A stretch of 64,000 bases of DNA from an uncultured Psychroserpens sp. (GTDB lineage: Bacteria; Bacteroidota; Bacteroidia; Flavobacteriales; Flavobacteriaceae): the NCBI RefSeq assembly GCF_947492715.1, contig NZ_CANLNS010000003.1:333363-397362 (forward strand), written 5' to 3'. How positions within the stretch are numbered: the stretch's first letter is position 1; every line of letters begins with the position of its first letter. Positions 1 through 64,000 of the stretch are shown here, piece after piece. A model generated the notes under the pieces. It saw only the letters and a list, made by a program, of their open reading frames with translations, searched no databases and was not told where the DNA came from. The translations under genes were made by a program, and so were the position numbers.

Positions 1-1572
1 ATAATAATTGTTAATCCATGCACCATTTGGCAAATCTATGGTTGTTGCATATTCTGAAAATAAACGCTCGGTATTGGCGTTCGTGATTTCTAAATCAATC
101 CAGCTCGTCCATGTATTATCAACAGTATTATAGGTGCTTGATGATGAAACATTGGTGATGCTTACATCAGTATTTCTTATGTTTTCTGGCATAATACCAA
201 AAGATTCTTTGTTAAAAAAGACACGCTCTATGGTATTTATTTTGCCATCAGATAACGTTAAATTATCAAGAACAATCCAATTAAAAAATTTAGACAAATA
301 TGGTTTCTGACTCGAAGAAAAGAAATCATCATTTCGATCTTTATTATGACGAACCACATTTAATGTGTTTTGCAGCGATTGTTTGTCAATAGCATAACGC
401 TCAGAATAATTTGGACTATAGAGATAATCTAACGCCTCATGTAAAACCACTCTGTCTTTGGTGTATGATGCTGTAATGCATGCTGGAATGACTAAGAAAC
501 CTAAAAGGGCGAAAGTTATGAGAAGAGCTTTCGAGAAGTGTGCTTTTAGAAAGTTGTAATCTGAGGTTAATTCTTGGATGTGAATAACAAAAAGTACCAA
601 TGGCGTTAGCATTAAAAACCCTACACCAATGGCAATAATAGCAAATACCGAAAGTGGTAAATAGGGTAAGAATACAATAAAAAAGTACAGCGTATAGGCA
701 AATGTAATGCTACGCGCAATAAATAAAAAAAGCCTTTGAGTTGTATTTGAGCCGCTAGGTAAGCAAATTAAAATACCATTTACAAGTGCCAAAACATAAA
801 ACCAGTAATGACTGAAATCTCCAAAAATACCAGTATGTGTACCGCTAAAATGGTCAATTAGAAATCCACTGTTAACGGCAAGTCCCAATAAAGGGAAAAG
901 AATGGCTATGGGTATTTTCCATAAGAACTGATATTTTTTCCAAGCCTTTCCTTTTTTTGTGGCTAGAATATAGATGCCTCGAATTAAGAAGAATAAGAAT
1001 AAAATAACAGCTACAATAGATAAAACGACCATCACGTGTGATCCAAACCCCGAAGTTGTAAAATTCCATAGTGGTAAAATAATTTGGAAGAAAAGATAGC
1101 AAATTATGGGAATGGCTACTGCAGCCAAAATATTCTGCCAAGCTTTATAATCTTTATCTTTTGATGTTAATTTAATGACAATAATAAACAAGGAATGTGC
1201 AAACGTAGGCATTAAAAAAGTACCAACATACAATAGTATGTCTCCAGACAACATCCATCGTGGGATACTCCAAGGCAATATGTCTTGGGTATATAAACTA
1301 TAGATGTATATATAAGCGATATAAACAACCAAACTTATATAAGCATAATACATGGAGATATTTTGCTTCCTAACAATACATGTAATTGTATATCCTAAAT
1401 GTAAAAGGGTTAAGATAATTAAGGTTAGGCCAAACCCTTTCCACAACGATAGATTTTCTTCAGACAATAAGGTTTTAATAATGCTAAAATCGCTATATAC
1501 AATTAGTATTAGAAGCACTACTGGAAGTGTGTTTATAGCTAATAGCCATTTTGGGTTAAGCAAATTTCGCAT
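1..1572 (-). CDS. Polytopic membrane protein with a VIT-like segment; probable MSEP-CTERM-type dedicated exosortase target (5' part only, C-terminus beyond the left window edge)
   Basis: Frame missing from the ORF track because it runs off the edge. Manual translation from ATG at 1572..1570 stays open to base 1: MRNLLNPKWLLAINTLPVVLLILIVYSDFSIIKTLL... multiple TM segments ...TWTSWIDLEITNANTERLFSEYATTIDLPNGAWINNYY. The last part resembles a VIT domain. Start overlaps the end of the exosortase gene. Confidence 0.75.
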   Translation of the reverse strand, partial: MRNLLNPKWLLAINTLPVVLLILIVYSDFSIIKTLLSEENLSLWKGFGLTLIILTLLHLGYTITCIVRKQNISMYYAYISLVVYIAYIYIYSLYTQDILPWSIPRWMLSGDILLYVGTFLMPTFAHSLFIIVIKLTSKDKDYKAWQNILAAVAIPIICYLFFQIILPLWNFTTSGFGSHVMVVLSIVAVILFLFFLIRGIYILATKKGKAWKKYQFLWKIPIAILFPLLGLAVNSGFLIDHFSGTHTGIFGDFSHYWFYVLALVNGILICLPSGSNTTQRLFLFIARSITFAYTLYFFIVFLPYLPLSVFAIIAIGVGFLMLTPLVLFVIHIQELTSDYNFLKAHFSKALLITFALLGFLVIPACITASYTKDRVVLHEALDYLYSPNYSERYAIDKQSLQNTLNVVRHNKDRNDDFFSSSQKPYLSKFFNWIVLDNLTLSDGKINTIERVFFNKESFGIMPENIRNTDVSITNVSSSSTYNTVDNTWTSWIDLEITNANTERLFSEYATTIDLPNGAWINNYY

Positions 1573-2074
1573 GACGTATATTGGATTTAGAAATAAAATG
1601 ATTGGTTAGTAAATAGAACAGAATTAAAAACGTGAGGTATACAAAAACACCTTGGGCCTGATGCATCCATGTATAGTCAAAACTTGTGTTTTTTTCAATG
1701 AAAATTGATATAAGTATTCTAGATATATTTGCAAATAAGGTTAAGAGATAAGTAACTGCAAAAGCGATAGGAAAGACAATTATGTTTTCAAAAAGAGTGC
1801 GTGTATGTTTTAATAATGAAAACATGAAAAGCATAAAGCTAATAAGCCAGAAATTCACTCCAGAGCAGGATTTGTCTATAATGATGTTTAAATTTTCAAA
1901 ATAAAATCCAATAGCGCTTGTGTAAGTGGCATTCTGATTTGCAATGGTTTCGACGACACCATTAATAGGTTTTAGCATAAATAAAACCATATCATTATCT
2001 GCATGAGCATACATGAATTTTAGAATCACCACTAAAACAAAAGCAATAAGGTAATACATACTATTTTTTATCAT
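1556..2074 (-). CDS. xrtK: Exosortase family protein, XrtK-like
   Basis: Small multi-TM protein (172 aa) with exosortase catalytic motifs: Cys in DKSCSGVNFW, Arg in ANISRILISI, His in WMHQAQGVFVYL. Adjacent to a VIT-type target gene. Confidence 0.8.
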   Translation of the reverse strand: MIKNSMYYLIAFVLVVILKFMYAHADNDMVLFMLKPINGVVETIANQNATYTSAIGFYFENLNIIIDKSCSGVNFWLISFMLFMFSLLKHTRTLFENIIVFPIAFAVTYLLTLFANISRILISIFIEKNTSFDYTWMHQAQGVFVYLTFLILFYLLTNHFISKSNIRHAKFA

Positions 2075-2738
2075 CTGCGAGATCTATTTTTGGTATTGTA
2101 AATGCTTTGAGCATCCAATAAGAAATGGCTAAAAAGGAAGCAAAAGTTAATGTAAAAATCCAAGCTTCGGTATTAGGTTCCAATATAATTCTGAAAATAT
2201 CCGAGAATATTTGCAATGGTTCGTTTATAATTTCCCATGAATTATAGCGTAAAAAACGCCCTAAGTATATACCAAAGGCAGTGAGACCAAAAATACTAAG
2301 CATCAAAGGAAAGATATACCTTGATGGCACATACTGTTTTATACGCTTTTCCATATCTGACAGTGAAAGGAAAAATAAAATCAATCCGTTAAATGCGAAA
2401 GATAGAATCACAAGAATATCTAACCACATTAAATGCGATTTAGAGTTTATGAGGTGCAGTAAATCGGTAACAATATAAGGTGCGTTTGGTAAGAAGAGCA
2501 ACCAAATGCTAAACCATATTACGAATACCAATTTGTTTGTTTTAGGAGTACTTATAAGCCCAATTGTAATGGCATATGGAATGATGGCTAAGAATAAATT
2601 CCAGACTAAAAATAATAAATAAAAAGACTGATGCATTTTCATTCTAATCATGAGTAAAACGATACTCAAAGCCATTGAGATTGTGAGTAAAGACAAGATC
2701 TTAAATCGGGTAAAAATGAGTGTTTTTATAGATTCCAT
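2061..2738 (-). CDS. DUF1361 domain-containing membrane protein
   Basis: LVWNLFLAIIPYAITIGL / WLLFLPNAPYIVTDLLHL motifs, multi-TM. Confidence 0.8.
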   Translation of the reverse strand: MESIKTLIFTRFKILSLLTISMALSIVLLMIRMKMHQSFYLLFLVWNLFLAIIPYAITIGLISTPKTNKLVFVIWFSIWLLFLPNAPYIVTDLLHLINSKSHLMWLDILVILSFAFNGLILFFLSLSDMEKRIKQYVPSRYIFPLMLSIFGLTAFGIYLGRFLRYNSWEIINEPLQIFSDIFRIILEPNTEAWIFTLTFASFLAISYWMLKAFTIPKIDLADDKK

Positions 2739-3109
2739 GAGTTTTTAATATTTATGTCGATTAATAAAATGACTAGAATGCCCAAGGTATAGGCAATAAG
2801 ATCGGTAACTTCAAAAGTGCTACCAAGTATGATAACTGCTAATTCACTATGCCTCAAGTTTAAATAATCTAACAGATTAAAAAGTTGTAAAAACTCTATG
2901 GTATAAGCAATAAAGAATACGACAATAGCGATATAGATGGGTTTGGTTTGAATGAAACTGCGGAAAAAACAATAGATCAAAATGACCACCAAGAAATCTC
3001 CAAAGGTGTGTCTTATAAAACCTTCAGATAAAAATATTGCTATACATACTTCTACAAGAAATAGCAACAGACTGGATGCAAAAAAGGATTTGTTGAATTT
3101 GATGGTCAT
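2726..3109 (-). CDS. DUF2809 domain-containing membrane protein
   Basis: FIRHTFGDFLVVILIYCFFRSF motif, VanZ/DUF2809-like small membrane protein; overlaps neighbours. Confidence 0.7.
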   Translation of the reverse strand: MTIKFNKSFFASSLLLFLVEVCIAIFLSEGFIRHTFGDFLVVILIYCFFRSFIQTKPIYIAIVVFFIAYTIEFLQLFNLLDYLNLRHSELAVIILGSTFEVTDLIAYTLGILVILLIDINIKNSWNL

Positions 3110-3735
3110 TTGATTTCTATTTGTTGTCCTAAAAATTTCGGTTCTACATTAAACAATACATCCATTGATGCTTTTGCTCGTGCGAGATATTCTCTGAGCT
3201 GTACTTTAAGTCCGTAACGCCCTTGAACATTTTTAGCATTAAATGCAACGGCATTAATCTCATTATGTTTGGCGAGATAAATGGCACGCTCGTTATGAAA
3301 TTGCTGAGATATAATTGTTATAGAATCCTGACCAAAAATTGCTTTGGCACGTATGACAGAGTCTAATGTTCTGAACCCAGCATAATCTAAAAATATTTTG
3401 TTTTCGGGAATACCTCTGGCAATCAAATCGGTTTTAAATGTTGTAGGTTCGTCATAACTTTTACTTCCGTTATCACCACTTATCAGTATATATTCAATTT
3501 TACCAGACTTATATAGCGCTACGGCAGCATTAATTCTATAACTGTAATACAAGTTGATATTTCCGTTAGATAAAAACTTAGCTGTCCCAAGAAGTAAACC
3601 AACTTTATTTTTTGGTATAGAGCTTGTCGACTTATATATATAATCTTTAGCTTGATAACTTACCATATAGTTGGTGATAATGAGACCAAATAAGAGAAAT
3701 ACAGCGAGGAGCGCTAAAAGTTTAAGTTTCTTCAT
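3106..3735 (-). CDS. SanA/YdcF-like DUF218 (ElyC) protein
   Basis: N-terminal TM then VGLLLGTAKFLSNGNINLYYSYRINAAVALYKSGKIEYILISGDNG...RTLDSVIRAKAIFG...ISQQFHNERAIYLA, characteristic of SanA/DUF218. Confidence 0.85.
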   Translation of the reverse strand: MKKLKLLALLAVFLLFGLIITNYMVSYQAKDYIYKSTSSIPKNKVGLLLGTAKFLSNGNINLYYSYRINAAVALYKSGKIEYILISGDNGSKSYDEPTTFKTDLIARGIPENKIFLDYAGFRTLDSVIRAKAIFGQDSITIISQQFHNERAIYLAKHNEINAVAFNAKNVQGRYGLKVQLREYLARAKASMDVLFNVEPKFLGQQIEIK

Positions 3736-3739
3736 AATA

Positions 3740-4030
3740 TTAAAATAAGTTATAGTAAATCACCACATAGAAATAACCATCTGCGATGGGTATATTAGTG
3801 ATTAAAATGCCTATAGATTTTAAAGTTTTTAGTTTATTGTCTTTAATAATTAAGTATCCAATCAAAACCAAGAGGATCAGACTATTGATCACTATAGCAA
3901 ATAACAGATAGTATAGGTCAATTATTGCAATCCCAGATTCGGTTTTAAAACAAAGTTGTAGTATTAAAAGTAAGGTTCCAATACTAAAAAATGTTAATGC
4001 TGCTTTTGTCACAAATTGTAGTCTATCCAT
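3740..4030 (-). CDS. Small membrane protein of unknown function
   Basis: 96 aa with three predicted hydrophobic segments; tightly packed in the operon. Confidence 0.55.
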   Translation of the reverse strand: MDRLQFVTKAALTFFSIGTLLLILQLCFKTESGIAIIDLYYLLFAIVINSLILLVLIGYLIIKDNKLKTLKSIGILITNIPIADGYFYVVIYYNLF

Positions 4031-4031
4031 T

Positions 4032-4523
4032 TTAATTGAGTATAAGAGTTTTACGCTGTGATCTCGAAAAAATAGCCTGTCTTAAGTCGTTAATATCTAC
4101 ATGAAGCAGGTGTTTGTAATCAAAGTGATGAAACGTGTTAGCCTGTTTTCCAATATGATAAGAGCGGTAGTAATAGTTGTAATAATCGGGTAGTATAACA
4201 ATGCCTAAAATCATGGCACCATAGAGGTAGGGACTACGTTTTCCGTTACCAAAACATAAGCATTGTAAAGCAATTTCATCTTCTACTGTTACGCCATAGC
4301 CTGTTAAGGTGTGATAGGCATCATGGCGTTCTACTTTGGCAATGAGTTCAAAATCGTTAGTGTCTAAAAACTCACCTAGATGTCTACCAAATGAAGATTT
4401 AGGATAATTGAGGAGTTCTGCCCTATAAATACCCCAGGCTTCATGATTTTTAAATAGTTTGGTGTAAAGGTTTTGAGAGTGCTCAAATAACCATTCTATA
4501 AATTGTTTTCGTATGTTTTTCAT
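4032..4523 (-). CDS. Coq4-like protein
   Basis: RHDAYHTLTGYGVTVEDEIALQCLCFGNG matches the Coq4 family HDxxH...E pattern. Confidence 0.7.
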   Translation of the reverse strand: MKNIRKQFIEWLFEHSQNLYTKLFKNHEAWGIYRAELLNYPKSSFGRHLGEFLDTNDFELIAKVERHDAYHTLTGYGVTVEDEIALQCLCFGNGKRSPYLYGAMILGIVILPDYYNYYYRSYHIGKQANTFHHFDYKHLLHVDINDLRQAIFSRSQRKTLILN

Positions 4524-4894
4524 ACCTGTTTGTTTTTAGCAAACCAAATCCATGATTGGCTTGTGGTTATAAAAGCGGACGAAAAAAATGCGATGCTGAA
4601 AATGCTAAAATTGGTAGATATGATTCCAAATGCCGCAATCCCAAAAGTAAAAATAGCATAGTAGGGGAAATACCTTTTATAAACTTGTGTTTTGCTTAAA
4701 CCGTTTTTTTCTGTTATCCAAAACACAGAGCAAATTGTACTTAAAATAACTAGCGACGCTATAAAAAATATGGGTATAAAAGACACCAATACAAGAAGAA
4801 CCATATTGCTTTCTTCAAAGCCTAATCCAGTGATTATCCAAAAGACAAGCGCTGCCAAAACACAAGATTTTGCAAGGTTATTTCGAATATTCAT
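4520..4894 (-). CDS. Small membrane protein of unknown function
   Basis: 124 aa, four hydrophobic segments; 4-nt overlap with the Coq4-like gene. Confidence 0.55.
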   Translation of the reverse strand: MNIRNNLAKSCVLAALVFWIITGLGFEESNMVLLVLVSFIPIFFIASLVILSTICSVFWITEKNGLSKTQVYKRYFPYYAIFTFGIAAFGIISTNFSIFSIAFFSSAFITTSQSWIWFAKNKQV

Positions 4895-4895
4895 A

Positions 4896-6293
4896 TTATT
4901 TAGTTCTAGTATTATGGTCTAATGCAATGTTGTCATAACTCCACTCTTGCCAATCCCGCTGTCTCACCGTACTTAGATAATTCCGGTATTTATTTTCGAT
5001 TCTAAGTCTATTGGCATTTGAAATGATGATATCATCTTTTTTGTTGTGGAGTAGAACAGCATTCCTATTTGTGAGTTTTATGAGATAATCAATGTCATAT
5101 GCTTTTGCCTTTGTAAGATTATAATTGGTGATGGTATAATCCCAATTTATGGCACTTAAAATAACCAACAGAGCAAAGGCTATTTGTGCATTTTTTCGAA
5201 ACAAGAAAATGAGGTTTTTTATATTCAAGACTTTAATAAATGTCGTAACCAGGCCAATAAGGGTAAGGAAAATATAAACATGTACACCAATACGTTTATA
5301 GGTAAGTCCAAATGAACTAATATAATTTTGATTTTTGATAGCAATAAGTGCAATAAGGACAATGTTTAAGATAATCCAGAGGTAAGTAACGGCTTTAAGG
5401 TTTTTATTATTGACGTAAAAATTGAGATCGCCTCTAAAGAAATATAGAATGATAATTATGGCAATAATAATAGAAGCGATAAGCGTATTAATGCCATTGT
5501 GTACTTGATAAGAAAGGGTAGATGCTTTAGTGATATCATGCGTTTTTAAGTACAGAATATCGGTAATGATATATATTACAATTAAAAGATTTAGCAATCC
5601 AAGCAATAAGGTTCCAAGTTGTTTTTCCTTTTTTAATTTTTCTTCGGAAATGTGCTCTGATTTGTTTAAATGGTTAGTTGTTTTTAAATCGGCCAAGGTT
5701 GCCTGTTCTACCTGAATAGGTTTAGAAATGTTGCTGAATAAATAATAGCCTAAAACAGAAAATAGTACCCATTGTATATTGATAAAGTTGAAATTAATTT
5801 GAGAGACTAAATTATTGAACATTGGATTTCCATTTTTATAGAGCATTACAAAAACGATAATAAACACCAACGGAATACCAACAAGTTTAGTGAGGTGAAT
5901 CCAATCTATTTCTTTTTTAGGTTTAACTTGTTCTTTCGTCTGGCTAGCTTCAAAATTTCTGTGAAAAAATCCAGCAATAGAAGTGTAAAGACCATTTAGC
6001 CAATAGATATACACCGAAGTATCACGTTGTGAAACTACACCTATTAAGGTGAAAAATGCGGCGCAATTGGCAATAATTGAAAGGTAAGAGTGTTGCATGA
6101 ATACAATTACAGCCGTTACCAAATAAATAAACGTATGCAGTATCGTTTGTTTGTTTTTAAAGGCGCTTAGATTGTAAAATGCCAATACACCAATCGTTAT
6201 TATAGAAAAAATGGAAAGATTTAGTCCTATATGCTTTTCATAAAAAAGTGTACTGAATGCTAAGGAGGCAATAATGGTTATTATATGTTTCAT
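4896..6293 (-). CDS. DUF4153/DUF4173-type polytopic membrane protein
   Basis: 465 aa, many TM segments; VHNGINTLIASIIIAIIIILYFFRGDLNFY...GLTYKRIGVHVYIFLTLIGLVTTFIKV typical of this family. Confidence 0.75.
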   Translation of the reverse strand: MKHIITIIASLAFSTLFYEKHIGLNLSIFSIITIGVLAFYNLSAFKNKQTILHTFIYLVTAVIVFMQHSYLSIIANCAAFFTLIGVVSQRDTSVYIYWLNGLYTSIAGFFHRNFEASQTKEQVKPKKEIDWIHLTKLVGIPLVFIIVFVMLYKNGNPMFNNLVSQINFNFINIQWVLFSVLGYYLFSNISKPIQVEQATLADLKTTNHLNKSEHISEEKLKKEKQLGTLLLGLLNLLIVIYIITDILYLKTHDITKASTLSYQVHNGINTLIASIIIAIIIILYFFRGDLNFYVNNKNLKAVTYLWIILNIVLIALIAIKNQNYISSFGLTYKRIGVHVYIFLTLIGLVTTFIKVLNIKNLIFLFRKNAQIAFALLVILSAINWDYTITNYNLTKAKAYDIDYLIKLTNRNAVLLHNKKDDIIISNANRLRIENKYRNYLSTVRQRDWQEWSYDNIALDHNTRTK

Positions 6294-6310
6294 AATGCTT
6301 GTTTTAAAGT

Positions 6311-6327
6311 ACTTTGAATTTCAAAGT
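6311..6327. promoter_or_regulatory. Palindromic operator candidate ACTTTGAAtTTCAAAGT
   Basis: Perfect 8-bp inverted repeat around one base, 18-34 nt upstream of the 6293 start codon; same motif at 7134-7152 and 8144-8162. Confidence 0.65.
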
Positions 6328-6352
6328 TTAAGATTAAAAAAAATGACGTTAT

Positions 6353-7117
6353 CTAGGCGTTTATATGGTTTAATGATTTGATTTCTTTTTTATAATTTGA
6401 TGGCAATAGCATGTTTTTAAGTAGGGCGTCTAGCCTTATGGATCTACATAATTTATATAGATAAATAAGAGGTCTTAATAGTGATGCTTTTCTCTTATTT
6501 AAATAAGCATTAACCATTTTTGGGCAAATGAGTCGCTGAGACTCTAGTAACAGTTTATATCTCATAAACCCCAAATGTTTCCTATACTGTTTATAGAGAT
6601 CTTTCGTATAGCTGCTATTATGCAAATTCTCCGTAATATGTAATGAGCGCATGTGTTTAAAATGCACATAATCTTTGGGTAATTCTTGTATGTTCATGCG
6701 CTTTCCTACCTTATAAAAGACCTTATAAACCTCTTCCTTTTCTAGAATATCAAGTGGTCGTTCTAAAATTTCGAAAGATCGAATCGAATAGTCTATGAGC
6801 ATGAACAATACATCTTTATAAGCCCAATTTGGAATGGCTTGCCCGCGTTGTTGTTCTATAGCATGATGTATGCTTGTTATGGTATCAATAGCTTTGTGCG
6901 CCTTTTCTTTTTCAGAAAAAACAATTTTTCGGGCGTAAGAAACCGTAGAAAATAGACGTCCTAAGGGATCCTTGGGAAGTTGTCCGGTAAAATAGAGCCA
7001 ATCTACGGCTTTATTGAGGGCAAACTCGGCAGAAGCACCTGCAAAAACCAAGAGTATGGTGTCGCTTTTGCCCCAAATTTCTCTAACTATTGAGTTTTTA
7101 TCTACAAAGTATGCCAT
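6353..7117 (-). CDS. MpaB/DUF2236 family oxygenase-like protein
   Basis: SIVREIWGKSDTILLVFAGASAEFALNKAVDWLYFTGQLPKDPLGRLFSTVSYAR resembles the DUF2236/rubber oxygenase-MpaB N-terminal motif. Confidence 0.75.
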   Translation of the reverse strand: MAYFVDKNSIVREIWGKSDTILLVFAGASAEFALNKAVDWLYFTGQLPKDPLGRLFSTVSYARKIVFSEKEKAHKAIDTITSIHHAIEQQRGQAIPNWAYKDVLFMLIDYSIRSFEILERPLDILEKEEVYKVFYKVGKRMNIQELPKDYVHFKHMRSLHITENLHNSSYTKDLYKQYRKHLGFMRYKLLLESQRLICPKMVNAYLNKRKASLLRPLIYLYKLCRSIRLDALLKNMLLPSNYKKEIKSLNHINA

Positions 7118-7133
7118 TTTGTTTGTGTTTTTT

Positions 7134-7152
7134 TACTTTGAAATTCAAAGTA
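7134..7152. promoter_or_regulatory. Palindromic operator candidate TACTTTGAAaTTCAAAGTA
   Basis: Perfect 9-bp inverted repeat, 17-35 nt upstream of the 7117 start codon. Confidence 0.7.
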
Positions 7153-7167
7153 GATTTATAAATTTTT

Positions 7168-7461
7168 TTATTGTTTATTAATTAATTTTTCGAGCGCTTC
7201 TATGTGTTTTTTAAATTCGGCTTTACCTAATTTAGTGGCAGAGTAGCGCGTATTTGGTTTTCTACCAATAAATTGTTTTTCCACTTTTATATAATCTGCT
7301 TTTTCTAAAGCTTTTGTATGACTTGCAAGGTTTCCATCTGTTGCGCCTAGTAGGTTTTTTAGCATATTGAAATCTGCATATTCATTAACCATTAAAATAG
7401 ACATAATGCCTAATCTAATGCGATGGTCAAATGCTTTGTTTATGTTGTTAATTATACTCAC
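7168..7461 (-). CDS. Winged-helix transcriptional regulator (HTH_34/MarR-like)
   Basis: INKAFDHRIRLGIMSILMVNEYADFNMLKNLLGATDGNLASHTKALEKADYIKVEKQFIGRKPNTRYSATKLGKAEFKKH; the ORF track extends to 7503, but a GTG at 7461 fits the family N-terminus better. Confidence 0.85.
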   Translation of the reverse strand: MSIINNINKAFDHRIRLGIMSILMVNEYADFNMLKNLLGATDGNLASHTKALEKADYIKVEKQFIGRKPNTRYSATKLGKAEFKKHIEALEKLINKQ

Positions 7462-7506
7462 GCTTCTGGTTTCAGATTCATAATTCAAAGTTATGCAAAG
7501 CAAAAC

Positions 7507-8136
7507 TTATTTCATTCTATCGTACTTAAAATGCATAATAGTTCCATAGAAAATATGACAAACTCCAAATCCTAAGGCCCAAAAAAACAAGCCATAGCCT
7601 AAAAAGTAAGTAGAGATTAATCCAATAATAATCATTGTGATTCCTAAATATCTAATATATCCTAAAGTATACTTGCTGGCATTAACGCAAGCTAAGCCGT
7701 AAAAAATCATCGTTAGAGGAGCAACAAGGGCGTATACATTTTTTTCTAATAGCAACATGATAAAGATGCCTCCAGTAATCAACGGGATTAAAAAATTAAT
7801 AATCAGCCGTTTTGATGTTGAATCCCACATACTTTCGTTTTGCTTCTTGGCTTTTGCATAGCTTAGAACAATACCTGTAAGTATAGACATGACAACCACA
7901 GTGATAGCGACCAGAAAAATGTACATCGTGCTTTCCTCAGTTATGAGTAAGGTTCTGTATCCGTCAACAGTTACCATGTTGTCTGCGTAAATGATGCCAT
8001 AGCCTATGTAAGCCCCTATCAATGCATAGATACCTGCGAGTATTCCAGAGAGACCACTAATGGATAAAAAACGAGATGATTTGCTCATCATAGTTTTAAT
8101 ATCACTTATATCTTTAAGATAATCTTTTGATTCCAT
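7507..8136 (-). CDS. Membrane protein of unknown function, adjacent to HTH regulator
   Basis: 209 aa with about six hydrophobic segments (SGLSGILAGIYALIGAYIGYGII...). Confidence 0.65.
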   Translation of the reverse strand: MESKDYLKDISDIKTMMSKSSRFLSISGLSGILAGIYALIGAYIGYGIIYADNMVTVDGYRTLLITEESTMYIFLVAITVVVMSILTGIVLSYAKAKKQNESMWDSTSKRLIINFLIPLITGGIFIMLLLEKNVYALVAPLTMIFYGLACVNASKYTLGYIRYLGITMIIIGLISTYFLGYGLFFWALGFGVCHIFYGTIMHFKYDRMK

Positions 8137-8143
8137 AATAAAG

Positions 8144-8162
8144 TACTTTGAAATACAAAGTA
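8144..8162. promoter_or_regulatory. Palindromic operator candidate TACTTTGAAaTACAAAGTA
   Basis: Inverted repeat with one mismatch, 8-26 nt upstream of the 8136 start codon; third copy of the motif. Confidence 0.65.
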
Positions 8163-8186
8163 AAAAAAATAAAGCGAAATACGCAA

Positions 8187-9167
8187 CTATTTTTCTATTT
8201 TAAAATCTAGAATCTTCTCGTTTTCAAAATAAAGACTCAGCACATCTGAAGAGGAGGTGTTTGATTTGTAATTTAGCGAAGCCACATAAAGATTGTGTTT
8301 GTTTTTTTTGAAGTGCAGCTCTTTAGAGTGTTTTTTGTTTTCAAATTTGTAATAAATTTTTGAAGCCTTGGCTTTTTCTTTAAACACAATTGTAATGGTA
8401 TTGTTTTTCTCTTTCAATTCGATAAGGCCTTTTTGATTATTAGCGATTCTAACGCCACTTTCAAAATATTTAGAGTAAAATACTGGTGTTTCAAAGAATG
8501 ACTTTATACTTATGGGATGCGATACAAATTGTAAATGTTGATATTGGGGAAGGTGAGAACTTAAAAATTCATAAGGATCTGTGAAAAAGTAAAAATCATT
8601 AAAGCGCTGAATCCAAGATTTTGTTTTCATATTTTCATAACCTGTAGACCATGTGACGTCTATAAGTTGCCATTTATTGTTGATTTTTACAGCATTCCAA
8701 GCATGATTCTTTATGTTTCGAGTTGTGTTAATTTCGTTCGTAGACAATTTAGTAATGCCTTTTATAATTTGGGATTGAATTCCAGAGCGTAAACAGAGTT
8801 CGTTAAACAACGTACTAAATTCTATACACATTGCTTTTTTATACGTTAATATTCTTTTTACCAATTTCGCGTTGCGCTGCTTTTGAATACTTCTATTGAG
8901 CCGCTCAGAGTCAAAAGTGATTCGCATTTCAGGTGGATTAAAACTATAGTATCGATTAAGATCATAAGTAATATTATGTGCTATCCAAGTATAATAGGCT
9001 CTTACCTTTTCTTCTTCAGTATTGAAGTCTTTGGAAACCCTGTCAACCAATACTTCAAGAGTACCATAATTAGGGTATTGTTTTACTTTGTTATCTATCC
9101 ATTCATAGTTTTGCGAATAGACAAAAGTGGTCATCAACAACGATAATGTTAAAAAAATGTATCTCAT
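8187..9167 (-). CDS. Secreted transglutaminase-like domain protein
   Basis: Signal peptide (MRYIFLTLSLLMTTFVYSQ); VRAYYTWIAHNITYD...KKAMCIEFSTLFNELCLRSGIQSQIIKG...NHAWNAVKINNKWQLIDVTWSTG gives the Cys-His-Asp transglutaminase core. Confidence 0.85.
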   Translation of the reverse strand: MRYIFLTLSLLMTTFVYSQNYEWIDNKVKQYPNYGTLEVLVDRVSKDFNTEEEKVRAYYTWIAHNITYDLNRYYSFNPPEMRITFDSERLNRSIQKQRNAKLVKRILTYKKAMCIEFSTLFNELCLRSGIQSQIIKGITKLSTNEINTTRNIKNHAWNAVKINNKWQLIDVTWSTGYENMKTKSWIQRFNDFYFFTDPYEFLSSHLPQYQHLQFVSHPISIKSFFETPVFYSKYFESGVRIANNQKGLIELKEKNNTITIVFKEKAKASKIYYKFENKKHSKELHFKKNKHNLYVASLNYKSNTSSSDVLSLYFENEKILDFKIEK

Positions 9168-9216
9168 TAACTAAAGATAATAATTATATTTATGGGATAA
9201 CAATTAATATTTTTAA

Positions 9217-9573
9217 ATGATGACTGGATTTTTATTGACTATTGCCTTTATTTCTGGAGGACTATTATTAGGGCTTGCAACTTTAGATAAATGGGATGGA
9301 GAGAGTAACTTCTTTAACAAAATTGCTGGTGTTTTAGCACCTTTTCAAACGGTTATTGGAGGTGGATTAATAGTATTGGCTATTTTAAAGTTTTGGAGTG
9401 CTCCTATCTATAATACTGTTGGCATCGTTGGTGGGTTTTTACTCTTAACACATGTTATTGGTAAGGCACCAGCCTTTGGTGATAGTTTGAAGAAATTGTC
9501 TGATAAATTAATGCCATTTAAAGCCATTATTGGTATTGGACTTTTAGTGGTTGGAATTCTTCGAATTTTTTAA
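9217..9573 (+). CDS. Small membrane protein with internal repeat
   Basis: 118 aa, Gly-rich hydrophobic helices. Confidence 0.6.
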   Translation: MMTGFLLTIAFISGGLLLGLATLDKWDGESNFFNKIAGVLAPFQTVIGGGLIVLAILKFWSAPIYNTVGIVGGFLLLTHVIGKAPAFGDSLKKLSDKLMPFKAIIGIGLLVVGILRIF

Positions 9574-9579
9574 ATTGAT

Positions 9580-9939
9580 GTGAATCCTGCCGAAGCGTAT
9601 ATCCTTAAACAACCCGAGCCATACAAATCGATTCTTTTGCATGTGCAGATACTCATTGAGCATACGTTTCCAAATGCTGAAATGAAATATAAATGGCGTA
9701 TTCCGTGTTATTACCTTGGAACACGTCCTATTTGCTATCTCAATCAAAGTAAAGACTATGTGGATGTTGGGTTTTGGCATTCGGCGCACTTAACCAAATA
9801 CACCGAATATATGGTGTCTGAAAATCGTAAAGTTGTAAAATCTATGCGTTATAAAACTTTAGATGACATTGACGATATAATTTTTATTGGAATTTTAAAA
9901 GAGGTTGAGACCCATAAAAACAAGTCGTTTTTGAAGTGA
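9580..9939 (+). CDS. DUF1801 (YdhG-like) domain protein
   Basis: EPYKSILLHVQILIEHTFPNAEMKYKWRIPCYYLGTRPICYLNQSKDYVDVGFWHSAHL; GTG start. Confidence 0.7.
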   Translation: MNPAEAYILKQPEPYKSILLHVQILIEHTFPNAEMKYKWRIPCYYLGTRPICYLNQSKDYVDVGFWHSAHLTKYTEYMVSENRKVVKSMRYKTLDDIDDIIFIGILKEVETHKNKSFLK

Positions 9940-9988
9940 TTTTATAGGGTTTTATTTAAACAATCTTAAATTAGTAACTGGAATTGTC

Positions 9989-10462
9989 CTATAGGTCTTT
10001 GTAGATGATATAATTTTCAAATACTTGCCCTTTATGAGATTTCTTTTGCTTTTTTTCAACTTCATAAAAGTGAGAGTCAAAAAACTCAAGAGCCGTTATA
10101 CTGACATCAGATTTGATGGTATCGTAACCATTTAACGACACACGAGATTCCATTATGCGCAGTAGTTTTGATGCAATGGTACGCCTTTGGAAGTCTTTAT
10201 GAACAAATAGACCATCTAAATAATAGCCTTTAGTTAAATATGAGAAACCAACAATGGTTGTTCCAACTTCGGCAACGAGAAAGTAGAATTTTTTAATACG
10301 CTCTTCCCATTTTTCAATATCATCTGCGCCAGACGACCAAACTTCAATTTGTTTCTCATTGTAATCTCTACTGTTAACAGCTCTTACAGTGTCTCTGAAA
10401 ATTGCAGTAATTTCTGGGATATCATCTAGAGTTGCTTCTCTAATTTCAATATCGTCTATCAT
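9989..10462 (-). CDS. GNAT family N-acetyltransferase
   Basis: IEIREATLDDIPEITAIFRDTV...YYLDGLFVHKDFQRRTIASKLLRIMESRV GNAT motifs. Confidence 0.85.
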   Translation of the reverse strand: MIDDIEIREATLDDIPEITAIFRDTVRAVNSRDYNEKQIEVWSSGADDIEKWEERIKKFYFLVAEVGTTIVGFSYLTKGYYLDGLFVHKDFQRRTIASKLLRIMESRVSLNGYDTIKSDVSITALEFFDSHFYEVEKKQKKSHKGQVFENYIIYKDL

Positions 10463-10465
10463 GGT

Positions 10466-11284
10466 CTATAATTGATTAACCGTTTTTCTAATGGCAACAA
10501 GATTAGCTAATAGTTGCTCTAAATTATCCAAATGTAACATGTTAGCCCCATCACTCTTAGCGTTAGCTGGATCAAAATGGGTTTCAATAAATAAACCATC
10601 TACGCCATTTACAACACCAGCTCTGGCAATAGTTTCTATCATATCTGGACGACCTCCTGTTACACCAACACTTTGGTTAGGCTGTTGTAATGAATGTGTA
10701 ACATCTAAAACAGTTGGAGCAATAGCTTTCATGGTTGGAATACCTCTAAAATCTACAATCATATCCTGGTAGCCAAACATGGTTCCGCGATCTGTTATCC
10801 ATGCTTTGTTGCTCCCTGAATCTTTTACTTTTTGAACGGCATGTTTCATAGCTTCAGGACTCATAAACTGTCCTTTTTTAAGATTTACTACTTTGCCCGT
10901 TTTAGCGGCTGCAACTACTAAATCTGTTTGACGTACTAAAAACGCAGGAATTTGAAGCACATCAACAAATTCTGCTGCTTTAGCTGCATCTGAAGCTTCA
11001 TGAATATCGGTTACAGTTGGAATGTCAAATGTTTGAGAAACTTTTTGAAGAATTTTAAGTGCTTTGTCGTCTCCAATACCTGTAAAACTATCTATCCTAC
11101 TTCTATTAGCCTTTTTGAAACTTCCTTTAAACACATAAGGAATTTCTAATTTATCGGTTATTGTAACCACTTTTTCGGCAATGCGTAAGGCCATGTCTTC
11201 ACCTTCAATGGCACAAGGACCACAAAGTAAAAAAAAGTTGTTAGAATTAGTGTGTTTCAGTTTTGGAACGTCTGATAATTGCAT
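10466..11284 (-). CDS. kdsA: 3-deoxy-8-phosphooctulonate synthase
   Basis: FFLLCGPCAIEGEDMALRIAE...FKGSFKKANRSRIDSFTGIG...TDRGTMFGYQDMIVDFRGIP...THSLQQPNQSVGVTGGRPDMIETIARAGV. Confidence 0.96.
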   Translation of the reverse strand: MQLSDVPKLKHTNSNNFFLLCGPCAIEGEDMALRIAEKVVTITDKLEIPYVFKGSFKKANRSRIDSFTGIGDDKALKILQKVSQTFDIPTVTDIHEASDAAKAAEFVDVLQIPAFLVRQTDLVVAAAKTGKVVNLKKGQFMSPEAMKHAVQKVKDSGSNKAWITDRGTMFGYQDMIVDFRGIPTMKAIAPTVLDVTHSLQQPNQSVGVTGGRPDMIETIARAGVVNGVDGLFIETHFDPANAKSDGANMLHLDNLEQLLANLVAIRKTVNQL

Positions 11285-11309
11285 CTGCTTAAAATTTCAA
11301 ATTTCAGCG

Positions 11310-11317
11310 CAAAGATA
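11310..11317 (-). promoter_or_regulatory. Bacteroidota-type -7 element TATCTTTG for kdsA
   Basis: TAnnTTTG consensus match on minus strand, 26 nt upstream of the kdsA start. Confidence 0.5.
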
Positions 11318-11332
11318 CAAATCACGAATGGT

Positions 11333-11692
11333 TTAAAAGCTTCTATTAAGACTATTTCTTATCATCCATAAGGCCATAATGAAGTTAGCAATCACAAATA
11401 TTCCACCATATACCATAAATTGTTTAGCAAGATTCGACACATTTACAATATTGAACATATCAGATAAGTAAGCCAAAATTAAATACGATGATAAGCACAC
11501 AAATGTAATTCCTAGGGTGAAATTTAATCTTTTGTTAGGTTTAATTAACTGCCAAAGAAATGGAATTCCAAATAAAAGAATAGGATACGCTGTAAGACCT
11601 TCGCTTTTGTTAACGTTGGTGAACCAATAGGCAATTACCGCTAAAAAATAGAGGTAAGGCACAAATTTTGAATATTTGCTAATCGTTTGCAT
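11333..11692 (-). CDS. Small membrane protein of unknown function
   Basis: 119 aa, about four hydrophobic segments. Confidence 0.6.
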   Translation of the reverse strand: MQTISKYSKFVPYLYFLAVIAYWFTNVNKSEGLTAYPILLFGIPFLWQLIKPNKRLNFTLGITFVCLSSYLILAYLSDMFNIVNVSNLAKQFMVYGGIFVIANFIMALWMIRNSLNRSF

Positions 11693-11960
11693 CTGTTAGA
11701 GTTTTTCAGATGTAAATCGCCCAATATTTTGGTTGGTTTGGGAGGCTATTTACTATTAATCAATTTGATAACGTAAGATACGTACTGAAATTATATTCTT
11801 TTATCAGAATAACATTTAATTAACTAAAGTTTCGAAAATTTTAACAACGCAAACGCCTAAATTCAATAGTATTAATTATCAGTGTTTTAGCTAAATTTAA
11901 GGTGCTTCTATCGACTTCTGTCAATAATAAAAATAGTGGATTTCGAATTATTCCTTAAGA

Positions 11961-11993
11961 TTGAGTATTTAAGCGGAATTTAACGTACCTTTG
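11961..11993 (+). promoter_or_regulatory. Bacteroidota-type promoter for typA (TTG - 22 nt - TACCTTTG)
   Basis: -33 TTG at 11961-11963, -7 TACCTTTG at 11986-11993, followed by typA at 12017. Confidence 0.7.
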
Positions 11994-12016
11994 CACGCTT
12001 AAAATAAGGCATCATT

Positions 12017-13816
12017 ATGGCTACAATTAAAAATATTGCAATTATTGCACACGTCGATCACGGAAAAACAACATTGGTTGATAAAATCATGTATCATTGC
12101 CAGTTATTTCGTGAGAACGAAAATACTGGAGATTTAATTTTAGATAATAACGATTTAGAGCGAGAGCGAGGGATTACTATTACATCTAAAAATGTATCTG
12201 TAATATATAAGGACACAAAAATCAATATTATTGATACGCCTGGTCACGCCGATTTTGGAGGAGAGGTAGAGCGTGTATTAAATATGGCTGATGGTGTTTT
12301 GTTATTGGTTGATGCTTTTGAAGGTCCAATGCCACAAACACGTTTTGTATTGCAAAAAGCTATCGATTTAGGATTAAAACCATGCGTGGTTATTAATAAG
12401 GTTGATAAAGAAAATTGTACGCCAGACGAAGTTCATGAAAAGGTATTTGATTTAATGTTTGAATTAGGTGCAGAAGAATGGCAGTTAGATTTTCCAACGG
12501 TATATGGTTCTGCAAAGAACAACTGGATGAGTGATGACTGGCAAAATGAAACTGAAAATATCGAGCCACTTTTGGATATGGTTATTGAACACATTCCAGA
12601 ACCTAAAATTGAAGAAGGAACAACACAAATGTTAATTACATCTTTAGATTTCTCTTCATTTACTGGTCGTATTGCGATTGGGAGATTAACTCGTGGTGAA
12701 CTTAAGGTTGGTCAAAATATTTCGTTGGTAAAACGCGACGGAAGCATTGTGAAATCTAGAATAAAAGAGTTACATACTTTTGAAGGTTTAGGACGTAAAA
12801 AAGTAGATCAAGTTCAGGCAGGTGATATTTGTGCGATTGTAGGCTTGGAAGGTTTTGAAATTGGTGATACTGTTGCTGATTGGGAAACGCCAGAAGGTCT
12901 AAAAACGATCGCAATTGATGAGCCTACCATGAGTATGTTATTTACAATCAATGATTCGCCTTTCTTTGGTAAAGATGGTAAATATGTAACCTCAAGACAC
13001 ATTAAAGAGCGTTTAACCAAAGAGCTTGAAAAGAATTTAGCATTGCGCGTTGAAGATACAGATAGTGCAGATAAATTTATGGTGTTTGGTCGTGGTGTTT
13101 TACACTTATCAGTTTTAATAGAAACAATGCGTCGTGAAGGTTATGAATTACAAATTGGACAGCCACAAGTGATTATTAAAGAGGTTGATGGTGTTAAATG
13201 TGAGCCTGTGGAAGAAATGACCATTGATTTGCCAGAAACAGTTTCTGGTAAAGCTATTGAAATGGTTACGATGAGAAAAGGTGAAATGCTAAGCATGGAA
13301 GCTAAAGGAGAACGTATGATTTGCGAATTTATAGTGCCTTCTCGTGGGATTATTGGTTTACGTAATCAGTTATTAACGGCAACAGCAGGTGAGGCGATTA
13401 TGGCACACCGTTTTAAAGAATATCAACCCTTAAAAGGCGGGATTCCAGAACGTCAAAATGGAAGTTTAGTCTCAATGGAAAATGGACAAGCGATTCCTTA
13501 TTCAATTGATAAGTTACAAGATAGAGGGAAGTTTTTTATCGATCCAGGTGAAGATATCTATGAAGGTCAGGTTATTGGAGAAAATTCTCGAGGTGATGAT
13601 ATGACTGTTAATGTTACAAAAACTAAAAAATTAAGTAACGTACGTAGTGCAGGTGCAGATGATAAAGCGAAGATTGTTCCGGCAATTAAATTCTCTTTAG
13701 AAGAAGCCTTAGAATATATTCAAAAAGATGAGTATGTTGAGGTAACACCAAATCACATAAGACTGCGTAAAATATTCTTAAAAGAAGTTGAGCGTAAGCG
13801 TAATAAAAGCATTTAA
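12017..13816 (+). CDS. typA: Translational GTPase TypA/BipA
   Basis: [51 protein letters not shown], full-length 599 aa. Confidence 0.98.
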
Positions 13817-13830
13817 TAATTATGACTATA

Positions 13831-13860
13831 AAAAAGGAATCTAAGATTGGATTCCTTTTT
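13831..13860 (+). terminator. Intrinsic terminator after typA
   Basis: Perfect 11-bp stem AAAAAGGAATC/GATTCCTTTTT with 8-nt loop and T tract. Confidence 0.85.
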
Positions 13861-13886
13861 TATTTTGAGTTTTCTATATTTACAAC

Positions 13887-14111
13887 ATGTTAGAAATGAT
13901 ACATATGTTATATTTTGATCCAGGGTTGGGAGCGATGATTATTCAGGCCATTGTTGCCGCAATAGCTGGAGTTGTGTTGTTTTCTAAAAATTTAATGTTT
14001 AAAATAAAATCATTTCTGGGAATTGCTAAGCCAGAAAATGACGTATTTGACGACATTGATATTAAAGATTCTGATATAGAAAGCAAACCTCATAGTGACA
14101 ATAAACAATAG
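13887..14111 (+). CDS. Small membrane protein, start of glycan-associated cassette
   Basis: 74 aa, one strong TM segment; 3' end overlaps the next gene by 17 nt. Confidence 0.6.
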   Translation: MLEMIHMLYFDPGLGAMIIQAIVAAIAGVVLFSKNLMFKIKSFLGIAKPENDVFDDIDIKDSDIESKPHSDNKQ

Positions 14112-15489
14112 ACATTCATCATCATTTAGAGATCCTTCTGGTTTTATTTTTGATGACCATGGCGTAATAAAACGCTCTATTTCACCGCTCTATTTTGATC
14201 AGTATAGATCACTTAAAGATTCTCATTTTTTAAAAAAATTACAAGATGCAGGTTTATTAATTAATCACAAGGAACTGTCTAGCTCCAATACTGAAATAAT
14301 TATTGAACCAGAGCAAATACCATTTTTTACATATCCGTTTGAATGGAGTTTCGATATGTACAAAGAAGCGGCATTACTCACTTTGAAAATTCAAAAGTTC
14401 GCTTTAGAACATGGGTTTTCTTTAAAAGATGCCTCGTCTTTTAATGTGACATTTCACCAAGGACGGATGGTTTTTATAGATACGTTGTCATTCGATTTTT
14501 ATCAAGAAAATACGCCTTGGAGGGCATATAAACAGTTTGTGTCTCACTTTTTTGGGCCATTGGTATTGGCTAAATATTGTGGTGCCGAATCATTAAAATT
14601 CATGAATACCTTTATGGAAGGTATACCTGTGAAAATGCTATCTTCAATGTTACCATATAAAACAAAATTGAACCCTTTTTTATATACTAATATTCACTTA
14701 TTAGCAAAATATGAGGATAAGCATAATGAAGACTATAAAGGTAAGCATAAGGTTGGGCAGCTGTCAAAAAAAGCACAATTAAATATTATTAGAAGTCTAT
14801 ATGACCACATTAAAAAACTATCCCTAAATGAATCTAGTGAATGGGGAGATTATTACGATAAAACCAATTATGCTCCTAAGGCATTTGATCAAAAATCTGA
14901 GATTATAGATAACTGGGTACAACAACTTAACGCCAAGACTTTGATTGATATTGGAGGCAATGACGGGACATTTGTTAGAAAGATAAATCAAAATCTAGAA
15001 CTCACTTTGGTTTGTGACGTCGATAATAATGCTGTTGATGCCAATTTTCGATATACGAAAAAGAACAATGACGCCTCAATGTTGCCATTTATGTTTGATG
15101 TTTTGAATCCTTCTGCGAATATTGGTTTTAATAATAAAGAAAGAGATTCGTTTTTAAAACGTATTATAAGCCTATCTCCAGATGTGACCATGGCTTTGGC
15201 TGTGATTCATCATATGAGTTTAAGCGGTAATATCCCTTTTAAGATGTCGGCAGAGTTTTTCGCTAACTTTTCTAAACATCTTATTATAGAATTTCCGAAG
15301 CGTAAAGATTCTTGGGTGCAGCGCTTGTTAGCTACGAAAGGAGCATTTAAAGGTCATTTTGATTTTTATACTATTGAGCATTTTGAAGATTGTTATCTTA
15401 AATACTTCACTTTAATAGAAAAAAAGATTATTAAGGATTCACAAAGAGTTATGTATTTTTTTAAAGCGAACACTATTGAAAAATCCTAG
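14095..15489 (+). CDS. Class I SAM-dependent methyltransferase (NoeA-like)
   Basis: FRDPSGFIFDDHGVIKRSISPLYF; C-terminal TLIDIGGNDGTFVRKINQNLELTLVCDVD SAM-binding motif. Confidence 0.75.
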   Translation: MTINNRHSSSFRDPSGFIFDDHGVIKRSISPLYFDQYRSLKDSHFLKKLQDAGLLINHKELSSSNTEIIIEPEQIPFFTYPFEWSFDMYKEAALLTLKIQKFALEHGFSLKDASSFNVTFHQGRMVFIDTLSFDFYQENTPWRAYKQFVSHFFGPLVLAKYCGAESLKFMNTFMEGIPVKMLSSMLPYKTKLNPFLYTNIHLLAKYEDKHNEDYKGKHKVGQLSKKAQLNIIRSLYDHIKKLSLNESSEWGDYYDKTNYAPKAFDQKSEIIDNWVQQLNAKTLIDIGGNDGTFVRKINQNLELTLVCDVDNNAVDANFRYTKKNNDASMLPFMFDVLNPSANIGFNNKERDSFLKRIISLSPDVTMALAVIHHMSLSGNIPFKMSAEFFANFSKHLIIEFPKRKDSWVQRLLATKGAFKGHFDFYTIEHFEDCYLKYFTLIEKKIIKDSQRVMYFFKANTIEKS

Positions 15490-16963
15490 AAAATATATTT
15501 TAGAGTTTATAGATAATAAAAAGGAATACCCTATTCTAACTTTTATTGCAGCATGTTTGTTTCCCTTATTGCATTATTTCAATACTCATTTTTATATAGT
15601 TAGTTCTTTTAAACACTTGCTTTTTTTTACTGGAATATTTTTAATTCTTCCTACAATGGTTTTTTATGCCATTAATCAAATCATAAGAAAAACATCTGTA
15701 TTTAGTGCTTACCATAAATTTGTATTGCCTTTAATTAGTTTTGGTTTATTCGCAATTCTTATTGTACTAATTACTGTTGGGATTAAAAAAAAATTACTCT
15801 TATTAGTTTTTGTTATTGCAGCGTTACTTGCAATTCTCATGTATAAGAGTTTAAAAAAAGTTGTTGTTATTCAATATATATTGGCTATCATTTCTTTTTC
15901 TATTTTAGTGTCAAAGTGTATTGAAAGGAATACTTCCTCTTATAAATGGGTCGAACAGCCTGATAAAATAGAGTCTGTAATATTTAAGAAAACCCCAAAT
16001 ATTTACGTAATTCAGGCCGATGGTTATCCAAGTTTTAATGAGATTAATAAAGGTTATTATAATTTCGATAATAGTACGTTTAATTCTTTTTTGAGAAGCC
16101 AGGAATTTAAGTTGTATGGAGATTATAGGAGTAATTACGAATCAACGCTATATTCGAATAGTTCTTTATTAGCCATGAAACACCATTATTATAAGGTTAG
16201 TTCTAATGCAGAAAACGAAACTTACGATTTCGGGAAAGTAATTATAGAAAGTAACCCTGTATTAACTATTTTAAAGAATAATAATTACAAAACTCATTTA
16301 CTTATTCAAGAACCTTACTTTGTTTTAGGTAAGTCAAATTTAGGCTTTGATTACAGTAATATTATGAATGAAGACGTATCATATTTTTCTAATGGATTTG
16401 ATATGAATAAGGATATTAAATCTGACCTAATGACACTTATTAACGCAAATGGCGCAAGTAATAATTTCTATTTTATTGAGAAAATTAAGCCTTGGCATGT
16501 AGCGAGTAGTAAATCATACTCAAAAGGAAAAAAGGAAGAACGATATTTGTATTTAGAACGTTTAAAGGAAGTCAATACATGGTTAACAGATGTTGTATCT
16601 TCAATTCATGAAGGTGATGCTAATAGTTTGGTTATTATAGTTGCAGATCATGGCGGTTATGTAGGCTTTGATTATCAAACGCAATCTAGGGCAAAGACTC
16701 TGGACCGAGATTTATTATATTCTGTTTTTGGTTCTGCCTTAGCCGTGAAATGGCCAAATGGAGACATCCCGAAATATGATAATAAGATAAAGACTTCAGT
16801 AAATTTATTTAGAGTATTATTTTCGTATTTAAGTGATAATGAAGCCTATTTAGATCATTTGCAGGATGATAAAAGTTATTTGATCATAGAAGAGAAAACA
16901 CCTTTTGGTGTTTATGAAGTGATTGATAATGAAGGTAATATTTCGTTTGAAAAACATAAATAA
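15476..16963 (+). CDS. Membrane-anchored sulfatase/alkaline phosphatase-superfamily protein
   Basis: N-terminal TM segments, then NIYVIQADGYPSFNEIN and SLVIIVADHGGYVGFD; no clear CxPxR sulfatase motif. Confidence 0.6.
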   Translation: MKNPRKYILEFIDNKKEYPILTFIAACLFPLLHYFNTHFYIVSSFKHLLFFTGIFLILPTMVFYAINQIIRKTSVFSAYHKFVLPLISFGLFAILIVLITVGIKKKLLLLVFVIAALLAILMYKSLKKVVVIQYILAIISFSILVSKCIERNTSSYKWVEQPDKIESVIFKKTPNIYVIQADGYPSFNEINKGYYNFDNSTFNSFLRSQEFKLYGDYRSNYESTLYSNSSLLAMKHHYYKVSSNAENETYDFGKVIIESNPVLTILKNNNYKTHLLIQEPYFVLGKSNLGFDYSNIMNEDVSYFSNGFDMNKDIKSDLMTLINANGASNNFYFIEKIKPWHVASSKSYSKGKKEERYLYLERLKEVNTWLTDVVSSIHEGDANSLVIIVADHGGYVGFDYQTQSRAKTLDRDLLYSVFGSALAVKWPNGDIPKYDNKIKTSVNLFRVLFSYLSDNEAYLDHLQDDKSYLIIEEKTPFGVYEVIDNEGNISFEKHK

Positions 16964-17029
16964 TGAGCTCTTATAATTGTATTATTTTAACCTAAGAGAT
17001 CTTAGCAAAAGCAAACATCAAAATCAGTA

Positions 17030-17584
17030 ATGAAATACGTCGATAGAGTTTTACGAAATTGGAGAATAAAAGTTGCAAGTCAGTTTGTTAGAACTAATGA
17101 TAGAATACTTGATATTGGGTGTTTTGATGGTTATTTATTCAGTGCTTTAAAAGACAAGAAAATCCAGCCAAGTATTGGCGTAGATCCTTTATTACAAGAG
17201 ACTACAAAGAAAGATGAACACCTTTTGTTTTCTGGTTTTTTTCCAAATGACATTCCAAAGAATGAAACTTTTGATTGTATAATTATGCTAGCCGTATTAG
17301 AGCATATTCCAAGAGAGCAACAGCAATTGTTTAATGCTGAGTTTTTTCGGTTTTTGAACACTTCAGGTCGTATTATTATAACAGTTCCTTCACCTTTTGT
17401 AGATCAGATTTTATGGGTTTTGAAAAAAATGAGGTTGATTGATGGCATGTCATTAGATGAACATTATGGTTTTAAGACGAGTGAAGTTTACACCATGTTA
17501 GACTCTAGACAATTTAAATTATTGACTCACAAAAAATTTCAGTTGGGTCTAAATAATTTATTTGTTTTTGAAAAGATTAACTAA
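17030..17584 (+). CDS. Class I SAM-dependent methyltransferase
   Basis: DRILDIGCFDGYLFSAL...FDCIIMLAVLEHIPREQQ. Confidence 0.85.
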   Translation: MKYVDRVLRNWRIKVASQFVRTNDRILDIGCFDGYLFSALKDKKIQPSIGVDPLLQETTKKDEHLLFSGFFPNDIPKNETFDCIIMLAVLEHIPREQQQLFNAEFFRFLNTSGRIIITVPSPFVDQILWVLKKMRLIDGMSLDEHYGFKTSEVYTMLDSRQFKLLTHKKFQLGLNNLFVFEKIN

Positions 17585-17599
17585 TGTGACGTTGTTATA

Positions 17600-18760
17600 T
17601 TATTCAGGTTTACTTTTTAAACTAAGAATACTAAAAAATAAACTAAATAAAATAATTTGAATCCCAAATAGGATTGTAAACACGGCAGGTATAATTATTC
17701 GAAAAGTATATGAAGGGTCGAGGCTTCCAAAGTTTACAGATTCCCAAAAAAAGAGGCCTTTAATACTTAAGATAATACCAAAAAGGAATAAAAGCACGCC
17801 TGTTATAAGCCCTTTTTCTAAGTTCAAATATTTAAACAGATTATTGTATCGTTTACTCTTAGGTAAGAGACCATTTTCAACTGCAAAAATTTTGGTCAAT
17901 GCATAAAAAACGAAAAATTGAAATCCTATAAGAGTCATACTCGCTGTATAGAGCAAAGTATGCACATCAAACATGATGTTTTCATAAGCGATAGGTTTTA
18001 TAATAAGAGCAATAGAAGATATTAAACCAAAGGTGAATAAAATTAAACTAGGGTAAAGAAATAACCATTTAGGACTATAAAGCAATAAAAATCGCAAGTG
18101 TCTCCAGCCATCACTCCAGGTATTAAGATGTGGGGCTCTAGTTCTTCCGTCTTTATGCAGAATTGTTGGAACCTCAGTAATAGAAAGATTATTTAGTTTT
18201 GATTTAACAATCATTTCTGACGCAAACTCCATCCCTGTTGTTTTTAAGTTCATTTTCGAAAATGCTGTTTTCGAAAACCCTCTTAATCCGCAATGGAAAT
18301 CACCTATTTTTATTTTAAAAAAAAGCCTACCAATGAAGGATAAAACTGGGTTTCCTAAGTATTTATGTAAAAAAGGCATTGCTCCCTTTTTTATGCCTCC
18401 TTTAAAACGATTACCCATAACCAAATCATAGCCTTCTCTTAGCTTTTCTACAAAAGGCATTAACTTTTCAAAATCATAACTGTCATCTGCATCAGCCATT
18501 ATGATGTAAGCACCATCGGCGGCCTTTATCCCTCCTTTAAGAGCATTTCCATAGCCTTTTTCTTCTACGTTAATGATTCTAACATTATGACGCGTTGCAA
18601 TAGCTATAGAATTGTCGGTACTGCCATTATCTGCAATTATAATTTCACCAACCACGTTATTAGTTTGCAAAAAGTTCTTGGCCTTAGAAATACAGATAGC
18701 CAATGTTTCCTCTTCATTTAAACATGGCATTACAATAGATAGTTCAATTTTTGATTCCAT
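17600..18760 (-). CDS. Family 2 glycosyltransferase with C-terminal TM domain (polyprenyl-phosphate sugar synthase-like)
   Basis: LSIVMPCLNEEETLAICISKA...IIADNGSTDNS...IIMADADDSYDFEKL...VMGNRFKGGIKKGAMPFLHKYLGNPVLSFIGRLFF. Confidence 0.9.
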   Translation of the reverse strand: MESKIELSIVMPCLNEEETLAICISKAKNFLQTNNVVGEIIIADNGSTDNSIAIATRHNVRIINVEEKGYGNALKGGIKAADGAYIIMADADDSYDFEKLMPFVEKLREGYDLVMGNRFKGGIKKGAMPFLHKYLGNPVLSFIGRLFFKIKIGDFHCGLRGFSKTAFSKMNLKTTGMEFASEMIVKSKLNNLSITEVPTILHKDGRTRAPHLNTWSDGWRHLRFLLLYSPKWLFLYPSLILFTFGLISSIALIIKPIAYENIMFDVHTLLYTASMTLIGFQFFVFYALTKIFAVENGLLPKSKRYNNLFKYLNLEKGLITGVLLFLFGIILSIKGLFFWESVNFGSLDPSYTFRIIIPAVFTILFGIQIILFSLFFSILSLKSKPE

Positions 18761-20057
18761 GCTTTAAAAGTTTAATTAAAATTATGACTGAGATAAATAT
18801 TAAAACGTAATTGTAAAAGAGATACCTTATAATTGAATGACTAGCAAAAGCAATCAACATAGCGTTGGATAAAGTAAAAGCAGATAAAACAAATAACAAG
18901 AGTATGAGTTTGTTGTCTGGATGAAACAAAAATTTAATAAGACTAAAAAGAAAAACACCAAGAACTAACAAAAAAAAGACGCTAGAATAAAAACCATGTG
19001 AAATATTAGCATAATAAATACGCATCCATTTTTTAAAATTACTATTAATGAGAGTTAACGTAATATTTCTGCATGTTTTTTCAATATTATAATACGCCTT
19101 AGCATGCGCTAATTTTGTGTTGTTTTCATTTAGTATTTCCTTTTGGTAATAAAAATCTTTGCCTAAATAATGAACGGTTTGGTTACATATTTCTGGAACC
19201 TTGTTATGAAAATAATTGTAATTTAAAGCGTCAGACTGAGCATTGTCTTGCTGGGAAAGTAGCAATTTTTCTTGCGATAGTTTGGCGTAGCACAATTTGA
19301 AAACTGTTTTATCATTTACGCTTTCTATACTATCTATATCGGAACTTTCAGACACATAAAATGCTGAGCCAGATGCCGCTACAAAACCAAAGGGGGTCGT
19401 CATAAAAATACCATCTTTCAGCTTGTGGTAAGTAGAATCTATTAAGGATAGAAAAAAAGGAAGACTAATGATTAGTGCAGATTTTAAAATGATTGATCGC
19501 CTTGGACGTTTGCTTTTATTATTAAAAATATATACAAATGCAATGATGAAGGGCATTAAAATAAATTGCCCTCTAGTAAGAGTAAGTGCCAAGTATATTA
19601 TGATAAAGGCAATCCATTTTTTACGGTTTTCATTAAACAATATCTCTAACCCATAAACTACGAACAACAAGTATAACCCATAACTAATACCTTCAGGACA
19701 TATATTATTGGCAACCGATAAAGGTTTGAAGAATGGAAACAACAAAATAATGAGCAGGGCAATTCGTGCAATACTATTAATTTTAAGTATCTGAGATATT
19801 TTTTTTAAAAACAGATGTACAGCAGTTAAGGTAAATGCCGCTTGAAAGATAAGGACACTTAGATCAAAAAAGCCACTAAAGATAAATTTAAAAACCTTTA
19901 AAAAGATAACGTAACCTAAATGTCTATAAGGTAAAGCATTGATGTAGCTTCTTGTATCAGGAGAATAAATGGCGTCATTGGTGACAACAAATAAAAAAAC
20001 AATCAAATAAATAACCCACAGATATAGGTTTTTATCAAGTACCCGCTTATAACTCAA
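18744..20057 (-). CDS. Polytopic membrane protein, possible GT-C-type glycosyltransferase
   Basis: 437 aa, many TM segments; coupled (17-nt overlap) to the GT2 gene. Confidence 0.55.
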   Translation of the reverse strand: MSYKRVLDKNLYLWVIYLIVFLFVVTNDAIYSPDTRSYINALPYRHLGYVIFLKVFKFIFSGFFDLSVLIFQAAFTLTAVHLFLKKISQILKINSIARIALLIILLFPFFKPLSVANNICPEGISYGLYLLFVVYGLEILFNENRKKWIAFIIIYLALTLTRGQFILMPFIIAFVYIFNNKSKRPRRSIILKSALIISLPFFLSLIDSTYHKLKDGIFMTTPFGFVAASGSAFYVSESSDIDSIESVNDKTVFKLCYAKLSQEKLLLSQQDNAQSDALNYNYFHNKVPEICNQTVHYLGKDFYYQKEILNENNTKLAHAKAYYNIEKTCRNITLTLINSNFKKWMRIYYANISHGFYSSVFFLLVLGVFLFSLIKFLFHPDNKLILLLFVLSAFTLSNAMLIAFASHSIIRYLFYNYVLIFISVIILIKLLKHGIKN

Positions 20058-20229
20058 AATTCAGTTTTACAATTGATCAAATATAAAATAATCGAACCAA
20101 AAAGTGATTTTAAGATTTAAAAATATCGTAATTTGAGCCAAAATATAGAACTTAACTTACATGTTTAACATTGAATGTGGTTTACAATTTTAAAATATAT
20201 AAAGCCTGTTGCTATATTTGAAATGAGTT

Positions 20230-21183
20230 ATGACGATAACTGATATTACCATAAAGCGCTATGATAGCACATACAAATCTGATTGGGATGAGTTCTTAAA
20301 CCTGTCGGAGAACGCCACGTTTTTATTTAAAAGAAATTTCATGGATTACCATCAAGATCGCTTTGATGATTTTTCCTTGATGATATATGACACGGATGAT
20401 CTCGTAGCGGTTTTTCCAGCTAATCATAAAGATCATCTGTTATATTCTCATCAAGGTTTAACCTATGGAGGGCTTGTATATTTAAGTGATTTGGATATTA
20501 ATAGTGTAAAAAAAATAAATAAAGCGCTAGTCGATTATTTGTCTAAAGAAGGCATAACACTTATGACCATAAAAACAATGCTCAAAATATATCAGTCTGA
20601 GGTTCTAAATCAAGTTGAAGGTTTTGAAAATGTAGAGCTTATTGCCAGTCATATGGTTTTGGCAATAGATTATAATTCAGATTTTAAAATTCATAAAACA
20701 AAGATTAAGAGATATAAAAAGCTAAATAGTAATGGCTTGACCATAAGAGAAGGTGAAGCAGAGTTTGATGTATTTTGGAATACTATTTTGGTGCCTCGAT
20801 TAAAAGAAAAGCACAACTCGAAACCTGTACATAGCTTATCTGAAATAAAATACTTGCGGGAGCAATTTAAGAAGGAAATTTTGCAATATAATGTTTATAG
20901 AGATGATGAAGTTCTTGCTGGAATAACCATTTTCAATAAAGGAAACGTTGTGAAGTCTCAATATGGCATTGCTACTGCCGAAGGAGAGCGACTCAATGCT
21001 TTGGATATGCTTTTTGTATATTTAATTTATAAATATAGAGATGAAGGGAAGCAGTACTTTTCTATGGGTACTGTTAGTAATGATTCTCAGTTAGGTTATA
21101 GCTCTGGTATGTTAAAGCAAAAACAAGAATTTGGTTGTGATACCTATTTTCAGGAGATAATGAAAGTGACGATAAATGATTAA
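20230..21183 (+). CDS. GNAT/FemAB-like acyltransferase
   Basis: [49 protein letters not shown]...; C-terminal GNAT-like region; overlaps the aminotransferase gene. Confidence 0.7.
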
Positions 21184-22279
21184 ATTTTTAGACTTAAACA
21201 AGATTAATTCGAGATATGAAGAGGCGTTTACTTCAAAGTTCAAAACGTTCTTAAATTCTGGATACTATATAAAAGGCTCTAGTGTAAAATCTTTTGAAAA
21301 GAACTTTGCCGAGTACTGTAATACCAAATATTGTATTGGTGTTGGCAATGGTTTGGATGCACTTACTTTAATATTTAAAGCCTATATAGAACTTGGTAAA
21401 TTAACTCAGGGAGATCAAGTTATTGTTCCTGCTAATACGTACATCGCGTCGTTATTAGCGGTTATAAATTCTGGATTGGAGCCAGTTTTTGTTGAACCTG
21501 ATGAAAAGACCTACAATATATCTCCAACAGAGATTGAAAAGCATATTTCGACTAAAACCAAAGCAATCCTTGCCGTTCATTTATATGGTCAATTGGCAGA
21601 TATGACAGCTATAAATAAAATCGCTAAGGTTAATAAGTTATTAGTTATCGAAGACGCTGCCCAAGCTCATGGGGCTGTGTCTATTTCCGAAGAACAAAAA
21701 GCAGGAAATCTATCTGATGCAGCTGGGTTTAGCTTCTATCCTACAAAAAACCTTGGGGCTTTGGGTGATGCTGGGGCTGTGACAACTAATGACGAACAAC
21801 TTGCCAACTGTATCTCATTATTACATAACTATGGAAGTTCTAAAAAGTATATCAATGAGATTATAGGTGTTAATAGTAGATTAGATGAGTTACAAGCTCT
21901 ATTCTTAAATGTTAAACTTGATGACCTAGATGACGATAATAAAAGGCGTCAGGACATAGCGAAACGCTATTTAGAAGGAATTAATAACCCTAAAATAGAG
22001 CTGCCGTATTATGATTTATCGTCTAACCACGTGTTTCATGTGTTCGTAGTACGCGTGCAAAATAGAGAAGAATTTACTAATTATTTAGAAAAAGTTCAAA
22101 TAGGTTATCTTATTCATTATCCTATTGCTCCACATAGGCAAAAAGCGCTATTGCAATATAAATCTTTATATTTGCCAATCACAGAAGCTATACATGAGAC
22201 CGTTGTAAGTATTCCAATGAGCCCTGTAATGACTAATGATGAGATTGAAACAATTATTAATGCCCTAAACAATTATTAA
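21176..22279 (+). CDS. DegT/DnrJ/EryC1/StrS sugar aminotransferase (FdtB/QdtB-like)
   Basis: [18 protein letters not shown]...[16 protein letters not shown]...[26 protein letters not shown]...[11 protein letters not shown]...[18 protein letters not shown]. Confidence 0.92.
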
Positions 22280-22289
22280 TGCCCTAAAC
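22252..22289 (+). repeat. Perfect 19-bp tandem direct duplication (AATTATTAATGCCCTAAAC x2) spanning the aminotransferase stop codon
   Basis: Copies at 22252-22270 and 22271-22289, identical and abutting. Confidence 0.95.
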
Positions 22290-22298
22290 CTTTATTAA

Positions 22299-23600
22299 TT
22301 GAAAAACTTAATAAAATACATTAACACTAATGTATTGTTTAAAGTTGCACACCTTAATTCGGCAACGATTGTCACCAAAATCATAGCTGGTATTTTAACA
22401 TCAAAGGCTATTGCTATATTTATTGGTGTTGAGGGTATGGCGCTTATTGGAAATCTGAGGAATTTTTTAAGTGCGTCACAATCGGTGTCTATTTTAGGAT
22501 CCTACAATGGTGTTGTTAAAACCATCGCAAAATTTAAAGACGATAGTATAAAATTAAGCCAAACCTTATCTACGGCTTATTATCTGTGTTTTTTTTCTAC
22601 TCTAATCGTATCGTTTCTATGCTATTATAACGCCCAGTTTGTAAACGATTTTTTGTTTTCTTCAAACTATAATTTTGCCTACATCATAAAAATAATGGCT
22701 TTAGCGCTACCCTTTTATGCATTGAATATGATGAGTTTTTCAATAATGAATGGGTTTTCAAATTACAAGATGCTACTCATTATTAACATCATTGGTCAAA
22801 TTTTAGGCTTACTCATTACGTTACTTTTAATTTATCAAAACCATATTGATGGAGCATTAATAGCAGCTGTAATTGCACCTTCTCTTATATTTTTAATCAC
22901 CTTGGTTGGTATTATTAATAGACGAAATTTAATGACTTATATTAAAACAGATCATATCAGTTTTGATATTCTGAAATCGTTTGGACCTTATGCAGCAATG
23001 GCACTGGTTACCGCAATTGCTTTGCCTGTGATTTCAATATTTATACGTAATTACATTATTGCTGAAGTAGGTATAAAGGAGGCTGGTTATTGGGAGGCCA
23101 TGAATAGAATATCAAACTATTATTTGATGTTTATTACCTCTGTTATTACCTTGTATATTGTTCCAAGGTTTAGCGAAATTGATAGTAAAAAAGAATTTAG
23201 AAAAGAGGTTTTTGGCTTTTATAAATCGGTGATGCCTATTTTTGGAGCTGGTCTTATACTGCTCTACTTTTTAAAACCACTCATTGTACCGCTTATCTTT
23301 TCCGACGAATTTAAACCTGTAGAAGATTTGTTTTTATGGCAACTCCTAGGAGATTTTGTCAAAGTATTATCAATTGTTATTGCCTATCAATTTTTGGCAA
23401 AGAAAATGTTTACGCACTTTATTATAATTGAAGTGTTCTTGGTGATAATGCTATATATTTCTAGTATTTACCTCATTGATGTTTTTGGAGTTGAAGGTGC
23501 GGTCATAGCACATTTCTTAAGTTACTTAATGCACTTTGGTATTGTCTTGCTTATTTTTGGATCGTCCTTATTTGGAATTATTCCGCAAGAAGATAAATGA
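22299..23600 (+). CDS. O-antigen/polysaccharide flippase (Wzx-like), copy 1
   Basis: Many TM segments; KIIAGILTSKAIAIFIGVEGMALIGNLRNF typical of MATE/MVF O-antigen translocases; TTG start. Confidence 0.88.
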   Translation: MKNLIKYINTNVLFKVAHLNSATIVTKIIAGILTSKAIAIFIGVEGMALIGNLRNFLSASQSVSILGSYNGVVKTIAKFKDDSIKLSQTLSTAYYLCFFSTLIVSFLCYYNAQFVNDFLFSSNYNFAYIIKIMALALPFYALNMMSFSIMNGFSNYKMLLIINIIGQILGLLITLLLIYQNHIDGALIAAVIAPSLIFLITLVGIINRRNLMTYIKTDHISFDILKSFGPYAAMALVTAIALPVISIFIRNYIIAEVGIKEAGYWEAMNRISNYYLMFITSVITLYIVPRFSEIDSKKEFRKEVFGFYKSVMPIFGAGLILLYFLKPLIVPLIFSDEFKPVEDLFLWQLLGDFVKVLSIVIAYQFLAKKMFTHFIIIEVFLVIMLYISSIYLIDVFGVEGAVIAHFLSYLMHFGIVLLIFGSSLFGIIPQEDK

Positions 23601-23640
23601 TATACATAAATAGTGTATTTTTATAGAGAGTTACTTTATA

Positions 23641-24954
23641 ATGAAACAGAGACTAAAGCATCTTATAAATAATAATTTACTTCTTAAAATAGCATCGATA
23701 AACTCTGTTTCTGTTGCGTTAAGGATTTTTTCAGGACTTATAACTTCTAAACTTTTGGCTATTTTTATTGGACCAAATGGATTAGCTTACATTGGAAACT
23801 TACACGATGTTATAAACTCAGGAAAAGCATTTTCAACCTTAGGACTTGGTAACGGTATTGTAAAGTATGTTGCCGAGTTTAGAGATAACATCATAGAGTT
23901 AGGTAAAATAGTGTCTACAGTGTTTTACTGTATTCTAGGGGCTTTAATAATCATATCTTTGTTTGTTTATTTTAATGCTCAAACTCTTAATGACATTATT
24001 TTTACATCAGATAATGATTATGCCTACATTATTAGATTTCTGGGTGTTGTTTTACCTCTCTATGCATTTAAAACAGTCATGTTTTCAATTTTAAATGGCT
24101 TATCGAGGTTCAAGCAAATATTACACATAACAATCGTAGCTCAAATTATAGGATTACTCCTCAATGTCCTACTTATATGGAAGTTTCAGCTTAAAGGTGC
24201 GTTGTTGTCTATCTTAATTGTTGAGATCGTATTGTTCTTGATAACTTTAGTTAGTGCGTCTGATCTCTGGAAATATTTTAGATTAATTTCATTAAAGAAA
24301 ATAGCTGTAGTACATATTAAAAATTTAGGTGCATTTACAATAATGGCTTTGTTTTCAGCTACTGTTTTACCTCTTGTGAGTGTGTTTATTAGAAATTATA
24401 TTATAGATGATTATGGTGAAAGCCAAGCAGGATTCTGGGTTGCGATGCAAAGGATTTCTAATTATTATCTAATGTTTGTGACGTCGCTAATTACCTTATA
24501 TATCCTACCACGCTTTTCGCAAATTAATACGAGTATGGGGTTTAGAAAAGAAGTGTTTTCTTTTTATAAAACGATAGTGCCTCTGTTTTTTGTAGGTCTC
24601 GTTATTATATACTTTTTGAGAAGTTTTATTATTAACCTCGTTTTTGATAAAGACTTTCAGCCAGTTACAGACTTGTTTTTATGGCAGCTTTTAGGTGATT
24701 TTATAAAAGTACTTTCTTTAGTGATATCCTACCAGTTTATTGCTAAAAAAATGGTTTGGCACTATATTATTGTTGAAACTTTGGCTATTGCTACAATATT
24801 AGTAACAAGTATAATATGTATTGACTATTACGGTTTGATAGGAGTAGTTAAAGCACATTTTGTGTCTTATCTTATTCATTTTGCTATATTGTTGTTTATA
24901 TTTAGAAAGTCACTCTTTGGTAAATTCAATACACTAAAAGAAAACCATGATTAA
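23641..24954 (+). CDS. O-antigen/polysaccharide flippase (Wzx-like), copy 2
   Basis: Clear full-length paralogue of the preceding ORF (FLWQLLGDFIKVLSLVISYQF vs FLWQLLGDFVKVLSIVIAYQF). Confidence 0.88.
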   Translation: MKQRLKHLINNNLLLKIASINSVSVALRIFSGLITSKLLAIFIGPNGLAYIGNLHDVINSGKAFSTLGLGNGIVKYVAEFRDNIIELGKIVSTVFYCILGALIIISLFVYFNAQTLNDIIFTSDNDYAYIIRFLGVVLPLYAFKTVMFSILNGLSRFKQILHITIVAQIIGLLLNVLLIWKFQLKGALLSILIVEIVLFLITLVSASDLWKYFRLISLKKIAVVHIKNLGAFTIMALFSATVLPLVSVFIRNYIIDDYGESQAGFWVAMQRISNYYLMFVTSLITLYILPRFSQINTSMGFRKEVFSFYKTIVPLFFVGLVIIYFLRSFIINLVFDKDFQPVTDLFLWQLLGDFIKVLSLVISYQFIAKKMVWHYIIVETLAIATILVTSIICIDYYGLIGVVKAHFVSYLIHFAILLFIFRKSLFGKFNTLKENHD

Positions 24955-25513
24955 ACGCATAGCTGCTAATTTATATATGAGACTAAGAAAACTAATCTAT
25001 TCTAGTTTTTCTAACAATACTGATGTAGAAGGAACTTATATTGCTTTGCAGCCTGTTGTCATTAGAGGTAAAGGTAAAATTTGCCTTGATGAAAATGTTA
25101 AATTTGGAGTAACCAATTCTCCATTTTTCTATAACACGTATGCTTATTTGGAGGCGCGACATGAAAATGCCATAATAAAAATTGGAAAAAATGTTAACTG
25201 CAATAACTCGATAAGTATTACTGCAGAGAAATCAATTATTATAAAAGATGACGTGTTAATTGGTTACAATTGCCAAATTAGTGATAGCAATTTTCATGAT
25301 TTACATCCAGAAAAACGTTTGGAAACTGATCCGAAACCTGAGAGAGTCACTATCGAAAATAATGTATTTATTGGTAATAATGTTACCATCTTAAAAGGAG
25401 TTACAATCGGAGAGAATACTGTAATTGCTGCTGGTTCTATTGTTACAAAATCATTCCCTTCTAATGTCATCATTGGGGGCTGCCCAGCATCTGTCATTAA
25501 TGCTCTAGACTAA
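24947..25513 (+). CDS. Left-handed beta-helix (hexapeptide) acyltransferase
   Basis: Hexapeptide repeats ...VTIENNVFIGNNVTILKGVTIGENTVIAAGSIVTKSFPSNVIIGGCPASVI. Confidence 0.9.
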   Translation: MIKRIAANLYMRLRKLIYSSFSNNTDVEGTYIALQPVVIRGKGKICLDENVKFGVTNSPFFYNTYAYLEARHENAIIKIGKNVNCNNSISITAEKSIIIKDDVLIGYNCQISDSNFHDLHPEKRLETDPKPERVTIENNVFIGNNVTILKGVTIGENTVIAAGSIVTKSFPSNVIIGGCPASVINALD

Positions 25514-26649
25514 TTTTTGTTCCAGATATCAACATATTTGCCTGCTATATTTATATAGTTATGTTCTTTTTCTATAAACGCTCTGGCATTATTAGAAATA
25601 CTAATAATTTGCTCTGGGTTAGTGATGAGCCATTCTAAATTTTTAACTAAGCTGTCTACCTCAGGTTTTGCATTTATGGCTACTTTGTTTTTTTCCAATC
25701 CATAATAGTCAAGCCATTCTTTTTCTGCACCAGTAAATACAACTTTGCCCTTGGCCATGGCTTCTAAAGCATTATAACCTTGATCGTATCCGTAGGCTTG
25801 ATCAAGTAAGATATGACATTCAGCGTAAAGTTTAATGTATTGCTCATAGGGTATACTATATGTTGTTTTGATCTCTACTTTGTCGGGATATTTTTGTTCA
25901 ATAATTTTTAATGCCTCTTCGAAGTATTTGTTTCCTTTTTTGACAACAGCACTTTTATTCACACCATGGAAAATTTTAATTTTCCCATCAATAGAAAATG
26001 GAATACATTTTATTTTTTCAGTGTTTATGGCATTAGGGATTAAGCCCAAATATTTAGAATGTCCTAATAAAGGCAAATGATAATCCATGTCTGTAGCAAT
26101 GACTCCATTAGCATGTTTGTAAATGAAATGATGTAAATTGGTAAACTCTGGGTTTAAATATTGAAGCTGAAATTTATAAAGTTTATGAAGAGATTCATCT
26201 GCTAAATAAGGACTCATGATACTGTATCTAAATTTCCCTTCCATCATAAATGTCATACATTGGTGGTCAATACCGCACGATAGCAAAAACAACTTCTTAT
26301 TATGCTTAAGTAAACGTTTGATAAACCGTTTCTCATACTTGGCTTGAATTACTAATGGTGACTCATTAATTAGCTGAACCACATCAAATCCCTTCATCTT
26401 TTTGAAATGATAAAGTGCTTTTAAATAAACTTCAATAGAACCTAAATCAATTGATGTAAGTTTATAAAAAGCGACTTTTAATTTTTTGAGTAGAGGTTTA
26501 TGAAACGAATGGTCTACGAAAATATCAACGGGATAGTTTTTAAACCCATCACCATTTCCAACGATAACCACATCATGACCTAATTTAGTAAGACCTTCTT
26601 TTAAAGAATTATGAAGCCTACTATATTCTCCAACCAACAATATTCGCAT
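25510..26649 (-). CDS. Glycosyltransferase (family 1/GT4-like)
   Basis: MRILLVGEYSRLHNSLKEGLTKLGHDVVIVGNGDGF...YGYDQGYNALEAMAKGKVVFTG. Confidence 0.85.
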   Translation of the reverse strand: MRILLVGEYSRLHNSLKEGLTKLGHDVVIVGNGDGFKNYPVDIFVDHSFHKPLLKKLKVAFYKLTSIDLGSIEVYLKALYHFKKMKGFDVVQLINESPLVIQAKYEKRFIKRLLKHNKKLFLLSCGIDHQCMTFMMEGKFRYSIMSPYLADESLHKLYKFQLQYLNPEFTNLHHFIYKHANGVIATDMDYHLPLLGHSKYLGLIPNAINTEKIKCIPFSIDGKIKIFHGVNKSAVVKKGNKYFEEALKIIEQKYPDKVEIKTTYSIPYEQYIKLYAECHILLDQAYGYDQGYNALEAMAKGKVVFTGAEKEWLDYYGLEKNKVAINAKPEVDSLVKNLEWLITNPEQIISISNNARAFIEKEHNYINIAGKYVDIWNKN

Positions 26650-26708
26650 AAAAAATATTACTTTTAAGCAAAAATAAGAATTCCCTTAACATAGCAATTG
26701 TTTAGCTA

Positions 26709-27542
26709 ATGTCATTACACATCGAAATTTTAATATCTACAATGTTTAAAGAGGATCTAAGTTTCTTAGAGCCAATGTTTCAACATAATGATATTAACGA
26801 CTTTGATATTATTATTGTTAATCAAACTACCGAAGACAAATTTTTGACCTCTGAGAACTCCAAAATTAAAGTTATTAATTCTTTGGAACGTGGTTCACCA
26901 GCGAGTCGAAATTTGGCGATACAAAATGCTACAAAGGATATTTGCTTGATGTCTGATGATGATATTGTGTATCAATCCAATTTATTGAAAACAATAGAGA
27001 TGGCATATGCGAATTGCCCAGAAGCCTCTATGATTTCTTTTGAAGCTATTGATGAAGATGGACAATTATATACAAACTATTACCCCGAAGGAGAGCATAC
27101 TAAAGAAACGCTAAAGAGAATTTACACTTGGGTCATTACATTTAGAAGATCAGTTTTTAAAGAAGAACAGATTTACTTTAATCACTATTTTGGAGTTGGA
27201 TCTGTTTTTAAAGGTGTTACAGAGTACGTTTTTTTAAGAAATGCTTATGATAAGGGCTTGCTAATGCATCATGTGGCAGAGACCATAGTGATGCATCCCA
27301 ATGAAAGTTCGGGGAGGAGAATGGGTGGTGATAATGCCATATATGCCAGAGCAGCAATGCATCAAAGGTTTTATGGTAATTTGAGTTATCTTTGGCTCGT
27401 CAAGTATATCTTTTTTCTTGTAAGACACCGTTTTATTGCTTTTAAAGAGATTATTTATAAATTTTCCGTAGGAATTAAAGGCATTAAAATGTATAAGACG
27501 TTGAAATCTCAAGGTAAAATAGATGAACTCCATGAATATTGA
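26709..27542 (+). CDS. Family 2 glycosyltransferase
   Basis: GSPASRNLAIQNATKDICLMSDDDIVYQSNLL. Confidence 0.85.
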   Translation: MSLHIEILISTMFKEDLSFLEPMFQHNDINDFDIIIVNQTTEDKFLTSENSKIKVINSLERGSPASRNLAIQNATKDICLMSDDDIVYQSNLLKTIEMAYANCPEASMISFEAIDEDGQLYTNYYPEGEHTKETLKRIYTWVITFRRSVFKEEQIYFNHYFGVGSVFKGVTEYVFLRNAYDKGLLMHHVAETIVMHPNESSGRRMGGDNAIYARAAMHQRFYGNLSYLWLVKYIFFLVRHRFIAFKEIIYKFSVGIKGIKMYKTLKSQGKIDELHEY

Positions 27543-27927
27543 AATCATAAACATACCAAAAATCACTGATCCAAGAGGTAACCTAGCCGTCATTGAAAAA
27601 GATAATATTCCTTATGCAATAAAGAGAGTTTACTATTTATATGACGTACCTAGCGATGCCTACAGAGGAGGGCATGCACATAAAGATCAAATTGAACTTT
27701 TAATTGCTTTAAGTGGAAGTTTTGAAGTCGTCTTAGATGATGGGACAGTTAAGAAAAAAGTGATGCTAAATAAACCCGATAAAGGCTTGTTGATTCCTAC
27801 AGGAGTTTGGAGAGAACTTGAAAACTTTTCATCAGGAGCTATTTGTCTGGTTTTAGCCTCTGATAGTTTTGATGAATCTGATTATATCAGGAATTATAAA
27901 GACTTTAAGACTTATAAAGGTTTATAG
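27523..27927 (+). CDS. fdtA: FdtA/QdtA-type cupin (dTDP-4-oxo-6-deoxyhexose 3,4-ketoisomerase family)
   Basis: KITDPRGNLAVIEKDNIPYAIKRVYYLYDVPSDAYRGGHAHKDQIELLIALSGSFEVVLDDG; FdtA vs QdtA not distinguishable by eye. Confidence 0.85.
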   Translation: MNSMNIEIINIPKITDPRGNLAVIEKDNIPYAIKRVYYLYDVPSDAYRGGHAHKDQIELLIALSGSFEVVLDDGTVKKKVMLNKPDKGLLIPTGVWRELENFSSGAICLVLASDSFDESDYIRNYKDFKTYKGL

Positions 27928-28835
27928 TATACTTTCTTACCGTTTAAACTTTTGATTTTTAAAAGCGAATTGATGACCCATTTTGGAACCATCAATAATA
28001 AATTTTGCTTCCAAGTAAGATTCTTGGGATTAATAGCATTTTTATAAAATTTAAAGGATGTTTTGTCATCATATAACTTACTAAATATAGCCAAAGTATA
28101 ACGGTTACGGTCTAAATACGTTTTTAGATGTAGGTTTTTTTTCTCTTCTTCATGATAACTATCATATTTGGGTTTGCCAGCTACACCCTTAATATTATTT
28201 GATAAACTATCACGATTGTAAACATAATAAACCAAAATTTTAGGACTAAACACAATAGGATAATGTAGGCCTACTCTAATCCAAAAATCAGTGTCTTCTC
28301 CAGAGGTGTAGTTCGTATTAAAAGGTCCAGTAGTAGCAATAATAGAGGTTTTAAAAACAACACTAGAACCAGAGAGTATCGCATGCTTTTTGCTAGCTTC
28401 AAAAAAATCTAAAATCAAGAGATCTTCGGTTAAACTGAAACTATAAGAAACAGGAATGTGTTTGCTATCATATTGATGAGCTATGGCACACGAAAATACT
28501 GCGTGATTAGGATGCGTTTTTATAGCATGTTCAATATGTTCTAAAAATTGCTTGTCCCAGATATCGTCACCATCTAAAAGCGCAATAAACTTACCTTTTG
28601 CAATATCAATACCTTTATTACGTGCATGCGAAGCGCCGAGGTTGTCCTGAATAATGATGTTTAGCCTTGAATCTTCAAATTCGTTTAATACCTGTAAACT
28701 CCCATCTGTAGAACCATCATTTACTACAATAATTTCAAAATCGTCAAAAGTCTGGTCAAGTACCGAATTTATGGTAGCGCCAATATACTTTTCCTTATTG
28801 TAAACCGAAATGATAACTGAAAAAAAGGGAGTCAT
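27912..28835 (-). CDS. Family 2 glycosyltransferase
   Basis: FFSVIISVYNKEKYIGATINSVLDQTFDDFEIIVVNDGSTDGS...IALLDGDDIWD. Confidence 0.93.
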   Translation of the reverse strand: MTPFFSVIISVYNKEKYIGATINSVLDQTFDDFEIIVVNDGSTDGSLQVLNEFEDSRLNIIIQDNLGASHARNKGIDIAKGKFIALLDGDDIWDKQFLEHIEHAIKTHPNHAVFSCAIAHQYDSKHIPVSYSFSLTEDLLILDFFEASKKHAILSGSSVVFKTSIIATTGPFNTNYTSGEDTDFWIRVGLHYPIVFSPKILVYYVYNRDSLSNNIKGVAGKPKYDSYHEEEKKNLHLKTYLDRNRYTLAIFSKLYDDKTSFKFYKNAINPKNLTWKQNLLLMVPKWVINSLLKIKSLNGKKVYYKPL

Positions 28836-29042
28836 AGTTGAAAATCTTCACGACATAATCATCCAAAAATAGTAAATATTATGCCAACATATTTCAATAA
28901 TTTACAAAGACAGAAATATCTTACAAATAATTACAGAAAAATCGTAACTAGTAATTGATTGTCAATAATTTAACACTAAATTTATGATATTTTAATTGTA
29001 AGTTTTTACCTTCATTGATATTAACTTTAAATCTATTATATC

Positions 29043-29849
29043 ATGAAAAAATTATTATGTATGGCAGTATTTGCCGGATTTTTAACAACAAACGCTCAAA
29101 ATACCTTTCCTGTGCCTACAGGAAATGTAGGTATAGGCACATTAACGCCATCCGAAGCTTTGGAAGTTGTAGGGACTGTTAAAGCTAAATTTGCTTTTTT
29201 TAATAATTCTCTCCCCGATGGGACAATTTTTATAGATGCTGCAGACAGAGGTGCACAAACACAATTGCTTGGGGCAGGGACCGACTCTAATGGTCAACCT
29301 TTAATGGCTTTTTTCGATTTCCCTCAATCTAATATTGATGCTAAAGCTACAATTTGGTTTCATTTAGAAGATAGAAATGATGCCGCGAGATTACGATTTA
29401 TAGCCCAAGCTAATGGTGCAACTAATTATAAAATTTACAATAAAAGTCAGGAGTTTGTATATTCCTTATATGAAAACAGTGATAATGTTTATGTACAAAT
29501 GCCAAAAGAGAACTCTTATGTTACTATAGGAACTAATTCTTTTAACGATAATGGTGAATTGTATAACCTAACAGTTAATGGTAAGGTAAGGGCGCATTCG
29601 GTGAAAGTCTATACTGATTGGGCTGACTATGTGTTTGAAGAGGATTACAATTTGCCGACTTTAGAAGAGGTTGAAAAGCATATAAAGACACATGGCCATT
29701 TAAAAGACATACCTAGTGCAGCGGAAGTCGAAGATAATGGTATTGAGTTAGGTGAGATGAACAAACTTCTACTTCAAAAAATCGAAGAATTAACACTTTA
29801 CACTATTGAGCTTAAAAAGGAGATAGACGAATTAAAAGCTAAAAAGTAA
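29043..29849 (+). CDS. Secreted tail-fiber-like protein (GNVGIGT repeat type)
   Basis: Signal peptide, TGNVGIGTLTPSEALEVVGTVKA, C-terminal DWADYVFEEDYNLPTLEEVEKHIKTHGHLKDIPSAAEVEDNGIELGEMNKLLLQKIEELTLY. Confidence 0.75.
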   Translation: MKKLLCMAVFAGFLTTNAQNTFPVPTGNVGIGTLTPSEALEVVGTVKAKFAFFNNSLPDGTIFIDAADRGAQTQLLGAGTDSNGQPLMAFFDFPQSNIDAKATIWFHLEDRNDAARLRFIAQANGATNYKIYNKSQEFVYSLYENSDNVYVQMPKENSYVTIGTNSFNDNGELYNLTVNGKVRAHSVKVYTDWADYVFEEDYNLPTLEEVEKHIKTHGHLKDIPSAAEVEDNGIELGEMNKLLLQKIEELTLYTIELKKEIDELKAKK

Positions 29850-29850
29850 A

Positions 29851-31707
29851 ATGAAATTAAAGCGTAAAATAAAAACTATAGGTGTCTTAATTATTTCATT
29901 GATATTTAGTTTTTCAATGTGGGCACAAGATAGAATTAATAAGAAAACAGTGGTAGATCTGTTTGAGGTAGATAAAAATTCTAGCTTAAGAGATAAATAC
30001 ATTACTGATGATATTGACGGTGAAATATTGAGCTTAAATCAACAAAAATTATTAGAATTAATAAATAGTGATTTGAATTCATTTGTTTTAAAAGTACCAG
30101 TTCAAGATCGAATAATTGAATTGAATTTGAAAAGATCTAATTTTATTGTTGATGGCGCCAAAGGAAAAACCACGCACAGTAAATTTGAAACAAAGTTAAT
30201 GGGAAGAGGAGCCCATTTTTGGGGTCATGTAGAAGATGATAAATATAGTGGAGCCATTATAGCGTTCTCATTTTATAAGGATCAAGTATATGGCTTTTTG
30301 TCTTCACAATATGGAAATTACAGTTTACATAAACTCAATGAAAAATCTGATAATTATGCTTTTTATAAATACAAAGAAGAAGTTAACGATTTTGAATGTG
30401 CCACGGATACAAATGGTTTTCCTAAGAAAGACAGTAACGCTTTTCAATTAGAAAATAGTAATGTCTCTCAAAGTGCATTAGATTATCCATTGGAAATTTC
30501 CATGAATGCCAATAACTGTGTTATTAATAACCCTTTTATGGGAAATGGGTCGATAACACATTCCATAGACTACATATTAAGTCATTTTAATCTCTATTCA
30601 TTAATATTTGCTAATGAAGAGGTGTCCATAAAAATTTCTGAAATTGTACTAGAAGATTCAGTTCCAAATGGTACAGGTCAAGAAGTTTGTTTATTTGGTG
30701 TAAATGCATCTACAGATTTTTACGGACCAGGTATGACTTTTAGTGGAGGAAATTGCCCTCCAAGTGGAACTACGCATTATCTTCAGCAATTTCAGGATAT
30801 CTTGGGCAATTCATATGTTGGTGATTATGCCTATATGTATGTGGGAAGCAGCTGCCGCGCTTCAGGCAGGGCTGCTACTATTGGCGCATTTTGTAATGCA
30901 CCTAAAACATCAAGAATGGGAGTAGGATTAGCTCCTAATGCCTTGTTAGATGACCACCCACTTCCTGATTATTTTCATCGATTAAATATTTTTCCGCATG
31001 AAATAGGCCATTTGTTAGGTGCTGTTCATACTTTTTGTTCTTCTACACCTTATTACAACATCATGTTATCCGGAGGAGGAAGTTGTTTCGATGTTGACAA
31101 AGATTTTAGAAGAGGATTTGGTGTAGCTCGTGGTAACACAATTAGAAACAATATATTAAATAATATGACTTGTTTTAATGAAAGTAATTCATGTGAACAA
31201 GACGATCTTTATATTTTTCATAGAATTGAAGATTTAGGGAGTGTTGATTACGCAGCTTTTTATAAAGCAACAAATATAGTTGCAGATAATCTAATACTAA
31301 ACAATTCTGAAGCCTTATATACTGCTGAAGCGGCTATTGAGCTTATTCCAGGGTTTGAGGTAGAAGAGAACTCAGAATTTGAAGCTAGAATAGAAGCATG
31401 TAATAACGGAGCTAGTAGAATTGGAGTAGATCCTATTTCTAATAATGATGTCAGTGGGATTGCTATACTAATTTCTCCAACAGCAATTGAAGATATTGTC
31501 AATGTCGAGAATAAAAGTATTGAAGGTGTTGAGATGTCATCTATCAAGGTTTACAACCTTATAGGAACGGAGGTATTTAAGCTAAATGGTATAAAAGAAA
31601 GAAAAGCTAACTTAGATTTGAGTCATTTATCAAAAGGCTTTTATGTGGTAAAAATATCGGCAACTAATGGAAATGTATTACACACTCAAAAAATAATAAA
31701 AAAGTAA
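29851..31707 (+). CDS. Secreted zinc metalloprotease (M12B/reprolysin-like) with T9SS type A sorting domain
   Basis: HEIGHLLGAVH zinc motif with downstream Met-turn; C-terminal SIKVYNLIGTEVFKLNG...DLSHLSKGFYVVKISATNGNVLHTQKIIKK is a T9SS sorting tail. Confidence 0.85.
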   Translation: MKLKRKIKTIGVLIISLIFSFSMWAQDRINKKTVVDLFEVDKNSSLRDKYITDDIDGEILSLNQQKLLELINSDLNSFVLKVPVQDRIIELNLKRSNFIVDGAKGKTTHSKFETKLMGRGAHFWGHVEDDKYSGAIIAFSFYKDQVYGFLSSQYGNYSLHKLNEKSDNYAFYKYKEEVNDFECATDTNGFPKKDSNAFQLENSNVSQSALDYPLEISMNANNCVINNPFMGNGSITHSIDYILSHFNLYSLIFANEEVSIKISEIVLEDSVPNGTGQEVCLFGVNASTDFYGPGMTFSGGNCPPSGTTHYLQQFQDILGNSYVGDYAYMYVGSSCRASGRAATIGAFCNAPKTSRMGVGLAPNALLDDHPLPDYFHRLNIFPHEIGHLLGAVHTFCSSTPYYNIMLSGGGSCFDVDKDFRRGFGVARGNTIRNNILNNMTCFNESNSCEQDDLYIFHRIEDLGSVDYAAFYKATNIVADNLILNNSEALYTAEAAIELIPGFEVEENSEFEARIEACNNGASRIGVDPISNNDVSGIAILISPTAIEDIVNVENKSIEGVEMSSIKVYNLIGTEVFKLNGIKERKANLDLSHLSKGFYVVKISATNGNVLHTQKIIKK

Positions 31708-31728
31708 ATTTTCTTTGATAAGAATACT

Positions 31729-31756
31729 AAAAGGTCGTAATTAATTACGGCCTTTT
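31729..31756. terminator. Bidirectional terminator between convergent genes
   Basis: AAAAGGTCGTAA-TTAA-TTACGGCCTTTT, 12-bp stem (one G-U), stem/loop overlapping the stop codon of the minus-strand gene. Confidence 0.75.
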
Positions 31757-32649
31757 TCTTTTACATCGTGATAACACAAGTAACTCAGTTTATATAACTG
31801 CAAACCAAACATGCTTGGTGTTTTACCCAATAAATTAGTGTGAAACCGGTTTTTGAATCGTTTAAAAATCCAAGAAAAAAGAAGATTCAGTTTCCACTGC
31901 TTTAGTGTTCTATACACTACAATTAGGCTGTTCTCGGTTGAGTTAATTAAACCTTCCTTATCTAATGCTAATAAAGTGTCTACAGATTGCTCTACTTTTT
32001 TGAGATAAGAGGCATTAGGTTCTAATCCCAAATGAAAAACTTCATTATTAATATGAACGATAAGCACTTTTTTGGTTTTTAAAAGCGATCCAAAGTAATT
32101 ATCGTAACCATAGCCTTTATAGGTGATTTGAGAATTTATCTGTTTAAACAGTATCTTCTTAATTAGGAAATTTGCCGAAATCGTAATTTTATATGGTTTT
32201 TTATTTCGAATTGCCGCATCAACTTGCTCTTTAGACTTTCCGTAGGTCCAACGCAACACAAGATGGTCATCAGGTCGTTCTTTTTTATAAGCAAAACCGC
32301 CATAAACGGCATCGTATTCAGCATTTATAAACACCAAATAATCTTTAATGAATGTCTCCGATTTTGGGACGACATCTGCATCTAAAAATAAAAGCCAATC
32401 AAATGAGGCCTGTTCTGCTAAACGTTGCCTCACTGCCACTCTTCCCACATTATTTGATGCTACGTGATATGTAGTATGACTTAGGCTTGCTACGTTAGAG
32501 TTGGTCGTACCAATATCGTCTTGAGAACCATCGTCCATACAGATAATTTCAAAGACGACATTTGCAGAAATCAGCTGCTCATGAAGGCTGTTCACTAGCA
32601 GTCTTATATCGTAATTGTAAACAGGAATGAGTACAGAAAGCATAGACAT
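31741..32649 (-). CDS. Family 2 glycosyltransferase
   Basis: LSVLIPVYNYDIRLLVNSLHEQL...ICMDDGSQDDIG...WLLFLDADVVP. Confidence 0.88.
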   Translation of the reverse strand: MSMLSVLIPVYNYDIRLLVNSLHEQLISANVVFEIICMDDGSQDDIGTTNSNVASLSHTTYHVASNNVGRVAVRQRLAEQASFDWLLFLDADVVPKSETFIKDYLVFINAEYDAVYGGFAYKKERPDDHLVLRWTYGKSKEQVDAAIRNKKPYKITISANFLIKKILFKQINSQITYKGYGYDNYFGSLLKTKKVLIVHINNEVFHLGLEPNASYLKKVEQSVDTLLALDKEGLINSTENSLIVVYRTLKQWKLNLLFSWIFKRFKNRFHTNLLGKTPSMFGLQLYKLSYLCYHDVKEKGRN

Positions 32650-32733
32650 ACGTTATTATTCAAAAATACACTTTTTATGGTATTAACTATTTCGAATACT
32701 TATTTTTGGTATAGTAATTGGAATTACAAATTT

Positions 32734-34356
32734 ATGATACAACGTTTACTCTATATTTTATGTTGCTTTGTTGGGCTTTATGCTAGTGCCCAACAAGAAT
32801 TTCATGTGTTTCCAATAGATCACAAAAGTACACCTGGAACTCAAAATGGTACAGGGCATATAGATAATCCCTGGGATCTTCAAACGGCGATACAGCAAAA
32901 AACAAAGATTACCTCTGGCGATACTATTTGGCTGCATGAAGGTATCTATAATGGCCGATTTGTAAGCACGCTCCAAAGTCTTACCCCTAAATCATTTATA
33001 ACGGTTGCAGCTTTTAAAGACGATAAAGTGGTTTTAAACGGAAATGTGCCGTCGTCAAAAACATCTGTTTTAGAGGTGAGAGGCCAGCAAATTATGTTTA
33101 AAGATTTTGAGATTACGTTTTTGGGTAACTTTTGGAGAAATGCGACAGTCGAAGGCTTTAAAAGTGTATCCGGAATTTCCCATAATAGTGGTATAGATTG
33201 TAAGTTTGTAAATCTTAAAATTCATAATAATCCAGGTTCTGGAATAGGCTCATGGAAACGTGCTGGTGGATCAGAAATTCTGGATTGTATAATATATAAC
33301 AACGGATATATTACCAAAAAAGGAAAAGGTGGTGGTGTTGGTATTTATGTTCAAAATGCCTCAGATGAAATGAGAATTATTGAAAATAATATCATCTTCA
33401 ATAATTTCTATAAAGGCGTACAAATATGGTCCGCAAATAAAAAGGCAAAGGAGTCCTTTGTGAAAAACGTTGAATTAAAAAATAATGCAATTTTTAATAA
33501 TGGATCTCCGGCAGGCACTTTTAAAGATAATGTGATTGTTGGATCTGGAGACAGAAATGGTGTCAATAACCCTAAACATATTAGAATCTTTAATAATGTG
33601 TTATATCATAATACTAAGGTGTCCGACGGACAAGTGAGTGGAGATGGCGCTTCATTAACTTTAGGGTTTCATAAAAATGCACCAATTGAAGATGTTATTG
33701 CGCGAAACAACATTGTTATTGGTAGAAATAATGCACTTCGGATTTTACACGCAAAATCATTGATATTTGAGAATAATATGGCGTACTGTGGTTATCTGCA
33801 TTTAGAATCTTCGGTTTTGGAACATATTAAAAATTGGGATTTTAAAGATAACACCTACTACACCAAGAAGCAATCGAGTTTTAGAGTTTTAAAGGACAAA
33901 GACTATAGTATTGAACGGTGGCGATCTGATTTTGGATTAGATCAAAACAGTACATGGAAACAGGTTAATACTTATGACTTTGAACCAGTTGCAAGGCTTA
34001 CTAAATATAAGTCTAGAGATCGCACCTATAAAGTAACGGCACTCGATGAAAATGGAGATCCTGTGCTTACAAAGTTCTCAGGCCTTGGTTTGAAACCAGG
34101 AATGACCTATTCTATTTATGATGTTGAAAATTTAGATACAGTTTTAAAGTCGGGTACACTTTCTGACGATTTTGTCATTACATTTCCTATGCAACAAAAG
34201 GAATTTATTAAGCCGCTTCATAATACAAAAGCACGTAAAACATTATCTAATTTTGGTGTGTTTATTATAGAGTTTAATACAGAGGCAACGACAGAAGTTC
34301 CAGTCAAAAAAAAGGATAACGCATTTAAACGATTTTTTAAATGGTTAGGTTTTTAA
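32734..34356 (+). CDS. Secreted right-handed parallel beta-helix protein
   Basis: Signal peptide from internal ATG (MIQRLLYILCCFVGLYASAQQ); repeated N-rich strands (ILDCIIYNNGY, IENNIIFNNFY, LKNNAIFNNGS, IFNNVLYHNT, ARNNIVIGRNN); the ORF track start at 32677 is probably too long. Confidence 0.8.
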   Translation: MIQRLLYILCCFVGLYASAQQEFHVFPIDHKSTPGTQNGTGHIDNPWDLQTAIQQKTKITSGDTIWLHEGIYNGRFVSTLQSLTPKSFITVAAFKDDKVVLNGNVPSSKTSVLEVRGQQIMFKDFEITFLGNFWRNATVEGFKSVSGISHNSGIDCKFVNLKIHNNPGSGIGSWKRAGGSEILDCIIYNNGYITKKGKGGGVGIYVQNASDEMRIIENNIIFNNFYKGVQIWSANKKAKESFVKNVELKNNAIFNNGSPAGTFKDNVIVGSGDRNGVNNPKHIRIFNNVLYHNTKVSDGQVSGDGASLTLGFHKNAPIEDVIARNNIVIGRNNALRILHAKSLIFENNMAYCGYLHLESSVLEHIKNWDFKDNTYYTKKQSSFRVLKDKDYSIERWRSDFGLDQNSTWKQVNTYDFEPVARLTKYKSRDRTYKVTALDENGDPVLTKFSGLGLKPGMTYSIYDVENLDTVLKSGTLSDDFVITFPMQQKEFIKPLHNTKARKTLSNFGVFIIEFNTEATTEVPVKKKDNAFKRFFKWLGF

Positions 34357-35036
34357 CCCTTACGTTGTACCACTTCAAACACCTTGTTTTCATCACATTT
34401 TAAGGTCTTACTAGGATATTTCAGTAAAAGCGCATAATCATGTGTAGCCATTAAAATAGTGTTGCCATTTTTATTAATATCAAGCAATACCTCCATGACT
34501 TCGATACTCGTTTGCGGATCTAAATTTCCTGTAGGCTCATCGGCTAGAATAAGCTCAGGGTCGTTCAATAAAGCTCTGGCAATAGCAATACGCTGTTGTT
34601 CACCTCCAGATAACTCATGTGGGAATTTGAAACCTTTAGTTTTCATAGCCACTTTATCTAAAACGGTTTCAATACGTTCGCTAATTTTAGTCTTGTCTTT
34701 CCATCCAGTAGCTTTTAAAACAAATTCAAGATTACCGTTTATGGTTCTATCTGGGAGTAATTTAAAATCTTGGAAGACAATACCCAATTTTCGTCTTAAA
34801 AAAGGGATATCCTTCTCCTTCATGGTTCTTAAATCGTAATCCACAACATGACCTTCGCCTTCTGTTAATTCTAGATCACCATAAAGTGTTTTCATAAAAC
34901 TACTTTTACCACTTCCAGTTTTACCGATGAGGTAGACAAAGTCGCCTTTGTTCATTTCAAAATTCACATCGGATAAGACCATGCTATCCCCTTGATAGAT
35001 AGAAGCATTTTTAAGTTGTAAAATAGTTTCAGACAT
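34353..35036 (-). CDS. ftsE: FtsE-like ABC transporter ATP-binding protein
   Basis: Walker A LIGKTGSGKSS, signature LSGGEQQRIAIARALL, Walker B LILADEPTGNLD; FtsE/LolD class. Confidence 0.8.
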   Translation of the reverse strand: MSETILQLKNASIYQGDSMVLSDVNFEMNKGDFVYLIGKTGSGKSSFMKTLYGDLELTEGEGHVVDYDLRTMKEKDIPFLRRKLGIVFQDFKLLPDRTINGNLEFVLKATGWKDKTKISERIETVLDKVAMKTKGFKFPHELSGGEQQRIAIARALLNDPELILADEPTGNLDPQTSIEVMEVLLDINKNGNTILMATHDYALLLKYPSKTLKCDENKVFEVVQRKG

Positions 35037-35200
35037 AATTTAAATACGCATTTAAATGAAATGTAAATGTATTATAAAAACTAGCAACTACCAATAGCCA
35101 AAAACTAAATTCTAGATTGCTTTAGATGAAACGTAAACTGTAACATAATCTTGTGTAAAGAGTCTGTTTAATAAGTTCGTGTATAATTATAGCACGATTC

Positions 35201-35233
35201 TTGCGTTATAGGAAAGAGATAAATTATCTTTGA
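35201..35233 (+). promoter_or_regulatory. Bacteroidota-type promoter (TTG - 22 nt - TATCTTTG) for TPR gene
   Basis: TTG at 35201-35203, TATCTTTG at 35226-35233, TPR ORF at 35256; same spacer as typA promoter. Confidence 0.65.
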
Positions 35234-35255
35234 CATCAATTAAAAATCGAACTTA

Positions 35256-38200
35256 ATGACTTTCAGAAAAATAAGTTTTGTACTTAGCTTTTTGTTACTG
35301 GCTTCTTATTTACAAGCCCAACAAACTGCTGCCTATACTAGTGACCTAGTAGACTACCAAAAAGCACTCACATTATATAATAACAAGCAATATCAAGCTG
35401 CTCAGTCTTTATTTGAAGCTATAAAAAATGATGCGCCCAATGAGACCTTAGAATCTGATTGTGCCTATTATATTGCCAATTGCGCTGTGCGTTTAAATCA
35501 GAGAAATGCCGATGATCTTATTCAAGATTTTGTAGATAATTATCCAACAAGTACGAAGAGAAATACTGCGTTTCTTGATGTAGCCGACTATTATTTTACC
35601 AACGGAAAATATGCCTATGCTAGAAAATGGTATGATAAAGTTGATGAAAATAGCATTTCTCGTTCAGAACGTGATAAATTCAATTTTAACTATGGTTATA
35701 CGTTATACTCTACAGGCGATGAAACAGGAGCTAACAAATACTTAAATAGGGTAATCACCTCAAAAAAATATGGATCTCAGGCTAAGTATTATATTGGTTT
35801 TATGGCCTATGAAGGCGATGACTATGATAAGGCCAATGAGTATTTTGATCAGGTAAGTGACCAAGAAAAATACAAAGAAAAGCTATCGTATTATCAGGCT
35901 GATCTTAACTTTAAATTAGGTAAGTTCGAAAAAGCCATAACACTGGCTAAAGAACAAATAGATAATAGCAATCCTCAAGAAAAATCGGAACTTTCAAAAA
36001 TTATTGGTGAGAGTTATTTCAATTTAGAACAGTATGCTGATGCCATTCCTTACTTGAAAAACTATAAAGGAAGACGTGGTAAATGGAATAATGTTGATTA
36101 TTATCAACTAGGTTATGCGTATTATAAACAAAACGATTTTGAAAGTGCTATTTCAGAATTCAATAAAATTATTGATGGCGATAACAGTGTTGCCCAAAAT
36201 GCTTACTACCATTTAGGGGAAAGCTATATTAATCTTGATAAAAAACAAGAGGCTTTGAATGCTTTTAGAAATGCGTCTCAAATGGATTATGATTTAAAAA
36301 TTCAAGAAGATGCATGGTTAAATTATGCTAAGATAAGCTACGATATTGGTAACCCTTACCAATCGGTTCCACAAGTCTTAACAAGTTATCTTAATAAATA
36401 CCCAGAAACGAGTTATAAAGAGGAAATAGAAACCTTATTAATAGATTCTTATATCACATCTAGAAACTATAAAGAAGCCATAAAGTTACTCGAAAACAAG
36501 AAGAGTTTTGAAAACCGTGTTGCCTATCAGAAAGTTGCTTTTTATAGAGGAATTGAAGTGTATAATGAAGGAGATTATAACCAAGCTAAAGCGTTGTTTA
36601 ATAAGTCTATTGATGAAGCAAAAGATGCTCTGTTCACCACAAGAGCTACATTCTGGAAAGCTGAAACCGATTATCACTTAAATAATTTTGATGAAGCACT
36701 CATTGGGTTTAAACAATTTATGCAACAGAGTGAGTCGGCTAATGTGAATGAAATCAATAACATCGATTATAATATTGCCTATACCTATTTTAAACTTAAA
36801 GACTACAACCAAGCTACTGCAAATTTCCAAAAATTCATTACGAGTCATAAGGATGATAAACTACGCTTGAATGATGCGTATTTGAGGCTAGGTGATGGCT
36901 ATTTTGTGTCTACTAATTACAATAAAGCAATCGCAGCTTATGATGAGGCCATTGCAATAAATGAAATTGAAGGCGATTATGCATCTTTTCAAAAGACCAT
37001 GAGTTATGGGTATATAGGTCAAGGGGCAAAAAAAATACAAGGACTAATATCATTTATTGATGATTTTCCTAGATCGTCTCTACGCGATGATGCCATGTAC
37101 GAATTGGCAAATTCTTATGTGAAATCTAACGAAACTGAAAAAGCTATGGCCACGTATGAAAGGCTTATTTCAGAATATAGAACAAGCGTTTTTATATCAA
37201 AAGTTTTATTGCGACAAGGCTTGTCTTATTACAATAGTAATGATAACGAACGCGCCTTGCGAAAGCTCAAATTAGTGGCTAATAATTATCCATCTACAGA
37301 AGAAGCGAACCAAGCGGTTTCTACAGCGCGTTTAATTTATATCGATTTAGGTCGAGTTGATGAATATGCGGCGTGGATAAAAACTTTGGATTATGTTGAT
37401 GTTACCGATGCAGAGCTCGATAATACGGCATATTTAGCGGCCGAGAAACAGTATTTAGATAATAATACAGATGGAGCAATTCGTCAATTCAATAAATACT
37501 TGAACGAATTTCCTAATGGCATTCATGCACTTAAATCACATTTCTATGTGGCTCAACTGTATTCTAAAAAAGAATTACCAGATAATGCGCGTCCTCATTA
37601 TGAGTATGTCGTGAGTAAGCAAAGAGGCGAATTTACAGAACAAGCCATGGTTAGGTTATCTGAGATTTATTTAAATGCATCAGATTGGGATAAAGCAATT
37701 CCTTTGCTAAAACGTTTAGAGACAGATGCCGATTATCCTCAAAATGTAACCTATGCGCAATCTAATTTGATGAATGCATACTATCAAAAAGAGAATTATT
37801 CAGAAGCCGTTAATTATGCTGAAAAGGTGCTTCAAAATTCGAAAATTGATAATAATGTAAAGAGCGATGCTCAAGTGATTATTGCACGTTCGGCTATTAA
37901 AACAGGAAATGAAGCCAAGGCCAAAGAGGCTTATGCTAGAGTCGAAAAGATAGCTACAGGTGCATTAGCCGCCGAAGCATTATACTATAATGCCTATTTC
38001 AAACACAAAGAAAGGAAATTCCAATCATCAAATACAACCGTTCAGAAATTAGCAAGAGATTATAGTAGCTATAAATATTATAGTGCTAAAGGTTTGGTTG
38101 TTATGGCCAAAAACTATGACGCCTTAGGCGATGCTTTTCAGGCTACTTACATTTTAGAAAGTGTCATCACGAATTTTGCAGAATTTGATGATGTTGTTAG

Positions 38201-38279
38201 TGAAGCTCAAGAAGAATTGAATCGAATAAAAGCCGAAGAAGCCAAGACAAATGCCTCTGTCGAATCTGAACAAAATTAG
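35256..38279 (+). CDS. Large secreted tetratricopeptide-repeat protein
   Basis: 1007 aa, signal peptide, many TPR/Sel-like units (e.g. YYQLGYAYYKQNDFESAISEFNKII, YNIAYTYFKLKDYNQATANFQKFI). Confidence 0.92.
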   Translation: MTFRKISFVLSFLLLASYLQAQQTAAYTSDLVDYQKALTLYNNKQYQAAQSLFEAIKNDAPNETLESDCAYYIANCAVRLNQRNADDLIQDFVDNYPTSTKRNTAFLDVADYYFTNGKYAYARKWYDKVDENSISRSERDKFNFNYGYTLYSTGDETGANKYLNRVITSKKYGSQAKYYIGFMAYEGDDYDKANEYFDQVSDQEKYKEKLSYYQADLNFKLGKFEKAITLAKEQIDNSNPQEKSELSKIIGESYFNLEQYADAIPYLKNYKGRRGKWNNVDYYQLGYAYYKQNDFESAISEFNKIIDGDNSVAQNAYYHLGESYINLDKKQEALNAFRNASQMDYDLKIQEDAWLNYAKISYDIGNPYQSVPQVLTSYLNKYPETSYKEEIETLLIDSYITSRNYKEAIKLLENKKSFENRVAYQKVAFYRGIEVYNEGDYNQAKALFNKSIDEAKDALFTTRATFWKAETDYHLNNFDEALIGFKQFMQQSESANVNEINNIDYNIAYTYFKLKDYNQATANFQKFITSHKDDKLRLNDAYLRLGDGYFVSTNYNKAIAAYDEAIAINEIEGDYASFQKTMSYGYIGQGAKKIQGLISFIDDFPRSSLRDDAMYELANSYVKSNETEKAMATYERLISEYRTSVFISKVLLRQGLSYYNSNDNERALRKLKLVANNYPSTEEANQAVSTARLIYIDLGRVDEYAAWIKTLDYVDVTDAELDNTAYLAAEKQYLDNNTDGAIRQFNKYLNEFPNGIHALKSHFYVAQLYSKKELPDNARPHYEYVVSKQRGEFTEQAMVRLSEIYLNASDWDKAIPLLKRLETDADYPQNVTYAQSNLMNAYYQKENYSEAVNYAEKVLQNSKIDNNVKSDAQVIIARSAIKTGNEAKAKEAYARVEKIATGALAAEALYYNAYFKHKERKFQSSNTTVQKLARDYSSYKYYSAKGLVVMAKNYDALGDAFQATYILESVITNFAEFDDVVSEAQEELNRIKAEEAKTNASVESEQN

Positions 38280-38283
38280 AATT

Positions 38284-40002
38284 ATGCAAAACAAACTTAA
38301 ATATATCGTCTTAGTCATTTTAACGTTTAACGTTACAATAACCATTGCTCAGGAGCGAGAAAAAGATACTATTGATACCGACGTGGTAAATGTGGTAAAA
38401 CCATATACACCAACAATTTCTGATGCCTTTAAAATTAAAGAAACACCATCTCTAAATGATTCTGTTACGGCGAAGAAAAAAGAAATCAAGTACAATATCT
38501 TTTCAATTCCAGTGGCGTCTACATTTACGCCTGCTAAAGGTAAAGCGGCTAATGTTGATAAAGAAAAGCCTGTGAAGTTATTTGACAACTATGCTTCGCT
38601 AGGCGTTGGTACGTATACTACGATTTTAGGTGAAGTTTATCTTAATCATGCTCTTAATAGTACTGAAAGAGTAGGAGGATATTTCAGTCATCATTCGTCG
38701 GCAGGTGAAATTGATGGCGTAAATTTTGATAATAATTTTTCTGAAACAGGACTCAATGCACATTATAGTCAGAAACTTAATGACTATTCATGGAAAGTTG
38801 AAGGTGGTTTCCAGCTACAAACGTTCAATTGGTATGGCGTTCCCGATCAAAGTATTCCAACTTTTGACGTAGATCATTCGTTTTATGCAGCTAATTTTGG
38901 AGGACAAATCAATTTTGAAGATGCTATAATTAATAAAGGAAGTGTGCTGTATAGACGTTTTGGTGATAATCAAGATTCTGGGGAAAACAGATTTGTTTTA
39001 AAATCAGAATTTGATGTTCCAATCAATGATGAGCTTATCAATACCGAAGTTACAATTGATTATCTCGGCGGTTCTTTTGATAGGGCTTATTTCAATACAG
39101 ACGAGTTAAACTACAGTAATATTAACTTTGGATTAGCTCCAAGTTATCAAATGAAACAAGATGATTTAACAGTAAGTCTTGGTGTAAATCTCGTATATCT
39201 TAATGATACCGAAGCTAGTGATGGGAAGTTCTTTATTTATCCAAATGTTACAGCAAGTTATCGTCTGGTAGATGAACTTTTGATTGCTTATGGAGGAATA
39301 GAAGGTGGCTTAATTCAAAATTCATATTTCGATTTCGCTCAGGAAAACCCGTTTGTGTCACCTACCTTGTTTATTGTACCTACAGATCAGGCTTATAATG
39401 TGTCTTTAGGACTTAAAGGTAAATTGTCCAATAGCGTGAGTTATGATATTAGCGGCCATTACTTAGCCGATAATAATCGCGCATTGTTTAAATCTAATCC
39501 AGATGCAGGATTAGACCGACAAGCCTATCAGTATGGGAATTCTTTTGGAATAACCTATGACGATGTGACTACATTTTCTGTGGCTGGAGCACTTAATATT
39601 GATGTCAATAGAAACTTTAAATTAGGTTTAAAAGCCGAGTATTTCGCTTACGATACAGACAACGAAGCAGAACCATGGAATTTACCAGATATTAAGGCAT
39701 CTGCCTTTTTAGATTATCAAATTAATAGGCATTGGTTTGCAGGTGCTAATTTATTCTTTATTGGAGAGCGTAAGGACGAATTTATTACAGGTGTTGGCAC
39801 ATTAACATTGCCAATAGCAGAAACGATCACATTGGATAGCTATTTTGATGTTAATGCCCACTTAGGTTATAGAATTAACGATCAGTTGTCTGCATTTGCT
39901 AAGGCTAATAATATTGCCAATCAAGATTATAACCGTTGGCTTAATTATCCAGTGCAAGGCATCCAGTTTTTGGCAGGAGCAACGTATCAATTTGATTTTT
40001 AA
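38284..40002 (+). CDS. Outer-membrane beta-barrel, TonB-dependent receptor-like
   Basis: Signal peptide from ATG 38284; alternating aromatic strands, C-terminal FAKANNIANQDYNRWLNYPVQGIQFLAGATYQFDF typical of TonB-dependent receptor barrel ends; no plug obvious. Confidence 0.75.
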   Translation: MQNKLKYIVLVILTFNVTITIAQEREKDTIDTDVVNVVKPYTPTISDAFKIKETPSLNDSVTAKKKEIKYNIFSIPVASTFTPAKGKAANVDKEKPVKLFDNYASLGVGTYTTILGEVYLNHALNSTERVGGYFSHHSSAGEIDGVNFDNNFSETGLNAHYSQKLNDYSWKVEGGFQLQTFNWYGVPDQSIPTFDVDHSFYAANFGGQINFEDAIINKGSVLYRRFGDNQDSGENRFVLKSEFDVPINDELINTEVTIDYLGGSFDRAYFNTDELNYSNINFGLAPSYQMKQDDLTVSLGVNLVYLNDTEASDGKFFIYPNVTASYRLVDELLIAYGGIEGGLIQNSYFDFAQENPFVSPTLFIVPTDQAYNVSLGLKGKLSNSVSYDISGHYLADNNRALFKSNPDAGLDRQAYQYGNSFGITYDDVTTFSVAGALNIDVNRNFKLGLKAEYFAYDTDNEAEPWNLPDIKASAFLDYQINRHWFAGANLFFIGERKDEFITGVGTLTLPIAETITLDSYFDVNAHLGYRINDQLSAFAKANNIANQDYNRWLNYPVQGIQFLAGATYQFDF

Positions 40003-40056
40003 AACATTGACGGGTTTTTAAGGGTTGCTTAGCAACCTTATAAGATAAAACATATT

Positions 40057-40098
40057 AAAAAGCATTCAATACCTAAACCTAGAGATTGAATGCTTTTT
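40057..40098 (+). terminator. Intrinsic terminator
   Basis: Perfect 14-bp stem AAAAAGCATTCAAT/ATTGAATGCTTTTT with 14-nt loop. Confidence 0.85.
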
Positions 40099-40127
40099 GT
40101 ATTTTTATACGTCTAAAAAAACCAACA

Positions 40128-41744
40128 ATGAAAAAACTAATCATTCTTATACTTTTAATAGGGGCTTATTCTTGTTCAAATGAACCTCAAAATGTAGATA
40201 CAATTGTTATTAATGCTAATGTTTATACAGTTAACGACGATTTTTCTAGAGCCGAAGCCTTTGCTGTTAAGGACGGAAAATTTCTTGAAATAGGCAGCTC
40301 CAAAGATATTCAGGAAAAGTACATTTCAGAACGACTTATTGATGCTCAAGGAAAAACAATTGTGCCAGGATTGATTGATGCTCACTGTCACTTTTTAGGT
40401 TTAGGATTTAATCAGCAAGCGGTTAATTTAGTTGGAACTAAAAGTTTTGAAGATGTTGTAAAACGCGTATTGGATTTTCAGAATAAAAATAATGTGTCGT
40501 TTATAACAGGAAGAGGATGGGACCAAAATGATTGGGAAGACAAGACGTTTCCTAATAATACACTTTTAAATAAGTTGTTTCCAGAGACACCTGTTGCTTT
40601 AACCCGTGTAGATGGCCACGCGATACTGTGTAATCAAGCGGCTTTAAATTTAGGGAACGTTACAAAAGAGAGTAGGGTTGATGGAGGAGAAGTTGTAATA
40701 GAAAATGGAGAACTCACAGGTGTTTTGGTTGATAATGCCGAAAACTTAGTTATGAATTACTGGCCTAAACCAACGAGAGATGATATTGTAAAGGCCTTAA
40801 TGACAGCACAGGATATTTGCTTTGATTTGGGTTTAACGACGGTTGATGATGCTGGATTAAGTCAGTCTTCAATTGAAATCATAGATAGCTTACAACAAAC
40901 AGGTGACTTAAAAATGCGTGTGTATGCAATGGTGTCATTTTCAAAAGATAATGTCGATTACTATACTAAAAAAGGAATCATTAAAACCGATAGGTTAAAT
41001 GTACGTTCGTTTAAGTTTTATGCCGATGGTGCTTTAGGGTCGCGTGGTGCGATGTTAAGGGCTCCTTATAGCGATAAACCTAATCATTTTGGATTATTGG
41101 TAACCGACTTGGAAACATTTAATGCTTCGGCTCAAAAAATTGCCAATTCAGAGTATCAAATGAATACACATGCCATTGGAGATTCAGCAAATCATGCCGT
41201 TTTAGAAACGTACAATAAGGTATTACAAGGTAAGCCAAATAGACGTTGGCGTGTAGAACATGCTCAGGTTGTATCTCAAGAAGATTTTGATCTCTATAAA
41301 AATGTATTGCCTTCAATTCAACCAACACACGCCACTAGCGATATGTATTGGGCAGAGGACCGTTTAGGTAGTGAGCGTGTAAAAGGAGCTTATGCTTATA
41401 AGCAACTGTTAAACGCCTACGGAAAAGTAGCATTAGGGACCGATTTCCCTGTAGAGCAGGTAAGTCCGTTTTTAACCTTTTATGCGGCTGTTGCGCGACA
41501 AGATTTGGAGCAATTTCCTGATGGAGGATTTCAAAAAGAAAATGGTTTAACTAGAGAGGAAACGTTAAAAGGAATGACCATTTGGGCAGCTTATTCTAAT
41601 TTTGAAGAGCATGAAAAAGGAAGTATAGAGGCAGGCAAACTTGCCGATTTTATTATATTGGATAAGGATATTATGACTGTAAATCAAAATGAAATTCCTA
41701 ATATTAGAGTAGAGCAAACATTTGTTAATGGAGAGAAGCAGTAA
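40128..41744 (+). CDS. Amidohydrolase (amidohydrolase family 3) lipoprotein
   Basis: Lipobox GAYSCS; VPGLIDAHCHFLGLG; C-terminal GSIEAGKLADFIILDKDIM; true start probably 40128, since the ORF track start 40086 lies inside a terminator stem. Confidence 0.9.
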   Translation: MKKLIILILLIGAYSCSNEPQNVDTIVINANVYTVNDDFSRAEAFAVKDGKFLEIGSSKDIQEKYISERLIDAQGKTIVPGLIDAHCHFLGLGFNQQAVNLVGTKSFEDVVKRVLDFQNKNNVSFITGRGWDQNDWEDKTFPNNTLLNKLFPETPVALTRVDGHAILCNQAALNLGNVTKESRVDGGEVVIENGELTGVLVDNAENLVMNYWPKPTRDDIVKALMTAQDICFDLGLTTVDDAGLSQSSIEIIDSLQQTGDLKMRVYAMVSFSKDNVDYYTKKGIIKTDRLNVRSFKFYADGALGSRGAMLRAPYSDKPNHFGLLVTDLETFNASAQKIANSEYQMNTHAIGDSANHAVLETYNKVLQGKPNRRWRVEHAQVVSQEDFDLYKNVLPSIQPTHATSDMYWAEDRLGSERVKGAYAYKQLLNAYGKVALGTDFPVEQVSPFLTFYAAVARQDLEQFPDGGFQKENGLTREETLKGMTIWAAYSNFEEHEKGSIEAGKLADFIILDKDIMTVNQNEIPNIRVEQTFVNGEKQ

Positions 41745-41802
41745 TCAATGTAAGTGCTTTGGAACGCTTCTTGTAAACGTTTAGATATATAACATTATAG
41801 AT

Positions 41803-42525
41803 ATGAAACAATTATTAGCATTATCATTTATTTTTTTATCGCTAGTTGTGAACGCTCAGCAGGTGAGAATTATTGAAAGCGAAATTACGTGTGAAAGTGG
41901 TGAAGATATGGCCACTAAGGATTTCGATAAAGGTATATATAAAGTATACTCATTTGGACTTCTAGGTAAAATTGAAGATTACGGTTTTGGCGAATATTAT
42001 AAAGACTATGTATTTAAAAAATATGGTGTTCTATTTATTCATCAAGGATGTGTTATAGTGAAAGACGAAGAGTGTTACACTATCAAAATGGAAGAATTGT
42101 TATACCAAAAGTATGGTAAGAATATGTTTGAAATTGCTAGAAAGGAAGCAGGTTTGGCCTTTAAACAAACACTAAAGTATGAAAAAATAAAGGAGAGAAT
42201 GGATGCAAACAAGGTGTTTTTTATTGTACACCAACCACCGAAGTTTGAGAAGGGAAAGGAAGGTCTTGACGACTTTATTTTAAAAAACTTTGGTAAGGGA
42301 GACCCAACAAACTACGATACATATATTCGAGCATCGTTTGTTGTAGAAAAAGATGGGTCGATAAGTAATATTAAGTTAACCAGTTTTTGGCAAAGTAAAC
42401 CATACAAGGGCGATGATGCAGAATCCATTCTTAAAAAATTACAGGAAATGCCTAAGTGGAAGCCTGGAAGTCATTTTAGTGAGGTCGTAAGAACTGGAGA
42501 ATCTATTAGTATACCTATAGGTTAA
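41803..42525 (+). CDS. Secreted protein with TonB C-terminal-like domain
   Basis: Signal peptide; YIRASFVVEKDGSISNIKLTSF...LKKLQEMPKWKPGSHFSEVVRTGESISIPI. Confidence 0.7.
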   Translation: MKQLLALSFIFLSLVVNAQQVRIIESEITCESGEDMATKDFDKGIYKVYSFGLLGKIEDYGFGEYYKDYVFKKYGVLFIHQGCVIVKDEECYTIKMEELLYQKYGKNMFEIARKEAGLAFKQTLKYEKIKERMDANKVFFIVHQPPKFEKGKEGLDDFILKNFGKGDPTNYDTYIRASFVVEKDGSISNIKLTSFWQSKPYKGDDAESILKKLQEMPKWKPGSHFSEVVRTGESISIPIG

Positions 42526-43217
42526 AATAGTTTTACTAAAAAATCATGATGATCTCCATTCATGATTTTTTCACATTGTAAACCTACAGTTTTGCAAGCT
42601 AATTGCAAACGTTCGAAATCTAAATATAGCCATTTCATAGGAGTTTCATTTTCGCCTTTATAGCTTAAAAAATAGTCTAACTCGCCGTAGTAGTTAGCAT
42701 TAGTGTCTATCCAGAGCCCGCCATCGTCATCCTCATACATGTATTTAATGTCGGAGGAATCGATTAAAATTTGACCTTTCGGATTTAAAAGTGATTTTAA
42801 GTGTTTAAGGTATTTTGGAACCTGAGATAGTTCCTGAAAAATACCAGTACCATTCATTAATAGTAAAATGGTATCAAACGTTTCAGTTTCAGAGAGCACA
42901 TCTTTTAATTCTACATGAACAACACCTCGTTCCTTACAGACCTTAACAGCACCTTTTGAAATGTCAATGGCTTTTACTTTAAGGCCTTTATTTTGAATAT
43001 ATAAACTATGGCTTCCTGCTCCGCATCCAACATCTAGAACCGATCCTTTAGCTAATTGTAAAGCCTTTTGTTCTAGCTTTGGCATTTCAGAAAAACGTCT
43101 AAACAAATAAGGAAGAGGAAGTTCATCTTCACCAGAAATATTAGTTGATGTGATGAGGTCTTCGGTATAATTATTGGTGTAATAATCTTGTAAGGCTTTC
43201 CCAAAAAGGTCTTTCAT
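42522..43217 (-). CDS. Class I SAM-dependent methyltransferase
   Basis: GSVLDVGCGAGSHSLYIQNKGLKVKAIDIS. Confidence 0.92.
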   Translation of the reverse strand: MKDLFGKALQDYYTNNYTEDLITSTNISGEDELPLPYLFRRFSEMPKLEQKALQLAKGSVLDVGCGAGSHSLYIQNKGLKVKAIDISKGAVKVCKERGVVHVELKDVLSETETFDTILLLMNGTGIFQELSQVPKYLKHLKSLLNPKGQILIDSSDIKYMYEDDDGGLWIDTNANYYGELDYFLSYKGENETPMKWLYLDFERLQLACKTVGLQCEKIMNGDHHDFLVKLF

Positions 43218-43237
43218 AAAAGTAGTATTTTTGTATT

Positions 43238-43732
43238 ATGCAAGACTTTATTAATCATCTTCCAAAGCTCGCCAAAGATAAGCATAAGGAAAATAAAACC
43301 TTCTTTACGAAGCTAAAAAAACGCCCTCCAAAATGGCTCGACTATTTAATGCAAGAATTGCACGATACTGAGTTTGAGCGTACAGATTGTCTAGAATGCG
43401 CGAATTGTTGTAAAACAACTGGGCCGTTATTTACGCCAAAGGATATTGATCGCATTGCAAAACACTTTAAAATGAAACAACAACAGTTTATAGATGTTTA
43501 CTTACGATTGGATGAAGAGAACGATTATGTTTTGCAATCTGTACCATGTACATTTTTGGGTGCAGATAACTATTGTTCTATTTATGATGTAAGACCAAAG
43601 GCTTGCCGTGAATTTCCGCATACAGATCGAAAGAAGTTCCAGCAAATATCTAATCTTACCTTAAAAAATGTAGCAATTTGCCCTGCTGCATTCAATATTG
43701 TAGAAGACATGAAGCGTCGAATTAAAATGTGA
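43238..43732 (+). CDS. YkgJ-family cysteine cluster protein
   Basis: DCLECANCCKTTGPLFTPKDIDRIA...VPCTFLGADNYCSIYDVRPKACREFPH. Confidence 0.92.
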   Translation: MQDFINHLPKLAKDKHKENKTFFTKLKKRPPKWLDYLMQELHDTEFERTDCLECANCCKTTGPLFTPKDIDRIAKHFKMKQQQFIDVYLRLDEENDYVLQSVPCTFLGADNYCSIYDVRPKACREFPHTDRKKFQQISNLTLKNVAICPAAFNIVEDMKRRIKM

Positions 43733-43738
43733 TATGAT

Positions 43739-44638
43739 ATGAAAAAAATTGCCCTAATGTTATTACTTATTTGTCCCTTGTTTGCGATGTCTCAGCAAAA
43801 AGAATGGTATACGTCTCTTGACGCCGCAAAGCGATTAGCACTCATTCAAAACAAACTCATTTTGATGGTATGGGCAGAAACAACTGTATATCCAGAACCT
43901 GTTATAATTAGTAACGATAATGGTCAAAGTGTAGTGATTGAAAATATGTTTGAAAACGAATTTATAAGCAATTTAATTTGGGATAATTTTATTCCAGTGG
44001 TTGTGAACGAATCTGAACATGCCGATCTATATAATGAAATTAAAGGAAAGCGTACTCAGAAATATATTGATAAGTTCAACGATGATTCTATTAAGATATT
44101 AGATGTAAATGGAACTATAATAAATAAGATTGTTATTTACGACGGATTCTATTTGAACATGACGAATTTCGTCAAGAAATATGCCTTGAATACATCAATC
44201 TTAAAAGGAGAGTTGACTAATTATTCGAGGCAAAAGGATTTTTATACAACCTTACGTCTGGCATCAAAATATATAGATTTTGGAATTTACGTCAATAAAG
44301 ATGTACGGGAAGAAATCATAAAAGTGTCTTCTATATATTTAAATGAGGTTTCAGCACTTGTTACCGACGCAATAGATAATAAAGAAGGTCTTTTGCAGCA
44401 TATAGAATTACTTAAGATAAAGCAAAGTCTAATTTTAAATAAACCGAGACGCGTACTAAGACAGCTTAAACGAATAGACCCATCTGAAATTATAGAAACC
44501 AATACCTCATTAATAGATTTTCTATACTATACGTCTTATAAGTTACTTAAGGATGAAAAAAATGCGAGTATCTTAAAAAGTAAACTTTCTTTAGTAAATT
44601 TGAAAAAAGCAAATCAAATCATCAATAAGAATTTTTAG
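43739..44638 (+). CDS. Secreted protein with thioredoxin-like N-terminal region
   Basis: Signal peptide; WYTSLDAAKRLALIQNKLILMVWAET resembles thioredoxin-fold DsbD-gamma/Thioredoxin_7 starts. Confidence 0.55.
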   Translation: MKKIALMLLLICPLFAMSQQKEWYTSLDAAKRLALIQNKLILMVWAETTVYPEPVIISNDNGQSVVIENMFENEFISNLIWDNFIPVVVNESEHADLYNEIKGKRTQKYIDKFNDDSIKILDVNGTIINKIVIYDGFYLNMTNFVKKYALNTSILKGELTNYSRQKDFYTTLRLASKYIDFGIYVNKDVREEIIKVSSIYLNEVSALVTDAIDNKEGLLQHIELLKIKQSLILNKPRRVLRQLKRIDPSEIIETNTSLIDFLYYTSYKLLKDEKNASILKSKLSLVNLKKANQIINKNF

Positions 44639-44643
44639 AACCA

Positions 44644-45483
44644 TTGGAAGCGCTCTTTAATTATTTTGAAACCATACCTTCGCATCATAGAAGTTTAATT
44701 CTCGTTGGTGGATTAACAGTATTCTGGTTATTAGAAGGAACATTACCTTTATATAATTTTAAGTACAAAAAATGGAAACACGCTATTCCTAACTTGTTTT
44801 TTACGTTAACAACAATCATCATTAATTTTGGTTTGGCTTTTTTATTAGTAGGTACGGCAAACTGGGTTGGAAAACATGATTTTGGTATTATAAACTGGAT
44901 GCCTAACTTACCGCTTTGGGCCTATATACTTTTAGGTGTTTTGTTATTAGATTTTATTGGAGCTTATTTGGCGCATTATGTAGAGCACAAGGTAAAGCCA
45001 CTTTGGATGGTGCATCTGGTGCATCATACAGATCATAAAGTAGATACGACTACGGCAAATAGACATCATCCCTTAGAGAGCATTATACGTTTTGTGTTTA
45101 CCTTATTTGGTGTGTTTATTATTGGCGCTCCAATAGCTATTGTTATGCTATATCAGTCAATGTCGTTGGTTGCAACACAGTTTAGTCATGCCAATATTAA
45201 ACTTCCTAAAAAAGTAGATAAAATCCTTAGTTACGTTTTGGTGTCACCAGATATGCATAAAGTTCATCATCATTATATGTTGCCTTATACAGATTCAAAC
45301 TATGGAAATATCTTTTCTATTTGGGACCGAATTTTTGGAACTTTTATGAGCCTTGATAGAGATGCTATTGTCTATGGCGTAGATACATTTCCAGATGAAG
45401 AAGCTAACGGTAAAATAGGAGAACTTTTAAAACAGCCGTTTCATAAATATCGAAAACCAACTATTACAGAAACTTTAGAGTGA
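44644..45483 (+). CDS. Sterol desaturase/fatty acid hydroxylase family protein
   Basis: HYVEHKVKPLWMVHLVHHTDHKVDTTTANRHHPLE...HKVHHHYMLPYTDSNYGNIFSIWDRIFGTF histidine boxes; TTG start. Confidence 0.93.
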   Translation: MEALFNYFETIPSHHRSLILVGGLTVFWLLEGTLPLYNFKYKKWKHAIPNLFFTLTTIIINFGLAFLLVGTANWVGKHDFGIINWMPNLPLWAYILLGVLLLDFIGAYLAHYVEHKVKPLWMVHLVHHTDHKVDTTTANRHHPLESIIRFVFTLFGVFIIGAPIAIVMLYQSMSLVATQFSHANIKLPKKVDKILSYVLVSPDMHKVHHHYMLPYTDSNYGNIFSIWDRIFGTFMSLDRDAIVYGVDTFPDEEANGKIGELLKQPFHKYRKPTITETLE

Positions 45484-45556
45484 GTATTTCGATTAAAGCA
45501 CTTGCTATAAATATTAAATCATATAAAACACCTTACTTCGGTTTTATTTACCGTTC

Positions 45557-45661
45557 ATGGAGTTTTTTGTTCTCTATTCAAAAAAGAAATTAGTTTTAAG
45601 GTTCGGGATTATAAAAAATGCTATTAGTTTAGATGTTGTTGACGTTAACCAACGTTTATAA
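45557..45661 (+). CDS. Possible 34-aa small ORF abutting the next gene
   Basis: MEFFVLYSKKKLVLRFGIIKNAISLDVVDVNQRL*; stop TAA directly followed by ATG of the next ORF. Not in the ORF track. Confidence 0.3.
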   Translation: MEFFVLYSKKKLVLRFGIIKNAISLDVVDVNQRL

Positions 45662-46060
45662 ATGAGAACAGTATTTGTTATAATCTTTTTTAGTATAATG
45701 ACCTTAACGAGCTATACAATTCAAGCTCAAAATGACTTCGCAAAACTTGAAAAGAATGTCAATATAAGGGCCAAAGGTTTAATTCAAAAGTTAAATCATA
45801 CCAAAGACACTTTAATTCTTAAAAGTGATTCACTTATTCGTAAAGTGTATTCTGTTAGTACAGATTATAAACGAGAAATTGACATGGCTGTTAACGCTAA
45901 GGATGTCAAGATTCCACTTAATAGACTAAGTAAAGGGAAGCATGTGTTTGTTGCCGTACAATCACCTATTCGTATTGTATTTGTCGTTAAAGTTTTTAGA
46001 GATAACGAGTGGTTGTTAGCAATGGAAGAGGAGCGCTTAGCTTCTAAGAATGATAAGTAA
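45662..46060 (+). CDS. Secreted protein of unknown function
   Basis: 132 aa with signal peptide (MRTVFVIIFFSIMTLTSYTIQAQ). Confidence 0.65.
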   Translation: MRTVFVIIFFSIMTLTSYTIQAQNDFAKLEKNVNIRAKGLIQKLNHTKDTLILKSDSLIRKVYSVSTDYKREIDMAVNAKDVKIPLNRLSKGKHVFVAVQSPIRIVFVVKVFRDNEWLLAMEEERLASKNDK

Positions 46061-46072
46061 AGACCTTACGCA

Positions 46073-47365
46073 TCAATCGTATATCAAATACTTTGATCTG
46101 GTCTTTTTAAATGCTTCAAGACCTTTAATCCAAGTTTCACGTATGTCTTTTTCAGAAATACCAGCTTCTATTTGTGATTGTAAAGATTTTGTTCCAGCAA
46201 GTGTTGTAAAGTAATCATTAAAAAAGACCTTTTTGTCAATCGAATTTTGATAGGCTCTAATGAGGTATCCTAAGTCTAATTTGTTCATTTTTTGATGTTT
46301 ACTTAAATCCTCACCATAACACAATACACCATCATTTTTTGGGTATTTAGAACCTTCATTTGGTGAAGGAATATATTTAAAAGTATAAATGGTTTTATCT
46401 AAATATGGGCTTCCATAAATTTGAAATTGCTTAGAAGTTCCTCGGCCAGCATTAACATTTGTGCCTTCAAAGAAACAAAGGCTAGGGTAGAGGTTAATAC
46501 TTTGGTCGTTTGGTAAGTTTGGAGATGGTTTAACAGGTAAATTGTAATTTTTATCATGCGTGTAATTTTGCATATCTATCACTGTAATATCGCATGTTAT
46601 CTTATCTTTTAACCAACCTTCGCCATTAATCATCTTTGCATATTCACCTATGGTCATACCATGAACAACAGGTATAGGATGCATACCAACAAAACTTTCA
46701 TGCTCTCGCTCTAAAATAGGACCATCTATATAACGTCCATTAGGGTTGGGCCTATCAAAAATGAGCATTGGAATATTTGCTTCTGCACAAGCCTCCATTA
46801 CATAATGTAAACTAGAAATATAGGTGTAAAAGCGTGCGCCTACATCCTGAATATCGAAGATTACAATATCTAAATTTGCCAATTGCTCTGGAGAAGGTTT
46901 TTTGTTTTTAGCGTAAATCGATACAATTGGAATTCCCGTTTTTGTGTCAACACCATCTTTTAATAGTTCTCCCGCATCTGCTTTGCCTCTAAACCCATGT
47001 TCGGGAGCAAAAACTTTAGAGACGGTAATCCCATCGTAATTGTGTAAATAATCAACCAAATGGTAAGTTTTAGTAGCGCTTCCCATCGTTGAGGCATCAA
47101 TAGCTCGGCGTTCTAAAACGCTCATTATAGACGTTTGATTGGCAACAATTCCAACGCGTTTTCCTTTAAGTAACGGTACATATACACCTATTCGATTTGC
47201 CCCAACAATAATACTATCGCTCAATTTAGTGAAGGTTTCACTTTGGTGATTCATCTCATTATTTATAGCAGAATCAGTATTAGTTTTATTCCCACAGGAA
47301 ATCAAGACTAAAACTAGCATTGTAATTATTGGGAAAACCCTATTTTTGAACATCGATAAACGCAT
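46073..47365 (-). CDS. DUF1343 / NamZ-like exo-beta-N-acetylmuramidase lipoprotein
   Basis: Lipobox LISCG; GKRVGIVANQTS, KVFAPEHGFRGKADAGE, VIFDIQDVGARFYTYISSLHYVMEACAE, FDRPNPNG, NVNAGRGTSKQFQIYGSPY. Confidence 0.92.
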   Translation of the reverse strand: MRLSMFKNRVFPIITMLVLVLISCGNKTNTDSAINNEMNHQSETFTKLSDSIIVGANRIGVYVPLLKGKRVGIVANQTSIMSVLERRAIDASTMGSATKTYHLVDYLHNYDGITVSKVFAPEHGFRGKADAGELLKDGVDTKTGIPIVSIYAKNKKPSPEQLANLDIVIFDIQDVGARFYTYISSLHYVMEACAEANIPMLIFDRPNPNGRYIDGPILEREHESFVGMHPIPVVHGMTIGEYAKMINGEGWLKDKITCDITVIDMQNYTHDKNYNLPVKPSPNLPNDQSINLYPSLCFFEGTNVNAGRGTSKQFQIYGSPYLDKTIYTFKYIPSPNEGSKYPKNDGVLCYGEDLSKHQKMNKLDLGYLIRAYQNSIDKKVFFNDYFTTLAGTKSLQSQIEAGISEKDIRETWIKGLEAFKKTRSKYLIYD

Positions 47366-47374
47366 TTTTTAATT

Positions 47375-48613
47375 TTGAATTACGAGTTTTTTATAGCTAA
47401 ACGAATTATTGGTAGTAAATCGTATAAAAGTAGTGTTTCGGCGCCAATAATAAAAATTGGTATTGCTGCTATTACTATTGGCATTGTTGTAATGCTTATT
47501 GCGATTGCAACTGGTTTGGGGCTGCAGAAAAAGGTGAGAGAAAAAGTTGTAGCCTTTAATGGACATATCACTATAAATGAGTTTAATAGTAATGAGTCTA
47601 ATGAGTCTATCGTTCCTATTTCTGTTACGCAGAATTTTTATCCTAAATTTAATAACGTAGATGGTGTCAAACATATACAGGCTGTGGCAACAAAATTTGG
47701 TATTGTTAGAACTGAAACCGATTTTGAAGGCATAGTATTAAAGGGTGTTGGTGCAGATTATGACTGGACTTATATCCAAGATTTTCTTGTAGAGGGTGAG
47801 TTGCCAGTTTATGAAGGTAAACTCAGTAATGATGTAGTCATTTCGAGCTATTTGGCAAACCGTTTAGGATTTAAATTAAATGATACTTTCCAGGTTGTTT
47901 TTAAAAAGGAGAGTATCGAAGACATTCCTTTTCAACGACGTTTTAAGATAGTTGGAATTTTTAACTCAGGATTTCAAGACATCGATAAAAATTTTATGAT
48001 TGGAGACATAAGTCATATTCAACGTATGAATAAGTGGGAATCTAATGAGATTGGAAATTTTGAAGTCTACCTTAACGATTTTACTGAGCTTTCCGAGATT
48101 GAACAACAAATTAGAAACCAAACGCCTTCATTTTTAGATACACAGACCATAGAAGAAAAGTTTGACACCACTTTTGAATGGATTAAAATCTTTGACAATA
48201 ATACCTACGGCATTATAGCTATTATGATTATAGTGGCAGGAATTAATATGATTACGGCTTTGCTTGTGCTTATTTTGGAACGTACGCAAATGATTGGGAT
48301 TTTAAAGGCTTTAGGTAGTAGTAACTGGAGCATAAGGAAGATGTTTTTATACAATGCTACTTATCTCGTATGTTTAGGATTGTTTTGGGGCAACCTTATA
48401 GGTCTTGGTCTCCTCTTTGCTCAACAGAAATTTGGCGTGCTTAAATTTCCAGATCCAGAACAATATTATGTATCTATTATCCCAGTGCATATAGGATTAG
48501 ATTATATTATTTTATTAAATATAGGCACCTTTATTGCCTGTTTCTTAATGCTATTGATACCGTCAATAATTATCACAAAGATTTCGCCTGTCAAAGCGAT
48601 TCGATTTGAATAG
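47375..48613 (+). CDS. ABC transporter permease (LolC/E-FtsX-like)
   Basis: TTG start; N-terminal TM, periplasmic MacB-like domain, C-terminal 3 TM FtsX domain (TALLVLILERTQMIGILKALGSSNWSIRKMFLYNA). Confidence 0.88.
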   Translation: MNYEFFIAKRIIGSKSYKSSVSAPIIKIGIAAITIGIVVMLIAIATGLGLQKKVREKVVAFNGHITINEFNSNESNESIVPISVTQNFYPKFNNVDGVKHIQAVATKFGIVRTETDFEGIVLKGVGADYDWTYIQDFLVEGELPVYEGKLSNDVVISSYLANRLGFKLNDTFQVVFKKESIEDIPFQRRFKIVGIFNSGFQDIDKNFMIGDISHIQRMNKWESNEIGNFEVYLNDFTELSEIEQQIRNQTPSFLDTQTIEEKFDTTFEWIKIFDNNTYGIIAIMIIVAGINMITALLVLILERTQMIGILKALGSSNWSIRKMFLYNATYLVCLGLFWGNLIGLGLLFAQQKFGVLKFPDPEQYYVSIIPVHIGLDYIILLNIGTFIACFLMLLIPSIIITKISPVKAIRFE

Positions 48614-48637
48614 CTAGCTAACTATTTCTTTTTATTT

Positions 48638-48760
48638 GGGCGTTCCACTTTATCACTTTTTAGAGCTAAAGTGTCAGGCTGTTCGTTATATCTTTTTATT
48701 GTTTGAATTTTCACTGCGCTCAATTCCTATAAAAAGGATGCCACTGCCATCCTTAACGCG
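48638..48760 (+). repeat. Intergenic multi-stem (cloverleaf-like) element, probable flavobacterial interspersed repeat or structured RNA
   Basis: Outer GCGTT (48640-48644)/AACGC (48755-48759); arm CACTTTA (48646-48652)/TAAAGTG (48667-48673); arm CTTTTTAT (48692-48699)/ATAAAAAG (48729-48736); arm GGATG/CATCC (48736-48740/48748-48752). Confidence 0.6.
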
Positions 48761-48884
48761 ACTAGCTTAAAACCATATGGGCTTTCGTTTCATTTTTAAT
48801 CTCATGTTATGAGAACTAAGATTTCCGAAGAAAACCTATTTAAATCTTGAGTTTTGTCTATTTTTGCATCGCAAAATAAAGACA

Positions 48885-49865
48885 ATGGACTACGCAGAAA
48901 ATATATTAGGTACAATTGGTAATACGCCATTAGTAAAATTAAATAAATTAACATCAGACTTGCCTTGTTTGGTATTGTCAAAATATGAAACATTTAACCC
49001 AGGGAACTCGGTTAAAGATCGTATGGCATTAAAAATGATTGAGGATGCCGAAGCCGATGGTCGTTTAAAACCAGGAGGAACAATTATTGAAGGGACTTCA
49101 GGAAACACAGGAATGGGTTTAGCCTTGGCAGCCATAGTAAAAGGTTATAAATGTATTTTCGTTATTAGCGATAAGCAATCTAAAGAGAAGATGGATATTC
49201 TTAGAGCTGTAGGAGCAGAGGTTGTTGTATGTCCAACAGATGTAGAGCCAGATGATCCAAGAAGTTATTATTCGGTATCAAAACGCTTAGGGGAAGAAAC
49301 ACCTAACTCTTGGTATGTGAACCAATATGATAATCCAAGCAACGCCAAAGCACATTACGAAAGTACTGGTCCAGAGATTTGGAAGCAAACCGATGGAAAA
49401 GTGACACATTTTGTTGTAGGTGTTGGAACAGGAGGAACTATTTCTGGCGTAGGAAAATATCTAAAAGAACAAAATCCAGATGTGAAAGTTTGGGGTGTTG
49501 ATACCTATGGAAGCGTGTTTAAAAAATACCATGAGACAGGTGTCTTTGATGAGAAAGAAATCTATCCTTATGTGACCGAAGGTATCGGTGAAGATATTTT
49601 ACCCGAAAATGTAGATTTTTCGATTATCAACGGGTTTACAAAAGTAACCGATAAAGATGCCGCTGTATACACTCAGCTATTAGCTAAAGAAGAAGGTATG
49701 TTCTTGGGAAATAGCGCAGGAGCAGCGATTAAAGGTTTATTGCAGTTAAAAGACGAGTTTACTAAAGACGATGTTGTTGTGGTATTATTTCATGATCATG
49801 GCAGTCGTTATGTAGGTAAAATGTTTAACAACGAGTGGATGCGTGAGATGGGATATATAGATTAG
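48885..49865 (+). CDS. PLP-dependent cysteine synthase/cystathionine beta-synthase family protein
   Basis: MDYAENILGTIGNTPLVKLNKL...NPGNSVKDRMALKMI...EGTSGNTGMGLALAA...GVGTGGTISGVGKYL; start 48885 rather than 48864. Confidence 0.93.
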   Translation: MDYAENILGTIGNTPLVKLNKLTSDLPCLVLSKYETFNPGNSVKDRMALKMIEDAEADGRLKPGGTIIEGTSGNTGMGLALAAIVKGYKCIFVISDKQSKEKMDILRAVGAEVVVCPTDVEPDDPRSYYSVSKRLGEETPNSWYVNQYDNPSNAKAHYESTGPEIWKQTDGKVTHFVVGVGTGGTISGVGKYLKEQNPDVKVWGVDTYGSVFKKYHETGVFDEKEIYPYVTEGIGEDILPENVDFSIINGFTKVTDKDAAVYTQLLAKEEGMFLGNSAGAAIKGLLQLKDEFTKDDVVVVLFHDHGSRYVGKMFNNEWMREMGYID

Positions 49866-49872
49866 TCCCTAT

Positions 49873-50343
49873 CTAAATGTCTTTTTTAATCAATTTTTTA
49901 AGTATGGCTATTTGTCCTAAATGGTAATGGGTATGTTCTATGATACCTGTAATATTACTATAGTAACTTCCGTATTTAGGATCTGTGAAATTTTGCCATA
50001 ATTGATCTTCGGTTAAAATTTCGATGTGTTTTGCTAAGGCTTCAGCGTTTGTCCAAACACGTTCTAGCATGTTTTGCCATTCGCTTTCCGATGTAATTTT
50101 TGGATGGTCGTAACTAAACTTGTCTCTAATTTCGAGAGGTTTATTATTAAAAACGTCTAATACACCTGTAACATAATAACTTACATGGAAGGTAAGAGCT
50201 AGTATAGTATTGCAGTCAGATATTTCAGTTGTAGCATCTTTATAGCTAACATTGGCTAACTGATCTCTAAGGTTAGATGTCGTCCAATTTCCACCAAAAT
50301 GAATGGCTCTAAAATGTTTGGCTAGTACTGTACTTAAGTTCAT
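49873..50343 (-). CDS. DinB-superfamily (DUF1572-like) protein
   Basis: FRAIHFGGNWTTSNLRDQLANVS... and C-terminal NITGIIEHTHYHLGQIAILKKLI with conserved histidines. Confidence 0.8.
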   Translation of the reverse strand: MNLSTVLAKHFRAIHFGGNWTTSNLRDQLANVSYKDATTEISDCNTILALTFHVSYYVTGVLDVFNNKPLEIRDKFSYDHPKITSESEWQNMLERVWTNAEALAKHIEILTEDQLWQNFTDPKYGSYYSNITGIIEHTHYHLGQIAILKKLIKKDI

Positions 50344-50370
50344 TTTTAGCTTAAAGGTAGTAAAAGTTAC

Positions 50371-51420
50371 TTAACCTTCTTCATTGAAAAAGACCTTGTA
50401 ATAGTGCATTTTTTTGTCTTCATCGTAACCCCGTTCTAAATACTCTGCTGAGGCATCTGGAGCATCAACATCCAGTTTTATTTGAATATTGGTGTCGAGC
50501 TTGATTTCCGTTTTAATCTTCTGCTTTTGTTTTTTTAGAACTTTTTCAGAAACGTCAAATTGATTTCTAATCAGCACATTATGGTCGCTTTCGTATGTTT
50601 TTTTATAATCTTCGAAAAGCTGAATAGCGTCTTCTTTTTCAAAAACGTCTTCCTTAAAAGATTCGATATTCACAACTTCATGTTCCTTAAAGAAATCGAC
50701 TGTTTTAGCCAAGAAATTACTTTGTTCTTGACCGCCAAACTGTGGCTGCATCACATCTTTTGAGAATTCCCGACACATTTCGATATAGTTCTTTGTATGT
50801 TGGTTTGAATCATCGGGATATTTAATGTTTAAAAAGCTCTTAATCCAATACTGCGCATCGTAGTTATTATTATCTACACTTAAAACTATTTTGCCTTCGG
50901 TGTCTGCTGCATTTAAAATTAAAACCCCTTTATCTACTTTTTTAGTGGCGATTCCTTTTTGGGTAATAATGTCATAACTCCCCTGTTCTAAATAGGTTTG
51001 AAAGAAATGGGATTTGTTTTCAATTTTAAAAATACCAACAGCATCTGTTTGATAATCTTCGTATTGGATATCATGAAAAAGACAAACTATAACGTCTCCA
51101 GTCTTTATTTGAGCAGAATTTGATTGCTCAAACAAATGCATTACAATATGCTTTGAAATGTCTACAAAGTCGGTGTCGTCTTGCAAAATTTGAGAGGCAT
51201 AGCTGTTAATTTCATTGAGATCTATATTAGCATGATGATTAAATCTATACGACTCAGCAAGGCTTGTGAAAGGACGCAATAAATAAGGTAATATTAAATC
51301 ATAACTTATTTCTTCAAAGTCTATAGGTTGCTCTGAAAATGCGTTTTTGGTGCTATTAAATTTATTCCCAACTTTGTGTAAAATACACTTAGAAATTGAT
51401 GCTTTATTACGTTTGATCAT
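50371..51420 (-). CDS. Nucleoid-associated protein (NdpA/YejK-like)
   Basis: SISKCILHKVGNKFN...FLRPFTSLAESYRFNHHANIDLNEINSYASQIL; likely start 51420. Confidence 0.75.
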   Translation of the reverse strand: MIKRNKASISKCILHKVGNKFNSTKNAFSEQPIDFEEISYDLILPYLLRPFTSLAESYRFNHHANIDLNEINSYASQILQDDTDFVDISKHIVMHLFEQSNSAQIKTGDVIVCLFHDIQYEDYQTDAVGIFKIENKSHFFQTYLEQGSYDIITQKGIATKKVDKGVLILNAADTEGKIVLSVDNNNYDAQYWIKSFLNIKYPDDSNQHTKNYIEMCREFSKDVMQPQFGGQEQSNFLAKTVDFFKEHEVVNIESFKEDVFEKEDAIQLFEDYKKTYESDHNVLIRNQFDVSEKVLKKQKQKIKTEIKLDTNIQIKLDVDAPDASAEYLERGYDEDKKMHYYKVFFNEEG

Positions 51421-51470
51421 GACAAAAATTTTGAGCCACAATACTACTAAATTTTGTGGTTAATAAATAC

Positions 51471-51497
51471 AAAAACGCCAAAGAAAACTCTTTGGCG
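51471..51497 (-). terminator. Intrinsic terminator downstream of ompA-family gene
   Basis: CGCCAAAG/CTTTGGCG 8-bp stem followed on minus strand by TTTTT. Confidence 0.75.
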
Positions 51498-51541
51498 CCT
51501 TCATAAAGACTGAGGCATCGATTTGGTTGCTTTAAATGCGG

Positions 51542-53101
51542 TTATTGCTTAATAAATTCTACACGACGGTTTTGGGCTTTTCCTTCGGTTGTACTATTAT
51601 CTCCTACAGGTTCGCTTTCTCCTTTTCCATCCGATATGAGTCTGCTTTTGTCAATTTTATAAACTTTAACAAGGGCCTGTTTAACAGCCTCTGCACGCGC
51701 TTTTGAAAGCGCCATATTGGTGTTGTCACCACCGTCAGAATCTGTATGTCCTACTATTTTTAATTTTATGCTTTCGTCTTGCATTAATACTTGAGATATT
51801 TGACGAATAATGCCGTATGATTGGGTTTGAATATTTGATGATCCTGAATCGAACAATATACCATTTGTAGAGATTTTGCCTTCAGAAAGTAATTTGCGCC
51901 TTAAGTCGACACCACCTTCCGCAATTTTTAAATTTTGAATAAATATAAATTCTTCGCCATCTTTAAAACCGTAAAGATTAAATTTGAGATAACCAATAGA
52001 TGCGGGATCATAAATTAATTGGGGAATATCAACATACTTTTTCTCGTTTACCCAAAGTCTAAATCGTTTTTTGTTGACAGCAATAGAAATATGGGGCTTA
52101 TTGATTACCGCTTTTCTTATATCTGCCGTTAATGTTGCATTAATTTTTTTGTCTGAGGGATCGGTGTTTCGCACTTGAATTCCGAAAGCTCCATATTGTC
52201 CAAAAGGGATAGTTACAAGAGCGTTTGTACGACCATCGGAAAACCCATTGTTGTCGTCTAAAACTATATATAGTCGTGCGGTTGAAGATGTTGGGCTGCC
52301 AACGCCTTTAGTTAGTATATCAAACTCAATAGTATATTCTTCTGGTAGTTTATCATCAATTAATGGAAGATATTTAATGCCGTAACCAGATTTTAGCTGA
52401 AACCAATTTCCTTCAGCCTTATTCGTTTTAACCACTTCACCAGAACCATTTGTATTCCATTTAGATGGGAAATCACCTATGAAATCTTGAGAAAAGTCGT
52501 CAAAAAACAAGAGTTTGTCGCCTGGAACGAAATCGTATTTACTTAATATTTCTAGATTGTCTGAAATATTGCTGTTAGCCTCTTCTTCACTATTGTTCGT
52601 GTCTTTGGTGTTGCCCGAATCTTCAGTTGACGATGAGTTGTTATCTGAATCTTCAGAAGTGTCGGTTTTGTTGTCTTTCTCTTCTTTCCGTTTTCGCTCT
52701 CCTAACAGGAGTTCTTTAGCTGTTTTTATGCTATATTTCAAGGCTTTTTTAGCTCTGTTAATTTGTAATGTAGCTTTCCCTTGTTTAAGCACATTTTGAC
52801 CATCTAAATCTGATAGAATATCTGGGGCACTGTCACTTAAAATAGAAAGATCTTCCAATGCCTCCTCTAAAACATCAATATCTTCATCATCTAATGGTGT
52901 ACCTGCGGCTGCATAACCATCATATTTGTATACTTTATCATAAATATCGAAAGACTCCCTAACAAAATTATCAACGCTAGAGATTCCAACACTACTTTTT
53001 GGTCTTTTAATTTTTTTGGTTTGCGCATGCGATAGGGGAAGAATAAATAGAAATAAGAAACAGGTAAGAAGGGGTTTTGAATATATTGATTTATATTCCA
53101 T
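51542..53101 (-). CDS. OmpA family protein
   Basis: C-terminal LKIVGHTDSDGGDNTNMALSKARAEAVKQALVKVYKIDKSRLISDGKGESEPVGDNSTTEGKAQNRRVEFI. Confidence 0.93.
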   Translation of the reverse strand: MEYKSIYSKPLLTCFLFLFILPLSHAQTKKIKRPKSSVGISSVDNFVRESFDIYDKVYKYDGYAAAGTPLDDEDIDVLEEALEDLSILSDSAPDILSDLDGQNVLKQGKATLQINRAKKALKYSIKTAKELLLGERKRKEEKDNKTDTSEDSDNNSSSTEDSGNTKDTNNSEEEANSNISDNLEILSKYDFVPGDKLLFFDDFSQDFIGDFPSKWNTNGSGEVVKTNKAEGNWFQLKSGYGIKYLPLIDDKLPEEYTIEFDILTKGVGSPTSSTARLYIVLDDNNGFSDGRTNALVTIPFGQYGAFGIQVRNTDPSDKKINATLTADIRKAVINKPHISIAVNKKRFRLWVNEKKYVDIPQLIYDPASIGYLKFNLYGFKDGEEFIFIQNLKIAEGGVDLRRKLLSEGKISTNGILFDSGSSNIQTQSYGIIRQISQVLMQDESIKLKIVGHTDSDGGDNTNMALSKARAEAVKQALVKVYKIDKSRLISDGKGESEPVGDNSTTEGKAQNRRVEFIKQ

Positions 53102-53226
53102 GAGGTTTATAACGAATTGATTAATAGCGAGTTTAAAGGTAATTAATCATATTCAATTAGCAAAGAACGATGTATAAATAGTTACTTTTTGTGTATAGTT
53201 GGTTAAGGAATGTTTTAGGCTTTTTA

Positions 53227-55665
53227 TTAAAATTCGTAAACAATTATAGCATCATTATCACCCTTTGTAATAACTTCTAAAGCATTATCTCTATCTATGT
53301 TATTTAATTCTAATTGAGAGTTCGCATACACAGGGAAATTTCCAATTGGTTTGGCTTGACTATCGAAAAGGTAACCTCTCTTTGATTGAAGATCTGTAAC
53401 CGTAACATATATTTTATTGTTGATATAGAAAATTTTTGGAGCTGTATAATCTCCAAAATCTAATTCAATGGTTTTGGATTTTATCGTCAGTTTATTATCG
53501 TTAAGAACAACAAGGGTTTTGCTCGTTGTCGAGATTTTGTGGTCTGTATTAGCATTGAGATTTTTGTGGCTTACATGTCCAGATTGATTGATCTCTATAA
53601 GTTCTCCATTAGTGTTTGAAGTGGTAAATTTATTATTGTAAAGGTAGATTTCATTATCTGAAAAACTGATGTTTTCTTTGGCTGTAATTCTCTTTTTGCC
53701 AACACGATCAAGGATCTCAATTTTGTTGCCGTGAGCAAAAACGATATAGTCTTTACTTCCAATTCTGAAATGTTTAGGTTGAGAGGTGATTGTGTTTTCT
53801 GAAGACTTATACTTAAACCCTTCAACAATTTTTCCTTTTTTGTCATACATCAAAACAGACTTACCTTGAGTAATCATTAGTCTGTAATTTTTTCTTTTAT
53901 CGTAATCAAATACAGATACAGGTTCCGTTATGTTGTCGTTAAATTTTAAAGGAAAAGCGCCTACATCTTTGCCGTTTCTATCTAAAACATAGAGTCGTTT
54001 TGTAGTATTGAATACCAGTTGTAATCGCCCATTTTTATAAGTGTCTATTTGATTAACGTCTCCAAGAATTGGGCCTTCAAGTTGTTTTTTCCAGAACACT
54101 TTTCCTGTATTAGAAATTAGATAGAGGTTGTTTTGTACATCTTGAACCACAATGTCCATTTGATTATTGGTGTGGTTTTTTAATAACTGCGGTTTTGATA
54201 TTAAGTCCGAATCAATGGAAATATTAAATTCTTCACTTACGCTGTTATAACTAGCTTTTCTTTTTTGAGTTTTAAAAACGGCATTAACATGCGCGAAATT
54301 TATGTCGTAAACATATTGTATTGCAGACGTTTTAAAACGAGATATGTCTAAGTTTTTATCGTCAGTAAAATTTGCGTTTAAAATGTTGTTTAGCTCTGAA
54401 GAGTCTCCAAAAATTAATAAAGATGCTTCGTCACTAAGGTTTAGTTTTAGGTTTTTGTAAGACGAACTTTCAGATAAAACTAAATTATTTTGATAGGCCG
54501 AGATAATTGATTTTAGAACATCAACTTGATCCGAAAAAATAAAGAAGTCGTCAATATTGATATAGTGCGTGATTGATTGAGGTGTTTTTATTAGTGGAGA
54601 AACATAATTTAAGAACATGTCAGAACTGTTCAGTTGAAATAAATTGATTCCTCTATAGGTTTCAGTCGTGACTGTAGAATTCAAATTGTCTAGAGTAGAG
54701 ATTGCATCAATCGATCTTAAAATGATGGTACTGGTCTCATTATCATGATGTACAGATCCAATTTCAACAATGTTCTGATATACGTCTGCATAGTCTTGTA
54801 TAGAATCTTGAAATTTGTGTGCTATTAAATTTTCTTTGAAAACATCATAGTTATCAAAAGTGATACTTGAGAATCCAGAAATGTTTACTGGTAAAATACG
54901 TGCGATTTGATTTTCTTGAGGAATCGTATTCCTGAAAATGTTTATTAGGCTCTCAGTAGAATCTGACGCTTTTGTAATGCCGTTCAATAGAATTTCATTT
55001 TGAGAAATGTCACTATCTATAAGTGTATAATTCGAAAACTGTAAATCGTTTGTTACAGCGTTATTAAATATGGTAGGTTGCAACTGGTCTGTCTGGTGAT
55101 TAAAAAAAATGGAAACCATTTTTTTGGAATCGGAGGTTTTAAAAATTGTTTCTAATTCGGCATTGACCTGCTTCTTAGGTTTAGCATTTTTAGTTGTTTC
55201 CAGAACATTTGAAACAAAAAGCACACTATCTATAATGGTGCTATAAAAACGTTTGCCATTAAAATTTAATTGTCTAACCTTTGAGCTTGTGTCATAAAAT
55301 GTTGAGTCGATTTGGAGATTTGGGATAGAATCGAGAGTAATGCCGTTTTTTGATAAAGGCGCTATAAAGCTAATTTCCAAACTGTCATTTTTGTCCTTGG
55401 ATAAGGCAATTAAGCTATTGGTGTTATCTACATTATATATAGGTATAAGTTGAGCGTCAAAATTTTTGATGCTGGTATAGCTCTTCACTGCTTGTATTAA
55501 GGTGTTGTTTTTTAATCCATTTTCTAAACCTTCCGAAGAATTAATCTTTATAATGATTTGCGAATTTTCGGGAACAAGGGATAATAAACTTGTAGATTTT
55601 GACTTAGAATTTTTGCAGTTATATAATATGGTACAGCAAAAAAAGATGAACCAGACTTTTTTCAT
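53227..55665 (-). CDS. Large lipoprotein of unknown function with C-terminal beta-propeller-like region
   Basis: 812 aa, lipobox ILYNCKNS; second half has repeated blade-like strands (GKVFWKKQLEGPILGDVNQIDTYKNGRLQLVFNTTKRLYVLDRNGKDVGAFPL). Confidence 0.7.
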   Translation of the reverse strand: MKKVWFIFFCCTILYNCKNSKSKSTSLLSLVPENSQIIIKINSSEGLENGLKNNTLIQAVKSYTSIKNFDAQLIPIYNVDNTNSLIALSKDKNDSLEISFIAPLSKNGITLDSIPNLQIDSTFYDTSSKVRQLNFNGKRFYSTIIDSVLFVSNVLETTKNAKPKKQVNAELETIFKTSDSKKMVSIFFNHQTDQLQPTIFNNAVTNDLQFSNYTLIDSDISQNEILLNGITKASDSTESLINIFRNTIPQENQIARILPVNISGFSSITFDNYDVFKENLIAHKFQDSIQDYADVYQNIVEIGSVHHDNETSTIILRSIDAISTLDNLNSTVTTETYRGINLFQLNSSDMFLNYVSPLIKTPQSITHYINIDDFFIFSDQVDVLKSIISAYQNNLVLSESSSYKNLKLNLSDEASLLIFGDSSELNNILNANFTDDKNLDISRFKTSAIQYVYDINFAHVNAVFKTQKRKASYNSVSEEFNISIDSDLISKPQLLKNHTNNQMDIVVQDVQNNLYLISNTGKVFWKKQLEGPILGDVNQIDTYKNGRLQLVFNTTKRLYVLDRNGKDVGAFPLKFNDNITEPVSVFDYDKRKNYRLMITQGKSVLMYDKKGKIVEGFKYKSSENTITSQPKHFRIGSKDYIVFAHGNKIEILDRVGKKRITAKENISFSDNEIYLYNNKFTTSNTNGELIEINQSGHVSHKNLNANTDHKISTTSKTLVVLNDNKLTIKSKTIELDFGDYTAPKIFYINNKIYVTVTDLQSKRGYLFDSQAKPIGNFPVYANSQLELNNIDRDNALEVITKGDNDAIIVYEF

Positions 55666-55692
55666 GTAATAGATTTTTACAAATATAAAAAG

Positions 55693-56295
55693 TTACAGGT
55701 CTAATTTAAGTTGTTCTGGTAATAATCTAAAAGATTTTCTATGGTACTTCGTTATACCATATTTTTTTATTGCAGCGCGATGTTCTTTTGTTGGATAGCC
55801 TTTGTTTTGTTTCCAATTATACATTGGGAATTCTTTATGTATGCATTCCATATATTCATCTCTATATGTTTTAGCTAATACCGAAGCGGCTGCAATTGAT
55901 AAGAACTTACTATCGCCTTTAACGATGGTCTCATGTTTAATAGAGCCATATGGTTTAAATCTATTACCATCTACAATAATAAACTCAGGAGTTGTGTTTA
56001 GTTGCTCAATAGATTTATGCATGGCAAGTATGGAGGCATTCAATATATTGATGTCGTCAATAGTATTTGGGAAAATATGAGCATAGGCATGTGTAACGGC
56101 GTCACTTTCAATAATTGGTTTGAGAATATTTCTATTCTTTTCTGAAAGTTGTTTGGAGTCATTCAATATATCGTTGTTGTAGGTTGGTGGCAAGATTACT
56201 GCAGCAGCAGTGACTGGCCCAGCCAAACAACCCCTTCCAGCTTCGTCGGTGCCACATTCTAAATTCAAATTGGAAAAAGATGATTTAAGTCTCAA
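55693..56295 (-). CDS. rnhB: Ribonuclease HII
   Basis: [24 protein letters not shown]...[11 protein letters not shown]...IIVDGNRF...[24 protein letters not shown]. Confidence 0.97.
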
Positions 56296-56498
56296 AATGT
56301 TAAAGTTTGGACAAAGTTAAAATTTTAACGCAACCTAATTCATGTTTATGTATCTAATTACTAGTAATAACAAGGTTTTAGAAGCTAAAAATGGATTAAA
56401 GCTATTTAATTACTTGTTAACATTTTTTTAGTATAAATACTTGTTTATTTAATATATTATTAAGATGTTTGCGCTAGACTAACTCAAATAATTGTTTT

Positions 56499-59400
56499 AT
56501 GAAATTAAAGTTAACATGGTTAATGACGCTATTTATGGCGTTTGTGATGCAACTCTCTTTCGCGCAAGAGAAAACGGTCACAGGAACAGTTACATCGGCT
56601 GTAGACGGATTTCCGTTGCCTGGTGTAAGTGTAATAGTAAAAGGAACTGCACGTGGAGTTCAAACAGATTTTGATGGTAATTATTCTATCAAAGCGAGTG
56701 CAAATGAAACTTTAGTTTTTACGTATGTAGGAACTAAAACTGTTGAAGAAGTTGTTGGAAGTAGATCTTCTATCAATGTTTCAATGCAGGAAGATGCAGC
56801 TGTTTTGGACGAAGTAGTAGTTACAGGGTATAGAACCCAAAGTAAAGCGACGTCAAGTGTTTCTCAAGTAAGAGTAACAGCTGAAACTATTGAAAACAGA
56901 CCGAATGCGAGTTTTGTTCAAACATTATCTGGTCAAGCTCCAGGTTTGAATATTACAACTAGTTCTGGTCAGCCAGGTGGTAATTCATTAGTTCAACTTC
57001 GTGGTGTTGCATCTATTAATGGTAACACTGAACCATTATTTATTATAGATGGTGCTCCTGTTGATGAAGACAACTTTAGATCTCTTAACCCACAGGATAT
57101 TGCGTCTATCGACATCTTAAAGGATGCTGGTGCAACTGCAATTTATGGTAACAGAGGTGCAAATGGTGTTATCATCATTAAAACACGTCAAGGTAATTTT
57201 GGAGAAGGACTTAAAGTAAACTACAATGGATATGTAGCTTACAGTACACTTCAGGATAATGATTACAATATCATGGATGCTCAAGATTTACTTCGTTATG
57301 AAAGATTGAGAGGAAATGGTGCTGGTGCTGGTAACAGTACAGGTGTATTTAACCCTGGTGCTGGTTCACCTTTAACAGATGCTCAAATTGAAGCGGCTCC
57401 TAATTTCGACTGGACAGATTTCTTTTTCCGTACAGGTGTAACACAGAGTCATACTTTATCATTAACAAGTGGTAGTGATAATGCATCTCAATTTACTTCT
57501 TTTGGTTTTCAAGATACTGAAGGGGTATTACAGGATTCAGATTTAAAACGTTTCAACTTAAGAACAAACGTTACTGGAAAATCTAGTAATGACAAATTTA
57601 GATATGGCGCTAACTTGAGTATTAACTACTCTAAGTCAAATGAGCCAAATAGTATTGGTAGTGGAGCGATTAACAGAAACTATGTACTAGGTGCATACCA
57701 ATCTGTTCCTTACATCTCTACTGCAGATTACTCTAATGGTGCAGATTTATTATCACCATTATCATTTACAAACACACCTTTATTCTTATATGATAGATTA
57801 TTAACTTATACTCGTTTCGAGGAAGAGGTTAAGGCTATTGGTAGTGTTAATTTTAGTTATGATATTACAGACTGGTTAACTGCTGGGGTTGTATTATCTG
57901 GTGATTATCAAAGTGAGTTCTTAACTCGTGCTGAAGGACCAGAATCGTTTAACGCGATTTTATTCGGTGGAGCTGAAAACCCAACTTCTGGTTTCCAAGA
58001 TCAACAATCAACAAGACAGTTTGCTTACAACCAAGTAACATCTTTAAACTTTAACAAAACCTTTGCTGATAAGCATACGGTTGACGTTGGATTATATACT
58101 GAGTACTTTAAGGCTCACTTCAGAACTTTCGGATATAGACAAAATGGTTTAGATCCTAAAACGTTCTTCCCTGGAGATGGTAGTGGATTTATTACTCCTG
58201 CAAATGGTTTATTCGGAGATTTTGCTAATGCAAACATCTTAAACGCAGGTTTATTCTCTTACTTCGCTTCTTTAGATTATGATTACGATACAAAGTATGG
58301 TTTCTCTGCGACTGTTCGTCGTGATGCATCTTACCGTTTTGCTGGTTCTAATAGATGGGCAACTTTCTATTCTGTTTCTGGTCGTTGGAATATTTCTAAC
58401 GAATCATTTATGGATGATTCAGCAATTGACAACTTAAAGTTAAGAGCATCTTACGGTACAGCGGGTAACCAAGATATCGTTGGATTAGGATACTTTGGAG
58501 GTCCAGATTTAACTGAAGATTTCTTCGGAACAGGTCCTGGATACGGAAATGCTAACTCAATTGGTTTAGCTCAGTTAGGTAACCGTTCATTAGAATGGGA
58601 AACTGTTACACAAACAAACATCGGTATTGATTTCGGTGTATGGAACAGTAGATTACGTGGTGCTGTAGATGTATATGAAAAAGAAACTTCGGATCTTTTC
58701 CAAAGTACACCTTTATCAGCTACAACTGGTGTAACTCAACAAAATGCAAATACAGGTTTATTATATAACAGAGGTATTGACTTTACTGTTGACTATGATG
58801 TATTTAAACCAAAAACTGAAGGTGGTTTCGGAATGTCTGTTGGAATCGTAGGTAACTACAATCAAACAGAATTACAAGATATTCCAAATACTGAAGGTGA
58901 AATAATCGGTTTAGGTCGTAATGGAGGTATCTTATTTGAAATCTTTTCTTTACGATATGCAGGTGTTAACCCAGCAAATGGTAACTTACTTTACTTAACT
59001 GCTAATGGTGATGTTACTGAAAGTCCTGATGCTGATACTGACCGTGTATGGTTAGATAAAAACTTAACTCCTGAGTGGAATGGTAGTTTCAAAGTTAATT
59101 TTGATTACAAAAACTTCTTCTTACAAACTCAGTTTAACTATGTTCTTGGTGTAGATCGTTTTGACAATGATTACGCTGGATTTATTAACGCAGATAACGT
59201 TGGACAGTTTAACTTCTCTAGAGATATCTTAAGAGAGTGGACTCAGCCAGGTGATATCACTGATATTCCTTCTCCAACTGCAACAAACAGAAACTCTTTT
59301 GGATCTGACCGTTTCTTAAGAAGCGCTGACTACTTAAGATTACGTTTTGCAAGTTTTGGATACAATGTTCCTGCTAAATTTTTAGAGAACACAGGTATCT

Positions 59401-59540
59401 CTAATGCAAGAGTATATGTAAACGGAGAAAACTTAATCACATGGTCTGAATGGAGAGGTTTTGATGCTGAATCTAACGGTGGACAAAGATCATATCCAAC
59501 TCCAAGAACAATCTCTGTAGGATTTGAATTAGGATTTTAA
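56499..59540 (+). CDS. SusC/RagA family TonB-linked outer membrane protein
   Basis: CarboxypepD_reg-like N-terminus (VTGTVTSAVDGFPLPGVSVIVKGTARGVQTDFDGNYSI), plug LDEVVVTGYRTQSKATSS, IDGAPVDEDNFRSLNPQDIASIDILKDAGATAIYGNRGANGVIIIKT. Confidence 0.98.
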   Translation: MKLKLTWLMTLFMAFVMQLSFAQEKTVTGTVTSAVDGFPLPGVSVIVKGTARGVQTDFDGNYSIKASANETLVFTYVGTKTVEEVVGSRSSINVSMQEDAAVLDEVVVTGYRTQSKATSSVSQVRVTAETIENRPNASFVQTLSGQAPGLNITTSSGQPGGNSLVQLRGVASINGNTEPLFIIDGAPVDEDNFRSLNPQDIASIDILKDAGATAIYGNRGANGVIIIKTRQGNFGEGLKVNYNGYVAYSTLQDNDYNIMDAQDLLRYERLRGNGAGAGNSTGVFNPGAGSPLTDAQIEAAPNFDWTDFFFRTGVTQSHTLSLTSGSDNASQFTSFGFQDTEGVLQDSDLKRFNLRTNVTGKSSNDKFRYGANLSINYSKSNEPNSIGSGAINRNYVLGAYQSVPYISTADYSNGADLLSPLSFTNTPLFLYDRLLTYTRFEEEVKAIGSVNFSYDITDWLTAGVVLSGDYQSEFLTRAEGPESFNAILFGGAENPTSGFQDQQSTRQFAYNQVTSLNFNKTFADKHTVDVGLYTEYFKAHFRTFGYRQNGLDPKTFFPGDGSGFITPANGLFGDFANANILNAGLFSYFASLDYDYDTKYGFSATVRRDASYRFAGSNRWATFYSVSGRWNISNESFMDDSAIDNLKLRASYGTAGNQDIVGLGYFGGPDLTEDFFGTGPGYGNANSIGLAQLGNRSLEWETVTQTNIGIDFGVWNSRLRGAVDVYEKETSDLFQSTPLSATTGVTQQNANTGLLYNRGIDFTVDYDVFKPKTEGGFGMSVGIVGNYNQTELQDIPNTEGEIIGLGRNGGILFEIFSLRYAGVNPANGNLLYLTANGDVTESPDADTDRVWLDKNLTPEWNGSFKVNFDYKNFFLQTQFNYVLGVDRFDNDYAGFINADNVGQFNFSRDILREWTQPGDITDIPSPTATNRNSFGSDRFLRSADYLRLRFASFGYNVPAKFLENTGISNARVYVNGENLITWSEWRGFDAESNGGQRSYPTPRTISVGFELGF

Positions 59541-59552
59541 AAAAAAACACAC

Positions 59553-61046
59553 ATGAAAAAATTTAGTAAAATATTATTTGTCGGACTCTTAACTATAGTT
59601 ATGGGTTGTAACGACGCAATTGATATCAGACAACCAGGTAGACTTGATGCACAAAATGCATTCCGTTCGGTTGATGATTTACAGCAAGGTTTACTTTCTG
59701 TATATAACCAGTGGGATTTAACTCCTGAGATCGCTTTCGCTTCTAACTTTACTGATGAGTTATCTGTCGGATTTGATAGTGGTGGACAAGGTTTTGCATT
59801 ATATGACTTTGTATTAAACGCAGGAAGTGTTGCGGCTTCAAATTTTTGGGTACGTAACTATAGAGTAAATAACAGAGCAACGCTTCTTATTGAAGCTGCT
59901 GCTAATATTACTCCTGAAGCTGATGAACAAGATCAGTACAATAACATTTTAGCTCAAGTATATGCAATTAGAGCATATGCTAACTTAGAGTTATTAACTT
60001 ACTTTAGTCCAGACCCTACAGATGACACAACTTTAGCTGCTCCTGTGGTTGATTTTGTAGCACCTTTAGATTACCAGCCATTAAGAAATACAACTGGTGA
60101 GATGTGGGATTATGTTAATGCTGATTTAAATACGGCATTAAGTTTAAGTAATGTACAGTCTAATGCAACATTTATTTCTACTGATGCTATTAACGCAATG
60201 AGAGCGAGAGCAGCATTAACTAGAAAAGATTATGGTACTGCTCAAACATTATCTAGTCAATTATTATCTGCTTACCCATTGGCTAATCAAGCGCAATACC
60301 AAGCAATGTTCTTAGATAATGATAATACTGAGATTATTTTCAAATTAGAAAGAGTTGTAAACGGTCCTTATGATGGACAAGGAACTACTGGTTCTGTTAC
60401 AGCTGGAGGATGGGCTGGTGCTCGTTTTGCATTCGTTGATGCAACTTTAGCAGGTTCTCCTTATTTTGAAATGGACAGAGGTTTATTTAATTTAATTGAT
60501 ACTGACGATGTGAGATTTGATGTGAATATCGCTCCTACATCTGTAATCAATCCAGATTATGCTACAGATCCAGATCCAGTAAATACTGATATCTTAGTGA
60601 TTCAAAAGTACCCAGGTTCTGAAGGTAGACCATTAATGAATGATTTAAAAGTATTTAGATCTTCTGAAATGTTATTAATCCTTGCTGAATCTAGAGTTGC
60701 AATTAGTAACGATTTAACTGGTGCGGCTACATTGATTAAGCAAATTAGAGATGCAAGATTAGGTTCTGCTCAACCATTACCATCTTATGCTTCTGCTCAA
60801 GAAGCTTACGCGGCTATCTTAGATGAAAGAAGAGTAGAGCTTTGTTTTGAAGGATTCCGTTACAAAGATTTAAAGCGTATTGGAGTTGCTGCTAACAGAG
60901 GAATTGATAGAGATCAGACTGATTGTACGACACAAAGTGGTGCTTGTACATTAGCTGCTTCTGATTTTAGATTTACTTTACCTATTCCAATTATCGAGAT
61001 TAACGCTAATGCTGGAATTGGATCGCAACAAAATCCTGGTTACTAA
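59553..61046 (+). CDS. RagB/SusD family nutrient uptake outer membrane lipoprotein
   Basis: Lipobox VMGCND; immediately downstream of SusC; EMLLILAESRVAISNDLTGAATLIKQIRDAR...ILDERRVELCFEGFRYKDLKRIG. Confidence 0.95.
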   Translation: MKKFSKILFVGLLTIVMGCNDAIDIRQPGRLDAQNAFRSVDDLQQGLLSVYNQWDLTPEIAFASNFTDELSVGFDSGGQGFALYDFVLNAGSVAASNFWVRNYRVNNRATLLIEAAANITPEADEQDQYNNILAQVYAIRAYANLELLTYFSPDPTDDTTLAAPVVDFVAPLDYQPLRNTTGEMWDYVNADLNTALSLSNVQSNATFISTDAINAMRARAALTRKDYGTAQTLSSQLLSAYPLANQAQYQAMFLDNDNTEIIFKLERVVNGPYDGQGTTGSVTAGGWAGARFAFVDATLAGSPYFEMDRGLFNLIDTDDVRFDVNIAPTSVINPDYATDPDPVNTDILVIQKYPGSEGRPLMNDLKVFRSSEMLLILAESRVAISNDLTGAATLIKQIRDARLGSAQPLPSYASAQEAYAAILDERRVELCFEGFRYKDLKRIGVAANRGIDRDQTDCTTQSGACTLAASDFRFTLPIPIIEINANAGIGSQQNPGY

Positions 61047-61064
61047 TCAAAAATTCTTATAATT

Positions 61065-61832
61065 ATGAAAAATAATATATTAAAATTAACCCTTGCTTTA
61101 TTAGTTGCGTTTTCGTACACTAGTTGTGAGGAAGACCTTATAATCTATGATGCAGATGGAGGTCAAACAGGACTGTCTTTTGCAAGAGCTTCTCAAACTG
61201 TTGAGTTCTGTGCTGGAAGTGGTACTGTAACTGTTGAGTCTACGACTAGGTCTAGCTCAGATAGAACGATTTCTATCAATGTAAATTCTGAGTTAACAAC
61301 AGCTATGGCGGCAGAATATACTGTTGCAAACTCTGTAACAATTCCTGCAGGTGAGTTTGTTGGAACGACTGTTGTAGATGTTAACTTTGCGGCTATCCCA
61401 GAGGGATCGTCTAGAGTGTTAGCCTTAGATGTAGTTGCTGCAGATGGAAGTGTTATTAATACTAGAGGAACAACTCAATTGTCATTCTCGAGTGCATGTA
61501 CATTAAACGAGGTTAAATTTGACTTTATCTTCGATAACTATCCTGAAGAAACTGCTTGGCAATTATTTGATGCTGATTCTGGTGACTTTATCGATGGAGA
61601 TACTGGATTTGGAAACTATGATGATTTAGAGACATTCTCTGTAACATTATGTATTCCTGATGGAAACTATGATTTCGTAGTTTTCGATCAGTTCCAAGAT
61701 GGTATCTGCTGTGCATATGGTAACGGGTCTATCAATGGTAACCTTATAGCTTGTGATGGAAACACTGCGCTATTTGATCAAATTGATGCTTTCGGAGCTA
61801 ATATTGTTAGATCTTTCTCAGTAGGAAACTAA
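61065..61832 (+). CDS. SusCD-associated lipoprotein (Ig/Calx-like plus DGICCxYGxG domain)
   Basis: Lipobox YTSCEE; C-terminal DNYPEETAWQLFDADSGDFID...LCIPDGNYDFVVFDQFQDGICCAYGNGSI. Confidence 0.7.
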   Translation: MKNNILKLTLALLVAFSYTSCEEDLIIYDADGGQTGLSFARASQTVEFCAGSGTVTVESTTRSSSDRTISINVNSELTTAMAAEYTVANSVTIPAGEFVGTTVVDVNFAAIPEGSSRVLALDVVAADGSVINTRGTTQLSFSSACTLNEVKFDFIFDNYPEETAWQLFDADSGDFIDGDTGFGNYDDLETFSVTLCIPDGNYDFVVFDQFQDGICCAYGNGSINGNLIACDGNTALFDQIDAFGANIVRSFSVGN

Positions 61833-61853
61833 TCATATATTACATATAGATAT

Positions 61854-61880
61854 AAAAAGCGACCAAATTGGTCGCTTTTT
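61854..61880 (+). terminator. Intrinsic terminator of the susCD operon
   Basis: AAAAAGCGACCAA-a-TTGGTCGCTTTTT near-perfect palindrome followed by T-rich tract. Confidence 0.88.
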
Positions 61881-61929
61881 TATTTTTTTTATGATTTCCT
61901 TATTCTAGAATTATTAATTTGCGCCTTAA

Positions 61930-63924
61930 TTGAATTTTAATAATATGCTTAGATCATATATTGTTTATGTCTTTATCTTCTTTTCTATAAGCACATTTTA
62001 TGCCCAAACTTTGGAGCCTAATAAGAATGTAAAAGCTAACAAAAAAATCTTGCAACCAAATACTTTAAATGATAGTGTAAGAACCAGAGGTAAAACCAAT
62101 AAGGTAAATAGTAGTGTTGCTAAAATTGAGCAGTATAAAATGTATGACCTTGATGGTAATATTGAATTAGTTGATACATCATTAACCATACAAAAGGAAT
62201 ATAAATTTAATTACTTACGAAAAGACAATTTTGGATTGATAGCATTTGCTAATCTAGGACAAACGTATAATCAGCTTTCAAGGGATTTTAAAGGGCATAG
62301 ATTACTTCCAGAGTTTGGGGCTCGGGCAAGGCACTTTAATTATATGGAAGTTGAAGACATTAGATATTATGAAGTACCGACACCTCTAACCGAATTATTT
62401 TTTAAAACTGCGTTTAAACAGGGGCAACTCCTTGATGCTTTTTTTACGGTGAATACATCAAGAGAGTTTAACTTTTCAGTTGCATATAAAGGTCTTAGAT
62501 CTCTTGGAAACTACCAACACACCCTTACTAGCACTGGTAATTTAAGATTTACCACGAATTTTAAAACTAAAAATGGTAAATATGCTGCAAAGGCTCACAT
62601 CACGACTCAAGATTTGATGAATGAAGAAAACGGAGGATTAAGAACTGAGGATTTACCTAATTTCGAATCTGGTAATCCAGATTTCATCGATAGGGCAGTT
62701 TTCGACCCTAATTTTGAAAATGCCGAAAATATTTTAGTTGGAAAGAGATTCTATTTGAATCATCAGTATAATCTGATAAGAGCTAAAGATTCTTTAGGTA
62801 GCACATTAGCGATAAAGAATATAATAAATTTTGAAGATAAATATTTTCAATATGACCAAACAACTAGTAGTGTCAACTTTTTTGGCGACTCCTTTAATCA
62901 GAGTAATATCAAAGATAGAGCAACATTAGAGAACTTTCACACTGAGTTGGCAGTAAATTATATTCAACCTGTTCTTGGTAATATTGATTTTGGTATTGGC
63001 TATAACGATATTAATTATGGCTACGATAAGGTGACTATTCTGAATAATGAACAAATTCCCAATAGAATAAAGGATCAAATTGTTAATCTAAACGGAAGCT
63101 ATTCTAATCAGTTCGGTAATGTCCTATTGAACTTTGACTTTGGTTTTAATGTGATTGGCGACTTTGAGGGCAGTTATTTTTTAGGTCAATTACAATATAA
63201 TTTGAATAAAGACATAAAGATTGAAGGAGCGGTTGGAAGAAATTCTAATGCTCCAAATTATAATCTTTTACTTAATCAAAGCGATTATATCAATTATAAT
63301 TGGAATAATATTAACACCTTTAGTAATCAAATAAATAACAATATTTCAGTTAAAGTTGTTTCTGATAAGTTTTTCAATGTTTCTGCACAGTTTACGACAA
63401 TTGATAATTTATCTTTCTTTTCGACAGAAGGAGAATCTAATGTAATTAAACCTAAACAATTAGACCAATCCATTAATTTATATAAAATTAGACTTGATAA
63501 AGAATTTAGATATGGCAAATTTGCATTAGACAACTCTATATTATATCAAAATGTGAAAGATGACAGTAAGTCGCTTAACTTGCCAGAACTTGTTGTTAGA
63601 AATAGTTTATATTATTCAAATCACTTTTTTAAGAAAAATGCATTATTTCTTCAGACAGGAATAACCTTTAATTATTTTACGGATTACTACATGGATGGTT
63701 ATGACCCTCTATTGGCAGAATTTTATACTCAAACCCAAAGTAAGATCGGTGGATTTCCAAGACTAGATTTCTTTCTTAATGCTAAAATAAGGCAAACTAG
63801 GTTCTTTTTTAAGTTAGAACATTTCAATGCTTCCTTTACAGGTTACGACTATTTTTCTGCACCAAACAATCCTTATCGTGATTTTAATGTTCGATTTGGA
63901 CTAGTTTGGGATTTCTTTTTATAA
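61930..63924 (+). CDS. Putative porin (large outer-membrane beta-barrel)
   Basis: Signal peptide (FYAQ), 664 aa with alternating strands, C-terminal FNVRFGLVWDFFL barrel end. Confidence 0.75.
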   Translation: MNFNNMLRSYIVYVFIFFSISTFYAQTLEPNKNVKANKKILQPNTLNDSVRTRGKTNKVNSSVAKIEQYKMYDLDGNIELVDTSLTIQKEYKFNYLRKDNFGLIAFANLGQTYNQLSRDFKGHRLLPEFGARARHFNYMEVEDIRYYEVPTPLTELFFKTAFKQGQLLDAFFTVNTSREFNFSVAYKGLRSLGNYQHTLTSTGNLRFTTNFKTKNGKYAAKAHITTQDLMNEENGGLRTEDLPNFESGNPDFIDRAVFDPNFENAENILVGKRFYLNHQYNLIRAKDSLGSTLAIKNIINFEDKYFQYDQTTSSVNFFGDSFNQSNIKDRATLENFHTELAVNYIQPVLGNIDFGIGYNDINYGYDKVTILNNEQIPNRIKDQIVNLNGSYSNQFGNVLLNFDFGFNVIGDFEGSYFLGQLQYNLNKDIKIEGAVGRNSNAPNYNLLLNQSDYINYNWNNINTFSNQINNNISVKVVSDKFFNVSAQFTTIDNLSFFSTEGESNVIKPKQLDQSINLYKIRLDKEFRYGKFALDNSILYQNVKDDSKSLNLPELVVRNSLYYSNHFFKKNALFLQTGITFNYFTDYYMDGYDPLLAEFYTQTQSKIGGFPRLDFFLNAKIRQTRFFFKLEHFNASFTGYDYFSAPNNPYRDFNVRFGLVWDFFL

Positions 63925-64000
63925 AAAAAAGAGGTTTGTAAAGCGTTCATTATAAGGGGTTGTGGGGTTTGAAAAAAAATAGTTTAAAAAAAGCTTGAAA

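Follow-up and report, generated by a model that had tools for sequence, protein, structure and literature searches.

ERIC/IRU, NEMIS and other bacterial MITEs are intergenic palindromic repeats of 100-150 bp that are dispersed through genomes and are non-autonomous. The Flavo-1 elements described here are likewise short, intergenic, dispersed and non-autonomous, but differ from ERIC/IRU and NEMIS in that no target duplication was seen and in that they carry conserved internal-loop motifs and not only terminal inverted repeats. REPIN/REP elements resemble Flavo-1 in a further way: besides being short intergenic non-autonomous repeats, they fold as one strand and have no target duplication. Unlike REPIN/REP elements, Flavo-1 has no GTAG tetranucleotide, forms a larger three-way junction and has no Y1 transposase partner. 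Among the REP-associated Y1 transposases (RAYTs), the Bacteroidetes subclass 2.6 is accompanied by atypical flanking structures that have copies elsewhere in the genome (PMC6006769). Flavo-1 itself was defined as an RNA motif, RF01705, by Weinberg et al. 2010 (PMC2864571) and has been an unexplained Rfam entry since 2010. Neither that paper nor a study of the Flavobacterium psychrophilum transcriptome (PMC9723704) gives it a function, and a literature search found no described repeat of the Flavo-1 kind in Flavobacteria.

The element analysed here is a member of this already catalogued family, and the copy itself is ordinary; the point of interest is the re-description of the family. What is new is that the catalogued version of Flavo-1 lacks one end of its fold, that its copies have spread within genomes without a mover gene of their own, and that copies of great age retain their shape over long periods near gene ends. 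Its true ends, three-way junction and folding strand, with the evidence for its dispersal, recast what was a candidate small RNA as a candidate mobile element, with a mover that can be searched for. In the reading that I favour, with a probability of roughly 60%, Flavo-1 is a miniature, non-coding, non-autonomous, structure-dependent mobile repeat of Bacteroidota whose landed copies have been kept.

The element and its family

Across the window (the whole stretch of DNA analysed, 64 kb), RF01705 was the sole Rfam match above threshold. It covers 48668-48767 on the minus strand and scores 53.3 bits in cmscan against a curated gathering score of 42, which places the copy in the family; the two have the same conserved core, strand and phylum. 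The initial annotation had allowed for an earlier description and proposed a comparison with Rfam, which is where the family was found. However, the Rfam model has 76 positions and includes neither the GGGCGTT side of the closing stem nor most of arm 1. A full-length covariance model of the whole element, R1, built from 44 short copies, places a complete element with class A ends at 48638-48759 on the minus strand (69.0 bits, E 1.6e-14). Its ends on the plus strand are GGGCGTT (48638-48644) and TTAACGC, of which AACGC occupies 48755-48759, exactly where they had been reported. No gene crosses the element, in agreement with the initial statement that no ORF explains it. It is intergenic, its GGGCGTT end lying 24 bases past the stop codon of an FtsX-like permease gene (47375-48613, plus strand), and a cysteine synthase-like gene of the CysK/CysM type follows it (48864-49865, plus strand; true start probably near 48886). 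Both genes, named from sequence alone, have orthologues in relatives.

I gathered 148 full copies by pattern from the source genome, its relatives and public Bacteroidota genomes. Their plus-strand consensus is GGGCGTTnCC-arm1-GGTC(A/G)GGCTnTCCGCTATATCT-arm2-GGATGCCGCTnCnATCC(C/T)TAACGC, bordered by TTT before and AA after; its ends and core are constant, and both arms differ between copies in their length as well as their sequence. This combination of constant ends with variable arms had been anticipated, and the flavobacterial consensus given in the initial annotation proved right almost letter for letter. Its suggestion of an interspersed repeat also holds, as the element recurs in multiple copies in the source genome, where R1 finds 23 copies and Rfam 13-14. 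Existing annotations therefore undercount Flavo-1 and misplace its boundaries. Members of the genus carry 2-25 copies by R1. The family is found in Flavobacteriales, Bacteroidales, Lentimicrobiaceae, Cytophagaceae and others, mainly within Bacteroidetes, and is intergenic, with five elements of the set overlapping an ORF of at least 100 aa. Plasmid and phage records searched for the element gave no match. The core pattern is present in four IMG/VR contigs (L239-L242).

RF01705 also matches elements with a second set of ends, class B (TAGGAGC...GGGCTA), and one accession therefore holds two end classes. The class B elements have the Flavo-1 core in common with class A and are abundant in one genome (G039). 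Several of them (L252, L262, L268 and other G039/G052 loci; L034-L039) contain alternative internal-loop modules, namely CAATC/GGATTTCC, CATACTCC/GGGGTAACC and CACTCGC/GAGCTC, and one class B copy is shared in position by several species, ahead of a gene starting MAKEVKS.

Fold and folding strand

The element had been read as a cloverleaf with three hairpins inside its closing ends, and two of these hairpins are located as claimed. Arm 1 (48646-48673, minus strand) is the variable hairpin CACTTTA/TAAAGTG, seen in the sequence with 48646-48652 opposite 48667-48673; across the family it varies freely and mostly keeps its pairing. Arm 2 (48690-48739, minus strand) is a hairpin both long and variable (ATCTTTTTAT ... 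ATAAAAAGGAT); it has a single bulged base at the foot and includes the reported pairing of CTTTTTAT with ATAAAAAG (48692-48699 with 48729-48736). The letters of the third hairpin, GGATG/CATCC (48736-48740 with 48748-48752), are present, but its CATCC side pairs instead with GGCTG at 48677-48681: across the family this partner column changes along with it, whereas the supposed GGAT partner does not. Because the CATCC side belongs to other, covarying pairs, the third hairpin is not supported, and the fold is therefore a three-way junction, not a cloverleaf. It consists of a closing stem, the short arm 1 and the long arm 2 with conserved internal loops. The closing stem is formed by GCGTT at 48640-48644 and AACGC at 48755-48759 (minus strand, letters as on plus), which show double changes across the family. 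The conserved core, delimited by family consensus and covariation, comprises 48674-48692 (TCAGGCTGTTCGTTATATC on plus) and 48736-48759 (GGATGCCACTGCCATCCTTAACGC on plus), both on the minus strand, and its pairs are 48676-48753, 48677-48752, 48678-48751, 48680-48749, 48681-48748, 48685-48744 and 48686-48743. The tRNA-like stretches noted earlier do not amount to a tRNA, ARAGORN finding no tRNA gene.

This structure was proposed from covarying columns and tested on the 44-sequence alignment against 500 shuffles. Pair cells are paired in 96.3% of cases, and ten pairs have changes on both sides, amounting to 69 such cells against 20.6 in the shuffles, none of which reached as high. When the partner is slid by 1-3 columns, pairing is only 34-55%. 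The best column pair across 133 distinct cores reads TA in 67, AT in 45 and GC in 20, with one exception. RNAalifold, unaided, predicts a nearly identical structure. The expectation of a structured element with covarying arms is thus strongly borne out.

The folding strand is the minus strand. Non-Watson-Crick cells read on this strand are G-U in 21 cases and A-C in eight (p 0.024). Of 133 cores, 124 have G.A at one mismatch and eight have the swapped A.G, and two further mismatches are G.A or A.G in 129/133 and 133/133 cores. Of the 148 elements, 135 have their lower folding energy on the minus strand under DNA parameters, and 111 under RNA parameters. The evidence on strand does not tell RNA from single-stranded DNA.

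Dispersal within genomes

Within single genomes there are copies that are 93-98% identical over their full length, arms included, with 40-nt flanks that are only 20-45% identical. Such pairs occur in Lentimicrobiaceae SIG107, in Aquimarina 821-3Z and in the source genome (C1:578 kb and C1:581 kb), and similar pairs exist between related isolates or MAGs, e.g. in Algibacter. Matching gives way to mismatch at the constant ends of the element. A test for direct repeats at the edges of the 148 elements found none, with z no higher than 2.6 whatever the repeat length. The near-identical copies with unrelated flanks in single genomes, lacking target duplication, imply that the element has dispersed, and the mobility of Flavo-1 is supported by them indirectly. 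The mobile non-autonomous repeat of the initial annotation is upheld to this extent; the target duplication CTAGCTAA/CTAGCTTAA suggested with it is unsupported as a property of the family. Of the marks of a classical MITE, dispersed near-identical copies with unrelated flanks are indeed found here, but target duplication is lacking across the 148 elements.

Precise empty sites were sought for two source-genome sites in eight relatives and for one Lentimicrobiaceae region in 40 relatives, which gave orthologous, decayed or lost elements and no clean empty site. A check for replication-strand bias, from GC skew at 20 points per genome in two closed genomes, was noisy. One Flavo-1 copy (L278, G004) is interrupted, a few bases in from its left end, by an inserted palindrome, CCTGCCTGCCGCAGGCAGG, in one of two close species, and the arms of other copies hold other dispersed repeats, e.g. 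GTCATTGCGAGG.

In the source genome, eight copies lie where orphan Rhs/YD-repeat C-terminal modules join, and some flank is common to the majority of these copies; part of that copying is therefore segmental duplication. They are found, with small genes downstream, at C1:578-585 kb, 837-838 kb and 876-885 kb of the source genome (G000; L025, L026 and L027), and about 55 nt of 3' flank is common to most of them. The element may act as a recombination boundary for the exchange of Rhs modules. Two otherwise nearly identical copies (L026 5169-5307 and L027 6012-6147) have the inner part of arm 2 inverted between them, which is a signature of hairpin template switching or inversion.

That groups of copies adjoin module-like Rhs fragments also invites comparison with the recombination sites of integrons, as do the AAC/GTT at the base of an imperfect single-strand hairpin and the variable terminal arms. 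The polarity is reversed, however. An attC site carries AAC 5' (RYYYAAC) and GTT 3' (GTTRRRY), and Flavo-1 the opposite, GTT 5' and AAC 3', whichever strand is read. No match over cut-off to the integron integrase (TIGR02249) was found in 59 genomes, and most copies are scattered and not in cassette arrays. I therefore rejected attC, and an attC-like recombination site is the least credible of the explanations considered, with hardly any chance of being correct.

Age and constraint at the permease-cysteine synthase site

The neighbourhood of the permease and cysteine synthase genes is conserved in relatives, and the element, judged by eye, is present at 20 of 29 loci with both genes, absent at eight and unclear at one. 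The empty loci in the genus lack more than the element alone. Gapped alignment of 13 orthologues gives 87% identity for the core against 60% for the adjacent flank, and at several pairs both partners have changed in place; one orthologue (L093), for example, has a closing stem of GAGTT/AACTC, a double change relative to GCGTT/AACGC. The four copies that Rfam detects in two species, which are about 95% alike at the locus, are all orthologues, and one of them has undergone a double compensatory change. The window copy is thus old and, on the favoured reading, an insertion passed on by vertical descent.

Template-switch correction at quasi-palindromes could yield some double changes without selection. 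The constancy of unpaired loop bases across orders is not explicable in this way. The compensated changes in place show the sites to be under constraint, something for which an element that is purely parasitic would have no need.

Position beside genes and transcription

Neighbouring genes were counted with a simple ORF caller. The gene next to the GGGCGTT end is directed towards the element in 76 of 122 cases (p 0.008), at a median stop codon distance of 22 nt, and a stop lies within 12 nt in 31/76 cases at the GGGCGTT end against 5/54 at the other end (p 6e-5). Both p-values are optimistic, as the set includes copies that are orthologues of one another. This proximity to stop codons can reflect either preferred insertion there or a function of the element at the 3' ends of genes.

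A function there is the substance of the main competing explanation, in which RNA transcribed from the minus strand folds and works either in cis close to gene 3' ends, for instance by blocking or processing antisense transcripts running into the gene, or as a small RNA. The minus folding strand, the preservation of structure in place by compensated changes and the closeness of the GGGCGTT end to stop codons all speak for a functional RNA. Against it, copy number ranges from 0 to tens between related species. The -7 promoter motif is not enriched upstream of the minus strand (26 vs 27 of 138), and promoter and terminator patterns that might drive or end a minus-strand transcript of the window copy do not exceed chance. 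In F. psychrophilum, Flavo-1 matches are indistinctly sense or antisense to transcribed regions and many lie outside them (PMC9723704). On the chance-level promoter and terminator tests I rejected a free small RNA that would have such signals of its own, and the Rfam type 'sRNA' appears to find no support in the present analysis. On balance a functional RNA is possible but unlikely.

Search for a mover

The mobile-repeat reading calls for an enzyme, and one candidate considered was a RAYT. A REPIN/REP-type element mobilised in this way would fit GCGTTA followed by a hairpin at both ends, the intergenic position, the single-strand fold, the missing target duplication and the existence in Bacteroidetes of subclass 2.6 with its atypical flanking structures (PMC6006769). 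However, the Y1 transposase (PF01797) is absent from the source genome and from most copy-rich members of the genus, as well as from four of eight genomes chosen for many or near-identical copies, some of which are MAGs and may be incomplete. Conversely, none of 20 Y1 loci has Flavo-1 above threshold, and the full-length model gave a single weak match (16.6 bits, E 0.11) and no convincing full-length one in 22 Y1 loci. A RAYT partnership was rejected on these grounds, and I regard it as very unlikely.

The genes beside the element show no recurring family other than orthologous neighbours and ordinary host genes. An autonomous version with a gene between the two halves was also rejected, as no examined locus has the halves far apart.

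If Flavo-1 is a structure-dependent mobile repeat, an enzyme acting in trans would recognise the folded minus-strand shape together with the constant internal loops, and would copy or move the element to new intergenic sites, often T-rich and just past stop codons. Movement would pass through a single-stranded DNA or RNA intermediate, and copies would be retained after landing because near gene ends their structure is of use or at any rate under constraint. A bolder and rather doubtful extension is that Flavo-1 and class B form a phylum-wide superfamily of single-strand-folding mobile elements with a mover that is neither RAYT nor integron, landed copies having been adopted as 3'-end barriers whose minus-strand fold would stop or process antisense transcription into the gene.

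The Y1 genes of 180-200 aa that I examined are flanked by other hairpins. At six loci (L310, L313, L314, L316, L077 and L088) the transposases resemble TnpA-REP subclass 2.6, and the hairpins flanking them are inverted and belong to other families.
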